Shown here: piece by piece, positions 1 to 64,000 of the stretch
How the letters are laid out: each line of letters opens with the position of its first letter
Numbering within the stretch: position 1 is the first letter of the stretch
DNA from: Thiomonas arsenitoxydans
Lineage (GTDB): Bacteria > Pseudomonadota > Gammaproteobacteria > Burkholderiales > Burkholderiaceae_C
Assembly (NCBI RefSeq): GCF_000253115.1
Contig: NC_014145.1
Span: forward strand, 2,976,001 to 3,040,000
Reading direction: 5' to 3'
DNA length: 64,000 nt
Translations under genes and position numbers: made by a program
The notes under the pieces: generated by a model
What the model saw: the letters and a program-made list of their open reading frames with translations, nothing else
Databases searched by the model: none
What the model was told of the DNA's origin: nothing

Positions 1-81
1 CGGGCTGAGCCCGCCTGTGAGCCAGTCGGCCGCCAGCCGGTCGAGCAGATCGCTGTTGCGGTAGCGTGCGGGCAGCGTCAC
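1..81 (-). CDS. Anti-sigma factor, N-terminal fragment (runs off window)
   Basis: A reading frame starts with GTG at 81 and overlaps the stop codon of the ECF sigma gene. Only 27 codons lie in the window (VTLPARYRNSDLLDRLAADW and a few more). The stop/start overlap with an ECF sigma gene, and the leucine-rich helical start ending in a conserved-looking Trp, fit the zinc-finger/RskA-type anti-sigma factors that are usually co-transcribed with such sigma factors. The role is inferred from position; the diagnostic part is outside the window. Confidence 0.5.
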   Translation of the reverse strand, partial: MTLPARYRNSDLLDRLAADWLTGGLSP

Positions 82-641
82 CTTGCGCCCTCCCCGAGAC
101 AGTCGCGCAAAAACAGCACCGCGCGCCGGATCAGCGTTTTCACCGTGCCCAGCGGCAGAGCACGCTCGCGAGCGACTTCGGCGTGCGACTGCCCCAAGAC
201 ATACGCCGCCGCGAGCAGATCACGCTGGCGGGGTTGCAACTGTCCCAAACAATCCTCCATCGGTTGGCCCTGCAAGCGGGCTTCGAGCAGCGCTTCAGGC
301 GTGCGGTAATCCGCGATTTCGGGCGGATCATCCGCCTCATCGCCCTGCAGTGAAACGACATACTGCGCCTCGCGCTTGTTGGCGCGCAGGCGATCGAGAC
401 AGGTGTTGCGCACCAGCGCGGAAATCCAGGCCTCCGGGCTGCCCAAAGCAGGCCGGTAGCTTGCGGCCTGATGCCAGACCTTCACATACGCATCCTGCAT
501 GGCCTCTTCGGCAAACGACCGGTCGCGCAGCAGCCGCAGGCAGATCGCCCAGGCCCGGTTTTGCGTGGCCGCGTACAACTGGCCGAACGCGTCGCGGTCG
601 GCCAGGGCGGTGTAGGCAAGCAGGGATTGCAGGTCGGGCAT
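78..641 (-). CDS. ECF-type RNA polymerase sigma factor
   Basis: The protein (187 aa from ATG 641) has the two parts of an ECF sigma factor. Region 2 contains AFGQLYAATQNRAWAICLRL, then FAEEAMQDAYVKVWHQA, the helix that contacts the -10 element. Region 4 contains CLGQLQPRQRDLLAAAYVLG followed by a helix-turn-helix, SHAEVARERALPLGTVKTLI. An upstream in-frame start at 734 would add a basic, unlike-family extension, so 641 is preferred. It overlaps a partial anti-sigma gene by stop/start codons, so its activity is probably held back by that partner until a signal arrives. The nearby ferritin-like Tat protein may belong to its regulon; that link is inference. Confidence 0.88.
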   Translation of the reverse strand: MPDLQSLLAYTALADRDAFGQLYAATQNRAWAICLRLLRDRSFAEEAMQDAYVKVWHQAASYRPALGSPEAWISALVRNTCLDRLRANKREAQYVVSLQGDEADDPPEIADYRTPEALLEARLQGQPMEDCLGQLQPRQRDLLAAAYVLGQSHAEVARERALPLGTVKTLIRRAVLFLRDCLGEGAR

Positions 642-769
642 GAGCGCAGCGTGAGGGGCAGCCCGGCGTTCGCGGCGCCGCCCGATGAAGGCGTGCCGCA
701 AAGCAGGCGGGTTTGCGGCGAATGTTACCGACATCGCGCCGCACCCGCTGTTCGGGATGCCCCCGGCGA

Positions 770-1393
770 TCAGGCGATGAACGCCGCAGGCACCGGGTCT
801 TTACCCAAGGCGTTGAGCAGAATGGCCCAGTGCATGGTCTCGTCGCCCATGATGCTGGCCGCGGCCTTGGCGAGATCTTTGTTGTGGAATTGTGGCACTG
901 CGCCCAGATAGGCACTGGCCGCGCCCTTTTCCAGCCCGGCGGCGAATTCCAGCACGTCGGCCTGCGATTTGAGCGAGGCCGTGGGGAAGCCGTACTCATC
1001 GGGCTTCTTGGCCATGACCGGCGTGCCGCCCAGCTTGCCGATGGTGGACGACAGCACCTCGGCATGCGCTTTGTGCTGTCCCTGGAATTTCACGGCCACG
1101 GCGAGCACCGGTTTTTCCAGCAAACCCGATTCAGCGCCGACCTGATAGGCAGCGATGGCCTGATATTCCAACCCGAGTGCGACGTTGAGAATGGCGATGT
1201 CGTCCGTGGTCGACTGGGACATCGTCCCGGCCCAGCTCGTCACCGGCGCCAGCGCGCTGGAAGCGGCCAGCCCCGCGGCGAACAGGCCGCCGACGCGGAA
1301 GAACTGACGGCGGCTGGCGCTCTGCCCGCTGGAATCCTCGGGGGTAGCGGAAGGGGAAAGGGCGGTGTGGGCTGCGGCTTGCGTGCGTTGCAT
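770..1393 (-). CDS. Tat-exported ferritin-like domain protein
   Basis: The start at 1393 is set by a strong Shine-Dalgarno (aggaggt) 8 bases upstream; a longer frame to 1483 lacks one. The 207-aa product has a twin-arginine signal, SRRQFFRVGG followed by a hydrophobic stretch, so it should be folded in the cytoplasm and exported. The mature part has ferritin-like helices with spaced acidic and His residues (LNVALGLEYQAIAAYQVG, FQGQHKAHAEVL, GDETMHWAILLNALG), as in the Ferritin_2 family. These residues could bind a di-iron centre, but the enzymatic role is unknown. It is divergent from the octaheme cytochrome gene and lies upstream of the sigma gene on the same strand. Confidence 0.82.
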   Translation of the reverse strand: MQRTQAAAHTALSPSATPEDSSGQSASRRQFFRVGGLFAAGLAASSALAPVTSWAGTMSQSTTDDIAILNVALGLEYQAIAAYQVGAESGLLEKPVLAVAVKFQGQHKAHAEVLSSTIGKLGGTPVMAKKPDEYGFPTASLKSQADVLEFAAGLEKGAASAYLGAVPQFHNKDLAKAAASIMGDETMHWAILLNALGKDPVPAAFIA

Positions 1394-1634
1394 GGTGATA
1401 CCTCCTGAAAGGGAAAAAACGAGAACAGCGCGGTCTGTGCGGCTGTTGCTCGAATTACGCGCCAGCGGGCAAAACGGATTCAAACCGCGCGATTCATTTA
1501 TCCCAGATCAAAAGATTGCAATTCCGGCATATCGGGCTGGGAAGTTTTTGCGTCTTGTCACTTTTGCAACTGTATGTATCTGCAACCATGCGCTCCTGAT
1601 CGATCCGTTTCGCACACCGACTGGAGTGTTCGTC

Positions 1635-3395
1635 ATGCCGTTTACCCACCGCTTCGCGCCTGCCGCCCGCTTCGGCTTCTGGCTTCGTCTGGCCGCTGTC
1701 TGCGCGGTTGCGACCAGCGCCCCGCCAGCCCTGGCCAACCCTGCTGCGTCAATCCCTCCGTCGGCGCCGCAGTCGGCAATAGCCGAGGTCGACATCCACT
1801 CGCCTTACCGCGTGGTGCCCAAAATGCCTACAGGCGCAAAAACCACGGCGGATCACAGCAAGTTCAAGGAATTGCAGGGTCCGTTCAAAAGCGGCTCCGA
1901 GGTCACCGCCGCCTGCCTGAGTTGCCACACCGAGGCGGCCAAGCAGATCAAGGGCACCATCCACTGGAAGTGGGAGGAGGTGGAGCAGGACTCCAAGCGC
2001 ATCGTCGGCAAGAACAAGGTGATGAACAACTTCTGCGTGTCCACGCCGAGCAACCAGCAGTTCTGCACCGGCTGTCATGTCGGCTACGGCGATGCGAAAA
2101 GCGGCGAGTTCGTCGCCTTCAGCAAACGCCCCGATACCGATGTGGACTGCCTGGTCTGCCACGACCAGACCGGCAAATACGTCAAAGCGCCGTATCAGTC
2201 GGGCAACCCGCCCACGACCCGTATCGAAATGCCGCCTGGCTCGGGCACGTTCATCGAACCGATCGATCTGGCCCTGATCGCGCAGCATGTGGGCGCGCCC
2301 TCGCGCGCCAACTGCGGTACCTGCCACTTCAACGGCGGCGGAGGAGACGGCGTGAAGCATGGCGACTTGGACAGCTCGCTGATTAATCCGCCCAAATCAC
2401 TCGACGTGCACATGACCAAGGACGGGCTGAACTTCCAGTGCCAGACCTGCCACGCCACCGGCGGACACGAGGTCAGCGGCAGCCACTACAAGCTCGACGC
2501 CAAGCACGAGGGCGGACAGTATGTGCGCGGCAGCCAACACAATATGGGCAGCGCGGCAAGCTGCCAGTCCTGCCACGGCGACACCCCGCACAAGGGCAAT
2601 CTGGCGCAGGACCTGAACATGCACACCCGCAATATCGCCTGCCAGACCTGCCACATCCCCGAGTTCGCCCGCGGCGGCGTGCCCACCAAAATGGAATGGG
2701 ACTATTCCAAGGCCGGCCAGCGCGGCCCGGACGGCAAGCCCCTGGTCATCAAGGACGAGCACGGCCACCCCACTTACCTCGGCATCAAAGGCCAGTTCAA
2801 ACTGGGTGAAAACGTCGTGCCCGACTACACCTGGTTCAACGGCGCGGTGAAGTGGATGAACATCGGCGAGAAGGTGACGCCCAACAAAGACGGCGTCGTC
2901 GCCGTCAACCAGTACGGCGGCAGCGCTACCGATGGCAAATCACGCATCTGGCCGGTGAAGACCATGAAGGGCACCCAGCCCTACGACCCGGAGATGCACC
3001 GCCTGCTCGCCATCCACAACGCAGGCTTCGACGATGCGGCCTACTGGCACACCATGGACTGGCAAAAATCCATCGCCGCCGGCATGAAGGAGGCGGGGCT
3101 GGAGTGGTCGGGCAAGTACGAATTCGTCAAGACCACCACGACCTGGCCGATCACGCATATGGTCGCGCCCAAGGACAAGGCGCTGAGCTGCGCGCAATGC
3201 CACAGCAACAACGGTCGGCTGGAAAAGATCGACGGCATCTACATCCCGGGTCGCGACAAAGACCATCAGAGCTGGATCGAAACCATCGGCCTGGGCGTTG
3301 CCGGGCTGAGTCTGGCCGGGGTGATGGTGCATGGCGGCATCCGCAGTTTTCTGTGGCTGCGCCGCCGCAACAAGCCCGGCAGCAAGAGCCACTGA
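1635..3395 (+). CDS. Octaheme c-type cytochrome, tetrathionate reductase family
   Basis: The 586-aa product has exactly eight CxxCH heme-binding motifs: CLSCH, CTGCH, CLVCH, CGTCH, two CQTCH, CQSCH and CAQCH. Their number and spacing, the N-terminal secretion signal and the length match the octaheme tetrathionate reductase family first described in Shewanella. Near the end, TIGLGVAGLSLAGVMVHGGI and a basic tail form one membrane anchor, so the heme domain should sit in the periplasm. I start at ATG 1635, just before the signal peptide; the open frame reaches upstream to 1365. The cytochrome b gene follows after 48 bases and is the likely quinol-side partner. Family members also reduce nitrite and hydroxylamine in vitro, so the physiological substrate is not settled by sequence. 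Confidence 0.88.
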   Translation: MPFTHRFAPAARFGFWLRLAAVCAVATSAPPALANPAASIPPSAPQSAIAEVDIHSPYRVVPKMPTGAKTTADHSKFKELQGPFKSGSEVTAACLSCHTEAAKQIKGTIHWKWEEVEQDSKRIVGKNKVMNNFCVSTPSNQQFCTGCHVGYGDAKSGEFVAFSKRPDTDVDCLVCHDQTGKYVKAPYQSGNPPTTRIEMPPGSGTFIEPIDLALIAQHVGAPSRANCGTCHFNGGGGDGVKHGDLDSSLINPPKSLDVHMTKDGLNFQCQTCHATGGHEVSGSHYKLDAKHEGGQYVRGSQHNMGSAASCQSCHGDTPHKGNLAQDLNMHTRNIACQTCHIPEFARGGVPTKMEWDYSKAGQRGPDGKPLVIKDEHGHPTYLGIKGQFKLGENVVPDYTWFNGAVKWMNIGEKVTPNKDGVVAVNQYGGSATDGKSRIWPVKTMKGTQPYDPEMHRLLAIHNAGFDDAAYWHTMDWQKSIAAGMKEAGLEWSGKYEFVKTTTTWPITHMVAPKDKALSCAQCHSNNGRLEKIDGIYIPGRDKDHQSWIETIGLGVAGLSLAGVMVHGGIRSFLWLRRRNKPGSKSH

Positions 3396-3443
3396 CCCGC
3401 GGCCCGCAGTGCAACCTCACACAGACACTTCGAGGAATTCGTC

Positions 3444-4133
3444 ATGTCACACAAAAAACACGTCATCCTGTTCAAGCGGTTCGAGCGCTTCTGGCACTGG
3501 AGCCAGGCCGGGCTGATCATCCTGCTGATGTTGACCGGCTTTCGCATCCACGGCCTGTATGACCTCGGCGTGGAGTTCCTTACCGCGCTGCGCATTCACA
3601 CCTTTGCGGCTTGGGCGCTGGTGACCCTGTGGGTGTTCGCCATCTTCTGGCACTTCACTACCGGGGAATGGAAGCAATACATCCCCACTTTCGACAAGAT
3701 TTTTCTGGTCGCGCGGCATTACGCCTATGGCATGTTCCGCGGCGAGGAACATCCCTATCACCAGACCGTCGCGCGCAAGCACAACCCGCTGCAGCGTCTG
3801 GCCTATCTATGGGTGAAGCTGATGATCAATCCCATCATCTGGATCAGCGGCATCTGGCTGCTGTTCTTCGCCGACTGGGGCGCTTGGCCCATCTGGAAGC
3901 AATGGGGCATCAGCCTGCAAACTGTAGCCTGGGCGCACACCATCGGCGCTTACATGATGCTGATTTTTTTCATCATCCACGTCTATCTCACCACCACGGG
4001 CCACACGCCGCTGGCGCACATCATGGCCATGATCCGCGGCTATGAAGACGAGCCGGTGCACCACCATCCGCGGGCCAAGGCTGCTCCAACAGCCGCTCCC
4101 ACAGCCACGCTCACACCGGGCGAAAACGTCTAG
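3444..4133 (+). CDS. Membrane cytochrome b (b561/thiosulfate-reductase type)
   Basis: The 229-aa protein begins KKHVILFKRFERFWHWSQAG, the typical start of di-heme cytochrome b subunits (Ni/Fe-hydrogenase cytochrome b and thiosulfate-reductase PhsC-like proteins). Four membrane helices carry His residues suited to bind hemes, in FRIHGLY, IHTFAAWALVTLW, WAHTIGAYMM and IIHVYLTTTGH. It probably passes electrons between the quinone pool and the octaheme cytochrome encoded 48 bases upstream. The last codons are Pro/Ala rich (PTAAPTATLTPG). The TAG stop codon is shared with the first bases of a palindromic mobile element; without it the gene would end at the same place with TAA. Confidence 0.85.
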   Translation: MSHKKHVILFKRFERFWHWSQAGLIILLMLTGFRIHGLYDLGVEFLTALRIHTFAAWALVTLWVFAIFWHFTTGEWKQYIPTFDKIFLVARHYAYGMFRGEEHPYHQTVARKHNPLQRLAYLWVKLMINPIIWISGIWLLFFADWGAWPIWKQWGISLQTVAWAHTIGAYMMLIFFIIHVYLTTTGHTPLAHIMAMIRGYEDEPVHHHPRAKAAPTAAPTATLTPGENV

Positions 4134-4401
4134 GGCCTGTTAACGCTATTGATGCCCCCGCGCCGGGGTCTGGGCGGAGGCAATGCGAGGCGCAGGCCGC
4201 GCCGTGGTGTATTGCACCACAAGCGGACTGCAACGTGGCAGTGCGCCGCCCAGACCCCCGGCCCGAAGGGTTGCCCCCAGACGGGGCGTCTGCGGCGTTG
4301 TCGGTGCGAGGCAAGGCGACCAGCCTTGCCTCGCACCTCCGCCTTGCATCCCTCCCCGTCTGGGGGCAACGCGGGGGCATCAATAGCGTTAACAGGCCCT
4401 A
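4131..4401. mobile_element. MITE-like palindromic element with 32-bp perfect terminal inverted repeats
   Basis: The outer 32 bases (4131-4162 and 4370-4401) are perfect inverted copies; each begins TAGGGCCTGTTAACGCTA. Both ends are bounded by the dinucleotide TA, which looks like a TA target duplication. Inside are two further hairpins: a 13-bp pair at 4165-4177 and 4246-4258, and a 17-bp pair at 4270-4286 and 4354-4370 that holds a smaller 14-bp hairpin (4303-4316 with 4324-4337). No coding frame fits. It lies exactly between the stop codons of two convergent genes, and the transcribed form would also be a strong bidirectional terminator-like structure. Confidence 0.75.
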
Positions 4402-4402
4402 A

Positions 4403-5020
4403 TCAGAACGCGGTGGACATTGCGCGCCGCACCCCGGCGGCGCGCATCTGCGCCCAGGCCTGATCCAGCGAGCCGTTGAGATCGATGGCGCGGCAGGCGT
4501 CTTCCACCACGGTCACCTCAAAACCTGCAGCTCGGGCGTCCAAGGCGCTCCAGGCTACGCAGAAATCCGTGGCCAATCCGCACAACACCAGTTCGCGCAC
4601 GTCCAGTTCGCGCAGATAGCCCGTCAAGCCGGTGGGCGTGCTGCGGTCGGCTTCCATGAAGACCGAGTAACTGTCGATGCCCGCCCGCCAGCCTTTGCGA
4701 ATGACTGCCTGAGCGTGCGCAATGTGCAGATCGGGGTGAAGGGCCGCGTCGCGTGTACCCTGAATGCAATGGTCCGGCCACAGCACCTGCGGGCCGTAGG
4801 GCAAAGTGATGGTCTCGAAAGGCTGCCGCCCCGGATGCGCGCTAGCGAAGGACGCATGGCCCGGCGGGTGCCAGTCCTGCGTCAACACCACCTGCGAAAA
4901 CTTGGCCGCCAGCCGGTTGATCACCGGCACCACGGCTTCGCCATCCGGCACCGGCAGGCCGCCTCCGGTGCAAAAACCGTTCTGCACGTCGATCACCAGC
5001 AGCACGGGAGCAGACTTCAT
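4403..5020 (-). CDS. pncA: Nicotinamidase / isochorismatase-family amidase
   Basis: The 205-aa protein carries the signature sites of nicotinamidase, which turns nicotinamide into nicotinate for NAD salvage. The catalytic Asp is in VIDVQNGFC, the Lys in VIRKGW, and the nucleophilic Cys in LCGLATDFCVAWSA. The metal site appears as TQDWHPPGHASFASAHPG. I start at ATG 5020, where homology to the family begins; the frame extends upstream only as a shadow inside the next gene. The FAD/Fe-S gene ends 2 bases upstream on the same strand, so the two may be co-transcribed. A palindromic element abuts the stop codon. Confidence 0.9.
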   Translation of the reverse strand: MKSAPVLLVIDVQNGFCTGGGLPVPDGEAVVPVINRLAAKFSQVVLTQDWHPPGHASFASAHPGRQPFETITLPYGPQVLWPDHCIQGTRDAALHPDLHIAHAQAVIRKGWRAGIDSYSVFMEADRSTPTGLTGYLRELDVRELVLCGLATDFCVAWSALDARAAGFEVTVVEDACRAIDLNGSLDQAWAQMRAAGVRRAMSTAF

Positions 5021-5022
5021 GC

Positions 5023-8000
5023 TCACACCAGCACGCGCTCGATGCCGCCGTTGTTCGCAGCCTTGACGTAGTCGGCCATCCAGTCTTCGCCGATGAGGTG
5101 ACGCGCCATTTCGATCACGATGTAGTCGGCTTCGAGCAAGCCATGCTGCAGATCGTTGCCATACCGCGTGAGCCCCTGCAGGCAGGACGGACAAGAAGTC
5201 AGAATCTTGATGTCCCCGGCAAAACCATCGGCGCGCAGCGACAGCTCGTTCTTGCGCAGCTCTTCTTCCTTGCGAAAACGCACCTGGGTGGCGATGTCGG
5301 GCCGTGAGATGCCAAACGTGCCGCTCTCGCCGCAGCAGCGCTCGCTCTTGAGCACGCCGTCGCCCAGCAGCGCCTTGACCGTTTTCATCGGCTCCTGCGT
5401 TTTCATCGGGCTGTGGCAGGGGTCGTGATAGAGGTACTTGACCTCGCCCGCCGCGCCGCCGGGGCTGAGGCTATAGCCCTTCTCCAGCAGGAATTCGTGG
5501 ATGTCGATGATGCGACAACCCGGAAAAATCTTCTCGAATTCATAGCCCTGCAACTGGTCGTAGCAGGTGCCGCAGCTCACCACCACGGTCTTGATGTCGA
5601 GATAGTTGAGAGTATTGGCCACGCGGTGGAACAGCACCCGGTTGTCGGTGATGATCTTCTCCGCCTTGTCGAACTGGCCCGAGCCGCGCTGCGGATAACC
5701 GCAGCACAGATAGCCCGGCGGCAGCACGGTCTGCACCCCCGCATGCCACAGCATGGCCTGCGTCGCCAGCCCGACCTGGCTGAACAAGCGTTCTGAGCCG
5801 CAGCCCGGAAAATAGAACACCGCCTCGCTGTCCACCGAGGTGCCACGCGGGTTGCGGATGATGGGCACGAAATCCTTGTCTTCGATGTCGAGCAGCGCGC
5901 GCGCGGTTTTTTTCGGCAGGCCGCCCGGCATGGGCTTGTTGACGAAGTGAATCACCTGCTCGCGGATCGGCGGCTTGCCCACCGTGAGCTTAGGCGCCGC
6001 AGTCTGCGCCCGGGCGACGGGTTTGAGCAGGCGCGTGGCCAGGCGCTGCGCCTTGAAACCCACGTCCACCATGGCGCTGCGCACCAGCTTGATGGTTTGC
6101 GGATTGGTTGCATTGAGGAAGAACATCGCCGCCGCGTTGCCCGGCTTGAAGCTCTTCTTGCCCATTTTGCGCAGCAGGTTGCGCATATTCATGGTGACAT
6201 CACCGAAGTCGATGTCCACCGGGCAGGGCGTCACGCACTTGTGGCAAACCGTGCAGTGGTCGGCCACGTCTTCAAACTCTTCCCAATGCCGGATGCTCAC
6301 CCCGCGCCGAGTCTGCTCTTCGTACAGGAAGGCCTCGATCAGCAGCGAGGTGGCGAGAATCTTGTCGCGCGGCGAATACAGCAGGTTGGCGCGCGGCACA
6401 TGCGTGGCGCACACGCTCTTGCACTTGCCGCAGCGCAGGCAGTCCTTCACCGAGGCGCTGATGGCGCCGATGTCGCTTTGCTGCATGATGAGCGACTCGT
6501 GCCCCATCAGGTTGAAGCTGGGCGTGTAGGCGTTGCGCAGATCAGCGGGATACGCCGGATCGTCGAGCAGCTTGCCCTTGTTGAAACGCCCTTCGGGATC
6601 GACTTCGCGCTTGTAGGCGCGGAAAGCGCCGATCTCGGCCTCAGTGAGAAACTCCAGCTTGGTGATGCCGATGCCGTGCTCGCCCGAGATCACCCCGCCC
6701 AGGCTGCGCGCCAGCGCCATGATGCGGGCCACCGCGTCGTGCGCCTGCTGCAGCATCGAATAGTCGTCGGAGTTGACCGGGATATTGGTATGCACATTGC
6801 CGTCGCCCGCGTGCATGTGCAGCGCCACCCAGGCGCGGCTCTTGAGCACGCGCTGATGAATGGCATCGATCTCGCGGCGCAGCGGCTCGAACAAGCCGCC
6901 GGAGAACACCGCCGCCAAAGGCTTGCGCAACTCGGCCTTCCAAGAGGCGCGCAGGGAATGATCCTGCAGCAGGTGGAACAGCGTGCGGTCTTCGGCACTT
7001 GCACCCGCAGGCAGCGCCAGCAATGCAGGTGATGCAGACAACAGCGCGCGCTGTGCATCGGGCAGTTCCGCCAAAGGCCTGTCGAGCTGGTCGAGATAGA
7101 ACGACCACCGCGCATGCACTGCCGCCAGCAGTTCCAGCGCCTGGGCGCGCTTGGCCTCCAGGTCTTCCTTGGACAGCGCAGGCTCGCCATCGGCCAGCTC
7201 TTCGTTGCGCGCCAGCGGCAGCGTGCCGCGCAGCGTCCGGTCGATCTCGGCCACCAGCGCCAGCTTGTTTTTCAGCGACAGCTCGACGTTGATGTGTTCG
7301 ATGCCATCGACATATTCGCCCATGCGCGGCAGTGGAATCACCACGTCTTCATTGATCTTGAAGGCGTTGGTGTGGCGGGCGATGGCTGCGGTGCGCTTGC
7401 GGTCGAGCCAGAACTTCTTGCGCGCTTCGGCACTCACCGCGATGAAGCCTTCGCCCACCCGCGCATTGGCCATGCGCACCACTTCAGAGGCGGCGCGGGC
7501 CACGGCGGCTTCATCTTCGCCGACGATGTCGCCGAACAGCACCATCTTGGGCAGGGTGCCGCGCGCGCTCTTGGTGGCGTAGCCCACGGCCTTCAGGTAC
7601 CGGTCGTCCAGATGCTCCAGGCCCGCCAGAATGGCGCCGCCCGGCCGCGCGTCGAGAAAGGTCTTGATCTCGACAATGCTGGGAATGGCCTCGCGCGCCT
7701 GGCCGAAAAATTCCAGGCAGACGGTGCGCACATGCGGCGGCATTTTGTGCAGCACCCAGCGGGCGCTGGTGATGATGCCATCGCAACCTTCCTTTTGCAC
7801 GCCCGGCAGGCCGGCGAGGAATTTGTCGGTCACGTCCTTGCCCAGACCCTCTTTGCGGAAGCGCGCGCCGGGAATTTCCAGCAGCCGCTGCTCCAGCAAG
7901 GTCACGCCGTCGGCCGCTAAGGTGCGCACCTCGAAGCGCGCCACATCCACATCGTGAATCTTGCCCAGGTTGTGGTCGAGCCGCTGCACCTCCACCCAGC

Positions 8001-9012
8001 GGCCCTGCGGATCGACCATGCGCCAGGACGCGAGGTTGTCGATGGCCGTACCCCAAAGCACGGCTTTTTTGCCGCCCGCATTCATCGCCACATTGCCGCC
8101 CACGCAGGAGGCGTCGGCCGAGGTGGGATCGACGGCGAACACCAGTCCAGCGGCGTCGGCCGCGTCGGAAACGCGCTGCGTCACCACCCCGGCCGGGGTC
8201 TGGATGGTGGGCACGGGATGGGCCACGCCGGGCAGTTCGAGGTATTCGACCGCGCCGATGCGGTCGAGCTTTTCGGTATTGATCACCGCGCTCTTCCACA
8301 CCAGCGGAATCGCGCCGCCGGTGTAGCCGGTGCCGCCTCCGCGCGGGATGATGGTCAGCCCGAGCTCGATGCAGCCTTGCACCAAGCCGGCAATCTCGTC
8401 CTCGCTGTCGGGACAGAGCACGACGAAGGGATATTCCACCCGCCAGTCGGTGGCGTCGGTCACGTGCGACACCCGCGCCATGCCGTCGAAGCGAATCGCG
8501 CCTTGCGCGCTGTGCCGCCCCAGCACCTTGCGGGCGCGCTGGCGCAGCGCCGCGGCCTCGTCGAACCAGGCGGCGAAGGCGGCCACGGCCCCACGGGCGC
8601 GGTCGAGCAACTGACGCACCAAGGCGTCGCGCTGCGCGTCCGAGTTGCCACTGTGCGCGCTGTCGTCGCGGCGGCGGTCGATTTCGCGCAGGCGGTGTTC
8701 GAGCGCACCGATCAGCGCGGCACGCCGTTTGCGGCTCTGCAACAAATCGTCCTGCAAAAACGGGTTGCGCTGCACCACCCAGATGTCGCCCAGCACTTCG
8801 TACAACATGCGCGCTGAACGCCCGGTGCGACGTTCCTGCCGCAACTGGTTGAGCCAGTCCCAGGCTTCTCTGCCCAGCAGGCGCATGACCACCTCGCGGT
8901 CGGAGAAGGAGGTGTAGTTGTACGGAATTTCGCGCAGGCGGGGGGCGGCATCGGCCGCGTCTGCGCCCAAGGCGGGCATCAATTCAGGAGCGTGTGAAGC
9001 GGGGGCGTTCAT
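5023..9012 (-). CDS. DUF3683 / FAD-linked oxidase / Fe-S / CCG-domain fusion oxidoreductase
   Basis: This 1329-aa protein joins several domains. Residues 1 to about 190 form the DUF3683 region. A GlcD-type FAD-binding domain follows ([14 protein letters not shown]), with the FAD-oxidase C-terminal part ([29 protein letters not shown]). Next are two 4Fe-4S motifs ([36 protein letters not shown]). The C-terminal third holds two CCG heterodisulfide-reductase-like repeats ([36 protein letters not shown]). The layout resembles D-lactate or glycolate dehydrogenase subunits GlcD and GlcF in one chain. The substrate is probably a 2-hydroxy acid, passed to quinone or another carrier. I cannot tell which acid from sequence alone. 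Confidence 0.88.
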
Positions 9013-9184
9013 CGCAGCGGCGTCCGGCAGGCGGAGCGGGGGAGATAAACCGTCATTGTAGGGAGGCTGTTATTTCCATATGAGAACAACGCTCAGGGCA
9101 TTTTCGTGACAAATTTCACGCAAGCGCCGATCAGATGGTGCAACACAACAAACTCGGGAAATCCCTGGCTTCTATGCTGCCCGC

Positions 9185-10549
9185 ATGGAAAATCTCAAAC
9201 TCGCCGAACTGATGAGCGCCCTCAGTCACGCGCTCGACATGACCGAGGGCCAGCCCGAAGGCCACTGCGTGCGCTGCGCCTGGATCGGCATGTCGGTCGG
9301 TCGAGAAATCGGCCTGCCCGCTCCGCAGCAATGGGAGCTGTACTACACCCTGCTGCTCAAAGACCTGGGCTGCAGCAGCAATGCCGCGCGCATCTGCGAG
9401 CTCTACCTCGCCGACGATCTGCAATTCAAGCGCGACTTCAAGCTGCTCGACGGCAGCCTGCCGCATGTGCTGCGCTTCGTGCTCGATCACACGGGTCTGC
9501 GCAGCGGCCTGGCCGAGCGCTTTCGCGCCACGCTCAACATCTTTCGCAATGGCAGTGACATCGCGCAGGAACTCATTCAGACCCGCTGCCAGCGCGGCGC
9601 CGACATTGCGCGGCAACTGCGCTTTCCCGAAAACGTCGCCCAAGGCATCCACGGACTGGATGAACATTGGGATGGCAGCGGCAAACCCGAAGGTCTGACG
9701 GGCGAGCACATTCCGCTCTACGCCCGGCTGGCCTTGCTGTCGCAGGTGGTCGATGTGTTTTTCACCGCCAGCGGCCCGGCCGAGGCGCGCGAGGAAATCC
9801 GCCGTCGGCGAGGCGGCTGGTTCGACCCTGAACTGGTCGATGCCTTTCTCGCCCTCTCGGAGCGCGAAGGCTTCTGGCAGACGCTGCGCGCCCCCGATCT
9901 CGACCACCAGGTTCTCGCGCTGGAGCCCGCGCAATGCTGCGTGCCGCTGGACGAAGACTATCTCGACGAAATCGCCGCCGCCTTCGGTCAGATTGTCGAT
10001 GCCAAAAGCCCCTACACCGCCGGACACAGCGCCCGCGTGGCGCTCTACGCTGACCACATCGCCACCCAGCTTGATTTCGCGCCCGAGCGACGCCGCTGGC
10101 TGTACCGCGGCGCGCTGCTGCACGACGTGGGCAAGCTCGGCGTGAGCAATGCGATACTCGACAAGGCCGGAAAACTCGACGCGGCCGAATGGCAGGCCGT
10201 GCAGATGCATGCCACCTACACCGAGCGCATTCTGGGACGGATCAGCGCCTTCTCCGAGCTGGCCCGCGTCAGCGCCGCGCATCACGAGCGGCTCGACGGC
10301 ACCGGCTACCCGCGCCGCCTTACCGCGGAACACATTGCTCTGGAAACCCGCATCATCACCACCGCCGACATCTTCGACGCCATTTCCGCCGACCGGCCCT
10401 ACCGCGGCGCCGTGCCCATCCCGGAAACCCTGCAGATCATGTCCAAGACCGTGGGCACCGCGCTCGACCCCCAGTGTTTCGACGCGTTGTGCAAAACCGT
10501 GGAACTGCTGGAGCGCCCGATACCGGAACCCATGGCCCTCGCCGCCTGA
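9185..10549 (+). CDS. HD-GYP-type phosphohydrolase
   Basis: The 454-aa product has two HD-related parts. The N-terminal part contains HWDGSGKPEGLTGEHIPLYA, a degenerate GYP-like segment. The C-terminal part is a full HD-GYP domain: TAGHSARVALYADHI, LLHDVGKLGVSN, a His in MHATYTERIL, and AHHERLDGTGYPRRLTAEHI. HD-GYP domains degrade cyclic di-GMP. The expected HD metal ligands are present in the C-terminal domain, so I expect activity there; the N-terminal copy may be regulatory. There is no receiver or membrane segment, so it is a stand-alone cytoplasmic enzyme. The start at ATG 9185 follows a 172-base gap in which I recognise no other feature. Confidence 0.86.
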   Translation: MENLKLAELMSALSHALDMTEGQPEGHCVRCAWIGMSVGREIGLPAPQQWELYYTLLLKDLGCSSNAARICELYLADDLQFKRDFKLLDGSLPHVLRFVLDHTGLRSGLAERFRATLNIFRNGSDIAQELIQTRCQRGADIARQLRFPENVAQGIHGLDEHWDGSGKPEGLTGEHIPLYARLALLSQVVDVFFTASGPAEAREEIRRRRGGWFDPELVDAFLALSEREGFWQTLRAPDLDHQVLALEPAQCCVPLDEDYLDEIAAAFGQIVDAKSPYTAGHSARVALYADHIATQLDFAPERRRWLYRGALLHDVGKLGVSNAILDKAGKLDAAEWQAVQMHATYTERILGRISAFSELARVSAAHHERLDGTGYPRRLTAEHIALETRIITTADIFDAISADRPYRGAVPIPETLQIMSKTVGTALDPQCFDALCKTVELLERPIPEPMALAA

Positions 10550-10592
10550 AGTGCAGCGCTGCTAGGGGAGCACCACACAGTGAGGCACCGTC

Positions 10593-11273
10593 TCAGCGCT
10601 GGGCTGGCATGGCCACATAAATTTCCACACGCCGGTTGGCGGCGCGGCCCTGTGCCGTGGCGTTGCTCGCCACCGGGTTTTGCGGGCCCAGTCCCTGGGT
10701 GGTGACGCGCTGCGGCGCCACGCCGCGCGACACCAGGAAATTCTTTACTGTCAGCGCGCGGTTTTCAGAAAGCGGGTAGTTGATCGCGTCGGTTCCCGTG
10801 TTGTCGGTGAAACCGAACACCTGCACGGTTTCAGAAGGGTTCTGATTCAGGCCGGTGGCCAAGCTTTCCAGAATGGGATACATGCGCGGGTTGAGCTGCG
10901 CGCTGCCCGTGGCAAAGCCTGCATCGGCCGGCACGTTCATCTTGAGACGATTGTCCTGCGTCTGCGTGACCTGCACGCCCGTCCCCGAGGCCTGCGCCTG
11001 AGCCTGCAAATCCTGCTTCTGCTTCTCCAGATGCTGGTTCCACAAATAGCCGCCCAAGGCGCCCACTGCCGCACCCGCTACCGCGCCAGTTGCGGCGCTC
11101 TTGCCGGTGTTGCCACCCGCCGTCAACGCGCCGATCACAGCCCCGGCAGCGGCGCCGATGCCCGCACCGGAGGCGGTGGTTTTCTGCGACTCATTCATGT
11201 TCGCGCAGCCGCCCAGCGACAGCGCGACGAGGCTGGCGGAGAGAACGACTGCCAGGGTTTTTTGGGACTTCAT
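10593..11273 (-). CDS. OmpA-family outer-membrane lipoprotein with glycine-zipper
   Basis: The start at 11273 has a good Shine-Dalgarno (aaggagc). The 226-aa product has a lipoprotein signal ending in the lipobox LGGC, so the mature Cys should be lipidated. A glycine zipper follows (GAGIGAAAGAVIGALTAGG and GAVAGAAVGALGGYLWNQ), and then an OmpA peptidoglycan-binding domain (VFGFTDNTGTDAINYPLSEN, RVTTQGLGPQNPVASN, RAANRRVEIYV). Such proteins link the outer membrane to the cell wall. The length and layout match the YiaD/Pal-like group. It is a monocistronic gene convergent with the HD-GYP gene. Confidence 0.88.
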   Translation of the reverse strand: MKSQKTLAVVLSASLVALSLGGCANMNESQKTTASGAGIGAAAGAVIGALTAGGNTGKSAATGAVAGAAVGALGGYLWNQHLEKQKQDLQAQAQASGTGVQVTQTQDNRLKMNVPADAGFATGSAQLNPRMYPILESLATGLNQNPSETVQVFGFTDNTGTDAINYPLSENRALTVKNFLVSRGVAPQRVTTQGLGPQNPVASNATAQGRAANRRVEIYVAMPAQR

Positions 11274-11405
11274 GAAGGGCTCCTTGTGCCAATGTGAAGA
11301 GGTCATGCCTTGTGACAAGTTTAGACGGGTTGGGAGGCGGATGAGGAACTGTGATGTCGAATTTTCAGTCTATGCTTGAAGCAGGACAGGGTAGAAAGTC
11401 ATCTT

Positions 11406-12266
11406 ATGAACCGCGCCACTCCAACATCCCCATCCCCCGGCCGAAGCGCGTCAGACCATCAACCGCACTGGACGCTGGACTGGATCGATTACCCGCGTAT
11501 CCGCACCGAGTCGGTTCACGACAACGTCGAACTGTTCTATCTGCTGGCCAGCGCTTCTTTTGTCGAGTCGGGCTCGGAAACCTACACCCGTAATCTGGTC
11601 GAACATTTCGACGCCTATCCCGCTATTTCCGACTGGCTGCAGCATCAGTGGGAACCGGAAGAACTGCAGCACGGCCGCGCGCTCAAGACCTATGTGCAGA
11701 CCGTCTGGCCCGAGTTCGACTGGGAGGCAGCCTACGCTTCTTTTTTCAGCGAATACTCGCGCCTGTGCACCGTCGAAGAACTTGAAGACGACCGCGCACT
11801 GGAGCTCGTGGCCCGTTGTGTGGTGGAAACCGGCACGGCCACTTACTACCAGACCCTGCGCGACTTCACTTGCGAGCCGGTTCTCAACGAACTGGCTGAG
11901 CACATTCGTGTCGACGAGGTGCAGCACTACAAGCACTTTTACCGCTACTTCAAAGAGATCAACGCCGAGCGCAATCTGTCGCGCGCACGCATTCTCGGCG
12001 CGCTCAAGCGTCGGCTGGCTGAACTGCGCACCAGCGACTCCGACATCGCGCTGCGTCACGTCTGGCTGTTCCAGCCCCACTTCGATGCAGTCGGCGATGT
12101 ACCCTTCGAGCATATCTGCCAACGCCTGTACCACCATGTGGGCGCGCGGCTTCCGATGGAGCAGGCGGTGAAGATGCTGCTCAAGCCGCTGGCGCTGCCG
12201 CACCGTATGGAGCATTTGATCGAGCGGCCTTTGACCCATCTGGCGCGGCGGGTGATGGCCGCGTGA
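11406..12266 (+). CDS. Ferritin-like (diiron-type) protein
   Basis: The 286-aa protein has the repeated acid and His helices of ferritin-like diiron proteins: FVESGSETYTRNLVEHF, WEPEELQHGRALKTY, VVETGTATYYQTLRDF and IRVDEVQHYKHFYRYF. The spaced E..EExxH..E..E..DExxH pattern could bind two irons. Its reaction is unknown; relatives are annotated only as ferritin-like domain proteins. ATG 11406 is the chosen start; the open frame also has a TTG at 11376 with no better ribosome site. A short hairpin about 20 bases after the stop probably ends transcription. It is separate from the downstream ferredoxin fragment. Confidence 0.72.
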   Translation: MNRATPTSPSPGRSASDHQPHWTLDWIDYPRIRTESVHDNVELFYLLASASFVESGSETYTRNLVEHFDAYPAISDWLQHQWEPEELQHGRALKTYVQTVWPEFDWEAAYASFFSEYSRLCTVEELEDDRALELVARCVVETGTATYYQTLRDFTCEPVLNELAEHIRVDEVQHYKHFYRYFKEINAERNLSRARILGALKRRLAELRTSDSDIALRHVWLFQPHFDAVGDVPFEHICQRLYHHVGARLPMEQAVKMLLKPLALPHRMEHLIERPLTHLARRVMAA

Positions 12267-12285
12267 ATTCGGGCGCAAAAGCCCG

Positions 12286-12305
12286 CCGCGAGCTTCGCGG
12301 TTTCT
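12286..12305 (+). terminator. Short hairpin terminator after the ferritin-like gene
   Basis: CCGCGA at 12286-12291 pairs with TCGCGG at 12295-12300 around a 3-base loop and is followed by TTTCTCC. The stem is short and the T-run is interrupted, so it may be weak. Confidence 0.4.
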
Positions 12306-12505
12306 CCCGTTGCACAGCAGGTGGATAACGCTCCGGCACATACCCGAGTGCCCTAGTCGGGCAAAGCATTTCGCCCGCTTTCACCCATCAAAACCACGGC
12401 CTATATTGCGTTGGTCAAAGCCGCATCAGGCCCGTTCGCCGCAAGTACCGGGCGTGCAGCGCGGTCAAGTGGCTCAGATGTCCATAACAATCGAGGAGAT
12501 GCAAG

Positions 12506-12685
12506 ATGCAAAAGTCCCTGCATATCGACCCTGACAAGTGCACGGGTTGCCTGCAATGCGAGATGGCCTGCTCGTATGAAAACTACGGAATTTTCAACAC
12601 CTCAAAAAGCCGCATCAAGGTGTTCGACTTCCATGAGACTGGCCGCAAGGTGCCCTACACCGGCACCACGAACATGTTTCATTAA
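12506..12685 (+). pseudogene. 4Fe-4S ferredoxin-like gene cut off at its 3' end
   Basis: A good ribosome site (gaggagat) precedes ATG 12506. The frame opens with MQKSLHIDPDKCTGCLQCEM and continues ACSYENYGIFNTSKSRIK. This is the first half of the small 4Fe-4S dicluster ferredoxins that usually accompany aldehyde ferredoxin oxidoreductase. Such proteins are about 150-170 aa and continue with more cysteine clusters directly after VPYT. Here the frame turns to unrelated sequence after VPYTGT and stops at residue 59. The first Fe-S motif (CTGCLQC) is present, but the rest is missing. The loss coincides with the left end of a recombinase-bearing element, so I read it as disrupted by integration. 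Confidence 0.72.
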
Positions 12686-12840
12686 ACACCGCTTAACCCC
12701 ATAAAGCCCCGTAATTCAATGAGTTGCGTGGCTTTTTTCTTGCCGAAAATCGGCATCAAGCGCCACCGTTTGTCGCCGTTTCCCATACCATTTGCACCAA
12801 ATTTGCACCAGGTGCTGCACCAAGCGGAAGGGGAACGGGA
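12655..12840. other. Probable left attachment site and island end
   Basis: The ferredoxin frame loses family similarity at about 12660-12670, and the recombinase gene begins at 12841. The crossover core should lie in 12655-12700. I saw no second copy of this segment elsewhere in the window, so the right junction, with the rest of the ferredoxin gene, should lie beyond base 64000. The stretch also holds a small hairpin, GCCGA AAA TCGGC, near 12742. Confidence 0.45.
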
Positions 12841-13845
12841 ATGGGAACGGTCGTCAAACGCGGCAAGACTTTTCGGGCGCAAGTCAGGCGCAATGGCGCG
12901 AGCCGGTCGGCAACCTTCGATACGAAGGCTGCGGCTTATGTATGGGTCGAACAAGTTGAGCGGGAAATCGGCGCTGGTGTTACCGGTGGCTCAGCCGCCC
13001 CCGCTGGGGCGACGTTTGCCAAACTGCTCGAACGCTATCGAGATGATGTCAGCGAATACAAGCGCGGCAAGCGCTGGGAGGTCACGCGCATCAATCTGAC
13101 ATTGCGAGATGCGATTGCCGAGGTTCCGCTGGTGCGCCTGGCGCAACCGGCTGTCGCCGCATGGAGAGACCGGCGATTGAAGCAAGTCAGCCCAGCATCG
13201 GTGCAGCGCGAGTGGAACCTGCTGTCGCACGCCTGCAGTCTGGCCGTCAAGGAGTGGCATTGGCTGGCCGAAAACCCGTTTACTGGGGTGCGGCGCCCTC
13301 CCCCAACCCCGCCAAGAGATCGCTTGGCAACCGAGGCGGAACTGGATCGCATCCTCTTTGCGCTCAGCTATCAGCCCGGACAGCGCCCATCCACGATTTC
13401 GGAGCGCATTGGAGCCGCTGCGGTGTTCGCTGTCGAGACGGGCATGCGTGTCGGCGAAATTGCCAAGTTGACCTGGGCCGACGTCGCTCCGACCGTCGTG
13501 ACGGTCCGTTCAGGCAAGACTGCCGCAGCAACACGCCGTGTTCCGCTCTCACCCGTAGCGCAAACCGTGTTGTCTGGGCTCAAACCGGATCCGGTCGACC
13601 TCACGGCCAGAGTTTTTGATCTGAATACATCGCAGATTGATTCGCTGTGGCGCAAAGCGAAGAAGCTCGCCATGATCGAGGATCTGCATTTCCACGATCT
13701 GCGGCATACCGCTGTCACCCGGCTAGCCAAGAAACTCCCCATTCTCGATCTGGCGAGGATGATCGGGCACAAGGATCTTCGCATGCTGCAAATCTATTAC
13801 AACGAAAGCGCCGAGACGATGGCGGATCGGCTCAAGGCGGACTGA
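12841..13845 (+). CDS. Site-specific tyrosine recombinase (integrase)
   Basis: The start at ATG 12841 begins MGTVVKRGKTFRAQVRRNG, the usual N-terminal arm-binding motif of phage-type integrases. The catalytic domain shows the conserved residues: Arg in ETGMRVGEIAKLTW, a Lys in VRSGKTAA, the HxxR box in HFHDLRHTAVTRLAKK, a His in MIGHKDLRML, and the Tyr nucleophile in QIYYNESAETMADRL. At 334 aa it is full length and looks intact. It is oriented away from the disrupted ferredoxin gene and lies next to the likely attachment site, so it probably inserted the island that follows. Confidence 0.93.
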   Translation: MGTVVKRGKTFRAQVRRNGASRSATFDTKAAAYVWVEQVEREIGAGVTGGSAAPAGATFAKLLERYRDDVSEYKRGKRWEVTRINLTLRDAIAEVPLVRLAQPAVAAWRDRRLKQVSPASVQREWNLLSHACSLAVKEWHWLAENPFTGVRRPPPTPPRDRLATEAELDRILFALSYQPGQRPSTISERIGAAAVFAVETGMRVGEIAKLTWADVAPTVVTVRSGKTAAATRRVPLSPVAQTVLSGLKPDPVDLTARVFDLNTSQIDSLWRKAKKLAMIEDLHFHDLRHTAVTRLAKKLPILDLARMIGHKDLRMLQIYYNESAETMADRLKAD

Positions 13846-13895
13846 AAGTGCCTGCGCCGACGAGCCAGCCCGTCATCGCGGGCATGCTCCTATTT

Positions 13896-13921
13896 TTCGT
13901 CGAACGATTGCATTCGACGAA
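13896..13921. promoter_or_regulatory. Perfect inverted repeat, likely AbiEi operator
   Basis: TTCGTCGAA (13896-13904) and TTCGACGAA (13913-13921) are perfect 9-bp inverted copies 8 bases apart, 21 bases before the antitoxin start. AbiEi antitoxins are known to repress their own promoters by binding inverted repeats upstream, so this is the likely autoregulatory site. Confidence 0.65.
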
Positions 13922-13942
13922 TAAACGGAACATACTCCAGCC

Positions 13943-14548
13943 ATGCTCCCCGACACACACACTCAGCGCGTCCTCGTTCTGGCCAGCCAGAAGGGGATGC
14001 TGCGCGCCAGCGATCTGGACGCCATCGATGCGCCCCGGGTCGTCCTGACGCGCCTGACCGCCGCTGGCCTGCTGGAAAAGATTGGGCGTGGCCTGTACCG
14101 TCTGACGGACTCCAACGGGTCGGAATTTGAGAGTCTCGTGACCGTCGCCACCAAGGTGCCGCAAGCCGTGTTCTGCCTGCTCACCGCGCTGCAGTTCCAC
14201 GAACTGACCACCCAACTGCCGCGCCAGGTCTGGATCGCCATGCCGCGCGGCAGCCATGCCCCACGGTTCGACCATCCGCCGATCAAGATGGTGCAGTTCA
14301 CGGGCGACGCTTACACGGCAGGCGTCGAGGAAATTGAACGCGATGGCGTCAAGCTCCGGGTGTACGGTATTGCAAAGACCGTGGCGGACTGCTTCAAGCA
14401 CCGCAACAAGATCGGCCTGGATGTGGCGCTGGAGGCCCTGAAGGACGCGCGGGCCCGCAACAAGGCATCGGTCGATGACATCTGGCGCTATGCCAAGATC
14501 TGCCGCGTAGCCAACGTGATGCGGCCCTATCTGGAGAGCGTCGCATGA
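13943..14548 (+). CDS. AbiEi-type antitoxin / transcriptional regulator (type IV TA)
   Basis: The 201-aa protein begins with a winged-helix segment (KGMLRASDLDAIDAPRVVLT followed by RLTAAGLLEKIGRGLYRLTD), the typical N-terminal DNA-binding domain of AbiEi antitoxins. The remainder matches the antitoxin C-terminal domain (CLLTALQFHELTTQLPRQVW, IAMPRGSHAPR, GIAKTVADCFKHRNKIGLDV). AbiEi both represses the operon and offsets the toxin without direct complex formation. The stop codon overlaps the toxin start (ATGA at 14545-14548), as expected for a coupled pair. The perfect inverted repeat upstream is the likely operator. Confidence 0.9.
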   Translation: MLPDTHTQRVLVLASQKGMLRASDLDAIDAPRVVLTRLTAAGLLEKIGRGLYRLTDSNGSEFESLVTVATKVPQAVFCLLTALQFHELTTQLPRQVWIAMPRGSHAPRFDHPPIKMVQFTGDAYTAGVEEIERDGVKLRVYGIAKTVADCFKHRNKIGLDVALEALKDARARNKASVDDIWRYAKICRVANVMRPYLESVA

Positions 14549-15420
14549 GCCCGGCGCGTCCAACGAATCAGGCGAGTGTCGCCGCGTCCGTCCGTGCGCG
14601 CCTGCTCAACGTCGCCAAAGCGCAGGGCGTCGATTTCAATCAGGTGCTGGTGCGCTTCGCGCTGGAACGCATCCTCTACCGCCTGACTCAATCGCGGCAC
14701 GCCGATCGCTTTCTGCTCAAAGGCGCGCTGCTCTTCACACTCTGGTACGACATGCCGCACCGGGCCACGCGCGACGCCGATCTGCTTGGTTTCGGCGCGA
14801 GCGATCTGGCTTCGGTCGCTGAGACTTTCCGCGACATCGCCGCCGTGGCTGCTGACGACGGCATCGTATTTGACCCAACCTCGGTCACGGTCGAGGAAAT
14901 CCGTAAGGAGGCAGGCTACGGCGGCGTCCGGGTGATCATCGCTGGCGAGCTGGCCAAGGCGCGCTGCAAGACGCAGATCGATGTCGGCTTCGGCGATGTC
15001 GTCACGCCCGCTCCGGTGGATTCGGTCTATCCAGTGCTGTTGGACGATCTGCCCGCTCCCCGGCTGCGGGCCTACCCGACGTACACGGTCATTGCAGAAA
15101 AACTCCACGCTATCGCCCTGTTGGGCATGACCAACAGCCGCCTGAAGGACTACTTCGATCTGTCGGTTCTGCTGGAACGAGAAACCCTGGACATCGATTT
15201 GCTGGCCAAAGCGATCAAGGCCACCTTTGATCGGCGCGGCATGGCTGTGCCCGATGCGCTGCCGATTGGGCTGTCGGAGGAATTCGCACTCGATTCCTCG
15301 CGGGCGTCGCTGTGGCTGGCGTTCTTCAAGAAGAACGCGCTTACCCCCGAGCCCCTGCCTGTCATCGTGGATCGGTTGCGATCCGCCCTGGCACCTGCGT
15401 TGAACCGAGCCGCTCTTTGA
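14545..15420 (+). CDS. AbiEii/AbiGii-type nucleotidyltransferase toxin
   Basis: The 291-aa protein is a DNA polymerase beta-like nucleotidyltransferase of the AbiEii family. The core motif is seen in FLLKGALLFTLWYDMPHRAT followed by RDADLLGFG, which supplies the two catalytic acids. A later acidic residue lies in KTQIDVGFGD. The conserved Lys region is VIAEKLHAIALLGMTNSRLK. Relatives modify RNA, including tRNA acceptor ends, and arrest growth; the AbiE systems also protect against phage by abortive infection. The gene is translationally coupled to the antitoxin and sits in the first cargo of the island. Confidence 0.9.
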   Translation: MSPARPTNQASVAASVRARLLNVAKAQGVDFNQVLVRFALERILYRLTQSRHADRFLLKGALLFTLWYDMPHRATRDADLLGFGASDLASVAETFRDIAAVAADDGIVFDPTSVTVEEIRKEAGYGGVRVIIAGELAKARCKTQIDVGFGDVVTPAPVDSVYPVLLDDLPAPRLRAYPTYTVIAEKLHAIALLGMTNSRLKDYFDLSVLLERETLDIDLLAKAIKATFDRRGMAVPDALPIGLSEEFALDSSRASLWLAFFKKNALTPEPLPVIVDRLRSALAPALNRAAL

Positions 15421-15658
15421 ACCCCGACTCGTAGAGCAGCAGCTTCGCGTCCATCGCTACGGTCGAATATATAGCCTACGCGCTGAGCCCAGCCCGGGCA
15501 GATCCCGAGCCTTCCGCGGATGGCCAGCCGCATGGGCCTGCCCAGGTCGCCGACGCATCGGCTGACGACGTTTCCCGTCCACGCGCCGGCTTGCGTCGAC
15601 TTGCATCGGCGCCGTCCTGTGATGAGATGGTTGGCATCCTCATCCCGGAGCGCCCACG

Positions 15659-16435
15659 ATGCCCATCCAACCCGCAGCGCAACCCGCATCCTCGTCACCC
15701 CCATCGCGGCTGTGCCGCCGCCTGACCGCCCTGCGCGACATCCTGCTCGTGCTGTGCTGGACCGACTCCCCGGCTGGTCATCGCGTCCGCCTGGAGCTGC
15801 AACGCCGCTTTGCACGCCGTGGCCAATCTCCCAGGGGGGCCCGTCGCATGGCCGGCCTGCGTCTTGCCGCCGCCCTGGGCGTCACCACCTTGTTCGCCCC
15901 CTGGCTGATCCTGGCTGCGGCCCTGGGCAGTGCGACCCTGCTCTCCCATGCACCCGGGATGAGCCGGGCATTCCTGCTGCTGGCGTTCGCCCTGGTCGGG
16001 CTGTATGGCCGCGGCATCCTGCACCTCGGCCGAGGCGATGCCTGGCGCAAGTCGGTGTTCCGTGCCAGCGGCCATGATCTGCAGGCCCTGCCCCTGGCCT
16101 CCACCCTGAAGCGACTGCGGCCCGAAGCCCTGGGAGGCGAGGTCCTGCGGCACTGGCGGTGCGCCCGGCGCTGGGCCTGGACGACGGTGGCGCTGCTGGC
16201 GGGTCTGGCCTGGGGACTGGCTCGGGGCGTGGGCTGGGTCCTGGCCCACCAGCCTGCGCACGGCTGTCGCGCCCTGCCCTGGCTGCTGGGCACGGCGCTG
16301 GGGCTGGCGATGTGGCTGCCCACCCGCTACGACCACCATGTGGGCCTGGCCTTGGGCCTGAGCCTGGATGCGACCGAAACAGCCGAAGCCGAAGCCGCCG
16401 CGGCCGTTCAAGCGCCCCCGGACGCCGCGCGCTGA
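15659..16435 (+). CDS. Membrane protein of unknown function, paired with AAA ATPase
   Basis: I do not recognise this 258-aa protein. Four hydrophobic segments at about residues 68-95, 103-122, 172-195 and 203-222 would place it in the inner membrane. A basic N-terminal region (HRVRLELQRRFARRG) faces the cytoplasm by the positive-inside rule. The C-terminal tail is Ala/Glu rich. The tandem-AAA ATPase gene starts 51 bases after its stop on the same strand, so the two are probably co-transcribed and may act together at the membrane. The 238-base gap before it holds no other gene I can see. Confidence 0.6.
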   Translation: MPIQPAAQPASSSPPSRLCRRLTALRDILLVLCWTDSPAGHRVRLELQRRFARRGQSPRGARRMAGLRLAAALGVTTLFAPWLILAAALGSATLLSHAPGMSRAFLLLAFALVGLYGRGILHLGRGDAWRKSVFRASGHDLQALPLASTLKRLRPEALGGEVLRHWRCARRWAWTTVALLAGLAWGLARGVGWVLAHQPAHGCRALPWLLGTALGLAMWLPTRYDHHVGLALGLSLDATETAEAEAAAAVQAPPDAAR

Positions 16436-16486
16436 CTCGAGGCGCTCATCCATCACATCCATCCCCCTCCAATGCCACGCTGAACC

Positions 16487-18655
16487 ATGCCACGCCATCA
16501 ACGCCTGCTCGACGCCCTGAACGACACCCCCACGCGCTCGCCTGTGCCCGAGCCGCCAGTCCCCCTGGTGCGCCTGTGGCTGCTGCGCATCCTGCTGCCG
16601 CTGGGAGGGCTGCGCCAGCTCCTGCATGACGGCCAGGGCGTGTCCGGTCTGCTTGCCACGCTGGGCGTGCCCCACGCTCTGCGGGAGGGCGGCACGGACG
16701 CCGCCGGCCTGGTCGCGATCCGCCGCGTGCTCGAATCCGACTGGCAGGCGCTGGAGGCACAGGCCGACGCGTTCGCGCTGCCGGTCGCGCTGGAGGAGAA
16801 CCTGGCACGCCTGGCGGCCCTGGTGCAGCTCTCGGCCGTGGACTGCCGGCTGCTGGGCTGTGCCTGTCTGTTGCAGGCGCTGCGGCTGTTCGAGGACGCC
16901 GCCGACACCCTGGGACCGTTGACCCCGGCGAAGGCCATCGGGGTGCTGGCGACGTTGCTGGACCTGCCCGAAGTCGCGGTGAAGCGGGCGCTGGCGCCGG
17001 CGGGGGTGCTGGCCCACAGTGGACTGCTGAGTCTGAGGCGGGCGGGCCAGGGCACGTTGTCCACCCGGCTGGAACTGTTCTCGGCGTCCTTTGCCGAGGC
17101 CATGCTGGCGCCGGACACCGAGCCGCTGGCGCTGCTGCGTGGGGCAGTCGCCTCCAGTGCTCCGGCGCGCCTCACCCTGGACGATTACCCGCATCTGGGG
17201 CTGAGCCGGACGCTGCTGCGCACCTATCTGGCGTCGGCCCTGGGTCACCACTCGGCGGGAGGCAGCAAGCGTGGCACCAATGTCCTGCTCTACGGCCCGC
17301 CGGGCACGGGCAAGACCGAACTATGCCGCACGCTGGCCGCGGTCCTGGATTGTGAGTTGCTGGAGGTGAGCGCGGCGGACGAGGACGGCGATCCGATCGG
17401 CGGGGAGCAGCGGCTGCGGGCCTGGCGGGCGGCGCAGCGCTTCCTGGCGCGGCGTCGGGCGCTGATCCTGTTCGACGAGATCGAGGATGTGTTCACCAGC
17501 CAGACCGAGGGCGACGTCACGGGCCTGTTCGCCCTGCACAGTCCCAACCCGGGCAAGCACCGCAAGGGCTGGCTGCACCGGGCGCTGGAGACCAACCCGG
17601 TGCCCACCTTCTGGGTGACGAACGCCGTGGGGGAGATGGACGCCGCGCTGATCCGGCGGTTTGATCTGGTGCTGGAGCTTCCGGTGCCGCCACGACAGGT
17701 GCGCGACTCCATCGCCCGGGCCACTGTGGGGGCGCTGGTGGGGGCCGAGACCCTGGCGGCCCTGGCGGCCAGCGCGGTGCTGGCGCCAGCCGTGCTGACC
17801 CGGGCGGCGGATGTGGTGCGGCAGGTCGGCGCAGGGCTGGATCCCGCGCAACGCGATGCGGCTTTGCTCGCCCTGGTCAATCACACCCTGCGGGCCCAGG
17901 GCCACACTGCCGTCATGGCCTGCGATCCCCAGCGTTTGCCTTGCACCTACGATCCGCGGCTGGTCCATGCCGACGTGGATTTACAGGCCATTGCCCAGGG
18001 CATCGCCCACGCCTCCCACACCGGCGGCGTCAGGCTGTGCCTCTACGGCCTGCCCGGCACGGGCAAGTCAGCGTACGCGCGCTGGCTGGCGGAGCAACTG
18101 GGGCGACCGCTGCAGCTCTGGCGGGCGTCGGACCTGCTCGCCAAGTGGCTGGGGGCGAGTGAACGGCTGGTGGCGCGGGCCTTCCATGACGCGCAGGAGG
18201 ACGGGGCGGTGCTGCTGATCGATGAGATCGATGGACTGCTGCAGGATCGGCGCGGCGCGGCGCAGGCCTGGGAGGTGACGCTGGTGAACGAGTTGTTGAC
18301 GCAGATGGAGAGCTTCCCCGGCGTGTTCATCGCCACGACCAATCGCCTGGAGGGGCTGGACCCGGCGGCGCTGCGGCGCTTTGATCTGAAGCTGCAGTTC
18401 CGGGCCTTGCGGCCGGAGCAGGCCTGGGCTTTGCTGGGCAGTCATTGCGCGGCCCTGGGACTTGGCGTGCCGGAAGAAGGGCTGCGGCAAGGCTTGCGGT
18501 CGCTGGCGTCGCTGACGCCGGGGGACTTCGCCACGGTGGCGCGGCGGCATCGATTGCAGCCCCTGCGTAGCGCGCAGGACTTCGTCATCGCGCTGCGAAC
18601 GGAATGCGGCTTCAAGCCGGGTGGGGTGGGAGCTGGAACCATGGGGTTTGTGTGA
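16487..18655 (+). CDS. Tandem AAA+ ATPase of unknown function
   Basis: The 722-aa protein has a helical N-terminal domain (residues 1 to about 230), then two AAA modules. Module 1 has Walker A GPPGTGKT (270-277), Walker B LILFDEIE (327-333) and an Arg-rich sensor region (ALIRRFDLVLEL). Module 2 has Walker A GLPGTGKS (521-528), Walker B VLLIDEID (about 575-582) and ATTNRLEGLDPAALRRFDLK. Both look able to bind and hydrolyse ATP. The second module is like CDC48/FtsH-type classical AAA domains; there is no protease or nuclease domain. It most likely remodels a protein, perhaps with the membrane protein encoded just upstream. The region sits beside a TA pair on an integrase island, so defence or element maintenance is possible but unproven. 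Confidence 0.8.
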   Translation: MPRHQRLLDALNDTPTRSPVPEPPVPLVRLWLLRILLPLGGLRQLLHDGQGVSGLLATLGVPHALREGGTDAAGLVAIRRVLESDWQALEAQADAFALPVALEENLARLAALVQLSAVDCRLLGCACLLQALRLFEDAADTLGPLTPAKAIGVLATLLDLPEVAVKRALAPAGVLAHSGLLSLRRAGQGTLSTRLELFSASFAEAMLAPDTEPLALLRGAVASSAPARLTLDDYPHLGLSRTLLRTYLASALGHHSAGGSKRGTNVLLYGPPGTGKTELCRTLAAVLDCELLEVSAADEDGDPIGGEQRLRAWRAAQRFLARRRALILFDEIEDVFTSQTEGDVTGLFALHSPNPGKHRKGWLHRALETNPVPTFWVTNAVGEMDAALIRRFDLVLELPVPPRQVRDSIARATVGALVGAETLAALAASAVLAPAVLTRAADVVRQVGAGLDPAQRDAALLALVNHTLRAQGHTAVMACDPQRLPCTYDPRLVHADVDLQAIAQGIAHASHTGGVRLCLYGLPGTGKSAYARWLAEQLGRPLQLWRASDLLAKWLGASERLVARAFHDAQEDGAVLLIDEIDGLLQDRRGAAQAWEVTLVNELLTQMESFPGVFIATTNRLEGLDPAALRRFDLKLQFRALRPEQAWALLGSHCAALGLGVPEEGLRQGLRSLASLTPGDFATVARRHRLQPLRSAQDFVIALRTECGFKPGGVGAGTMGFV

Positions 18656-18854
18656 GGGCGGGGACAGGGTATGCCCTCGACTTGCGCACACCGCAAACGC
18701 CGGTACGATTCAAGCCTCTTCCCGTCCATCTTCACGTTTTAAAGGCCCTTCTCACCCGCGCAGATCCTGAATCGACCGCTCCCTGCGGTCCCGAGCTTGG
18801 AGCCACGCACACCCTTCGTGCGTCCGCAATGTCCAACGCCTTCAGGAGATTCCC

Positions 18855-19070
18855 ATGCGCGAAGAACGCCTCTACCCCCTGCTCGTCCAACTCGTCGCCC
18901 AGGGCGCGACGCTCGAAGAGTCCCACCACGCCGGCCGCCGCTACACCTTGATCGCCGAGCACCAGCGTCTGCCCATCAGTGCGGCACTCGGCGTCAAGCT
19001 CGAACGCGAGGGGCGCATCCGCGCTCTATGCCGCCTCAGCGGCAAGACGCTCTGGGTGGCAAGCGTCTGA
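18855..19070 (+). CDS. Small basic hypothetical protein (71 aa)
   Basis: I do not recognise this protein. It begins MREERLYPLLVQLVAQGATL and contains a likely helix-turn-helix-like stretch, SAALGVKLEREGRIRALCR. It has no signal or membrane segment. It is 199 bases downstream of the AAA ATPase on the same strand, so it could belong to the same cargo block. Coding potential is supported only by a clean frame with an ATG and by its codon use resembling the neighbours. Confidence 0.45.
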   Translation: MREERLYPLLVQLVAQGATLEESHHAGRRYTLIAEHQRLPISAALGVKLEREGRIRALCRLSGKTLWVASV

Positions 19071-19319
19071 AGTCTGTCGGCTATCGAGTAGTGGGCATGC
19101 CCGTCTTGCCGACTTGCGAAACCACGTTCGTGCGGGATGATGGTTCTGGAGATGTCCCGGTGGGCATCCGAGGAGAAAGCAATGGAGATTTTGGTGGCAA
19201 ATGGCAGGTGGCAGATGGCAGATGGCAGGAGCCGCGGACGACGACAACGACCGCATGAACGCATCCCAGCCCTGCAGCACCAGAGCATCCAACTTGCCGT
19301 TCGAACCTGAAGGAGAAGG

Positions 19320-19589
19320 ATGATGTCGTTCATGACGGGGGTGTATGTCACTGCCGCGGTGGCCATACTCTGCACCTTGGGGAGCGTGCTGTTCGTGCTG
19401 CGCCTGGCGGAGCAGGCGCAGCAGGAGAACCAGCGCCGCAACCAGCACCGCGGGATTGGGATTCCGCCGGAGATCCTCAAGGCTCTCGGGGTCGAAGCCG
19501 GGGATACCTTGGCCTGGGAGGTCGGCAAGGACGGGACGGTGCGCGTGCGCCGGGCTGAACGCGCGGTGAAGCCGGTGGAGTGTCCGTGA
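19320..19589 (+). CDS. Membrane-anchored AbrB-like small protein
   Basis: The 89-aa protein has one N-terminal membrane helix (about residues 5-27, VYVTAAVAILCTLGSVLFVL) and a short coiled linker rich in Gln and Arg. A C-terminal segment, IGIPPEILKALGVEAGDTLA followed by WEVGKDGTVRVR, has the pattern of AbrB/SpoVT/MazE swapped-hairpin DNA-binding domains. A membrane-tethered domain of this sort is unusual; it may bind another protein rather than DNA. A good ribosome site (gaaggagaag) precedes ATG 19320. The following gene, starting at 19589 by stop/start overlap, is cut off after about 25 codons by an IS remnant. Confidence 0.55.
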   Translation: MMSFMTGVYVTAAVAILCTLGSVLFVLRLAEQAQQENQRRNQHRGIGIPPEILKALGVEAGDTLAWEVGKDGTVRVRRAERAVKPVECP

Positions 19590-19665
19590 TGCGCCAGCAG
19601 GTGGATGTGCTGGAGGTGAAGACGCTGGACGTGAAGGCGCCGATCCTCGCGCGAACCCTCGGATC
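19589..19665 (+). pseudogene. 5' end of an unknown gene cut by an IS remnant
   Basis: ATG 19589 overlaps the stop of the AbrB-like gene (GTGATG) and opens MRQQVDVLEVKTLDVKAPIL followed by ARTLG. After that the frame runs into sequence that, in another frame, encodes an IS5-type transposase segment. I cannot name the original gene; it was probably the next gene in the AAA/AbrB block. Confidence 0.35.
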
Positions 19666-19745
19666 CAAGCCCCAGGTTGTTCAACGCGACGGTGGAGATG
19701 GCCGACAAGCGTGGGCTGTTGTCGGGCGAGCACTTCAGCGTGCCC
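19665..19745 (+). pseudogene. IS5-family transposase fragment
   Basis: In one frame this stretch reads LFNATVEMADKRGLLSGEHF and then SV, a well-conserved segment of the N-terminal half of IS5-family transposases just before the first catalytic Asp. Both flanks are lost within about 80 bases, so it is a scrap of a once complete insertion sequence. Confidence 0.6.
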
Positions 19746-19769
19746 ATCGCTCCCATGCGCGTTGCTCGC

Positions 19770-20150
19770 CGATTGCGCTCACGATCTCGTCGATAAACAC
19801 ACACACCCCTTGTTCGAGAGGTGGCGGCGGCTGAGGTACACAGCGAATAAATTGAGTTCGAGGGTTTGGTAGTCCATCAGAACGGGCACAAGCGTCCCTT
19901 GCGCGAGTTCGGAGGCGACGATGAACGTTGGTTGCATGATGACGCCTGCGCCATCGACTGCAAGTTCGCGCAGCAGCTCGCCATTGGTGGCATGCACGCT
20001 GGGACTGACCTTGATCCGGGCGACCTTGCCCTGCACGTCGATGAAAGGCCATTCATCACCCGCCCATAAATAGCTGAAGCTCAGGGTTGCATGGTCGGCA
20101 AGATCGGCGGGGACAGATGGCGTGCCTTGGCGCTTCAGGTAGGCTGGCGA
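19770..20150 (-). pseudogene. LysR-type regulator, C-terminal fragment
   Basis: The minus strand encodes part of a LysR substrate-binding domain: PADLADHATLSFSYLWAGDE, then VSPSVHATNGELLRELAVDG, AGVIMQPTFIVASELAQGTL, and the usual end LNLFAVYLSRRHLSNK. The DNA-binding domain is missing; the fragment begins abruptly at about 20150, next to an IS110 piece. Near 19807 the frame slips within a run of TG repeats (reading GGGTGTGTGTG on the minus strand); the next frame resumes as VFIDEIVSAIGEQ. It cannot act as a regulator. Confidence 0.72.
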
Positions 20151-20159
20151 CGCACAGCT

Positions 20160-20318
20160 TGCCGTCGATGGCTTGGCGGTTGCGCGCTTCGAGCGAGTCG
20201 AGGATGACCACCCAGGCGGTGATGCCGACGTTCTCCAGGTGAGCGTAGACGCTCTTCCAGTAGATGCCGGTGCTCTCCATGACGATGAGCTCAACCTGCA
20301 GCTCGGCCATCTGTTCGT
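20160..20318 (-). pseudogene. IS110-family transposase, N-terminal fragment (inverted)
   Basis: On the minus strand, QVELIVMESTGIYWKSVYAH followed by LENVGITAWVV is the DEDD RuvC-like part of IS110-family transposases. It is joined head to head with the C-terminal fragment on the plus strand, so the original gene was broken by an inversion or a fusion of two copies. Confidence 0.6.
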
Positions 20319-20670
20319 GCTGCGCCACTTGAGCGACAGCATCGACGCGCTGCAGCGCCAACTGGCCGACATCGACGCCTACCTGATGCGCGCCATGCAG
20401 CCCTACGCCTGGGCTCACAGCCTGCTGCAGACCATCCCCGGCATTGACGAGACCGCCGCCGCGCTGATCCTCATCGAGATCGACGACGACATGGCCCGCT
20501 TCGGCGCGCCTGAGCGCCTGGCCTGCTGGGCCGCGCTGAGCCCCGGCAACCACGAGAGCGCAGGCAAGCGCAAGTCCGGCCGCACCCGGCACGGCAACAA
20601 CGCCATTCGCTACATCCTGTGCGAGTGCGCCAACGCTGCGCGCATGACCAAGAGCACCCTGCCCTGGCGG
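20310..20670 (+). pseudogene. IS110-family transposase, C-terminal fragment
   Basis: The plus strand encodes LLQTIPGIDETAAALILIEI, then FGAPERLACWAALSPGNHES and GRTRHGNNAIRYILCECANA. This is the helix-hairpin-helix C-terminal domain (Transposase_20) with its conserved Ser/Gly region. The N-terminal catalytic half is absent in this orientation. The fragment fades near 20670, just before an IS630 element starts at 20730. Confidence 0.75.
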
Positions 20671-20937
20671 TGCCCGGTGCTATTCCAGTGCTACCGGCCA
20701 TCATCGTGACGCAAACGATGGTCGAGCTATTGACCCGGCATTGAAGCATTGAACTCAAGCCGCATACCGAACCGGAGCATGCTGGAAGTAGCTCTTGATC
20801 CGCTCGGGCTGCCGCTGGACGCTGCTGAGGTGTCTGGCAGTGGCCTTGACGAGTTGCAGCTTGGTCGTAAGCGTTTGCCGAACCCATCTTTTCAATGAGT
20901 CTGAGCTGAGCGAAGCTTGGGTTTTTTCGGGGGCTCC

Positions 20938-21306
20938 ATGCGATCAGACAAACTCAGTGAAGAGCGGATTGATGAGATTCTGGCGATCCTCGATGAACTC
21001 AAAGCCAGCGGGATGAAGGCCGAAGCGTTTGCGCAAAGCAAGGGGCTGGGCTACGGGCAACTGCGCGGCTGGCTGTCGAGCGCGCCGCGCTGGCGCGCCC
21101 AACGCGCGGGTCTGGCCCTGCCGCCTCGGCGCAGCGCCTTCGTGCGCGCCCACTGCAACCCGTCCCCCGCTGCGGCTGCGGAGGGAAGCCCCCATCCCGG
21201 ACACGCCCGCATCACCTGCGAGGGGGCCCAGCGCCGCGCCCAGATTGACTGGCCCGTGGCCCACGCAGCCGAGTGCGCGCAGTGGCTGCAGGCCTGGCTG
21301 GGATAA
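20938..21306 (+). CDS. tnpA: IS66 accessory protein TnpA
   Basis: This 122-aa protein opens RIDEILAILDELKASGMKAE, a helical region seen in the first ORF of IS66 elements, and is followed by GYGQLRGWLSSAPRWRAQRA. It ends three bases before tnpB. TnpA is needed for IS66 transposition, but its biochemical role is not well known. Position in a complete element supports the call; the C-terminal half is more variable than the family core. Confidence 0.75.
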   Translation: MRSDKLSEERIDEILAILDELKASGMKAEAFAQSKGLGYGQLRGWLSSAPRWRAQRAGLALPPRRSAFVRAHCNPSPAAAAEGSPHPGHARITCEGAQRRAQIDWPVAHAAECAQWLQAWLG

Positions 21307-21309
21307 GCC

Positions 21310-21651
21310 ATGCTGCGCATTGAGGCCATCTGGCTGGCCGTGGGCGCCAGCGATCTGCGCGGCGGCATGGATAGCCTGCTGGGCCAGGTTGTGGCCCGGT
21401 TTGGCTCGGCCCAGCGCCACCATGCCTACGTGTTTGCCAACCGCCGCGCCACCCGGCTGAAGGTGCTCGTCTTTGATGGCTCGGGGATCTGGCTGTGCAC
21501 GCGCCGACTGCAAGAAGGCCGGTTTGCCTGGCCGCAGGAGGACCGTGAGGCGCTGCACCTGAGTGCCGAGCAATGGAGTTGGCTGGCCGCCGGGCTGCCG
21601 TGGCAGCGCATGACCGCGCACGCCACCGCCAGCGCCATTGCCGTGGTGTAG
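21310..21651 (+). CDS. tnpB: IS66 accessory protein TnpB
   Basis: The 113-aa product contains the strongly conserved IS66 Orf2 pattern: VGASDLRGGMDSLLGQVV, YVFANRRATRLKVLVFDGSG, IWLCTRRLQEGRFAWPQ. It is the second gene of the element and starts 3 bases after tnpA, so the two are probably translationally coupled. No catalytic motif is known for this family; it supports transposition. Confidence 0.9.
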   Translation: MLRIEAIWLAVGASDLRGGMDSLLGQVVARFGSAQRHHAYVFANRRATRLKVLVFDGSGIWLCTRRLQEGRFAWPQEDREALHLSAEQWSWLAAGLPWQRMTAHATASAIAVV

Positions 21652-21720
21652 TCCCCCGGACGTTTGTCGATCGGGGCAACTCCCGATTCTCGCGCGCGCG
21701 TGCGCGCGAGAGAATTCGGC

Positions 21721-23280
21721 ATGGTCAGCGCCATCGACGACGACAAACTCCAGTCCCTGGGCGACGATCCGGCGGCGCAGTACGCGCGCACGGTCATTGC
21801 GCAGTTCGGTGCACAGATCGCGCACCAGCGTGCCGAGCTCAAATTTCAATCGACCAAGATTGCGGCCCTGAGCTTCGAGCTGGCGCGCCTCAAGCAATGG
21901 CGCTTCGGCCAGTCCAGCGAGAGCCTGGACACGCAAGGCCAGCTCTTCGACGCCAAGACGCAGGCGCTGCTGCAAGCCGAGGAACAGGCCGAGGACCGCG
22001 CCGCCGATGCGGAGCGCACCGCCCCAGGCAAACGTCGCCCCAAACGCCAGCCCCTGCCCAGCCAGTTGCCGCGCATCGAGCATCGCTACGAGATCGACTC
22101 CGGCCTGTGCCCGCAGGGCCACACCCTGCGCCGTATCGGGGAGGAGATCAGCGAGCAACTCGACTGCGAGCCCACGCGTTTCTTCGTGCACCGGCACATC
22201 CGCGGCAAGTATGCCTGCGCCTGCTGCCAGACGGTGTTGGCTGCACCCCTGCCAGCGCAACTCATTGACAAAGGCATTCCCGCCCCCGGCCTGCTGGCGC
22301 AGGTGGTGCTGGCCAAGCACGACGATCACCTGCCGCTGTACCGCCAGGAGGAGATTTACCGCCGCAGCGGCGTGCACCTCCCGCGCTCGAGCCTGGCGCA
22401 GTGGGTGGGCCTGTGCGGGGTGCGCCTGGAACCGCTGGCCCAGGCCCTCAAAGACCATCTGCTGGAGCAACCCGTGCTGCATGCCGATGAGACCCCGGTA
22501 GCCGAGCTGGCGCCGGGCACGGGCAAGACACACCGCGCTTATGTCTGGGTCTACCGCAGCGCGGCTACGCCGGCGGTGGTGTTTGACTATTGCGCCAGTC
22601 GTGCCGGTGCGCATGCGCGCGACTTCCTGCAGGATTGGTCAGGCACCTTGCTCACCGATGACTTCAGCGGCTACAAGGCGCTGTATGCCCAGGGGAGCAT
22701 TGTGGAGGCGGGGTGCTGGGCGCATGTACGCAGAAAGTTCTTCGAGGCGCACAAGCTGGCGGGCAGCGCCATCGCGCAGGAGGCGCTTGAGCGCATCAAA
22801 GCCTTGTATGCCATTGAGCAGACCCTTCGGGAGCATCCGCCCGATGCGCGCACCGCGCTGCGCCAGCGCCAAAGCCAACCCCTGCTCGAGGCCTTGCACG
22901 CCTGGCTGATCGAGCAACGCCCGCTTCTGGCCAAGGCCGACGCCACGGCGCGGGCCATCGACTATGCGCTGGGCCGCTGGCGGGCGTTGTGTGTGTTTGC
23001 CACCGATGGGCGCGTGCCGATCGATAACAACGCGGTGGAAAACGCCATTCGGCCTCTCGCACTCGGGCGCCGAAACTGGCTCTTCGTGGGCTCGCCCCAG
23101 GCCGGCCGCCGAGCCGCCGTGCTCATGACGCTGATCGAATCGGCCAAGCTCTGCGAGGTCGACCCCTGGGCCTATCTCAAGGACGTGCTGACGAAGCTGC
23201 CCACCTGGCCCAACAGCCGTCTGGGCGAATTGCTGCCCCACAACTGGGCGAAAACCAATCCCCCTGCACTCAGCACCTGA
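21721..23280 (+). CDS. tnpC: IS66-family transposase TnpC
   Basis: The 519-aa protein has the full IS66 layout. There is an N-terminal coiled region (LARLKQWRFGQSSESLDTQG), then a zinc-finger-like part (CPQGHTLRRIGEEISEQLDC, with CACCQ). The DDE core has LHADETPVAEL, LLTDDFSGYKALY and DNNAVENAIRPLALGRRNWL. The C-terminal IS66 tail is EVDPWAYLKDVLTKLPTWPN followed by a Trp near the end. I chose ATG 21721; an upstream TTG at 21664 reads through a GC-repeat stretch. It looks functional. Confidence 0.92.
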   Translation: MVSAIDDDKLQSLGDDPAAQYARTVIAQFGAQIAHQRAELKFQSTKIAALSFELARLKQWRFGQSSESLDTQGQLFDAKTQALLQAEEQAEDRAADAERTAPGKRRPKRQPLPSQLPRIEHRYEIDSGLCPQGHTLRRIGEEISEQLDCEPTRFFVHRHIRGKYACACCQTVLAAPLPAQLIDKGIPAPGLLAQVVLAKHDDHLPLYRQEEIYRRSGVHLPRSSLAQWVGLCGVRLEPLAQALKDHLLEQPVLHADETPVAELAPGTGKTHRAYVWVYRSAATPAVVFDYCASRAGAHARDFLQDWSGTLLTDDFSGYKALYAQGSIVEAGCWAHVRRKFFEAHKLAGSAIAQEALERIKALYAIEQTLREHPPDARTALRQRQSQPLLEALHAWLIEQRPLLAKADATARAIDYALGRWRALCVFATDGRVPIDNNAVENAIRPLALGRRNWLFVGSPQAGRRAAVLMTLIESAKLCEVDPWAYLKDVLTKLPTWPNSRLGELLPHNWAKTNPPALST

Positions 23281-24504
23281 CCTTCACTTCGGGTGTCAAG
23301 AGGGGTTCCCTGCACGCTTACGCTTGGTCCGCGCCGGAGCCAGTTTCGTGACCGCCTGCTTGAGGTCGGCGTTGGCCATCTCGTTGGGGTTGAGCTCGGG
23401 GCTGTAACTGGGCAGGTAGAAGACCTCGATCTGGTGCTTGTGCTCGACCAGCCAGTCCTTCACGGGCTTGCTGTGATGCACTCGCAGGTTGTCCAGGATC
23501 AGGTAGATCTTGCGGCCCGCGTCCTTGACGAGCCGGCGCAGGAAGTCGATCAGAATGTCCGAGTTCAGAGCCCCGTCGAAGGCCTTCCACCGCATCTGGC
23601 CCTTGTTGGTGACGGTGGAGATGACCGACAGGCCGTGGCGCTTGTTGTTCACCCGGATCACCGGCGTCTGGCCTTGGGGTGCGTAGCTGCGGCCGCGCAC
23701 GTCGTCGCTGCGCAGGCCGGTCTCGTCGCCCCAGTGGATCTCGGCGCCCTCGACCTTGGCGCACGCGGCGATGACCGGGTATTCCTCGTCGAGCCACTTC
23801 TTGACCGCCGCCGGCGACTGCTCGTAGGCCTTCTTCATGGGCTTCTGCGGCGTGAAGCCCCAGCGCTCGAGATACAGACCCATCGTGCGCACGGCCAGCT
23901 TGATGCCGTAGCGGTCCCGGATGAGCTCGGCGACGGCCTGGCGCGTCCACAGCGCGTAGACCATCTTCAACTGGTCGGGCGTGCGGTCGCGGATCAGTCG
24001 CTGCACCTCGCCCTCCTGCTCGGCGTTGAGCGTGCGGCCGCTGCCCACCGGTCTGCCGCCGCGGTCGACGTCAACCACCTTCCAACCGCCGGCCTCAAAG
24101 GCCTTCACCGCCGCGATCACCGTCGTGCGCGACATCTCGCATTGCGCCGCCGTGTCCTTCAGACTCGCGCCGTCCAGCCGCATCTTCACCGCACGTCGGC
24201 GGCGCTCGTTGAGCGCATCCACCGGCAGCGTTCGGGAGTCGATCTTTTCCATGCTCGATCTGACTCTACGACCTGCAATAAGTTCAAATGTTTAGTGCCG
24301 GATCAATAATTGGAGAACTGGTCTACATGCGCTTGATACCAAAGTTTGGTAAGGCCCCATCTACTTGCAGTTAGAGCATGGATAAATCAACCCGACACAG
24401 GGTGCAGCCGACTTTTGATATTTCGTGCAGTCGTCTTCTAAAAACGACAATGCTGGGTCCAGGCAGGCCTGTGGTGATGTCGCCATTTACGGAAAGCTCA
24501 ATAG

Positions 24505-24889
24505 CTAACTCGATGCTCGAGGTCGACGCCATGCGCGAGGTGCTCAAAGGAAAGTAGTGGCCGTGGCGGTGCGTCGCGAGGTCGTGCGGCAGTTGCAGGA
24601 ACGGGGCTTGCGCCCGATGCAACCCAATGAGGTGTGGAGCATGGACTTCGTGTTTGACGAACTGACCAACGGCTGACGGGTCAACACGCTGACGGTCGTG
24701 GACGACTGCAGCAAGGAGGCGGTGTAGATCGCCGTAGACACGTCGATCCCGGTGCTGTACGTCACGCGGGTGCTCGAGCAGGTCAAGGTCGAGCGCGGAC
24801 TGCCCAAGGTGATCCGCACCGACAACGGCCCGGAGTTCGCAGGAAGAACCCTGCAGACCAGGGCCGCCAAGAACGGGGTCGAGCTACGG
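24505..24889 (+). pseudogene. IS3-family transposase OrfB fragment with stop codons
   Basis: The frame reads VAVRREVVRQLQERGLRPMQ, then PNEVWSMDFVFDELTNG, a stop at 24674, RVNTLTVVDDCSKEAV, a stop at 24725, and then VERGLPKVIRTDNGPEFAGR. These are the first two catalytic regions of an IS3-family integrase core. Two nonsense codons, and loss of everything after 24889 where IS21 begins, make it dead. The 200 bases before it (24309-24505) hold nothing I can identify. Confidence 0.75.
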
Positions 24890-25006
24890 TGTTGGCGCCG
24901 ACCGAAAACTGAGCCACTTATGAGGGTAGTGCCGACCCAAAACTGAGCCAGGTGAACGACCTACTCTGCTGCTTTTTTGAGCAGCAGAGGACCAGGAGTG
25001 ATCACC

Positions 25007-26539
25007 ATGGACATGATTGGCAGGATCCGGCATTTGCATGCCCGGAAGAACAAATCGGAGCGCGAGATTGCGCGCATGACAGGGCTCTCGCGCAACACGG
25101 TTGCGAAGTGGTTGCACGGCGAGGTGGACGGCCCACCGAAGTACCGGCGCGGAGAGCAGCCCAACAAGCTCACGGCGTTCCACGACGCGCTCAGGCAAGC
25201 GTTGAAGGCCGACGCGCGGCGGCCCAAACACGAGCGGCGCACGGCCAAAGCGCTGTACGCCGAGATCAGGCGCGCGGGCTATGAGGGTGGCTACACGCGG
25301 GTGACCGACTTCATCCGGGCGTGGCGCCAGGGCGAAGGCCAGGGGTCTGCGGTCAACGCTTTTGTGCCGCTGGCCTTCGAGCTGGGCGAAGCCTTCCAGT
25401 TCGACTGGAGCGAGGAAGGCATGGTGATTGGCGGCATCTACTACCGGGTGCAGGTCTCCCACATGAAGCTGTGCGCCAGTCGGGCCTTCTGGCTGGTGGC
25501 CTACCCCAGCCAGGGCCACGAGATGCTGTTCGATGCCCACACCCGGTCGTTCGCGGCGCTCGGCGGCGTGGCGCGCCGGGGCATCTATGACAACATGAAG
25601 ACGGCCGTTGACAAGGTCAAGAAAGGCAAGGGACGCATCGTCAACGAGCGCTTTGCCACCATGTGCGCGCACTACCTGTACGACCCGGACTTCTGCAACG
25701 TGGCCAGTGGCTGGGAGAAAGGGGTGGTGGAGAAGAACGTGCAGGACAGCCGTCGGCGCATCTGGATCGACGCGGCCAAGATCAAGTTCGGCAGCTTCAG
25801 CGAACTCAACGCCTGGCTGGGCCAGCGCTGCCGCGCGTTGTGGGACGAGGTGCGCCACCCCGAGCACACCCAGTTCAGCGTGGCCGAGATGCTCGAACAC
25901 GAGCGCGCGCGCCTCATGCCCATGCCGGTGCCGTTCGATGGCTACGTCGAGAAACCCGCGCGGGTCTCCAGCACCTGTCTGGTGTCGGTGGCGCGCAACC
26001 GCTATTCGGTGCCGTGCGAACGGGTGGGGCAGATAGTCAGCACACGGCTGTACCCGGGCAGCGTCGCCATCGTGGTCGACGACACCATCGTGGCCCGCCA
26101 CGACCGGCTCAGCAACGCGGGGGAGACCCGGTACGACTGGCAGCACTACATCCCGCTGCTGCAGAGGAAGCCTGGCGCGCTGAGGAACGGCGCGCCTTTT
26201 GCCGACATGCCCGAGCCGCTGCAGCGACTGCGCCGTGGGCTGCTGCGCAACCCAGGCGGCGACCGGGTCATGGCGCAGGTGCTGGCGATCGTGCTCAGCG
26301 CCGGTCTGGATGCGGTGCTGGTGGCCATCGAACTGGCGCTGGAGAGCGGTCCACCGGGCAAGGTCAGTGTGGAGCATGTGGTCAATGTGCTGAGCCGACT
26401 CAACGCGCAGCCGGTGCCGCCCACGGCGGCTACGCTGCTGAGAGTGAACACGCCGCCGCTGGTGAACACGGCGCGCTACGACAGCCTGCGCTCGGACGCC
26501 GCGGGCGCCATCACCGAGGGAGCCGGCCATGAAGACTGA
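25007..26539 (+). CDS. istA: IS21-family transposase IstA
   Basis: The 510-aa protein has the N-terminal helix-turn-helix ([20 protein letters not shown]) and the DDE core of IS21 transposases. The first Asp lies in [17 protein letters not shown], the second in [20 protein letters not shown], and the Glu in [18 protein letters not shown]. The C-terminal part ([20 protein letters not shown]) is also family-typical. Start ATG 25007 has a Shine-Dalgarno-like aggag about 8 bases upstream. It overlaps istB by 11 bases, in the usual coupled arrangement. Confidence 0.92.
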
Positions 26540-27350
26540 TGTACTGCTCGAACTCAAGGCTCTGCGTCTGCACGGCATGGCCAGCGCGTGGGCCGATCTG
26601 GTCGAGCAAGGCGGCGGCGAGGCAGGCGGTGTGGGCATCGAGTCCTCACGCTGGCTGATCGAGCATCTGCTGCAGGCCGAGGGCACAGACCGTGCGATGC
26701 GCTCGGTCAGTCACCAGATGCACGCGGCGAAGTTCCCGGTGCACCGCGACATGGCGGGCTTTGACTTCGAGGTCTCGCCGGTGGACCGCAAGCTAGTGGA
26801 GACTCTGGCCACCACGGCCTTCACTGAGGAGGCGCACAACGTGGTGCTGGTGGGCGGGCCTGGCACTGGAAAGACCCATCTGGCCACGGCCATGGGCGTC
26901 TCGGGCATCACCCGGCACGGCAAGCGGGTGCGGTTCTACTCCACGGTCGATCTGGTCAACGCACTGGAGCAGGAGAAGGCCCAAGGCAGGGCCGGGCGCA
27001 TCGCCACCAGCCTGCTGCGCATGGACCTGATCATTCTGGACGAGCTGGGCTATCTGCCGTTCAGCCAGGCCGGTGGGGCGTTGCTGTTCCACCTGCTCAG
27101 CAAGCTGTACGAGCACACCAGCGTGATGCTCACGACCAACCTGGACTTCGCCGAATGGTCCAGCGTGTTCGGCGACGCGAAGATGACCACCGCACTGCTG
27201 GACCGGCTCACGCACCACTGCCACATCGTGGAAACAGGCAACGAGTCGATCCGGTTTAGCCGCAGCACGGCTGCAGCCAAGAAGCGAATCAAGGCCCGCG
27301 AGCAGGCGCGCAAGGACGTCTCGGCGCAGGCAGAACCCGCCCCATTCTGA
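26529..27350 (+). CDS. istB: IS21 helper ATPase IstB
   Basis: The 273-aa protein is an AAA+ ATPase with Walker [14 protein letters not shown] and Walker [18 protein letters not shown]. The sensor segment [20 protein letters not shown] follows, and the arginine-containing end [20 protein letters not shown] is typical. IstB helps IstA choose and bend target DNA. It starts within the end of istA. The extra C-terminal basic tail ([13 protein letters not shown]) is usual for this group. Confidence 0.92.
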
Positions 27351-27360
27351 GCACGCTCCG

Positions 27361-27407
27361 CGATGGGCAAGCCGCTACGGGCTACGCCCTGCGCGGCTTG
27401 CCCATCG
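27361..27407. terminator. 15-bp perfect hairpin after istB
   Basis: CGATGGGCAAGCCGC (27361-27375) pairs perfectly with GCGGCTTGCCCATCG (27393-27407) around a 17-base loop, 10 bases after the istB stop. There is no T-run, so it may slow transcription or protect the transcript rather than act as a classical terminator. Confidence 0.5.
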
Positions 27408-27546
27408 GCTTCAACACAACAACAAGGAGGTCCCCGAACCAGCACAGCCCCTACACTTATCCACAGCCGACCCTCTCAAAATCGGCTTCCACCCCTGGCT
27501 CAATATTCAGTCGGCACGGTGGCTCAAATTTGAATCGGCGCCGACA

Positions 27547-27992
27547 CGCAACACATCATCGCGGGTTGCGTACGCCGCCAATGCCTTGCCGGAGAGCACG
27601 AACACCAGGCGGTGGTCAGGCGACACCACCGCCACGCGCCCACCCGGGATGCTCTTGAACTGCCCGACCGGTTTGTCTGTACGAAGGTCGATCACATCGG
27701 TGGTCCCGGCAAGACTCGGGATGAAGACTTGGTGGTCCTGCGCATTCACACCGACAAAAAAGCTATTCCCCTTGGGTGTTCCAGCCTGGCCAAAATTCAG
27801 CACATGCGCAGCATTGCCGGGCCAGCGCACCACCGCCATTTTGCCCGGGCCTCCCCCCATGGGTGGGGCCTGGAAGGCTCCGACCAAGAACGCGGATGCG
27901 CCCGCCGGGGAGGCATATGCAGGAGCGGCTGGTGCCGCCACAGCCATCAGCGCGAGCAGGGCAAGGCTGGACAGACGCAAGCGGGGTTTCAT
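27547..27992 (-). pseudogene. Secreted beta-propeller-like protein, cut by IS21
   Basis: ATG 27992 starts a Sec signal peptide (LRLSSLALLALMAVAAPAAP, cleavage after AYA). The mature part has repeats of YVTN/beta-propeller type: GKMAVVRWPGNAAHVLNFGQ, HQVFIPSLAGTTDVIDLRTD, GGRVAVVSPDHRLVFVLSGK. The frame enters the IS21 right end after about 149 codons and stops at 27507, so the C-terminal half is missing. The original function is unknown; such proteins are often periplasmic. Confidence 0.6.
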
Positions 27993-28196
27993 CGGGCAAA
28001 GTTCCTTGGGGTTGGGAGGACGGGGGGAACGACGGCTGCATGGACTCAAGTTACCTCGAGCAAGCGCAAATCAATCGACGCGGGGGAATATCGGTGGCAT
28101 CCTCCCCAGTGGATGGGTTGGAACAGGCTAAAGTTCCTGACACCGCGATAGGCATGAAAAAGGGCGGTTTCAATAGTGAAGTGCAACACCCGTTGG

Positions 28197-29222
28197 TTAT
28201 TGAATTGAGGAGGGAGCTTCGTGGGTATTGGCCAGCATTTGCGCGAAGACCTCCAACGGGGAATGGAATGCATGGGTGGCCCTTGGTCTGCCGTTGAGGC
28301 TGTCGGCAATGGCGTCCAGGTCAGCCTGGGAGTACACCGACAGGTCGGTGCCCTTGGGCAGATACTGGCGCAGCAATCCGTTGGTGTTCTCGCAGGTGCC
28401 GCGCTGCCAGGGGCTGTGGGGGTCACAGAAGTACACGCGCACGCCGGTGTTGGCGGTGAGCTCGGCATGGCGGGTCATCTCTCGACCCTGGTCGTACGTC
28501 ATGCTCTGGCGCAGTGGCGCAGCAATCGACCGCAGCTTGGCCGTAAAGCCAGCCAGGGCCGAGGCGGCCGTGGCATCGGGCATCTGGACGAGCAACAGCA
28601 GACGGCTGGAACGCTCGACCAGCACGCCCACGGCGGATTTGTTGCCAGCCCCCTTGATGAGGTCGCCCTCCCAGTGTCCCGGCATCAAGCGGTCTTCAAT
28701 CTCGGGCGGGCGCACATGGATGCTGACCATCTCGGGAATCTGGCCGCGGCGGTCGGTGCCACGCGAACGCGGCACACGCTTGCTGTGGCCCTGGCGCAGG
28801 CAGGCCATCAACTGCCGTCGCAACTCCCCGCGGGCATGGGCATAGATGGCGGTGTAGATGGTCTCATGCGAGACCTGCAGCTCGGGGCGCTCGGGATACA
28901 CCCGCAGCAGTGTGCCAGCAATCTGCTGGGGCGAATACTTCCAGTCCAGCAAGGCAGTGACCACGCCCCAGAGGATGCCGTCCCGGTGCAGCTTGGGAGA
29001 CGGGCGTGCGGCATCCCGGCGCGTCGCACAGCGCTGCTGCGCCGTTGCGGCCGCATAGGGCCTCGTGTCCTCGCCATTGCGGCCAAGCTCCCGACTGATG
29101 GTCGAGGGCGCACGCCCCAGTGTTCGGGCCATGGCCCGAACACTGCACCCCTGCTGCATCAAACTGGCCATCGTCATGCGCTCTTCCGGTTGAAGCTGTC
29201 GGTACGTCGTCGTCCTTTGCAT
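28197..29222 (-). CDS. IS30-family transposase
   Basis: The 341-aa protein begins with an IS30 helix-turn-helix (RMTMASLMQQGCSVRAMART followed by LGRAPSTISRELGRNG). The DDE residues lie in MPGHWEGDLIKGAGNKSAVG, QSMTYDQGREMTRH and WQRGTCENTNGLLRQYLPKG. The reading frame is complete and typical in length. Its element's right inverted repeat has been split by a group II intron, so the element may no longer transpose even though the enzyme looks intact. Confidence 0.92.
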   Translation of the reverse strand: MQRTTTYRQLQPEERMTMASLMQQGCSVRAMARTLGRAPSTISRELGRNGEDTRPYAAATAQQRCATRRDAARPSPKLHRDGILWGVVTALLDWKYSPQQIAGTLLRVYPERPELQVSHETIYTAIYAHARGELRRQLMACLRQGHSKRVPRSRGTDRRGQIPEMVSIHVRPPEIEDRLMPGHWEGDLIKGAGNKSAVGVLVERSSRLLLLVQMPDATAASALAGFTAKLRSIAAPLRQSMTYDQGREMTRHAELTANTGVRVYFCDPHSPWQRGTCENTNGLLRQYLPKGTDLSVYSQADLDAIADSLNGRPRATHAFHSPLEVFAQMLANTHEAPSSIQ

Positions 29223-29250
29223 CGCAACACCTTACAGGCTTGGGGTGTTG

Positions 29251-31161
29251 ATCGCGGTAGAGATGCCCGTTACCGGCCACCCCCCGCACAGATCCGTACG
29301 GGCCCGATTCGGGCATACGGCTCCTACCTCGGGTGCTTGACGGCAAAGCGCTGTTGAGGCCATGGATGAAGGATTCTTGGGATTGGGAGCCAGTCTTCTG
29401 CGATTCGCGTCATGCGCTCCCACGTCAAGTTTTGCCTTTGACTGCGGCGCCGCAGCGTTCGCAGCCAGAGATTCAAGACGTGGTGTCGAAACGCCCCGAG
29501 TGCCCGGAAATTCGTGGGCACTGCGTGGTAGGCGAAATAGCCGTTGAGCACCGACGCGAGCCACCGCCCCTGGGAAGGGATCGGTGCATGCATGCGCTCA
29601 CGCAACGTCGCCTTGATCTCCCTGAGCCTCGCTCGCATCCGATCGCCCCGGGTCTTTCGGTGGAGCAAGAATGCGCCACGTCGGGACCGACCGCAGATGA
29701 AGACGAAACCCAGGAACATGAACGTCTCAGGTTTGCCCAGACCGCGCCGCGAGCGGCGCTCAGCCGCGTAGCGGCCAAACTCCAGCAGGCGCGTCTTCTC
29801 CCCGTGCGGTTCGAGCCCAAACTGCTCGAACCGCGTTCGCATCGCGTCCCAGAAGCGCCGTGCATCGGCTTCGTGCTGAAAGCCGACAACGATGTCGTCG
29901 GCATAGCGCACGACAATCATGTTGCCCGTTGCCTCCCGCCCTCGCCACTGCTTGGCCCACAGGTCGAAGACATCGTGCAGGTACACGTTCGCAAGCAGCG
30001 GTGAGATCACGGCCCCCTGCGGCGTGCCTTCGGCACTGACGCTCCACTCCCCGTCGTCCAGGACGCCCGCCTTGAGCCACTTGCGCACAAGGCGGATGAC
30101 GCGCTCGTCGCCGATCCGGTGGCCGAGGAAACGGAGCAGCCATTCCTGGCTGACCGAATCGAAGAAGCTCCGAATATCCGCGTCGAGAATCCAGTTCACC
30201 GGGGTGCCGCTGATCGCCACCGACAGTGCATCAAGCGCATCGTGCTGACCCCGCCCAGGCCGAAACCCGTACGAGAACCCAAGGAAGTCTTCCTCGTAGA
30301 TGGCATTGAGCACCGCAACGAGCGCACGCTGGACGATCTTGTCTTCCAGCGCGGCGATACCCAGCGGTCGCTGCTTGTCGGTGCCAGACTTGGGTATGAA
30401 CCGTCGCCTGACGGGCAGCGCCCGATACCCTCCGCTATGAACCCGTGCATGCAGGTCGAGGAGGTTGACCTCCAGACCCGCCTCGTAGTCCTGCCATGTC
30501 AGACCATCAACCCCGGGAGCGGCACGGCGCTTGAGCGCCAGGAACGATTCCCTCAGCAGGTCAACACTGACGTGGTGCAGCAGCGCGGTGAACTTCTCCT
30601 TCTTCCGCTGCCTTGCAGCTTTCCGTACACAGTCCAGCTCCTGTGACACGCTATCGCGGCTCTGTGTCCGTCGCGTGTGCGGCTGTTCCGTGTTCCCCTT
30701 GGTCCCGGTCCTTCGCTCCACCCACTCCGCAACCGGCGGACCGGCCTTGTTCGCGGGCTTCACAGCTACTACGACCGAGTCTGACTTCTCGGGTCCGTTC
30801 ATCATTGGCTTCGGCTCCTCGCCTTCCCAATGCGGGCCAGCCCGTACAGCGGCTGGTCAGACCCGAGATCTCCCGGTTCCCGTGCCAGGAGCGTGCGTAC
30901 ATGCCAGGTTCTACGACCACGCCGGGTCCAGCGGGCGCTTGCGTTGACGCACCCGTCGATGTTGCCTTCCACAGAAGTGACGGTGTCGGCACCCGGAATA
31001 GAAATCCTATCGCGGCTCAATGGCTGGCCTGTACGTCCCCCTGCCGACGCTTCGCCGACATCCTCACGGATGCCTGCGCACGGCTCGGGGTCGATGCGGT
31101 TCGCTATTCCTTCATCGCAGTGGACTTGCACCACCTACTCCTTGCCGGTCTCCCGGCGCAC
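29251..31161 (-). ncRNA. Group II intron RNA (self-splicing ribozyme)
   Basis: The minus strand begins with GTGCG at 31161, the standard 5' end, followed by a GTGCAAGTCCAC motif and a GAGCCGTGCGCAGGC element typical of domain I. Domain V lies at 29323-29291: GAGCCGTATGCCCG, an AATC loop, then GGGCCCGTACGGATC. The 3' end is set at 29251 (AY end, CGCGAT) because that restores the IS30 terminal repeat. The length is 1911 bases. The maturase stop codon lies immediately next to domain V. Confidence 0.82.
29324..30805 (-). CDS. ltrA: Group II intron reverse transcriptase/maturase
   Basis: The 493-aa protein has the reverse transcriptase blocks: FIPKSGTDKQRPLGIAALED, YGFRPGRGQHDALDALSVAI, DADIRSFFDSVSQEWLLRFL, SAEGTPQGAVISPLLANVYL and the active-site MIVVRYADDIVVGFQ. 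The maturase X domain follows (FLGFVFICGRSRRGAFLLHR). The C-terminus ends LPIPRILHPWPQQRFAVKHP with no HNH endonuclease, so it belongs to the endonuclease-less group that depends on replication forks or DNA structure for priming. The protein assists splicing and mobility of the intron in which it lies. Confidence 0.92.
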   Translation of the reverse strand: MMNGPEKSDSVVVAVKPANKAGPPVAEWVERRTGTKGNTEQPHTRRTQSRDSVSQELDCVRKAARQRKKEKFTALLHHVSVDLLRESFLALKRRAAPGVDGLTWQDYEAGLEVNLLDLHARVHSGGYRALPVRRRFIPKSGTDKQRPLGIAALEDKIVQRALVAVLNAIYEEDFLGFSYGFRPGRGQHDALDALSVAISGTPVNWILDADIRSFFDSVSQEWLLRFLGHRIGDERVIRLVRKWLKAGVLDDGEWSVSAEGTPQGAVISPLLANVYLHDVFDLWAKQWRGREATGNMIVVRYADDIVVGFQHEADARRFWDAMRTRFEQFGLEPHGEKTRLLEFGRYAAERRSRRGLGKPETFMFLGFVFICGRSRRGAFLLHRKTRGDRMRARLREIKATLRERMHAPIPSQGRWLASVLNGYFAYHAVPTNFRALGAFRHHVLNLWLRTLRRRSQRQNLTWERMTRIAEDWLPIPRILHPWPQQRFAVKHPR

Positions 31162-31230
31162 CACTTCAGATTTGAGGCCGCCATGTATCCGCGTGCTACC
31201 GCCGCTTGGGGTGATGGCGCCGTGATCACG

Positions 31231-33361
<2,131 letters not shown>

Positions 33362-33464
33362 GACGGCATCTCCAATGCACAACGTTGTTTCGAGGGGGTG
33401 AAGGACGGTACGTGCCGCCTCGGCGGCATGGCCGGAGCGACAGTCAAACTGTCGCGTCATCGAC

Positions 33465-33743
33465 TTACTGGGAGACCACCGAGGGGTAGCCGGCGTCGGT
33501 GGTGGCCTTGATCAGGGCTTTGACGTTGGTCTTGGCATCGTCGAAGGTGACTTGGGCTATTTTTTTCCCAAAATTGATGTCCACCTTTTCGACGCCAGGT
33601 ACGGTGTGCAAAGCGTTGTTGACGGTGATCGGACACACCGGGCAGGTCATGCCGGGCACGGCGAGGGTGACGGTCTGCACACCAGCCCAGGCAGGGGCAG
33701 TGCAAGCGGAAATGAGTGCGATGGCAGTCAGGAGCTTGTTCAT
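33465..33743 (-). CDS. merP: Periplasmic mercury-binding protein MerP
   Basis: The 92-aa protein has a signal peptide (KLLTAIALISACTAPAWA) and one HMA domain with the Hg site GMTCPVCPITVNNAL. The beta-sheet end VDINFGKKIAQVTFDDAKTN is typical. MerP picks up Hg(II) in the periplasm and gives it to MerT or MerC. Start ATG 33743 is preceded by a good ribosome site (aaagg). It lies 11 bases after merT. Confidence 0.95.
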   Translation of the reverse strand: MNKLLTAIALISACTAPAWAGVQTVTLAVPGMTCPVCPITVNNALHTVPGVEKVDINFGKKIAQVTFDDAKTNVKALIKATTDAGYPSVVSQ

Positions 33744-33754
33744 GAGGGTTCCTT

Positions 33755-34111
33755 TCAATAGAACAGGGGAGCGACGAGGGGGAAAGCCAGGGCGACGACG
33801 ACGAGCGCCGCCACGACCCAGAACAGCAACTTGTAGGTGGCGTTGACCTGGGGAATGGCGCAGACCTCGCCGGGCTTGCATGCCGCAGGCGCCCGGAACA
33901 GGCGGCGGTAGGCGAAGAACAAGGCGACCAGAGCGGCGCCGATGAAGATCGGCCTGTAGGGCTCGAGCAGGGTCAGATTGCTGATCCACGCGCCGCTGAT
34001 GCCCAGCGACAGAAGAATCAGAGGCCCCAGGCAACAGGTCGAGGCCAGGATGGCCGCGAGCCCGCTGGCGAACAGGGCGCCACGCCCATGGGGTCGGGTC
34101 GGTTGAGGCAT
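33755..34111 (-). CDS. merT: Mercury transporter MerT
   Basis: The 118-aa inner-membrane protein has three membrane segments. The first carries the Cys pair in ILASTCCLGPLILLSLGISG. The second pair sits in a cytoplasmic loop, ACKPGEVCAIPQ. It moves Hg(II) from MerP to MerA. The start at 34111 begins MPQPTRPHGRGALFASGLAA; an open frame upstream runs through the promoter and is not coding. The MerR-type promoter lies about 30-60 bases before it. Confidence 0.95.
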   Translation of the reverse strand: MPQPTRPHGRGALFASGLAAILASTCCLGPLILLSLGISGAWISNLTLLEPYRPIFIGAALVALFFAYRRLFRAPAACKPGEVCAIPQVNATYKLLFWVVAALVVVALAFPLVAPLFY

Positions 34112-34142
34112 GCACGAACTCCGTTCGGTTGACGATGGTGGC

Positions 34143-34173
34143 ACTGTAGGGCCGTACCAAAGTCCGGAGTCAA
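34143..34173 (-). promoter_or_regulatory. MerR-type merT promoter/operator
   Basis: On the minus strand TTGACT (34173-34168) and TACAGT (34148-34143) are separated by 19 bases, the lengthened spacer that MerR untwists when it binds Hg(II). The spacer holds a dyad, CCGGAC TTTG GTACGG. This is the classic layout of the mer operator, placed between merR and merT. Confidence 0.85.
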
Positions 34174-34252
34174 GCGGCGCTGCGCCATGGTTGACAAGGT
34201 CTTGTGGCCTTGCCCCGCCCCGACGCATCAAGGACGCGTGAGATCGCCGTGC

Positions 34253-34672
34253 TCAAGTGTCGCGAACACGGGCATGCAGTGCTTCGATCAAGGGGCAAGA
34301 CGTGGATCCGAGGCTGGAGCCGCAGTCGCGCACCATCCTGGCCAGAGCCGCTTCGATGCGGTGCAGACCGGCTATCTTGACGCGAACATCCATGAGCTTG
34401 CGTTCGCCCAGTTCGCGCGCTTGGTCGCAGTGCATGCCGTCGTCGAGTTGCAGCAAGCCGGCGATCTCGTCGAGGCTGAAGCCCAGGCGCTGGGCGGATT
34501 TGATGAATTGCAGGCGGGCGACGTCATCGGGTCCGTAGCGGCGGAAGCTGCCCTGCGGTCGCTCGGGCTCGCACAGCAAGCCCTTGCGCTGGTAGAACCG
34601 GATGGTTTCGACATTGACCCCTGCCGCCCGGGCGACGGTGCCGATGGTGAAGTCATCCGAATCATGGTCCAT
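34253..34672 (-). CDS. merR: Mercury-responsive regulator MerR
   Basis: The 139-aa protein has the MerR winged helix ([40 protein letters not shown]) and the long dimer helix. The three Hg-binding cysteines of true MerR proteins are present, in [21 protein letters not shown] and [13 protein letters not shown]. It is transcribed in the same direction as merTPCA and lies just upstream, rather than divergent as in Tn21 and Tn501. Its own promoter would be upstream of 34672; I cannot define it with confidence. Confidence 0.93.
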
Positions 34673-34879
34673 GGTTTATCCCTCAAGGCGCAGTGCGCAA
34701 GTTTGACGCAAACTGCGATCTGGTGTCGCGAAACCGCAGTCATGCGGAACGAGCGCAGTGACCGTTTCGGGTCGGGACGCTGCCCGTTGGATGATCGGAT
34801 CTCGGTGGTCGCTGAGCACCCATCGGCCGACACAAGCTTGCCGCGAATGCATACCTGCCGTTGTACCGCATCGTTGCTT

Positions 34880-35575
34880 TCAGATGGCCAAAGCCGGCAT
34901 CCAGGCGTAGTAACCGTTGAGCAGATAGACCCCGAACAGAATCAGCGTGATGCCGCCAGCAGCCTCAAACAGGCGTCGGTAGGCATCCAAGCGCCGGAGG
35001 TTCTGGAGCCATCCCAACGACCACGCACCCACGGCCACGGGAATCGCCCGGCCGAAGGCGAAGGCCAGCAGCAGACCCACCCCCAGCCATGGTGATCCCG
35101 ATGCGGCAGCGACGCCGATCAGCACAGCCAGCGCAGGGGTACAAAAGGGACACACCGCAACCGAGAATGGGATGCCCAGGGCAAACGCGCCCCATAGCCC
35201 CTTGGGGCGGCGCGCACGCAAGGCCAAGGCCGGCAGGGGCAGGCGGATCCAGCCCGGCCATAGCAGGCCCATCAGAATCAGCAGCGGCCCGAGGAACAAT
35301 CCCCATTGGCGCCCCAGCAGATGCTCGACCCAGGCGCCGCCCAAGCCGGCGATCAAACCCAAGAGCCCGTGGGTGAGCAGCATGCCCAGGATGAACATGG
35401 CGCCGAAGGACCAAGCCTGGCGGGCCTGCCTGGCCTTGGTGACATAGGCCATCGAGACAGGAATGGCGGCCAGCGCCACGGGATTGATGCTGAAGGCCAG
35501 CCCGGCCACGAAGCTGACGCCCAGAGCAGCCGGGCCAGCATGTTCCAGGGTGGTGCGAAACAGGGATGGGTCCAT
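34880..35575 (-). CDS. CcdA-like membrane protein (DsbD transmembrane family)
   Basis: The 231-aa protein has six hydrophobic segments and the two proline/cysteine regions of CcdA: GLAFSINPVALAAIPVSMAY and FSVAVCPFCTPALAVLIGVA. CcdA proteins pass electrons from cytoplasmic thioredoxin across the membrane. The first conserved Cys of typical CcdA proteins is replaced here by Asn/Pro (SINPVALA), while CPFC in the other helix supplies a close pair. Whether it still carries out disulfide exchange or moves something else is open. It is the last gene of a four-gene operon and starts 3 bases after a thioredoxin-like gene. Confidence 0.78.
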   Translation of the reverse strand: MDPSLFRTTLEHAGPAALGVSFVAGLAFSINPVALAAIPVSMAYVTKARQARQAWSFGAMFILGMLLTHGLLGLIAGLGGAWVEHLLGRQWGLFLGPLLILMGLLWPGWIRLPLPALALRARRPKGLWGAFALGIPFSVAVCPFCTPALAVLIGVAAASGSPWLGVGLLLAFAFGRAIPVAVGAWSLGWLQNLRRLDAYRRLFEAAGGITLILFGVYLLNGYYAWMPALAI

Positions 35576-35578
35576 CGG

Positions 35579-35842
35579 TCAGCGCTCGTCCCGCGCAAGC
35601 GGTTCCAGGGCCGCACAGAGCTGCTGCGGCGTCGGCAGTTTGGGGAAGAGCAAATCCCCGTTGACGGCCAGCGCCGGCAAGCTCAGGACGCCGAGTTCCA
35701 CGGCACGGTCGAGTGCATCCAGCACATTGCATTCGCGCCACTGAACTTGCGGGAAGCGCTGCAGGGCGGCCGCCTTGAGTTGGGTGCGGGCTCCATCACA
35801 CTGGGTGCAGCCGGGGGAGTAGAACAGTTCGACGTGCATCAA
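35579..35842 (-). CDS. Small thioredoxin-fold protein
   Basis: The 87-aa protein opens VELFYSPGCTQCDGARTQLK, a thioredoxin/glutaredoxin active site with CTQC. A cis-Pro region is seen in VLSLPALAVNGDLLFPKLPT. It has no signal peptide, so it is probably cytoplasmic and could reduce the CcdA-like protein encoded next. Its start overlaps the stop of the MerR-type regulator by 4 bases, which suggests translational coupling. A metal-handling role is inferred from the operon. Confidence 0.72.
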   Translation of the reverse strand: MMHVELFYSPGCTQCDGARTQLKAAALQRFPQVQWRECNVLDALDRAVELGVLSLPALAVNGDLLFPKLPTPQQLCAALEPLARDER

Positions 35843-36264
35843 AGTGAGCCCCTGGACGCAGTCAGTTCAGCGCCTTCGAGCGCGGCCAGAATCGGGCAGG
35901 CATCCAAGGGATAGCGTTCCTGGTTGCAATCGGCAATCAGGCGGTCCAGGGCATCGGACATGGCCTTGAGAGCCTTGATGCGGCTTTCGAGCTGCAGCTT
36001 TTTCTCGATGGCCCGCTTGCGCATATCGCCGCAACAGGCGGCATCCGTGGCACGCAGCTCGAGTAACGCGTGGATCTCCGCCAGCGTAAAGCCGCAATGC
36101 TGGGCCTGCTTGATGAACCGGATGCGACGTGCAGCGTCGGTGTCGTACAGTCTGTAGCCCCCTTCGGACTTGGAGGTGGGGGCGATCAGGCCCTCGCGCT
36201 CGTAGAAGCGCAGGGCATCGGGCGTGGTTTGCGCCAGTTCCGCGAGTTTGCCGATGGTCAGCAT
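35839..36264 (-). CDS. MerR-family heavy-metal-responsive regulator
   Basis: The 141-aa protein has a MerR-type winged helix (LTIGKLAELAQTTPDALRFY followed by EREGLIAPTSKSEGGYRLYD) and a long dimer helix. Candidate metal ligands are in TDAACCGDMRKR, LIADCNQERY and LDACPILAAL. The CPILAAL end resembles ZntR, CadR and PbrR rather than MerR itself. A MerR-type promoter with a 20-base spacer lies upstream of the first gene of this operon and is the likely target. Which metal it senses cannot be told from sequence. Confidence 0.85.
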   Translation of the reverse strand: MLTIGKLAELAQTTPDALRFYEREGLIAPTSKSEGGYRLYDTDAARRIRFIKQAQHCGFTLAEIHALLELRATDAACCGDMRKRAIEKKLQLESRIKALKAMSDALDRLIADCNQERYPLDACPILAALEGAELTASRGSL

Positions 36265-36337
36265 GGGTTGTCTCTGCAGTTCAGGATGGAGGCATGCCCG
36301 ACCCCAGCATCATCGCGGGGCCAGGCGATGCAAAACC

Positions 36338-36604
36338 CTAGCGCGCCTGACCGAGACCCGCCACGCGCAACACGGCTTCGTCGACACCGCGCCCGGCGCA
36401 GCAGCCGGCGAGCTGGCCGTCGATGGCGACCGCGGGAACCGAACGCACGCCCAGCGTCTTGGCACGCGCCGCAGCCTTGATGTCGTGCATGTCATGCACG
36501 ACGATGTCGCAAGACGTGCAGGCAACGCGCTTGACCAAAGCCACCACATCTTCGCACACGGCGCAACCGGCGCTGAAGACCTCCACCTGACGTTGTGTTG
36601 CCAT
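36338..36604 (-). CDS. Thioredoxin-fold protein with extra cysteines
   Basis: The 88-aa protein begins VEVFSAGCAVCEDVVALVKR, with a CAVC active site, and has further pairs in VACTSCDIVVHDMHDIKAAA and LAGCCAGRGVDEAVLRVAG. The layout fits a glutaredoxin-like fold with a cis-Pro loop at RSVPAVAIDG. Seven cysteines in 88 residues suggests metal binding as well as thiol exchange. It is the first gene of the operon that includes a MerR-type regulator, a second thioredoxin-like protein and a CcdA-like membrane protein. ATG 36604 is chosen; the longer frame covers the promoter. Confidence 0.7.
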   Translation of the reverse strand: MATQRQVEVFSAGCAVCEDVVALVKRVACTSCDIVVHDMHDIKAAARAKTLGVRSVPAVAIDGQLAGCCAGRGVDEAVLRVAGLGQAR

Positions 36605-36689
36605 GTCAGAACTCCTTCGTTTGAAACACACCCATCTGTCTTGGCATGATCCCCGGGTGAACAAAGACCTGCCGTATCGCGATGGATGC

Positions 36690-36721
36690 ACTCTAGACCT
36701 TGGAGTGAGGTCCAGTGTCAA
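36690..36721 (-). promoter_or_regulatory. MerR-type promoter with 20-base spacer
   Basis: On the minus strand TTGACA (36721-36716) and TAGAGT (36695-36690) are 20 bases apart. The spacer holds a dyad, GACCTC ACTCC AAGGTC. A 20-base spacer is typical of ZntR-type regulation. It lies 86 bases upstream of the first gene of the redox operon. From here to 37070 on the plus side I see no gene; a 136-codon plus-strand frame there has no family features. Confidence 0.68.
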
Positions 36722-37070
36722 GGAATTTTTTGGCATGCTGTTCATCTTCGGGATGACTGCCTTCATTTTCATCACCGATGTGACGGAAACTTTTCGGCCG
36801 ACGTCATCCCATTGCGGCAATTTGGTCAAGGCATGCCACCCTAAAGAGTTTTCACAGAAATTCATCCCTGAATCAAATAGGATCGGTATGCGCTATGGTG
36901 CGTCGCACGCATGGTCGCGGCCGCCTGTGGGACGAGGGCAGCACCGTAGTAGCAGTATGCACACTGAGAACCAATTTTTTCTGGAACTTCGGCAGGTGTG
37001 CAGGACCCTATAGCGATTTGCATGATGACGCTCGCTTATATCCGCTTGCTTTTCTCAATAGCCTGATTGC

Positions 37071-37493
37071 ATGAACGCCTTGCGTGTCGTCCTGCTCACC
37101 GTCCTGCTGGCTTTGCTGCCGCTGCAAGGCTGGGCCGCTATGGGCGATGCCACGACGTTCACGACCATGCTGGGTCACTGCCCAGACGAGCAAGGCCAAG
37201 CATTGATGACGGCGTCGCGCACTGGCATGTCGGCCGCAGACCTGCAACAAGCAAAGCCGCAGCATTACCTCGACGCCTTAGAACGCAGTTGGTCGATGAC
37301 GCCGGATGTCCGCCTGAGTCACCCAGTAGCTGGGCATGCCCTTTGCCCTGTCCCCTGCGGTATCGCGTTGGCGATGGCCTCCACGTCACTCGCTTGGCAC
37401 ATTGTGCAGAGTTCAGCCCCCATGCCGGAATTTCATACACGCCTCGTCGCCAGTGCGGCGCCGGACGCCCCTTATCACCCGCCCAGGGTCTGA
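37071..37493 (+). CDS. Small secreted protein of the copper/thiol module, copy A
   Basis: I do not recognise the family. The 140-aa product has a Sec signal (ALRVVLLTVLLALLPLQGWA) and a short mature part with a CPVPCG motif. It ends in a Pro/Arg tail, PDAPYHPPRV. A second, diverged copy is encoded at 53802-54182 (same signal pattern, a CHVVCG motif and the tail PDASYRPPRA), also just upstream of a TlpA-like gene. The paired context suggests a periplasmic role in copper or thiol handling; that is inference. Confidence 0.55.
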   Translation: MNALRVVLLTVLLALLPLQGWAAMGDATTFTTMLGHCPDEQGQALMTASRTGMSAADLQQAKPQHYLDALERSWSMTPDVRLSHPVAGHALCPVPCGIALAMASTSLAWHIVQSSAPMPEFHTRLVASAAPDAPYHPPRV

Positions 37494-37675
37494 TCACCCC
37501 TCAAAGCCGGTATTCGCCCGGCGCTGCAATAGCAGGTCAATCTGCGAGGTCGCTTTCTGTCCCCGGCTCATCCCAACGACCAGCCTCCGGACCCGGTCCG
37601 AGAGCATCGTTCCGCGATGAAACTGGGCGAACCGATCGCCACAGTCTTCTTGAAAACATCGATCGAGGTGAAATC

Positions 37676-38176
37676 ATGCGTGTGCGTTTCACAATTGCCG
37701 CCATCGTGGCGTTCGTCATGGCCGTCATGGCCTATTTTGTCCTGGCCAGGAAGTCGACTGTCCCGCAGGCGACGTTTGTGCTGCTGTCTGGAAGAACGCT
37801 TTCAACCTCTTCCCTGCGAGGCCAGGTCTATCTGGTGAATTTCTGGGCCACGAGCTGCGCCACCTGCATCAAGGAAATGCCCCAAATGGTCAAGACGTAC
37901 GAGCGATTCAAGGGAAGGAATTTCGAGTTCATCGCGGTGGATATGAGCTATGACCCGCTGCCCTATGTCACCGATTACACCTTGACCCGGCATTTGCCGT
38001 TCGAGGTTGCAAAAGACGTGGACGGCCGTCTGGCTCGCGAGTTTTACGACGTGCGCCTGACTCCGACCACGTTTCTGGTCGATAAGCAAGGGAACATCGT
38101 CAAGCGGATTCTCGGCGAACCCGACTTTCCCGAGCTTGATCGACTGATCCAGCATGAACTGGCTAAAAACGCTTGA
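37676..38176 (+). CDS. TlpA-like membrane-anchored thioredoxin, copy A
   Basis: The 166-aa protein has an N-terminal anchor (TIAAIVAFVMAVMAYFVLAR) and a thioredoxin fold. The active site lies in VNFWATSCATCIKEMPQMVK; the CATC pair replaces the more common CAPC. The cis-Pro loop is TPTTFLVDKQGN. It likely works in the periplasm, reducing or transferring disulfides with the DsbD-like protein encoded directly downstream (the stop at 38176 is 14 bases before that start). The copy at 53195-53698 is closely similar over its whole length. Confidence 0.86.
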   Translation: MRVRFTIAAIVAFVMAVMAYFVLARKSTVPQATFVLLSGRTLSTSSLRGQVYLVNFWATSCATCIKEMPQMVKTYERFKGRNFEFIAVDMSYDPLPYVTDYTLTRHLPFEVAKDVDGRLAREFYDVRLTPTTFLVDKQGNIVKRILGEPDFPELDRLIQHELAKNA

Positions 38177-38190
38177 AAGGACCAAGCCCC

Positions 38191-39363
38191 ATGGACATCT
38201 CGCTCATCCTCGAAGTCCTCCTCGCGCTCGGCGCGGGCGTGTTGCTCAACCTGACGCCATGCGTGCTGCCCATCATTCCAATCAAGGTTCGAGTCATCCT
38301 GCGAGCTGCCGGCGAAAAACCAGCGGCCCGTGCTTTGTCCGCTGGCCTTTTCGCTGCAGGGTCCCTGTTATTTTTCGCACCACTGGGGCTGGCGACAGCT
38401 CTCTTGCATCTTCAGTGGGGCGTGCTGTTCCAGTCGCAGACCGTGCTGACTGGCTTGGTCATCATCCTGCTGGTGCTGGCCGTGATGAATTTCACGGGAC
38501 GCGGATTGCCGATTCCGAGCGCCATCGCAAAAATGGGCGGCGGGCGTTTTGCCGAGCCGCTGATCTCCGGCTTGGTCAGTGCCCTTTTGTCGACGCCCTG
38601 CACCGGCCCCTTGCTGGGTGGGATTCTTGTGTTTGCCCTCACCCGGCCAACCGTCGACATCGTGATGATATTCATCGCGATTGGTCTTGGCATGGCTCTG
38701 CCCTACGCCATTCTGCTTCTGAAGCCCGGACGTCTCGATCGGCTGCCACGTGGAGGGGCTTGGACTGATGTCGTGCGTCAAAGCTTCGGTTGGCTGCTTG
38801 CCGGCGCCGCGATCTTTTTCGCGCAAAGCCTGTTTCCCGCCAGCGTCGACAAGACACTATGGTTCGCATTTCTTGCCGGGGTCATGCTGTGGGTCCTCGC
38901 AACGAGCCTTCGCGCCGCAGATCACGCCTCACGCTGGGCCGCGCCACTTTCGAGCTTGCCCGCACTGGCTTTGGTTTATCTGAGTGCAGGACTCTGGCCG
39001 ACATCCGCGCAAGGCATCCCCTGGCAGCCGCTTGAGGCAACACAGATCGCCGAGATTGCCAATCTGCATCGCCCTGCGCTGGTCGAGTTCACCGCGCAGT
39101 GGTGCCTGAACTGCAGGTTTCTGGAGCAAACCGTCTATGGCGACGCGCGCGTTGTGCAAGCCCTGCGCACCCGCGGTGTCGTTCCCTTGCAGGTCGACCT
39201 GACCCGCCCGAACCCAGAACTGCAAAGTCTCCTTGCCGCCTACGGCGGGGCTGGCCTGCCGTTCGTGGCGATCTTGAATCCACATGGGCGAGAGATCGGC
39301 CATCTTTCCGGACTGTTCTCGGCCGACGCGCTCGTCCGAGGTTTGAATGCCATCCACCCATAA
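38191..39363 (+). CDS. DsbD-like membrane thiol transporter with C-terminal thioredoxin domain, copy A
   Basis: The 390-aa protein has about eight membrane helices with the DsbD-beta pattern: NLTPCVLPIIPIKVRVILR and LSTPCTGPLLGGILVFALTR carry the two conserved Cys that take electrons from cytoplasmic thioredoxin. A periplasmic thioredoxin domain follows, with VEFTAQWCLNCRFLEQTVYG. The N-terminal alpha domain of full DsbD is absent but is encoded separately, starting 10 bases after the stop. The TlpA-like gene just upstream is a probable substrate. Confidence 0.88.
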   Translation: MDISLILEVLLALGAGVLLNLTPCVLPIIPIKVRVILRAAGEKPAARALSAGLFAAGSLLFFAPLGLATALLHLQWGVLFQSQTVLTGLVIILLVLAVMNFTGRGLPIPSAIAKMGGGRFAEPLISGLVSALLSTPCTGPLLGGILVFALTRPTVDIVMIFIAIGLGMALPYAILLLKPGRLDRLPRGGAWTDVVRQSFGWLLAGAAIFFAQSLFPASVDKTLWFAFLAGVMLWVLATSLRAADHASRWAAPLSSLPALALVYLSAGLWPTSAQGIPWQPLEATQIAEIANLHRPALVEFTAQWCLNCRFLEQTVYGDARVVQALRTRGVVPLQVDLTRPNPELQSLLAAYGGAGLPFVAILNPHGREIGHLSGLFSADALVRGLNAIHP

Positions 39364-39373
39364 AGGAATTTCG

Positions 39374-39868
39374 ATGAAGCCAAAACTCCGGCGCATGGCC
39401 GTCGTCTCGCTCATTGCCCTGACCGTCTTGATCGGCGCTGCATTGCTGTTCCATGCCGCGCATCCCGACCCTGGCTTGACCCCGGCTGCCGCCGGCGATC
39501 TGGTCGATTCCTCCGCCAAGGTTCGTGCCAGTGCCGCGATCAATGGCCACAATGCGGTGGTGACGCTGCACATCGACCGAGGCTGGCATGTCTACGCCAA
39601 TCCGCCGTCGGCGCCCTACTTGATTCCTGTCACGGTGGTCGCGCAACGCAGTGGCCGTACGTTAGCGATCCAACCTCTCTATCCACCCGGTCAAGACATC
39701 GGCCTACATATCAACGGCAAGACCATACGGGTCTACGAGAACGGTACACGCATCGCTCTGCCAGGTCTGTCAAGGCTGCGCGATGTCCGCCTACAGGTGC
39801 AAATCCAGGCTTGCGCCGACAAAGGGCTATGCCTTCCACCGGCGACGATCGTTGCGACGACCCAATGA
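39374..39868 (+). CDS. DsbD alpha-domain-like protein, copy A
   Basis: The 164-aa protein has a membrane anchor (MAVVSLIALTVLIGAALLFH) and a DsbD N-terminal (DsbC-type acceptor) domain: VTLHIDRGWHVYANPPSAPY, IQPLYPPGQDI, and the Cys pair in CADKGLCLPP. In the second module (51621-53180) the same domain is fused to the membrane part in one protein. The split here, with genes 10 bases apart, probably still gives one working electron path. Confidence 0.82.
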   Translation: MKPKLRRMAVVSLIALTVLIGAALLFHAAHPDPGLTPAAAGDLVDSSAKVRASAAINGHNAVVTLHIDRGWHVYANPPSAPYLIPVTVVAQRSGRTLAIQPLYPPGQDIGLHINGKTIRVYENGTRIALPGLSRLRDVRLQVQIQACADKGLCLPPATIVATTQ

Positions 39869-39938
39869 TCTCATCGCTTCAGCGCTTTTCCGCCCGTAGA
39901 ACGGGCCCCGTTGCGCGTTTTTCTCACGGAGTTGAACG

Positions 39939-40514
39939 ATGGATGGTCGTGTTTTTCCCTTGCTCGTCGCACTCGCCTGTGCCGGTCTTTCGTCAGGCGT
40001 CCGGGCCGCGAATGCCACCCCGGCAGCGGCGGCAAGTGCGGCGCAACCGTCGTGGACGAACGCCAGGCACGCCTTCACCCTGCAGTTGATGCAGCTCGGC
40101 CCCGACAATGTGCGCGCCTTCTACGAGAACATGGGCTATCCGCCCAAGGCGATCGCCTCCATCGCCCAGGTGTGCGTGTTCGGAACCTCGATCCGGAACA
40201 ACGCCAAGGCACCCATCACGTATGACGTGGCGGACTGGATCGCCGTGACCCCGGATGGCCGGCGGCACCCGCTGATCACCAAGACCCAGTGGCTGCGCCG
40301 CTGGCAGCCCTGGGGCGTGAGTTCGGACTGGTCGATCCTGCCGGCGCGGCAAACCCTGCAGCCCGGGGATTGGGCCCAGGGGTTCACCACCGTCGACTTG
40401 CCGCGCGGCACGCGGTTCAAACTGGTTTATTTCTGGAGAGAGCATGGAACGCAACGCCAAGCCACATTGGCCGGACCGCAATGCGCAGCAGAAGCCCGAC
40501 ATGACCAACACTGA
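39939..40514 (+). CDS. Secreted hypothetical protein in the thiol module
   Basis: I do not recognise the family. The 191-aa product has a signal peptide ending AGLSSGVRAA. The mature part reads PDNVRAFYENMGYPPKAIAS, then GTSIRNNAKAPITYDVADWI and LPRGTRFKLVYFWREHG, a likely beta-rich fold. It follows the DsbD-like genes on the same strand and its end overlaps a broken redoxin gene. Location suggests a periplasmic job tied to copper or sulfur redox. Confidence 0.6.
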   Translation: MDGRVFPLLVALACAGLSSGVRAANATPAAAASAAQPSWTNARHAFTLQLMQLGPDNVRAFYENMGYPPKAIASIAQVCVFGTSIRNNAKAPITYDVADWIAVTPDGRRHPLITKTQWLRRWQPWGVSSDWSILPARQTLQPGDWAQGFTTVDLPRGTRFKLVYFWREHGTQRQATLAGPQCAAEARHDQH

Positions 40515-40828
40515 ACGTCGCCGGATGCTGTCCTGGCTCGGCGGCGCCGGGCTGCTGGCCATCGGCAGCGCCGCGCGCGCCGCCGACCCGGTGCAGGACC
40601 ATGCGCTCGCGGTGCAATGTGTTCGCGTATATGGCGCAGCTCAACCCCTCGCCCACCTTCCCGGTGTTGCTGGACCAGCATAGCCAGGTGGCGCATGCGT
40701 TCGGCGTGATGGACATTCCGACGACCTATCTGATCGACAAGCAGGGCCTGATCGTCCGGCAGGCCGTCGGCGGCCGGGATTACGACAGCCCCGCGATTCG
40801 GCAAACCATCGAGGCCCTGATGCGCTGA
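40501..40828 (+). pseudogene. Tat-exported TlpA-like redoxin, internally deleted
   Basis: ATG 40501 starts a Tat signal (MTNTERRRMLSWLGGAGLLA). After ARAADPVQDHALA the frame is lost. In the next frame the C-terminal part of a TlpA-like protein follows: NPSPTFPVLLDQHSQVAHAF and GVMDIPTTYLIDKQGLIVRQ. The CxxC active site and about 80 residues between the two parts are missing. The break is near 40605. The protein cannot work as a thiol oxidoreductase. Confidence 0.65.
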
Positions 40829-40850
40829 ACGCGCGTCGGATCCGGGGCGC

Positions 40851-40950
40851 TCAGGCCACGGTGAACTGGCCCATCATGCCGCTCGCGATGATCGAGCCCA
40901 TCATGCCTTGCAGGCTGATGTGCCGGACGGAGGCATCCGGCCGCAGCGTC
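40851..40950 (-). pseudogene. Possible cupredoxin C-terminal remnant
   Basis: The minus strand ends with HISLQGMMGSIIASGMMGQF and TVA before a stop. Gly-Met-Met repeats after a His resemble the copper-site end of cupredoxins, but the upstream part is not recognisable. The rest of the gap (40829-41098) holds no gene that I can see. Confidence 0.3.
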
Positions 40951-41098
40951 GGGATGGAGGCGATTTTCGCGGGCAATCGGCTCCGCTTTGCGGCGGGGGT
41001 CACGGCACGGTGCGGTAGAGGTCGACACTTGAGCAAGATTTTTGAGAACGCCAAGCCGCTGTTGCAGAGTGCTACCCCTGCCACTTCGTGTGGAACGC

Positions 41099-41752
41099 TT
41101 ACTCCACCAGAATCTTGCCTACCATGCCAGCTTCCATATGCCCGGGCATCGTGCAGGCGAAGTCGACGGTCCCGGGCTTGCCGAAGCGCCAGATCAACTC
41201 ACCCTTGCCTCCAGGCGGTACGGCGACCATATTGGGCTCGGCTCCATCGGGCATATCAGGCATGGCCGCCATCATCTTTTCGTGCTCCTTGAGCTCGGCC
41301 ATACTCCCGATCGTCATCTCGTGCTTGATCTGACCACGGTTGATCAAAACAAACCGAATCGTTTGTCCTGGCTGCACATGGATAACGTCCGGCGTAAAAC
41401 GCATCGAGTCGTCCATCGTGATTTCCACGTTTTGGGTGGCGACCGTTGCTTTACCAGGATTGCCGGTGGAAGATGCGTCGGCGTCCGCGTCGGCATGAAC
41501 CGATGCGTGGGGGGCAGAGGCCGCATTTGTGGCAACCACTGACATGTCCATGCCTTGCATGTTCATACCTTGCATATTCATGCCCTTCATGGCACCAGGC
41601 ATTGCGGCAGCCTCGGAGGACACGCTTGCGCCACTCTTCGGCATGGCCTCGTCTGACCGATTCTCGACTCCAGACGCGTTCGTGGCGGCAAGTGCAATTA
41701 CAGGCCATGCGCCAAGCAGAAGCATGGACAGCCGGATTTTCTTCATCTTCAT
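41099..41752 (-). CDS. Cupredoxin-family copper protein with Met-rich linker
   Basis: The 217-aa protein has a signal peptide (RLSMLLLGAWPVIALA), then a Met-rich linker (MKGMNMQGMNMQGMDM) that could bind Cu(I). The C-terminal cupredoxin domain contains MDDSMRFTPDVIHVQPGQTI, a His in IKHEMTIGSM, and the copper loop FACTMPGHMEAGMVGKILV. It is the last gene of the copA-copB operon on this strand. A broken paralog lies at 57726-58060. Confidence 0.85.
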   Translation of the reverse strand: MKMKKIRLSMLLLGAWPVIALAATNASGVENRSDEAMPKSGASVSSEAAAMPGAMKGMNMQGMNMQGMDMSVVATNAASAPHASVHADADADASSTGNPGKATVATQNVEITMDDSMRFTPDVIHVQPGQTIRFVLINRGQIKHEMTIGSMAELKEHEKMMAAMPDMPDGAEPNMVAVPPGGKGELIWRFGKPGTVDFACTMPGHMEAGMVGKILVE

Positions 41753-41809
41753 ATGGATCCTTTCATCAGCCTTAAAAGTACAGCAGCGAATCCGTTGAAA
41801 ACCAACGGG

Positions 41810-42925
41810 TCAGAACCAGAACCGCAAACCAGCGACGATGGCCGTCTGGCGTGTCCTTTCGCCGGCGATGCGAGCGAAGTCCGCGCTGCGGCCAAATTTC
41901 CCGCTCCATTCCACGCCGACATAGGGCGCAAACTGGCGCGTGAATTCGTAGCGAAGACGCAATCCGGCGGTTGCGTCCGAGACCCCACTTCCGATTTGGC
42001 GTGCGGGGTCATCCTTGCCGTACAGGTTGGCTTCGATGCGCGGTTGCAGCACGACGCGCTGTGTGATCAACAAGTCGTAACTCGTCGCCAGACGCAGCGC
42101 GCTACGTCCCTCGTTGCCCAAATAGCCTGTGGCCTCGACATCGAACCAATAGGGCGCCAGGCCCTGCACCCCGAACGCCAGCCAGTTGCGGTCGGGCCCG
42201 GAGCCGTTGTCGTGACGCACGCCGACCTGCGTGTCCCAGAACGCGGCAACCGCGTGATCCCAGAGAAGCTCGGTTCGGGCGTCCTGCAGGCGTCCTTGTG
42301 AGACGTCGCCCTCGGCCTTGATCATCAGGCGGTTGAAATCACGGCCGAACCAGGCCTGCACGTCATAGGCTGTCCAGTTGCCGTCGCGCGTATAGGCGCG
42401 CTCTAGGCGATCGACCAGCACCGAGCCGAAATTCTCCTGGTCCGCAAGGCGCGGCGGCTTGACTCCAGGCGGGATAAAAGGCCCGGTCGTCAGCGTGTAG
42501 CCACCGGAGTACGCATCGGCGCTGCGCGGTTGGTTGGGAGCCGCCCCTTTCATGTTCCCGTCAGCCGTCGCCTGCGTGGCCGCGCCCGTCCCTTGCATCT
42601 GCATCCCCGGCATGTCCATGCCTTTCATGTCATTCGGCGCTGCGGCGGGCTTTGAAGAGGGCGTGGGAGTTGCCTTTGACGAAGACGGGGTGGTTGCATC
42701 CATTCCCTGCATGTTCATGCCGCCCATGTCGCCAGACATTGGAGGTTCCTTCGTCGGCGAAGTGGGACGATCGGCCGGGGTGGAAGCCGAAGCAGCAGGA
42801 GCTCCCATCCCTGGCATGCTCATCCCTGGCATGTCCATGCTTTGCGCCCAGACCGGCGCGATCGCCAGTCCGGCGATCGCCAATGCCAGAGCTTTGTTGA
42901 CGTGTTGCAGTCTCATTGATTTCAT
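41810..42925 (-). CDS. copB: Outer-membrane copper resistance protein CopB
   Basis: The 371-aa protein has a signal peptide and a Met-rich N-terminal region with repeats such as MDMPGMSMPGMG and MGGMNMQGMD, typical copper-binding stretches. The C-terminal domain is a beta-barrel of the CopB family: LVDRLERAYTRDGNWTAYDV, WFGRDFNRLMIKAEGDVSQG, and the aromatic end AIVAGLRFWF. It lies between copA and the cupredoxin gene. It probably binds copper at the outer membrane; transport by CopB has not been proven. Confidence 0.92.
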   Translation of the reverse strand: MKSMRLQHVNKALALAIAGLAIAPVWAQSMDMPGMSMPGMGAPAASASTPADRPTSPTKEPPMSGDMGGMNMQGMDATTPSSSKATPTPSSKPAAAPNDMKGMDMPGMQMQGTGAATQATADGNMKGAAPNQPRSADAYSGGYTLTTGPFIPPGVKPPRLADQENFGSVLVDRLERAYTRDGNWTAYDVQAWFGRDFNRLMIKAEGDVSQGRLQDARTELLWDHAVAAFWDTQVGVRHDNGSGPDRNWLAFGVQGLAPYWFDVEATGYLGNEGRSALRLATSYDLLITQRVVLQPRIEANLYGKDDPARQIGSGVSDATAGLRLRYEFTRQFAPYVGVEWSGKFGRSADFARIAGERTRQTAIVAGLRFWF

Positions 42926-42943
42926 CTCCTATTGCCGCGGTGG

Positions 42944-44665
42944 TCACGACACCAGAATCTCGCGGAACATCCCCGCATCCATGTGCATCATCAGATGGCA
43001 GTGCCAGGCCCAACGCCCCAGCGCGTCGGCGCTGACGCGATAGCTGACCTGCTGCGCCGGCTGGACCGGGATGGTGTGGCGGCGCACCTGGAATTGGCCA
43101 TCCGGACTCTCCAGTTCGCTCCACATGCCGTGCATGTGCATCGGGTGGGTCATCATCGTGTCGTTCACCAACACCATGCGCAGGCGCTCGCCATAGCGGA
43201 AATGCACCGGTGTCGACTCCCCGAACGGCACGCCGTCGAACGACCAGGTGTAGCGCTCCATGTTGCCCGTCAGATGCATCTCGATCGTGCGACCTGGCGC
43301 ACGCGGATCGATCGGGCCGCCGATCGTGTGCAGATCAGCAAGAGTCAGCACGCGTCTGCCGTTGTTGCGCAGGCCCACACCGGGATCGTCCAGATTGGTC
43401 CGTGGGTGATCGACGCGGGCGTCGACGCCGGGACCGTACTCGGTCTGTGCGTGTCGCACGGCGGGGCCCGTGTCCATGCTCATCCCCCCCATGTCCATTC
43501 CTGGCATCGAGCTCATGTCGTTGCCCATCATGTCGGCCATGGTCAGTTGCTGGCGGGGGTCCAGCGGCGGAACGGGCGCGGCGAGACCCGGGCGTGCAGC
43601 CAGCGTGCCGCGCGCATAACCAGTGCGGTCCATCGATTGTGCGAAGATGATGTAGGCCGAGTTTTGCGGGCGCACCAGCACGTCGTAGGTTTCCCCGGGA
43701 CCGAAGCGGAACTCGTCCACGCTGACCGGTTCCACATCCTGCCCATCGGCCGCCACCACGGTGAGCTTCAGGCCAGGGACGCGCACGTCGTAAAACGTGT
43801 TGCCCGCGCCGTTGATGAAGCGCAGCCTGGCGGGCTTGCCCGGCACGATGGGCGCCGACCAGTTGCCCGCCGGGGTGACGCCGTTCATCAGGTAGGTGAG
43901 CGTCGCGCCCGAAAGATCCGAGAGGTCGTTCGGACTCATGCGCATCTGCTCCCACATCGCGCGCTTGTCGAGTGCCGCACGCAGTCCCTCGCGGGAGACA
44001 TCGCGAAAGAAGTCCACCGCCGTCGGCTCATGGTAGTTGTCAAAACCGCTGTCGTCCTTGAGCTTGGCCAGGACGCGCATCGGGTCTTCGTCCATCCAGT
44101 CGGACAACAGCACCACATGATCGGTCTCGGCGTGTATGGTCTTGCCATGCGCGGGCTCGATGATGATGGCGCCGTACATGCCGGTTTGCTCCTGCATGCC
44201 CGAGTGCGAGTGGTACCAGTAGGTGCCGGCCTGCTGAACCTTGAAGTGATAAACGAAGGTCTCGCCGGGCGCGATGCCCTTGAAGCTCATTCCAGGCACG
44301 CCATCCATCTGAAAGGGCACGAGCATGCCGTGCCAGTGGATCGACGTCGAGCGGCTCATACGGTTGGTCACACGAATCGTCACCGTGTCGCCTTCCTTCC
44401 AACGCAGCGTCGGCCCTGGAATCGATCCGTTGATCGTCGTCGCGACCCGAGGTTTTCCGGTGAAATTGACCGGTGTCTCGGCCACCACCAGATCGAATTC
44501 GCGACCCCGCAGATCTGGGGCCGTCCCGGTTGCGGTGGGCGCCGTTTGCGCGCGCGCCGCCCACGGGGCCAGCCCCAGCATGACGCCGCCAGCAGCGAAC
44601 CCTTGCACGAAGCGCCGCCGTTGAACATGGACACCTTCTGGTCGGATGAGGAGGTTGCGTTGCAT
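42944..44665 (-). CDS. copA: Periplasmic multicopper oxidase CopA
   Basis: The 573-aa protein has a Tat signal (VQRRRFVQGFAAGGVMLGLA) for export in folded form. The copper sites are all present: STSIHWHGMLVPFQ, YHSHSGMQEQTGMYG, HPMHMHGMWSELE and AWHCHLMMHMDAGMFREIL. A Met-rich segment (MMGNDMSSMPGMDMGGMSMD) is typical of copper-resistance CopA. It oxidises Cu(I) and sequesters copper in the periplasm. It is the first gene of copA-copB-cupredoxin, divergent from copRS, with a CopR-like box between. Confidence 0.95.
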   Translation of the reverse strand: MQRNLLIRPEGVHVQRRRFVQGFAAGGVMLGLAPWAARAQTAPTATGTAPDLRGREFDLVVAETPVNFTGKPRVATTINGSIPGPTLRWKEGDTVTIRVTNRMSRSTSIHWHGMLVPFQMDGVPGMSFKGIAPGETFVYHFKVQQAGTYWYHSHSGMQEQTGMYGAIIIEPAHGKTIHAETDHVVLLSDWMDEDPMRVLAKLKDDSGFDNYHEPTAVDFFRDVSREGLRAALDKRAMWEQMRMSPNDLSDLSGATLTYLMNGVTPAGNWSAPIVPGKPARLRFINGAGNTFYDVRVPGLKLTVVAADGQDVEPVSVDEFRFGPGETYDVLVRPQNSAYIIFAQSMDRTGYARGTLAARPGLAAPVPPLDPRQQLTMADMMGNDMSSMPGMDMGGMSMDTGPAVRHAQTEYGPGVDARVDHPRTNLDDPGVGLRNNGRRVLTLADLHTIGGPIDPRAPGRTIEMHLTGNMERYTWSFDGVPFGESTPVHFRYGERLRMVLVNDTMMTHPMHMHGMWSELESPDGQFQVRRHTIPVQPAQQVSYRVSADALGRWAWHCHLMMHMDAGMFREILVS

Positions 44666-44728
44666 GGTTTCGGCTGCTCCTGTTCAATGGAAAAATTTGA
44701 ATGTGAAGTGTAGACAGGGTGTGCTTTC

Positions 44729-44762
44729 ACGCAGATGACCACGGCATTACATTGATGTCATC
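44729..44762. promoter_or_regulatory. CopR box 1, copA/copR intergenic
   Basis: CATTACATTGATGTCATC at 44745-44762 is an inverted repeat with half-sites 6 bases apart. It is preceded by GCAGATGACC (44731-44740). Nearly the same pattern appears at 50591-50625, upstream of the copper ATPase. It lies between divergent copA and copR, as expected for a box read in both directions. Confidence 0.72.
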
Positions 44763-44842
44763 GTCCTGTCATGGTCGCGGCAGATTCGGCGGACTACATT
44801 GAGAGCATGCCTCGGTCTTGGGGCGCCGGCGAGGTAACGCAG

Positions 44843-45526
44843 ATGAAACTTCTGATCGTCGAAGACGAAGTCAAAACCGGGGAATATCTACAGCAGGGTC
44901 TCAGAGAATCGGGGTTCGTCGTGGATTGGGCGCGCAACGGCCTCGATGGCCATCATCACGCGATGATCGCGCCGTATGACCTGATCGTGCTCGATGTCAT
45001 GCTTCCCGACATCGACGGATGGCGCATCCTCCGATCCCTTCGCGAGTCGGGCAACAATACGCCGGTGCTGTTCCTCACCGCGCGTGACGCGGTGGAGGAT
45101 CGCGTCAAGGGCCTTGAACTCGGGGCCGATGACTATCTGGTCAAACCATTTGTCTTCACCGAGTTGCTTGCACGGGTACGCACCCTGTTGCGACGCGGGC
45201 GCGCCCCAACGCAAATCGATCAACTTGAGGTCGCCGATCTGGTGCTCGATTTACCGCGGCGCCGCGCTACGCGGGCCGGCACCCGAATCAACCTCAGCAG
45301 CAAGGAGTTCGCCTTGCTTGAATTGCTGATCCGTCGTCAGGGCGAAGTGCTGCCTCGGTCCCTGATCGCATCCCAGGTTTGGGACATGAACTTCGACAGT
45401 GACACGAATGTGATTGATGTTGCCATTCGTCGGCTGCGAGCGAAGGTCGACGATGGTTTCGAGCCCAAGTTGATCCAGACCGTGCGCGGTATGGGTTATA
45501 CCCTGGACGTCCCCGATGGGCGTTGA
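44843..45526 (+). CDS. copR: Copper-responsive response regulator CopR
   Basis: The 227-aa protein is an OmpR/PhoB-type regulator. The receiver domain shows [20 protein letters not shown], the phosphorylated Asp in [20 protein letters not shown], and the Lys in [20 protein letters not shown]. The winged-helix domain ends [21 protein letters not shown] start at ATG 44843; upstream codons belong to the promoter region. It overlaps copS by 11 bases. It likely binds the three CopR-like boxes of the window. Confidence 0.94.
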
Positions 45527-46916
45527 GAAGCGAACACGCCGCCCCATGTCGCTGGCGGTTCGCGTCACAAGTCTGGTCGGCTTGGTGACAACGGCGATAT
45601 TCGTACTCTCTGCATGGGGCATCGAATATTCGATCGAGCGGCATTTTTCCCGGATGGATCTGGCCGAACTGCAATCAGCTTGGGCATCGGTGGATGCAGC
45701 GCTTCGTCGAGATGGGGCTTCTTCGTCTGGGGCAGCACAGTCCCACGAGCTCGCCGACGCGATCGCGGGAGGCCACGATGTGTACTTTGTCGTCCGTGAT
45801 GCTGATGGCCGGCGGCTGTACGGAACGACTGCACCAGATCTCGATGCCTTGGGCGAAAAGGTGCCAGCCACCACGCATTTGGCTTTAGATACGCTCCATA
45901 TCTGGCGAACCGATCACCACGTCTACCGAGGAGCGGTCTTGCGCAGTGGCGACAAAACGGTCGTCGTCGCCACTGCGATCGACTTCCACCTCCAGTATTT
46001 GCGGGAATTGCAGAATGCTCTTTGGGCGGGGACGTTGATGGCAAGCCTCATCAGCGTTCTTGTTGCAGCCTTAGCCGTACGCCAAGGGCACGCGCCGCTG
46101 CGCCGCATCAGCGCGCGCATGCGAGAAATGACAACTGAGCGCTTGCACACACGCCTCGATCCAAAGCACGTTCCAGTCGAACTCGTGGATCTGGCGGCCG
46201 CCTTCAACGCCATGTTGACCAGGATCGAGCAAGGCTTCGCGCGTTTGCGTAACGTCTCGGCCGACATCGCTCACGAGCTGCGCACCCCTGTGACCAATCT
46301 CACGACGCAGACCCAGGTCGCGCTGTCAAAGGCCCGGGACGTGGATGCCTACCGGGAAATCCTGTATTCGAACCTTGAAGAATTCGAGCGTATGGGCGCG
46401 ATGATCAGCGACATGCTGTTCCTGGCGCAAGCCGAGCAGGGGCCGATGCGACGCGACGCCGGGGGAATTGACCTGCATGCGGAAATACGCAGCCTGTTCG
46501 ACTACTTCGAAGCCTGGGCGGAGGACCGTGGGGTCTCGCTCGAACTGAACGGGCAAGTCGGTCGAGTCGAGGGTGATCGAGAGATGTTGCGCCGCGCACT
46601 CAGCAACCTGATCGCCAATGCCGTCCGCTACACGCAACGCGACCAATCCGTCGACGTACGCCTGTCGCGGAATCAGCGATGGGTCACGATCGAGGTCTGT
46701 AATCCCGGGATTGGCATTCCATCAGAACATTTGCCGCATCTGTTCGATCGCTTTTACCGCGTGGATCCCTCGCGCCAGCGACGCGGCGAGGGTGCAGGCC
46801 TCGGACTTGCCATCGTCAAGTCGATCATCGAGGCCCACGCTGGGAAAGTCTCGGTCACCTCTACATCCGGAATGACGTGTTTCAGCGTCGACCTGCCGGC
46901 CGGGCACATTCTGTGA
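45516..46916 (+). CDS. copS: Copper-sensing histidine kinase CopS
   Basis: The 466-aa kinase has two membrane helices, near residues 12-34 and about 170-190, enclosing a periplasmic sensor domain with several His ([19 protein letters not shown]). It then has a HAMP linker, the phosphorylated His in [20 protein letters not shown], an N box in [20 protein letters not shown], and a G box in [16 protein letters not shown]. Overlap with copR suggests coupled translation. The domain order matches CusS/CopS. Confidence 0.94.
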
Positions 46917-46971
46917 AACCCGTCAGCTCCGAAAGTATCCAGGTCGCGGTCAGTGCGTCGCGGCTTTCAGT

Positions 46972-47538
46972 CTACGGCGCAGTGCCAGAGGCCGTTGTCG
47001 ATGGGGGTTTCGAAGGATACGCGAGAACCGTCTGAATCTGTTGCTCTGCCTGCAGGCGGATCTGAACAAGCTGGCGTAACGTATCCGCGACGCTTGTCGC
47101 TGCCTGAGATTGAGCCTTCGGGTCGGGCTTGGCTGCTGAATTCAAGGCCAGCAAATTTGCTCTTGCGGCGTAGAGCTGCGCCTGCAACGCACCTTCCTGA
47201 CGCAGAGCGCTTGCCTGGATCTGTCCAATGCGGACCTGCTGCGCAAGCGTCAGATTTGCCTGCCAGGCCCGTCCAGCCCATGGTGCAGCTCCATCCATCA
47301 TGCCGTACCCGCCATACGGTCTGTCGCGAGGGGCTGGACGCTCCCAATACCGGAGGGCACCACCCATCATGCCCATGCCGTAGGGCCAAGGCCCATTTTC
47401 ATGCCACGGCGCCTGTGCGACGCCGACTTCCCATCGCTGCCCCCAGAAGGGAAACGGACCGAATTCTGGAACCAGCGCCAAGTAGTAGGCGAACAGCACG
47501 ATGCCAAGCGCGAGCACCCACTTTGAAATCTTGCTCAT
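46972..47538 (-). CDS. Periplasmic metal-sensor-like protein (CpxP/Spy-type LTxxQ)
   Basis: The 188-aa protein has one N-terminal membrane helix (VLALGIVLFAYYLALV) and a Gly/Met/Pro-rich segment (PYGMGMMGGALR). A helical region contains NLTLAQQVRIGQIQASALRQ, the LTxxQ motif of CpxP/Spy/CnrX-type proteins. These sense or buffer metals or act as periplasmic chaperones. It is the last gene of the ATPase operon, convergent with copS and only 55 bases away. Confidence 0.7.
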   Translation of the reverse strand: MSKISKWVLALGIVLFAYYLALVPEFGPFPFWGQRWEVGVAQAPWHENGPWPYGMGMMGGALRYWERPAPRDRPYGGYGMMDGAAPWAGRAWQANLTLAQQVRIGQIQASALRQEGALQAQLYAARANLLALNSAAKPDPKAQSQAATSVADTLRQLVQIRLQAEQQIQTVLAYPSKPPSTTASGTAP

Positions 47539-47546
47539 GATGCACC

Positions 47547-47798
47547 TCAACTTTCCAGCTCGCGCCGCATCCGCTCATAGGTTTCGCGGTCAATATCCCC
47601 GCGGGCATAACGTTCCTTGAGGATGTCCATGTGCTTTTTGTCTACCGGGCGTGACTCTGAACTGTTTGCGTGGCCCGTAAACAGCCATCGGATCAAGCCC
47701 ACCACGAGCGCGAGGATCACGACCCACCACAGCACCATGAACACCCACCCCAGGCCGAATCCACCCCAACCACCCATCATTCCATAGCCATATCCCAC
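47547..47798 (-). CDS. SHOCT-domain small membrane protein
   Basis: The 83-aa protein has a Gly-rich membrane start (GYGMMGGWGGFGLGWVFMVL) and a SHOCT domain at its end (MDILKERYARGDIDRETYER followed by MRREL). SHOCT domains bind other proteins or oligomerise, and this pattern is common in heavy-metal operons. It lies between the DUF302 gene and the CpxP-like gene; its stop is 8 bases before the next start. Confidence 0.85.
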   Translation of the reverse strand: MGYGYGMMGGWGGFGLGWVFMVLWWVVILALVVGLIRWLFTGHANSSESRPVDKKHMDILKERYARGDIDRETYERMRRELES

Positions 47799-47864
47799 GA
47801 TGACGCTCCTTCAATCCGAATGCGAGAGCCCCCACAACGAGCCAAAAACTTGGCGGCGCTGTAC

Positions 47865-48260
47865 TTACGACTGCAGGGACTGGGCGACACGCAGCAGTTT
47901 GGTGCGCACTTCCCCTCCGAGCCGGTCGATTTCAGACTGCCCGACCATGCCGAGCACGGCGGCCGGATCCATGAATACCACGCTGACCTTTCCGTCTGGT
48001 TCCTCTCGCACGACGACATTGCACGGCAGTAGCGCGCCAATGTCGGGCTCCACTTTCAATGCCTGGTGGGCATAGTGGGGATTGCAGGCGCCCAGGATGC
48101 GATAGGGGCGCTCATCGATCCCAAGCTTGGCCTTGAGCGTCGCCGCCACATCGATTGTGGTCAGCACACCGAAGCCCTCCTCTTTCAATGCATCGGTCGC
48201 GGCCTGCACCGTGGTCTCGAAGTCTTTGTTGCTCGTGACGGTAAACACATAAGAACTCAT
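47865..48260 (-). CDS. DUF302 family protein
   Basis: The 131-aa protein matches DUF302: FGVLTTIDVAATLKAKLGID, then YRILGACNPHYAHQALKVEP and IGALLPCNVVVREEPDGKVS. Two Cys (GACNP and LPCNV) are typical. It has no signal peptide. Members are often found beside copper ATPases, and a role in metal homeostasis is likely but not proven. It follows the ATPase gene after 55 bases. Confidence 0.88.
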   Translation of the reverse strand: MSSYVFTVTSNKDFETTVQAATDALKEEGFGVLTTIDVAATLKAKLGIDERPYRILGACNPHYAHQALKVEPDIGALLPCNVVVREEPDGKVSVVFMDPAAVLGMVGQSEIDRLGGEVRTKLLRVAQSLQS

Positions 48261-48315
48261 GACGATTCTCCAATGAACGATGAAAGAGAGGCCTGTCTGG
48301 CCTGGGCCCAGTTTT

Positions 48316-50511
<2,196 letters not shown>

Positions 50512-50590
50512 GGTGTTCGCTCTCCATCGGGCGGAGCCCGCGCGTCTCCGACGGCGGCCCAGCAAGACCAGTCTAGGCGGTCGGCGCTTT

Positions 50591-50625
50591 CAGGCAGATG
50601 ACCGGATCATGACGTCGATGTCATG
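50591..50625 (-). promoter_or_regulatory. CopR box 2, upstream of the copper ATPase operon
   Basis: CATGACGTCGATGTCATG at 50608-50625 is a near-perfect inverted repeat. It is preceded by GCAGATGACC at about 50594-50603, as at the copA/copR box. It lies about 100 bases upstream of the ATPase start and 50 bases after the stop-side end of the propeller gene. Confidence 0.7.
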
Positions 50626-50676
50626 TTCGCCGCCGGCCGACGGTCGGCCTTCGCGCCGGCGGGCAGGCGAAGCGTC

Positions 50677-51624
50677 CTATCGCGTGCGCCCGGCGGCGGC
50701 GATCTGCTTCCAGCTCCGTCCTCCGTCGAGGGAGAGATAGACGTCGCGCCGGAAGGTGGCGATCGCCAACTCGCCGCGGCGCGCCGGGTTCTGCGCGACG
50801 TACGCGACCGCGTCCTCCCGCAGCGGCGGCAGCGCGACGGCCTGCGGCGCGCTGGACCCGCCGGCGAAGGCGATGCGCGTCAGGTGCGGCTGGCCGTCGT
50901 AGCTGCCGTACCAGAGATGCTTGCCGTCGAGGTCGAACGCCACCGACAGGAACTGGGCGTTGCCGGCGACGGCGCGGAAATGCGCGCCCGCGTCGGTGGA
51001 CAGGTACAGCCCGCTCTTGGTCGCCGCGGCGACGATGCGCGGATCGGTGGGATGCACGGCCAGCGCGAACACCTCGCCCTCGAGGCCGTCAGCGGCCGCA
51101 TGCTTCCAGACGAAGCCGTCGTCGACCGTGCCATACAGCCCCGGCTCGGGCATGCGGCTGTTGCGCTCCATGGCCATCGCGTAGACCGCGTTGGAGGCGT
51201 ATCCGGCCGCCATGACGTGGAAGTCCGACTCGCCGCGCAGGCCGAGGGTGTGCCAGGTCCGGCCGCCGTCGGTGCTCTTGACCAGGCCGATGGGATTGAC
51301 CGCGTTCGTCCCCGGCGCCGGGTGGCCGCTGCTGTAGAACGCCGTGCGCGTGGCGGTAAAGCCCATGTAGTCGTTGGACGCGCTCGGCAGCGTGGACCAG
51401 CGTCCCGCCGAGTACACCGCCACGCCGTGGTGGTCGGGGATGTAGAGCCTGGTGCCGTCGGGGCCGAAGGCCAGGCCGTGCACGTGCATCAGCTCGACCG
51501 GCGCGCCCGCGGCGGCGATGCCCGCCATGGCCGGCATCGCCGGGCCGGCAGCCCAGGCCGGAAGCATCGTCGCGGCTGCGGCCAGCAAGGCGGCTGCGAG
51601 CCGCCGGGTGGGGAAATGTCTCAT
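50677..51624 (-). CDS. Secreted BNR/sortilin-type beta-propeller protein
   Basis: The 315-aa protein has a signal peptide (RLAAALLAAAATMLPAWAAG) and repeated Asp-box-like motifs: KSTDGGRTWHTLGLRG, STDAGAHFRAVAGNAQ and SLDGGRSWKQIAAA. These mark a six- or seven-bladed propeller like sortilin or photosystem assembly factor Ycf48. Relatives sit in copper operons under the name F510_1955-type glycosyl hydrolase, but no hydrolase site is evident. It follows the DsbD-like gene with a 4-base overlap, so it likely acts with it in the periplasm. Confidence 0.75.
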   Translation of the reverse strand: MRHFPTRRLAAALLAAAATMLPAWAAGPAMPAMAGIAAAGAPVELMHVHGLAFGPDGTRLYIPDHHGVAVYSAGRWSTLPSASNDYMGFTATRTAFYSSGHPAPGTNAVNPIGLVKSTDGGRTWHTLGLRGESDFHVMAAGYASNAVYAMAMERNSRMPEPGLYGTVDDGFVWKHAAADGLEGEVFALAVHPTDPRIVAAATKSGLYLSTDAGAHFRAVAGNAQFLSVAFDLDGKHLWYGSYDGQPHLTRIAFAGGSSAPQAVALPPLREDAVAYVAQNPARRGELAIATFRRDVYLSLDGGRSWKQIAAAGRTR

Positions 51625-53180
51625 TGCAACTCCTTTTCGGTTGGGATCAAGAGAAAGCTGAAAAAAGTGGATCGCCTCACCGCACCGCGGCGCTCAGGGT
51701 CGTCGGCGGTAGGCAAAGGTCCTTGTCCTCGCAGGCTTGCCAGGCCGGGCAGGCCGATGCGCGCGTCGTTCTCGTAGACGAGGATGTCGCGGCCGTCGAT
51801 GCGCAAGCCGATGGTCGTGCCGGGCGGATAGCTCGGCCGCCCGTCGAGCGCGCGCCCGTCGCTCAGCACGCGCACCGACACGGGGATCAGGTAGGGCGCC
51901 GAGGGCGGATTGGCGTAGACGTGCCAGCCGCGGGCGATGTGCAGGATCACCGTCGCGCCGCCGGCTGCCGCAGTGACGCTCGCGCTCACCTCCGACGCGG
52001 AGTCGACCGGCGCGGCCATGCCGGCCGTCGAAACAGGTTGCAGGGTGGAAAGCCGCTCGATCAGCGTGCCGGCGGTGAACAGCCCGGACAGATGCCCCAC
52101 CTCGCGTCCGTTGCGATCGAGGATCGCCAGGAACGGCATGCCGGCACCGCCGTACTTCGCCAGCAGCCGCTGCAGGACGGGGTCGGGGCGGGTGAGGTCG
52201 GCCTGCAGCGGCACGGCGCCGGCCGCGCGCACGGCGCGCGCCACCGCCGGGTCGCGGTACACGGTCTTCTCCAGGATGCGGCAGTTCAGGCACCACTGCG
52301 CGGTGAACTCGACCAGCGCCGGCCGATGCAGCGCGCCGATGGCGCCGGCGTCGCCAGCGCGCAGCGGCTGCCAGGGGATGCCCTGTCCGGCAGCGGGCCA
52401 GAACCCGGCGCCCAGGTAGGCGATGGCCGGCGCCGCGGCCCACCGGGTGCGCCGGTCAGTGGCGCGCAGCGCGGTGACAGCGGCCCACGGCACCAGCGCG
52501 GCGAGAAACGCAATCCACGCTGCATCAGCGACCCATGCCGGCAGCAGGCTCTGCGCGAAGAAGACCGCGCCGCCCAGCAGCAGCCAGCCGAAGCTCTTGC
52601 GCACCACCTCGGCCCAGGCCCCGCCTCGCGGCAGCCGGGCGAGTAGGGCAGGCCGCAGCAGCAGCACGACGTAGGGCAGCGCCATCCCCGAACCGATGGC
52701 CACGAACAGCGTCACAATGTCCGCCGGCGGTCGGGTCAGGGCGAAGACCAGCACGCCGCCGAGCAGGGGGCCCGTGCACGGCGTGGACAGCACGCCGCCG
52801 ACCAGACCCGACACCAGCGGCTCGAGATGGCGACCACCGCGCAGGCGCGCGACCGCTGCCGGCACCGGCAGGCTGCGCGCGGAAAAGCTCGCCGCCGCCA
52901 GCACCAGCATCACCACGACCAGCCCGACCAGCACCGCGCGCGACTGGAACAACACCCCCCACTGCAAGTGCAGCAGCGCGGTGGCCAGTCCCAGCGCCGC
53001 GAAGAACGACACCGAGCCGAGAGCGAACAGGGCGGCGGACACGGCCCGCGCTCCGATTCCCTCGCCGGCCTCGCGCAGGATGGTTCGGACCTTGATCGGG
53101 ATGACCGGTAGCACGCACGGGGTCAGGTTCAGCAGCAGGCCCGCGGCGAGGGCCAGGGCGATTTCGAAGAAAAGGGACAT
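51621..53180 (-). CDS. DsbD-like fusion protein, copy B, with frameshifted end
   Basis: The 519-aa protein has the same membrane part as copy A (NLTPCVLPVIPIKVRTILRE and LSTPCTGPLLGGVLVFALTR), a thioredoxin domain (VEFTAQWCLNCRILEKTVYR), and, fused at the end, the alpha-like domain (VILHIARGWHVYANPPSAPY). The frame then goes out of register near 51735: it should read QACEDKDLCLPPTTLSAAVR and stop at 51677, as copy A does, but an internal deletion of about 30 bases puts it in another frame that runs to 51621. The last Cys pair is therefore lost. Start ATG 53180 was chosen over 53198. Confidence 0.85.
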   Translation of the reverse strand: MSLFFEIALALAAGLLLNLTPCVLPVIPIKVRTILREAGEGIGARAVSAALFALGSVSFFAALGLATALLHLQWGVLFQSRAVLVGLVVVMLVLAAASFSARSLPVPAAVARLRGGRHLEPLVSGLVGGVLSTPCTGPLLGGVLVFALTRPPADIVTLFVAIGSGMALPYVVLLLRPALLARLPRGGAWAEVVRKSFGWLLLGGAVFFAQSLLPAWVADAAWIAFLAALVPWAAVTALRATDRRTRWAAAPAIAYLGAGFWPAAGQGIPWQPLRAGDAGAIGALHRPALVEFTAQWCLNCRILEKTVYRDPAVARAVRAAGAVPLQADLTRPDPVLQRLLAKYGGAGMPFLAILDRNGREVGHLSGLFTAGTLIERLSTLQPVSTAGMAAPVDSASEVSASVTAAAGGATVILHIARGWHVYANPPSAPYLIPVSVRVLSDGRALDGRPSYPPGTTIGLRIDGRDILVYENDARIGLPGLASLRGQGPLPTADDPERRGAVRRSTFFSFLLIPTEKELQ

Positions 53181-53194
53181 GTCGGTCGCACCTA

Positions 53195-53698
53195 TCACGA
53201 AGCGGCCAGCTCGCGGCGGATGAGGCGGTGGAGTTCCGGGAAGTCCGGTTCACCGAGGATGCGCTTGAGGATGCGCCCGCGCTTGTCGACCAGGAAGGTG
53301 GTGGGCGTCATCCGCACCCCGAAGAACGCGCGGGCCGCGCTGCCGTCGGCGTCGCGGGCGACGTCGAAGGGCAGGCGGCGCGTGCGGGCGTACTGCTCGA
53401 CGAAGTCCGGCGGGTCGTAGCTCATCGCTACCGCGACGAAGGCGAAATCCCGCCCCTTGAAGCGCTGGTCGGTCTGGATCATCTGTGGCATTTCCTTGAT
53501 GCAGGTGGCGCAACTGGTCGCCCAGAAGTTCACCAGGTAGACCTTGCCGCGCAACTGCGTGGTGGTCAGCTTCCGGCCAGACAGCAGGACGAAGGTCGCG
53601 TCCGGCGCCGGCGGGTGGTCGGTGAGCGCGACATAGGCCACGGCGACCAATGCGGCGGCCACGCCGGCCGCAACGACGGATCGCAGACGAATGCGCAT
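53195..53698 (-). CDS. TlpA-like membrane-anchored thioredoxin, copy B
   Basis: The 167-aa protein aligns end to end with the one at 37676-38176. It has an N-terminal anchor (VVAAGVAAALVAVAYVALTD), the active site in VNFWATSCATCIKEMPQMIQ, and the end KRILGEPDFPELHRLIRREL. It lies 14 bases before the DsbD-like start, the same order as in the first module. It should pass electrons in the periplasm. It is probably a separately acquired, more GC-rich copy rather than a recent duplication. Confidence 0.88.
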   Translation of the reverse strand: MRIRLRSVVAAGVAAALVAVAYVALTDHPPAPDATFVLLSGRKLTTTQLRGKVYLVNFWATSCATCIKEMPQMIQTDQRFKGRDFAFVAVAMSYDPPDFVEQYARTRRLPFDVARDADGSAARAFFGVRMTPTTFLVDKRGRILKRILGEPDFPELHRLIRRELAAS

Positions 53699-53801
53699 GG
53701 GAAAACCTCGATCGATCGTTCACGGGGACGGCCGCGGCGGATGCCGGCGTCCCCCGGAAGGGACGGCCACATGGCCGCCCCGCAGTGAGGCGTCGGGAGA
53801 T

Positions 53802-54182
53802 TCAGGCCCGGGGCGGCCGGTAGGATGCGTCGGGCGGCGCGCTGGGGAGGCGCTGGTCGTCGGGTTGCGGCACAGCCGCTGCGGCAGGCGGCAGGAAGGA
53901 CACGGCCGGCGCCGAAACCGTCGCCAGCGTCAGTCCGCAGACGACATGGCAGGTCGACTGGCCGCCGGCAGGACAGCCTGCGCCGTGACGCACGAACGGA
54001 CGCGGCGGTGCGGCGAGGCTCGTGGCGCGCGCGGCCGACCCGTGTCCGAACGTTGGAGCCGCATGGCCGCATGCAGTCCCAGCCATCGCCGTGGCGGCCG
54101 CGGGCATTACGGCGTACGCCCAGCCGTGCAGTGGCAAGACTGCCAGCACAAAGGCGATGAAAGCGATGCGCAAGGCGCTCAT
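53802..54182 (-). CDS. Small secreted protein of the copper/thiol module, copy B
   Basis: The 126-aa product has a signal peptide (ALRIAFIAFVLAVLPLHGWA) like copy A, and a CHVVCGLTLATVSA motif where copy A has CPVPCGIALAMAST. Both end in PDA-x-Y-x-PPR. The shared order (this gene, then TlpA, then DsbD) makes the pair a conserved but unnamed unit. ATG 54182 is used because the signal peptide starts there. Confidence 0.55.
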   Translation of the reverse strand: MSALRIAFIAFVLAVLPLHGWAYAVMPAAATAMAGTACGHAAPTFGHGSAARATSLAAPPRPFVRHGAGCPAGGQSTCHVVCGLTLATVSAPAVSFLPPAAAAVPQPDDQRLPSAPPDASYRPPRA

Positions 54183-54224
54183 GCGTTCGGGGAAGTGGGA
54201 ATGGCCGGACCGTTGCACCGAAAA

Positions 54225-55048
54225 TCATAGGCTCTTCGAATCCCCCGACGCGGCCGGGGCTTTCTCGCACAGGCGGGGGCGGGAAGCGGCGAGGTCGCGC
54301 CGGAGATTCCGTACCTCCTCGCGCAGCAACCGCAACTCGTCCTGGATGTCGCACTGCGCCTTCTTCTCGCTCTCGCCCACGAAGAACGCGGCGACGCCCG
54401 CAGTGACGAGCGAAAACACCGCGTAGCCGCCGGTCACCACCAGCACGGCCAGCGCCCGCGAGGCCGCGGTGGTCGGGACGAAGTCGCCGTATCCCACGGT
54501 GGCTGCGGTGGTGAACGCCAGCCACACGCCCTGGCCGTAGGTGCGGATGGTCGGCTCGATCCGGTAGAAGCCCACTCCCGCCAGCAGCACCGCTCCGGCC
54601 CCCAGCAGCACAGCGTAGGGAATCACGCTGTCGGAGAACACACGGCGGACATGGCCCAGCAGCCAGGCGAACACAGGGCGATGTAGAGCAGGTGGAGCAG
54701 GTGGACGATCGGCATCCAGCCCCGGTTGGCGCCGAGCAGCGCCAGCCCCGAAACCAGGACGATGAAGACCTTGAGCCAGTTGGCCGCGAGGTAGCGCCAG
54801 CGCCTGCGGCACAGCGTCGCCGTCAGCGCGGTCTCGGCGGCGAAGGCGGCGAAGATGAGCGCGTCGATGCGCAGCCCCCAGCCTGCGTACAGGGCATTGC
54901 CTTGCAGGTCCTCGAGGTAGAACGAGGGCATCGCCAGCAGGGCGATGCCGATCATCCACGGCGCAGCGAACCTGCCGAGCGCGCGGGCCGCGCGTCTCTC
55001 CCCCGCGGGAACGCCGTTGAAGCCGATCCAGGACGTGCGCGTCTTCAT
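54225..55048 (-). pseudogene. Potassium-channel-like protein, frameshifted
   Basis: ATG 55048 opens four membrane helices (LIFAAFAAETALTATLC, YLAANWLKVFIVLVSGLALL), but the frame breaks near 54675. The rest, in the next frame, has the pore and selectivity filter: GVWLAFTTAATVGYGDFVPT, then a last helix (AVLVVTGGYAVFSLVTAGVA) and a coiled tail. The two parts line up as one Kv-like channel after a single-base change. It could be dead, or the break could be a sequence error. Confidence 0.75.
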
Positions 55049-55087
55049 ACCGTGCCGACCGCGGTCAGCGCCGCGGCCGACGCTGCT

Positions 55088-56920
55088 TCACCGACCATGG
55101 GACGCGCCTTTGCGTGTCGCGGGTTTGGCGGCAGCGGCAGGCTGCCCGGCGCCGTACAGCAGGGCGAACATCCGCTCGTCCTGGCCATCGCGCCATTCGC
55201 GCCATGCACCGATCGCCGCGCCCGTCCGGCGCACGGCGTCGCTCTCGCTGGCCATCAGCGGGTGCTCGGGCGGCAAGGGTTTGCGCCGCTGCCCGACCTG
55301 CCGGGCGAGTTCGCGCACCGCGCCCATCCACGGGTTGAACTCCCCGGACAGCAGCATGCGGCTGGTGCGCATGGGGTGCAGTCTCTCCAGGACCGCGGCG
55401 CTCCATGGGTTGGCCAGAGCGCGCACCAACGGGCCGGCCCAGTCGCGGTAGAGACGCTCGTTGGCCTCGGAAACCTGCCGCACGCGCTCGAACGCCTCGG
55501 GCGTCGCGGGGAACTTCAGGTCCTCCACCTCGCGCGGTTCGAAGCGCACGGCGTAGGCCGGTTTGCGCGAGTCGGGATCGCCCGAGGGATTGTCGATGCG
55601 CATCTCGTACAGGCCGGGCTCGAGCGATTCGATCTCGGCGAGGCTTTCGAGGATCGCGCGGTGCTCCAGCCGCGCCACCTTGGCCGAGACGAAGATGCCC
55701 AGGTGGCCGACGTGCGGGTCGATCAGGTAGACGATACGCTGGCCGGCGGCCTTCAGGTCGGCGGTGTCCTCGTAAACCGCCGGGATCCAGCCCAGCGCCT
55801 GGTGCGGCGGGGTGATGTTGTCGCCGTGCGAGGCGAAGATCACCAGCGGATTGCGGATGCGCCGCAGGTCGGCGAAGCAGCCGTCGCAGATTCGCACCCC
55901 GCCTTCCTCGAGCCGGTTGCCGATGAACAGGTTCTCGACGATGGAGAGGATCTCCTCGCGGCCGAGGAAGTAGAAGCTGCCCCACCAGCGCTCGAACTCC
56001 AGGAAGCGGTCGCGCTCGGTGTCGACCGCGACGAACAGGCAGGCGTATTTTTCCCACACCGCTTCCGGCTTTAGGGTCTCGAAGTTCTGCACCAGCCAGG
56101 CGCCGTCGAAGCGGCTGTCGCCGAGGTCGGCGAGCAAGTGGGTCATCCAGGCGCCGCCGACGAAGCCGCCGGCGATGCGCATGGGGTTGACCCCGGGCTC
56201 GCCCGCCCAGTACGACAGCGGCGAGCCATTGAGCACCGCCGGCCCGGCCAGCCCCTGGCAGTCCGCCGACAGCAGGGCAATGGCCCAGCCCGCCTGGCAA
56301 TTGCCGTAGAGGACGGGTCGCGTTCCGGGGTGGCGCTCGGCCACGACCTCGACGAAGCGCCGCAGCGCATGCAGCACGTCGGCCAGCGTCTGGTCCGGGC
56401 AGGGCTCGGGGAAGAACACGACGAAGTACACCGGATGGCCCTCGCGCATCGCCATGCCGACCTCGGAGTCGCGCTTGAACCCGCCGATCCCCGGGCCGTG
56501 GCCGGCGCGCGGGTCGACGATCATCACCGGGGGCTTGGACGCGTCGGTGCAGCACTCCTCGCAGCGGTCCTCGCCAATGCGGGTGATGCGCAGCAGTGCG
56601 TAGTTGGCCGGGCGCTCGAAGCGGCGCGCGTCGAGCAGCGTCTCGTAGTCGAAGTCCAGCAGCGGCGGCTTGCCGGCGCGCTCGTGGGCGATCAGGTCGT
56701 CGGCGCGCTGGCGCAGCGTGTCCCAGAACAGGATCGAACGCTCGACGACGTCGCGCGCATAGTCCAGCGGGAGGAAGCCGGCCGCTGCCGGCGGTGCCGG
56801 GTTCGGCTCCGGCGCCGCCGGCGTTGCGGCGACGGCAGGCGCGGGAACCGGCGCGGGCGCAGCGGCGACTTGCGTCGGGGTAGCGGACCGACGGGGAGAC
56901 TTGCGTGGGATCGCGTGCAT
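55088..56920 (-). CDS. DUF3141 protein (PHA-synthase-like alpha/beta hydrolase)
   Basis: The 610-aa protein has an Ala/Pro-rich start (AAPAPVPAPAVAATPAAPEP) and the DUF3141 core, related to polyhydroxyalkanoate synthases. Typical segments are ERSILFWDTLRQRADDLIAH, MIVDPRAGHGPGIGGFKRDS, and VLYGNCQAGWAIALLSADC, where Cys replaces the Ser of ordinary hydrolases. The likely Asp and His lie in IFASHGDNITPPHQALGW and LIDPHVGHLGIFVSAK. Whether it makes polyester is unknown. It starts at ATG 56920, 24 bases from the DUF5676 stop. Confidence 0.85.
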   Translation of the reverse strand: MHAIPRKSPRRSATPTQVAAAPAPVPAPAVAATPAAPEPNPAPPAAAGFLPLDYARDVVERSILFWDTLRQRADDLIAHERAGKPPLLDFDYETLLDARRFERPANYALLRITRIGEDRCEECCTDASKPPVMIVDPRAGHGPGIGGFKRDSEVGMAMREGHPVYFVVFFPEPCPDQTLADVLHALRRFVEVVAERHPGTRPVLYGNCQAGWAIALLSADCQGLAGPAVLNGSPLSYWAGEPGVNPMRIAGGFVGGAWMTHLLADLGDSRFDGAWLVQNFETLKPEAVWEKYACLFVAVDTERDRFLEFERWWGSFYFLGREEILSIVENLFIGNRLEEGGVRICDGCFADLRRIRNPLVIFASHGDNITPPHQALGWIPAVYEDTADLKAAGQRIVYLIDPHVGHLGIFVSAKVARLEHRAILESLAEIESLEPGLYEMRIDNPSGDPDSRKPAYAVRFEPREVEDLKFPATPEAFERVRQVSEANERLYRDWAGPLVRALANPWSAAVLERLHPMRTSRMLLSGEFNPWMGAVRELARQVGQRRKPLPPEHPLMASESDAVRRTGAAIGAWREWRDGQDERMFALLYGAGQPAAAAKPATRKGASHGR

Positions 56921-56943
56921 GGGAAGCTCTTCCGGGCGCAGCC

Positions 56944-57234
56944 TCATTCGGTCAGCCGGGCAGCGAAGAAGTTGAACAGCGGGCCGAAGATCAGCGCCAC
57001 GTACCAGCCGTAGCCGAAGCTCTCGCCCAGGCCGAGCAGGAAGCTCGGCCAGCTCAGCCAGGTGAATCCGGGCAGCAGCTTCAGCCAGCTCTGGTACATG
57101 GCCTGCCCGGGAACGAGCAGATCGAAGCCGACGCAGGCGGCGAAGGTGATGGCCAGGAAGATCCCCAGGCTCATGCCAAGGGCGACCACCGGCAGGCGCG
57201 GGCGATTGGCGGGACGCCAGGTTTCAGTGGGCAT
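56944..57234 (-). CDS. Small two-helix membrane protein (DUF5676 type)
   Basis: The 96-aa protein has two membrane segments, VVALGMSLGIFLAITFAACV and GWYVALIFGPLFNFFAARL. Between them is PGQAMYQSWLKLLPGFTW, a pattern seen in DUF5676 proteins found in copper operons. It overlaps the YHS gene by 11 bases and lies upstream of the DUF3141 gene, so the three are probably one transcript. Function unknown. Confidence 0.65.
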   Translation of the reverse strand: MPTETWRPANRPRLPVVALGMSLGIFLAITFAACVGFDLLVPGQAMYQSWLKLLPGFTWLSWPSFLLGLGESFGYGWYVALIFGPLFNFFAARLTE

Positions 57235-57553
57235 GGGAGTGCTCCTTCTCTTGGTCCGCCATGGCGTAGCGCTCGGGCGCAGCCTCGAACTGGTCGCGGT
57301 GCTCTGCGGAGCAGAACCAGTACGGCCGGCCGCGGTAGACGGCCGACCTGGCGGTGGCGGTGTCCACGCTCATGCCGCAGACCGGGTCGACCGCCTTGTC
57401 CGGCGCCGGGCCGCCGGAGGCGCCGCCAGCCCCTCCACCAGCGCGGTCGTGGCCCTCGTGTCCGCCGTGGCCCATGACGTGCGCCCCGCAACCGAAGCGC
57501 ATCATCACGAAAAACACGCCGGCGATCAGCAGTAAGTACAGCAGTGTGCCCAT
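57224..57553 (-). CDS. YHS-domain membrane protein
   Basis: The 109-aa protein has one N-terminal membrane helix (LLYLLLIAGVFFVMMRFG) and a His/Gly-rich linker. A YHS domain follows (DPVCGMSVDTATARSAVYRG and PYWFCSAEHRDQFEAAPERY), which binds metal through Cys and His. A His-rich end (EKEHSHAH) adds more ligands. It is the first gene of the operon with DUF5676 and DUF3141 genes; a CopR-like palindrome lies 120 bases upstream. The role is likely copper or other soft-metal binding at the membrane. Confidence 0.82.
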   Translation of the reverse strand: MGTLLYLLLIAGVFFVMMRFGCGAHVMGHGGHEGHDRAGGGAGGASGGPAPDKAVDPVCGMSVDTATARSAVYRGRPYWFCSAEHRDQFEAAPERYAMADQEKEHSHAH

Positions 57554-57663
57554 GAGCCTGCCCTCCTCAGCTTGCACCGCGCATCGCAGACCCGGCCCAT
57601 CCGCAGTCAGTGCGCGATTTCCGATTGCTCGATCCGAGTATAGGCATCCGTCGCTGTCCCGCG

Positions 57664-57692
57664 CATGACCATCCCATGACATCTGCGTCATG
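57664..57692 (-). promoter_or_regulatory. CopR box 3, upstream of the YHS operon
   Basis: CATGACATCTGCGTCATG at 57675-57692 is an inverted repeat with the same half-site spacing as the boxes at 44745 and 50608. An extra GCATGACC half-site precedes it, at about 57663-57670. It lies between the YHS gene and the broken cupredoxin gene. Confidence 0.62.
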
Positions 57693-57725
57693 AATTTGCA
57701 AGGCGAAGCCGGACCCGATGCGGGG

Positions 57726-58060
57726 CTACCGGACCAGCACTTTGCCCAGCATCCCGGCCCGCATGTGGCCGGGCATGGTGCAGGCGAAATCCACCGCCCC
57801 GGCCTGGCCGAAGTGCCAGACCAGTTCGCCCTTTCCTCCCGGCGGCACGGCGACCATGTTGGGTTCGACGCCGTTGGCCATGTCGGGCATCGCCGCCATC
57901 ATCTTCTCGTGCTCCTGGAGTTCGGCCATGGTCCCGATGGTCATCTCGTGCCGCATCTTCCCCTGGTTGACGAGGATGAAGCGGACGGTCTGCCCCCGCT
58001 GCACCTACATCGCGTCCGGTGTGAAGCGCATCGAATCGTCCACGGCGATCTCGATCGTCC
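57726..58060 (-). pseudogene. Cupredoxin gene, truncated and with a nonsense codon
   Basis: The minus strand reads IEIAVDDSMRFTPDAM, then a TAG stop, VQRGQTVRFILVNQGKMRHE, and a normal end FACTMPGHMRAGMLGKVLV. This is the domain of the intact protein at 41099-41752. The signal peptide and Met-rich linker are missing; upstream of about 58080 the sequence is unrelated and leads into an IS5 fragment. One stop codon plus loss of the start make it inactive. Confidence 0.82.
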
Positions 58061-58196
58061 GCGTCGCGTCGGCCACGACGCCCGGAACGCCGACGGCGGA
58101 TAGCCGGCGAAAGGCCGCAAAAGAAGCGTGACGTTGCACAACTGAGCTATGCGGCTTTGAGCTGCCGCCGCAGCAGTCCCGACTTGGGTTCTTCTG

Positions 58197-58790
58197 ACGC
58201 TGTACACAAAGGGCAAGGCGCGCAAGCCCTACGAGTTCGGGGTCAAGACGAGCATTGCGGGCGCCCATCAGAGCGGGCTGATGGTGGGCGCCCGGACCTT
58301 CCCGGGCAACCCCTACGATGGCCACGTGTTGAACCCGCAACTGGAACAGACGGGCATTTTGCTGGAGGGGACGGGCAAAGTGCCCAAGCAGGTGGTGGTC
58401 GACTTGGGCTATCGGGGCGTGGACAAGGACAACCCTGGCGTGGAGATCATCCACCGGGGCAAGTACAAGCCGCTGACGCTGCAACAGCGCCGATGGCTGA
58501 AACGCCGGCAGGCGGTGGAGCCGGCCATCGGGCATCTGAAATCGGATAACCGGATGGATCGCTGCTGGTTGCAAGGGGCCACCGGCGATGCGTTGCATGC
58601 GGTGCTCTGCGCGGCGGGCTACAACCTGCGCTGGTTGCTGCGGGCGATGGTGCGTCTGGGGCTGAAGGTCCTTTTATTGCGCCCTGAATTCGTGGCCGGG
58701 TTGGCCCACTTCCTGGGCTCCCCTGCGTCCGGTAATGTCAACGCGCTTAGATATGCGTTCGCTCATGCCAATCTCGGTGGCATCAGATGA
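58197..58790 (+). pseudogene. IS5-family transposase, C-terminal part
   Basis: The frame begins without a start codon as LYTKGKARKPYEFGVKTSIA and continues VVVDLGYRGVDKDNPGVEII, with the second catalytic Asp region, then AVEPAIGHLKSDNRMDRCWL with the Glu. It ends LRYAFAHANLGGIR. The N-terminal third with the first Asp is missing. The element's remnant truncates the upstream cupredoxin gene. The 129 bases after it hold nothing I recognise. Confidence 0.85.
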
Positions 58791-58919
58791 ATTTTGCAGG
58801 GCCGACTACTTCGCGTCAATAACGTGCCACTACAAACAGTTTCGGAAAAACACCCCACGGTGACATTCAACCCATTGATTCAACACATCTATCAACCGCC
58901 GACCATCGCTGAAATCTGC

Positions 58920-59690
58920 TCAGAACGTCGAACTTGGGTTGCCCAGGCCGTCGGGACGTTTCTTGATCAGGCTGCGCTTGGTGGCCACATGCCAGTTCAC
59001 GTTCGGTGCGATCCGGCCGTCTTGCTGCGCGGCCGTGACCTCGTCGCGCTTGTCCACGCCGGTGTAACCCGCATCGGCAAAGACGTCCGCTTCCTCGCCA
59101 TGCAGCAGTTCAGTCACATGCGACACATCGGCTGCGTGGGCAGCGGTGGTCACCCCCGTATGCGCCAGCCCCGACTCGGCATCGACGCCGATGTGCAGCT
59201 TCAAGCCGAAGTGCCAGTTGTTGCCCTTCTTGGTCGAGCGCATCTCGGGGTCGCGCGTGCCCTGCGCGTTCTTGGTGGAACTGGGCGCCGCGATGATGGT
59301 AGCGTCGATCAGCGTGCCACGCTTGAGCAGCAGTCTGCGCTCTTGCATGCCGGCGTTCACCCCGTCGAGCAGTGCGCGCGTGAGGTCGTGGGTTTCCAGC
59401 AGGCGGCGAAACTTCAGCAAGGTCGTCGAGTCAGGGGCGCGCTCGGTGCGCAGATCGATGCCGACGAAGCGCCGGAATGCCGCACTGTCGTACAGGGCGT
59501 CTTCCACGCCCTCGTCGCTCAAGCCAAACCACAGTTGGATGCAATACAGCCTCAGCATGCGTTCGGCGCCAATGGGCGGGCGACCGCGACGACCGCTCTT
59601 GGGGTACACCGTCTCGATGGCCTGCACCAGCTTGTCGCTGGCGTCGATCTCGCTGTTGGACTTGGCTGCCAGCGCCTTGAGCCTGGCATG
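58920..59690 (-). pseudogene. IS5-family transposase, disrupted
   Basis: The main frame (59627-58920) contains the IS5 N-terminal domain GAERMLRLYCIQLWFGLSDE, RAPDSTTLLKFRRLLETHDL, and the first two acids in GTLIDATIIAAPSSTKNAQG and VFADAGYTGVDKRDEV. Upstream the same frame continues as AQHARLKALAAKSNSEIDAS without a start. The C-terminus is cut after VNWHVATKRSLIKK and replaced by an unrelated end, so the catalytic Glu is missing. It differs from the nearby IS5 fragment in sequence and strand. Confidence 0.8.
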
Positions 59691-59879
59691 CTGCGCCGGT
59701 CAAGATCGGCAGAGTCTTCAGCGTGTGGCTCACGGTTTTGCGCTTCATCGTGTTGCCTTTCGGTGCGGTCGGCGCGACGTGCCGAGATGGTGCGGATGAT
59801 CTCAATGGGGTGGCCGTTCTCATCGGCCTTGCGCACGGTGTGCGTCACGCTATATCGTCATGTTGTCACTTTCGAGCAC

Positions 59880-60120
59880 TCAAGCCGGGGACTGGCGGCG
59901 TGCGTGGGTGACGGCGAGCATGTCGATGCTGGTGGCCGTCACGCGGTAGAACACGATGTAGGTCGGGTGGACGACCATCTCCCGCGGCTGTGCAAACCAG
60001 TCGATGATCTTGTACAGGGGGATGCTCGGGTAGCGCCTCGGTGAGCTGGGTGATGCGCTCCAGCGGCCTTCCGGCAACAATCAGGGCGCACTCGCCGATG
60101 TCATCGATGACCTGGTGCAA
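59880..60120 (-). pseudogene. ParE/RelE-type toxin, frameshifted
   Basis: The first frame reads HQVIDDIGECALIVAGRPLE and RITQLTEALP. The next frame continues YKIIDWFAQPREMVVHPTYI and VFYRVTATSIDMLAVTHARR, a typical end of a RelE/ParE toxin. The change of frame is near 60030. With one base restored, it would form a plausible toxin that cuts mRNA or poisons gyrase. Upstream, 60121-60172 encodes VSVSEFDSTEQEAL and a stop, perhaps the end of the antitoxin. Confidence 0.65.
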
Positions 60121-60181
60121 GTTACAACGCCTCTTGCTCGGTAGAGTCGAACTCGGACACGGACACGATGATCAGACCAAC

Positions 60182-60697
60182 CTACGCCATCGCAGAGACT
60201 GAAGGCTCAGCCCCTGGCCCCGGCTTCCAGTCCATGTCGCGCGCGTTGATCGGCTCGGCGCACTGATCACACACCAAAACCGGCTGTGACACCTTGCCGC
60301 AGGGCCTGTGCATCAACACCAACGGCGGCCCCTTGTCCTCGTCCAGCCAGCGGTCACCCCAGCGCATGAGCAGCACGATAGCTGGGTACAAGTCGACCCC
60401 CTTTTCCGTCAGCCCGTATTCGAAGCGCGGAGGACGCTCCAGATATTGATGCCTCTGTAGCAGGCCGTTGGCGACCAGCTTTTTGAGACGGTCGGTCAGG
60501 ATGTTGGGCGCGGCCGCCAGGGTGGTCTGGAATTGATCGAAGCGGCGCACGCCAAAAAACGCTTCCCGCAGGATCAGGAAGGTCCAGGCGTCGCCAACCT
60601 GCGACAGCACGCGCTCGATCGAATCCACCCGCGGGCGTCGCTGCGCGACCGGGACCTCGGGGCGTGATCCGGTTGATTTCTTTTTATTAACTTGCAT
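60182..60697 (-). CDS. HxlR-family transcription regulator
   Basis: From ATG 60697 the 171-aa protein has the HxlR winged helix: IERVLSQVGDAWTFLILREA, FFGVRRFDQFQTTLAAAPNI, LTDRLKKLVANGLLQRHQYL, PPRFEYGLTEKGVDLYPAIV. A C-terminal zinc-ribbon-like part (HRPCGKVSQPVLVCDQCAEP) adds four possible metal or thiol ligands. It is divergent from the enoyl-CoA hydratase gene, with about 100 bases between, so it likely controls that operon. A start at 60724 is also possible. Confidence 0.85.
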   Translation of the reverse strand: MQVNKKKSTGSRPEVPVAQRRPRVDSIERVLSQVGDAWTFLILREAFFGVRRFDQFQTTLAAAPNILTDRLKKLVANGLLQRHQYLERPPRFEYGLTEKGVDLYPAIVLLMRWGDRWLDEDKGPPLVLMHRPCGKVSQPVLVCDQCAEPINARDMDWKPGPGAEPSVSAMA

Positions 60698-60797
60698 TTT
60701 GATAGCGTCTGTGTAACTATTCATTCGATTGTGACTGGTTGTGCGCCCAGGTGCAAGCCCGTCGCTGCAACACATCCCGAACTCAAGGAGCAAGCGG

Positions 60798-61658
60798 ATG
60801 AGCAACGATCTGATCATTGAACAAAGCGGTGACGCCATGCTGCTGACGCTGAACCGTCCGCAGCGGCGCAATGCGCTGTCCATGTCCTTGTCCGCCGAAC
60901 TGGTCGGCGCCTTCGAAAAGGCGCGCGACGCCACCGACATCAACTATCTGATCATCAAAGGCGCGGGGGAGCACTTCTGCGCCGGCGACGACATCACCGA
61001 AATGCCCAAGTGGGGCAATGCCAACGACGTCATGCGCCGCGTGCGCTACTACCAGCACATGGCGAATACGCTGGAGGAGTTGGACAAGATCACCATCGCA
61101 GCGGTCGACGGCATGGCCGTCGGCGGCGGCTTGGAGATCACCATGGCCTGCGATTTCGTCATTGCCACTGAGCGGGCTCTCTGGGGCATGCCGGAAGTGG
61201 ATGTGGGCATTACCCCGGGCTGGGGCGGCACCACGCGCATGGCGCGCCTGATCGGTCGGCGCATGACCAAGGAGATCAACCTGATCGGCGCCTTGCACGG
61301 TGCGCGCCGCGCCGTGGACCTCACCCTGTGGAACCGGGTCGTGCCGATCGGTGCACTCGATGCGGAAGTGAACCATTTGTTGGAGGTATTCCGGGTGAAG
61401 AATCACCAGGCCGTGAGACAACTGAAATTCATCATCAATCGGGGAGTGGAGTGCGATTTGTACACCGCGCAGGGCTTCGAGGCGTTGTCGGGCGCGCTCT
61501 CCGGCGCGGTCAACGGCGCCTGGCAGGTGCCGGATGCGGATCAGGGCAGCGGCGTCGTCGATTTCGCCAGCAAGAAGGGCAAGTGGGATCAACGGCGGCC
61601 GCTGGCGCGCAATTTCTGGGTCGACTGCCCATCAATGCAAACACACCCACGGGAATAA
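60798..61658 (+). CDS. Enoyl-CoA hydratase/isomerase family protein
   Basis: The 286-aa protein has the crotonase fold: LLTLNRPQRRNALSMSLSAE, the oxyanion-hole pieces GAGEHFCAGDDITEMP and DGMAVGGGLEITMACDFVIA, and GMPEVDVGITPGWGGTTRMA. The catalytic Glu position usually occupied in hydratases reads EVDVGI here, which fits. A strong ribosome site (aaggagc) precedes ATG 60798. The short-chain dehydrogenase gene starts 3 bases after its stop. The acyl-CoA substrate is unknown. Confidence 0.9.
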   Translation: MSNDLIIEQSGDAMLLTLNRPQRRNALSMSLSAELVGAFEKARDATDINYLIIKGAGEHFCAGDDITEMPKWGNANDVMRRVRYYQHMANTLEELDKITIAAVDGMAVGGGLEITMACDFVIATERALWGMPEVDVGITPGWGGTTRMARLIGRRMTKEINLIGALHGARRAVDLTLWNRVVPIGALDAEVNHLLEVFRVKNHQAVRQLKFIINRGVECDLYTAQGFEALSGALSGAVNGAWQVPDADQGSGVVDFASKKGKWDQRRPLARNFWVDCPSMQTHPRE

Positions 61659-61660
61659 CA

Positions 61661-62596
61661 ATGAGCCATTGGACAACGGCCGACATGCCGGATCTGAAGA
61701 ACAAGCTGGCGGTCGTCACCGGCGCCAACAGCGGCTTGGGGTTTCACACGGCGCTCGAACTGGCGCGCAACGGGGCGCAGGTGGTGCTGGCTTGCCGGGG
61801 ACGCGAGAAAGCCGAGTCTGCAATGAACGCGATCAAGGTTGCAGTGCCCGGTGCGCAGCTCGAGTTCATGGCGCTCGACCTCGCCGATCTCGATTCCATC
61901 GCTGCATTTGCGAAGGCTTTCAAAGCCAGGCATCAGAAGCTGGATATCCTGCACAACAATGCCGGCGTGATGGCGCTGCCGCTGGTGCGGACCAAGCAAG
62001 GCTTCGAGATGCAGATCGGCACCAATCATCTTGGCCATTTCGCTCTTGCCGGCCTGCTGCTGGATGTATTGCTGGTGGCATCCGCCGCCCGCGTGGTCAG
62101 CACAGCGAGCCTTGCGCACAACTGGACGCGCAGCATGGACTTCGGTGACCTGAACTGGGAGCGCAAGCGCTACAAGAAGTGGGACGCCTATGGCAAGAGC
62201 AAGCTGGCGAACCTGCTGTTCACCTACGAGCTGCAGCGGCGCCTGAGCAAGGCGGGAGCCCGGGCGATCAGCGTTGCCGCGCATCCGGGTTACGCCGCCA
62301 CCAATCTGCAAACCGCCGGGCCCACGATGGAGAAGTCCGCCTTGGGTCGGATGTTCATGCGGATGGGCAACGCGCTGCTGGCGCAATCCGCCGAAATGGG
62401 TGCGTTGCCCCAGCTCTACGCAGCCAGCATGCCGGATGTGCGCGGCGGCGATTACTACGGTCCGGACCGCATGGGCGGGAATCGGGGCTACCCCAAGAAG
62501 GTGGGCTCCAACCAAGCCTCGCGCGATGAAGACTCCGCGCGCCGCCTATGGGAGCTGTCCGAAAAGCTGACCGGCGTGCGCTATCTGAGCGAGTGA
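61661..62596 (+). CDS. Short-chain dehydrogenase/reductase
   Basis: The 311-aa protein has the nucleotide motif VTGANSGLGFHTALELARNG, DILHNNAGVMALPLVRTKQG, and the catalytic YxxxK in KWDAYGKSKLANLLFTYELQ with Ser in RVVSTASLAHNW. Its length and the C-terminal PDRMGGNRGYPKKVGSNQAS resemble retinol-dehydrogenase/WWOX-like SDRs. It is coupled to the enoyl-CoA hydratase. Together with the HxlR regulator it may form a small lipid or aromatic degradation unit. Confidence 0.92.
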   Translation: MSHWTTADMPDLKNKLAVVTGANSGLGFHTALELARNGAQVVLACRGREKAESAMNAIKVAVPGAQLEFMALDLADLDSIAAFAKAFKARHQKLDILHNNAGVMALPLVRTKQGFEMQIGTNHLGHFALAGLLLDVLLVASAARVVSTASLAHNWTRSMDFGDLNWERKRYKKWDAYGKSKLANLLFTYELQRRLSKAGARAISVAAHPGYAATNLQTAGPTMEKSALGRMFMRMGNALLAQSAEMGALPQLYAASMPDVRGGDYYGPDRMGGNRGYPKKVGSNQASRDEDSARRLWELSEKLTGVRYLSE

Positions 62597-62718
62597 TCCT
62601 TCAACTTGGGAACTGGTGTCGTCGCCTGCGGTAGATTGGATTGGTCTGCCCCGAGCGGGCAGTCGTCAGCGAGCGGTCGGGGGCGTGTGTCGCTCGGTCC
62701 GCATTGGCGCCAGTGAAC

Positions 62719-62745
62719 CGCCTCGGGTTTCCGGAGGCGTTTTTG
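62719..62745 (+). terminator. Rho-independent terminator after the SDR gene
   Basis: CGCCTC (62719-62724) pairs with GAGGCG (62734-62739) and is followed by TTTTTGC. It lies 123 bases after the SDR stop. The rest of the gap to 63075 shows no gene; a short tract near 62850-62875 with two GAA-TTGCGG repeats could be an old IS end. Confidence 0.65.
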
Positions 62746-63075
62746 CTTGAGTCAAGCTGCAACAGCTTGCTCAGCAAGTTGACGATCGTAGTTGTCGGCG
62801 ATGTCTCATCTGAGTTGTTCGCGCCGACGTCAGGTTGACCAAGGGGCCGAAATTGCGGTGACCAGGGAAGAATTGCGGGTGTTTCCTGTCGAGTGAGGAC
62901 ATGTACCCAAGGCGCATGGATCAACGATGCGTCGGCACACTGGTCAAATCCGAACGGTATACACATCCGCTTCAGTTCCGGGGAAACCACGACTCGCTCG
63001 ATAAGCAGCTACTACCAGCTCAGGCGTGTACAGCGAACAATGGTGGAACCACATGCTCCAATGGAGACAATCACG

Positions 63076-63651
63076 ATGAGCAAGATCCTGATGCTGTGCG
63101 GCGACTTCGGCGAAGACTACGAGGTGATGGTTCCTTTCCAGGCTCTGCAGGCTGTAGGCCACACCGTTCACGCCATCGCGCCCGACAAGAAAAGCGGCGA
63201 TCACGTGATGACGGCGATCCACGACTTCGAGGGCCAGCAGACCTACAGCGAGAAGCCTGGCCACCGCTTCACCCTCAACGCCAGCTTTGGGGACATCGAC
63301 CCCACCAAGTACGACGCACTGGTGGTGCTCGGCGGTCGTGCGCCCGAGTACCTGCGCATGAACACGCGCGTGGTCGAGATCGCGCGGCACTTTCTGACCA
63401 ACAACAAGCCCGTCGCCTCCATCTGCCATGGCGCCCAACTGCTGGCCGCCACCGGCTTGATCAAGGGCCGCAAGCTCAGCGCCTACCCCGCCTGCCAGAT
63501 CGAGGTCGAGTTGGCCGGTGCGGAGTACGTGGGCATCGCCATCGACGCGGCCGTGACGGACGGCAACCTGGTCATGGCGCCTGCCTGGCCAGCGCACCCG
63601 GCGTGGATCGGCCAGTTCCTGGCCGTGCTCGGCACGCGCATCAGCCTGTAG
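63076..63651 (+). CDS. DJ-1/PfpI-family protein
   Basis: The 191-aa protein has the DJ-1 fold: [20 protein letters not shown] with the conserved Glu, [20 protein letters not shown], and the nucleophile elbow [20 protein letters not shown] with Cys-His. This matches PfpI-type peptidases and glyoxalases. Start ATG 63076 follows an aatggagac ribosome site; ATG 63061 is also in frame. It probably acts on reactive aldehydes or as a chaperone, but the substrate is unknown. Confidence 0.9.
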
Positions 63652-63683
63652 CATTCCAACCCACGGCCTCCTGGAGCCCAGCC

Positions 63684-63773
63684 ATGTGCAAGATCTTCAT
63701 CAGTGCCGACCCCACCAGCTATGAAAGCCGTACGCGATCCGTGCGCTTGCATGGGGTGGTCACCAGCATCAGG
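63684..63773 (+). pseudogene. Ribbon-helix-helix protein cut by an IS5-family element
   Basis: ATG 63684 opens KIFISADPTSYESRTRSVRL followed by HGVVTSIRL, the start of small ribbon-helix-helix DNA-binding proteins (RHH_4 type). At 63774 an insertion sequence begins (GGTCGTGTCGTCAC), preceded by CTA. The frame continues to 63890 as nonsense. Confidence 0.6.
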
Positions 63774-64000
63774 CTAGGTCGTGTCGTCACGAGATGCGCA
63801 GCCAGAGGACGATGCATCGAATTTGCACGGCGGCAACGAATGAGGCGACGTTTTTCGCGTAGCGCGTGGCGATGCCCCTCCATCGCTTGAGATGTAGGAA
63901 GGCGTTCTCGACCAGATGGCGCAGTTTGTAGAGCGCCTTGTCATAGGCCCTGGGTTGCTTGCGGTTCTTGCGCGACGGAATGACGGCTTGCGCACCTTGC
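63774..64000 (-). mobile_element. IS5-family element, partial (runs off window)
   Basis: The element starts with GGTCGTGTCGTCAC at 63774, and the transposase gene enters from the right edge. The left flank ends in TA, in line with the TA or TNA duplication of the IS427 group. The other end is outside the window. Confidence 0.65.
63787..64000 (-). CDS. IS5-family (IS427-type) transposase, C-terminal part
   Basis: The last 70 codons read AVIPSRKNRKQPRAYDKALY, then KLRHLVENAFLHLKRWRGIA and TRYAKNVASFVAAVQIRCIV. The catalytic Glu lies in VENAFLHLKRW. This is the typical end of OrfB of IS427-group transposases. The first part is beyond base 64000. Confidence 0.88.
   Translation of the reverse strand, partial: QGAQAVIPSRKNRKQPRAYDKALYKLRHLVENAFLHLKRWRGIATRYAKNVASFVAAVQIRCIVLWLRIS

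Follow-up and report, generated by a model that had tools for sequence, protein, structure and literature searches.

Group II introns that use the terminal inverted repeats of insertion sequences (IS) as DNA targets have been described. RmInt2 from Sinorhizobium meliloti, a class D intron related to the endonuclease-minus (En-minus) RmInt1, targets both terminal repeats of ISRm17, according to a review (PMC5894124). RmInt1, also of class D, is a IIB intron without an endonuclease domain and has an IS, ISRm2011-2, as its home; this is an IS630-family element, with no terminal-repeat site stated for the intron. A disrupted class E intron, S.me.I4, is located on pRmeGR4b (PMC5894124), and class E maturases have been described as lacking the endonuclease domain (PMC4424553 and PMC3552965). 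Group IIC and IIC-attC introns are likewise without the endonuclease; they are described as using an upstream stem-loop and as having no known EBS2 (PMC7923331). Group II introns have also been listed with Thiomonas (PMC8637638).

Here we analysed a group II intron in a 64-kb stretch of Thiomonas DNA (the window). It is very probable that this intron, of subgroup IIB and with a class E type maturase devoid of an endonuclease domain, entered the terminal repeat on the transposase side of an IS1086-like IS30 element by reverse splicing, guided by base pairing. The intron ends, the empty site, the exon pairing and its covariation in relatives were all demonstrated. Like RmInt2, the intron has an IS terminal inverted repeat as its DNA target. 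Whereas RmInt2 occupies left and right repeats in seven copies and belongs to class D (according to the review), the present intron is of class E type and occurs in one copy at one end of an IS30 element. RmInt2-like use of both ends of the same IS was not seen, only the transposase-side end being occupied in the copies read. Group II introns in IS terminal repeats are already known from RmInt2 and ISRm17; the present locus adds a class E type intron and an IS30 target, and the relatives in IS5 and IS66 ends widen the picture. A partial literature search found no published group II intron in an IS30 end or paired with IS1086. The coordinates of all features are collected in Table 1.

Table 1. 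Features of the intron, its exon pairings and the interrupted IS30 element, in window positions.
Feature	Position	Strand	Remarks
IS1086-like IS30-family element including intron	28163..31182	-	1109 bp without intron; 29-bp terminal repeats
Intact terminal repeat, downstream of transposase gene	28163..28191	+	24/29 identical to joined other end
IS30 transposase, 341 aa, open	28197..29222	-	ORF; NF033563 315 bits; HTH_38 and rve
Small inverted repeat, 7-bp arms	29225..29250	-	first 3' exon base into transposase leader
Interrupted repeat, inner 8 bp (3' exon)	29243..29250	-	empty-site copies L092, L098; 29250 = IBS3 (C)
Group II intron	29251..31161	-	length 1911 nt; exon pairing as in IIB; maturase of class E type
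Domains V and VI	29251..29325	-	Rfam RF00029, whole model (1-77 of 77)
Reverse transcriptase/maturase, 493 aa, YADD motif	29324..30805	-	TIGR04416 326 bits (cut-off 300); PF00078
Ribozyme domain I core	30907..31128	-	RF02005, 187 bits, well above gathering score
EBS3	30914	-	intron nt 248, G; pairs with 29250 (first 3' exon base)
EBS1	30974..30979	-	intron nt 183-188, CACTTC; 6/6 with IBS1; family covariation
EBS2	31002..31006	-	intron nt 156-160, GATTT; 5/5 with IBS2; family covariation
IBS1	31162..31167	-	GAAGTG
IBS2	31169..31173	-	AAATC
Interrupted repeat, outer 21 bp (5' exon)	31162..31182	-	identical in L092, L094, L098

The sequence-only reading had fixed both intron ends to the base, and this placement was borne out by full-length matches in other loci, by the end of the RF00029 model and by empty sites. 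On the minus strand, the intron starts with GTGCG at 31161 and ends with CGCGAT finishing at 29251, in accordance with the GUGYG 5' end and the AY 3' end of group II introns (GTGCG...GAT). The junction bases (exon ...G, intron G...T, exon C...) are such that the insertion cannot be shifted. A single-piece BLAST alignment of nt 1-1911 was obtained in 27 of 88 loci, including the own copy (L001) and L009; apart from these two, the flanks of the full-length loci, compared by eye, were unlike those of the intron on both sides. The Rfam model of domains V and VI, the check on the 3' end that had been named with the placement, terminates exactly at 29251. Its score (39.9 bits, E 7e-6) is 0.1 bit short of the gathering score of 40, and since RF00029 stays just below this score, a plain Rfam scan gave RF02005 alone.

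An empty site from the same genus (L098, genome G012) crosses the junction exactly as predicted, in an IS30 copy with 88% identity across the 794 bp matched. The repeat is also uninterrupted in IS1086 of pMOL28 (L092) and in a Cupriavidus sp. USMAHM13 copy (L094). The right ends of all three copies agree with the sequence obtained by joining the exons, which bears out the proposed nesting of the intron inside an IS30 terminal repeat. Among 399 genomes of the order, the empty-site word was found in two, both times in IS30-like ends (L124, L125).

The assignment of the interrupted element to the IS30 family is based on its NF033563 transposase and on 29-bp repeats matching those of IS1086. The element and IS1086 of Cupriavidus metallidurans, whose L092 copy is without the intron, share 80-81% DNA identity over about two-thirds of the length, and the outer 21 bp of their transposase-side repeats are identical. 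The full repeats (28163-28191 versus 31182-31162 joined to 29250-29243) differ at 5 of 29 bp, and the match of 22 bases with three differences read earlier is correct, being the inner part of these repeats. An inverted copy of the joined end scores 24/29, against 21/29 for the best of 20 shuffles, and TGAAGTGCAACACC with at most one mismatch occurs in the 64-kb window a single time, in the intact repeat (0.03 expected). No target duplication was found as matching bases beside 28163 and 31182; the IS1086 copy L092 has GAG on both sides, and L094 has none. The split terminal repeat probably immobilises this IS copy, while its transposase gene remains open.

The alignment of 5' regions comprised 58 relatives with 56 distinct exons; L009, which has the same exons, stands for the window intron in this set. 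Two stretches emerged unprompted as pairing with the 5' exon: intron nt 183-188 with exon positions -1 to -6, and nt 156-160 with -8 to -12. For the 56 distinct exons, Watson-Crick pairing reached 84% for EBS1-IBS1 (mean 30%, maximum 41% in 2000 shuffles) and 61% for EBS2-IBS2 (mean 25%, maximum 33%, also in 2000 shuffles). With G-U counted, EBS1 is paired at five or six positions in 49 of the 56 rows. The seven rows with fewer than five are L026, L029, L034, L036, L041, L074 and L079; in L026 the start was set one base off, and the starts of L029, L074 and L079 are not GTGCG. In the family as a whole, EBS2 pairs less well than EBS1, with 5/5 pairs in 16 of the 56 rows and at most two in 12 (G-U counted). 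At the 3' side, the partner of the first 3' exon base is intron nt 248, a pair being formed in 46 of 49 rows where 39% would be expected; this column was the best of about 420 and far ahead of the next. The window intron is paired at all 12 positions (EBS1 6/6, EBS2 5/5, EBS3 1/1). Intron nt 183-188, 156-160 and 248 behave as the EBS1, EBS2 and EBS3 of group IIB, and the EBS1-IBS1, EBS2-IBS2 and single-pair EBS3-IBS3 contacts of this subgroup are all present.

The uninterrupted repeat at the other end of the element offers IBS1 at 6/6 positions and IBS2 at only 2/5. This difference would account for the lack of an intron there, so that the choice of end fits the pairing. No further AAATCNGAAGTGC site was found elsewhere in the genome. 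With IBS1 shared and IBS2 different between the two ends of one IS, the determinant of the target end becomes directly testable. The locus also provides a base-exact natural target, with an empty site from the same genus, for an endonuclease-less intron of class E type.

The earlier suggestion that a hairpin serves as target signal was not supported. In that view the intron would recognise the IS end by a hairpin or another structure, in the manner of group IIC introns at terminators and attC sites. The suggestion could draw on the missing endonuclease domain, on the small inverted repeat that begins with the first base of the 3' exon of the window intron and on a few relatives that adjoin palindromes (L007, L041). 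However, EBS1, EBS2 and EBS3 covary with the exons, and the exons fold like shuffled sequences: the mean z was -0.10 for 40-nt 5' exons of 57 loci (three below -2) and -0.02 for 40-nt 3' exons of 75 loci (four below -2). The exons of the window intron itself fold no better than shuffles (5' z 0.74; 3' z -0.25, -7.9 kcal/mol). In addition, the intron has an EBS2 and an EBS1 of 6 bp and shows no stem-loop signal, unlike group IIC, with its upstream stem-loop, an EBS1 of 3-4 bp and no known EBS2. We therefore consider structure-based recognition very improbable.

The maturase gave no match to an endonuclease domain at E 0.001, Pfam returning RVT_1 alone and NCBIfam reverse transcriptase models alone; these profiles bear out the domain composition read from the sequence. 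The stop codon (29324-29326) abuts domain V, as had also been noticed, and this layout is common to L002, L003 and L008; the L004 and L007 frames, unlike that of the window intron, continue towards the intron end. The maturase is 54% identical over 315 aa to a reverse transcriptase fragment of pRmeGR4b (L127), its closest relative on that plasmid in a comparison covering 200 of the 225.7 kb. We infer that this fragment is the disrupted S.me.I4, so that of the two classified maturases compared it would be the nearer one. The identity to a 419-aa ltrA protein (L129), which from its length we take to be of the RmInt1 type, was 30%. The maturase is thus nearer to the class E than to the class D reference, an assignment that is to be read as pairwise identity to one presumed class E reference.

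In the most likely course of target recognition, 12 bases would be paired (5 bp of EBS2-IBS2, 6 bp of EBS1-IBS1 and 1 bp of EBS3-IBS3). The intron RNP would reverse-splice into one DNA strand where the pairing is made; a replication-fork strand would then prime reverse transcription, and repair would follow; the leader RNA would be spliced. This model follows RmInt1 as presented in PMC5894124 and PMC8914252. With dnaA at C2:302, on the contig of the 3.79-Mb genome that carries the window, the intron orientation is the one that fits a lagging-strand template, provided that the terminus is located opposite dnaA; this is a single case with even odds. The GC skew in the 64-kb window changes sign and gave no help on the direction of replication.

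The genome contains one copy of the intron. A single copy would be compatible with recombination or an assembly error having joined IS and intron, the intron not having placed itself. To this we give hardly any credence, given that the same arrangement is present in a separate record, Thiomonas delicata DSM 16361 (L009), that the empty sites are clean, with no base lost or gained, and that the exon pairing of the window intron is perfect. Pairing-guided reverse splicing remains our reading of the locus. In T. delicata the same intron occupies the same site with 1 difference in 1911, and the two records share the IS and its neighbours with 98% identity over 7.26 kb. The differences between the window and L009 are concentrated at 31.1-33.5 kb, which is masked by the 98% mean identity. 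Since they are clustered in this way, the near-identity of the two introns supports no claim; the differences may reflect local recombination, to judge from their distribution.

Relatives were taken from genome contigs (the best 80 of 149) and from 7 of the 19 plasmid records with intron matches (H1, H4-H9); three relatives also occurred in viral contigs, outside the comparisons. Repeated use of the same IS30 repeat, which the sequence-only reading had named as the mark of a site preference, was not observed. In 22 of 399 genomes of the order, the 15-base word at the 5' junction was present at 23 places, and at the 20 places checked the sole intron was the own copy. The other 19 of these 20 loci (L104-L123) were coincidences without an intron. 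No second copy in an IS30 end was found in the own genome, the loci compared, 13 genomes of the genus or the junction-word loci. The 13 genus genomes contained one other full-length intron, at a different site (L096), and a DNA search of 220 genomes of the order, which scored at most two candidates per genome, returned the own copy alone at full length and 13 others in part.

A search of 49 loci for their joined exons in inverted orientation turned up two relatives at the ends of other IS. In L004 (Cupriavidus pMTS1), the intron lies within the terminal repeat of an IS5-family element (L004:2987-6024), the transposase frame of which is in two pieces. C. necator C39 has a copy without the intron (L131), which reads exactly like the joined exons of L004, and a C. 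metallidurans plasmid copy (L130) is without that IS5 end because an IS1086-like IS30 end abuts it (L130:40-85). In L040, a metagenome-assembled genome (MAG), the intron is inserted one base in from the end of an IS66-family element (L040:2210-5538); an 8-bp duplication surrounds the joined element, and L132 and L133 have the same ends. The window, L004 and L040 introns are 72-78% identical to one another and have different EBS sequences. EBS1 is paired at 6/6 positions in L009, L004 and L040, and EBS2 pairs well in L009 and L040 and at 2/5 positions in L004.

An inverted copy at IS distance (at least 19/24) was present at 3 of 44 junctions and, among 1070 random positions, at 22 (one-sided P 0.06), where the threshold had been picked after looking and the random controls were drawn from the same, IS-rich flanks. 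This is suggestive of a preference for IS ends, rather than conclusive. For this particular IS30 repeat, then, no second use was seen; IS5 and IS66 ends are hit as well, in this sample without a significant excess over random positions. That the family prefers IS terminal repeats as such, switching between IS families by changes in the EBS, is compatible with pairing-guided insertion and in our view unlikely. Three separate cases (IS30 in the window, IS5 in L004, IS66 in L040) and the insertions of further relatives in transposase genes (IS110, IS5, IS3) speak for it; the one-sided P of 0.06 with its post hoc threshold and the other insertion sites, which include a porin stop codon and sequence without sign of an IS, speak against it. 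Repeated adoption of unrelated IS terminal repeats (IS30, IS5, IS66) by this class E family through changes in EBS1 and EBS2 is a tentative and rather doubtful proposal. If true, such introns would spread with, and disable, the IS that carry them, and with the IS5 and IS66 cases the precedent of RmInt2 and ISRm17 would extend to a second maturase class.

The relatives in transposase genes are in IS110 (L006, L027), IS5 (L020, L037) and IS3 (L071). Both IS110 introns (L006:3001, L027:3639) interrupt the same codon in different genera, and the same is true of the two IS5 introns (L020:3639, L037:3639); these coincidences would be expected from homing on conserved transposase sites. L028, L021, L026 and L039 resemble the introns at transposase sites, judged from the exon sequence alone. 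The intron at L003:3001 directly follows the TGA of an annotated porin gene, and L016:3645 is alike by its exon; the two introns are 88% identical and have the same EBS1. On a Burkholderia anthina plasmid, the intron adjoins a palindrome upstream of imuA (L007:2983-3000), which resembles a LexA box. At L013:3496-3643, two inverted arms are spaced about 120 bp apart and the intron occupies one of them; the pair may form a miniature element. As an IS-end case it was discarded, no IS having been found for it. The frame spanning the intron at L062:3297-5385 resembles the end of another group II maturase, with no NCBIfam match (58 aa), and may represent an intron inside an intron.

As for the surroundings of the element in the window, the match to T. 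delicata L009 ends at 27547, beside the IS21 genes istA and istB (24977-27546), within a reading frame that seemingly continues in L009. On the other side, a mercury-resistance-like cluster (31231-36264; gene names read from the ORFs) lies beside the IS.
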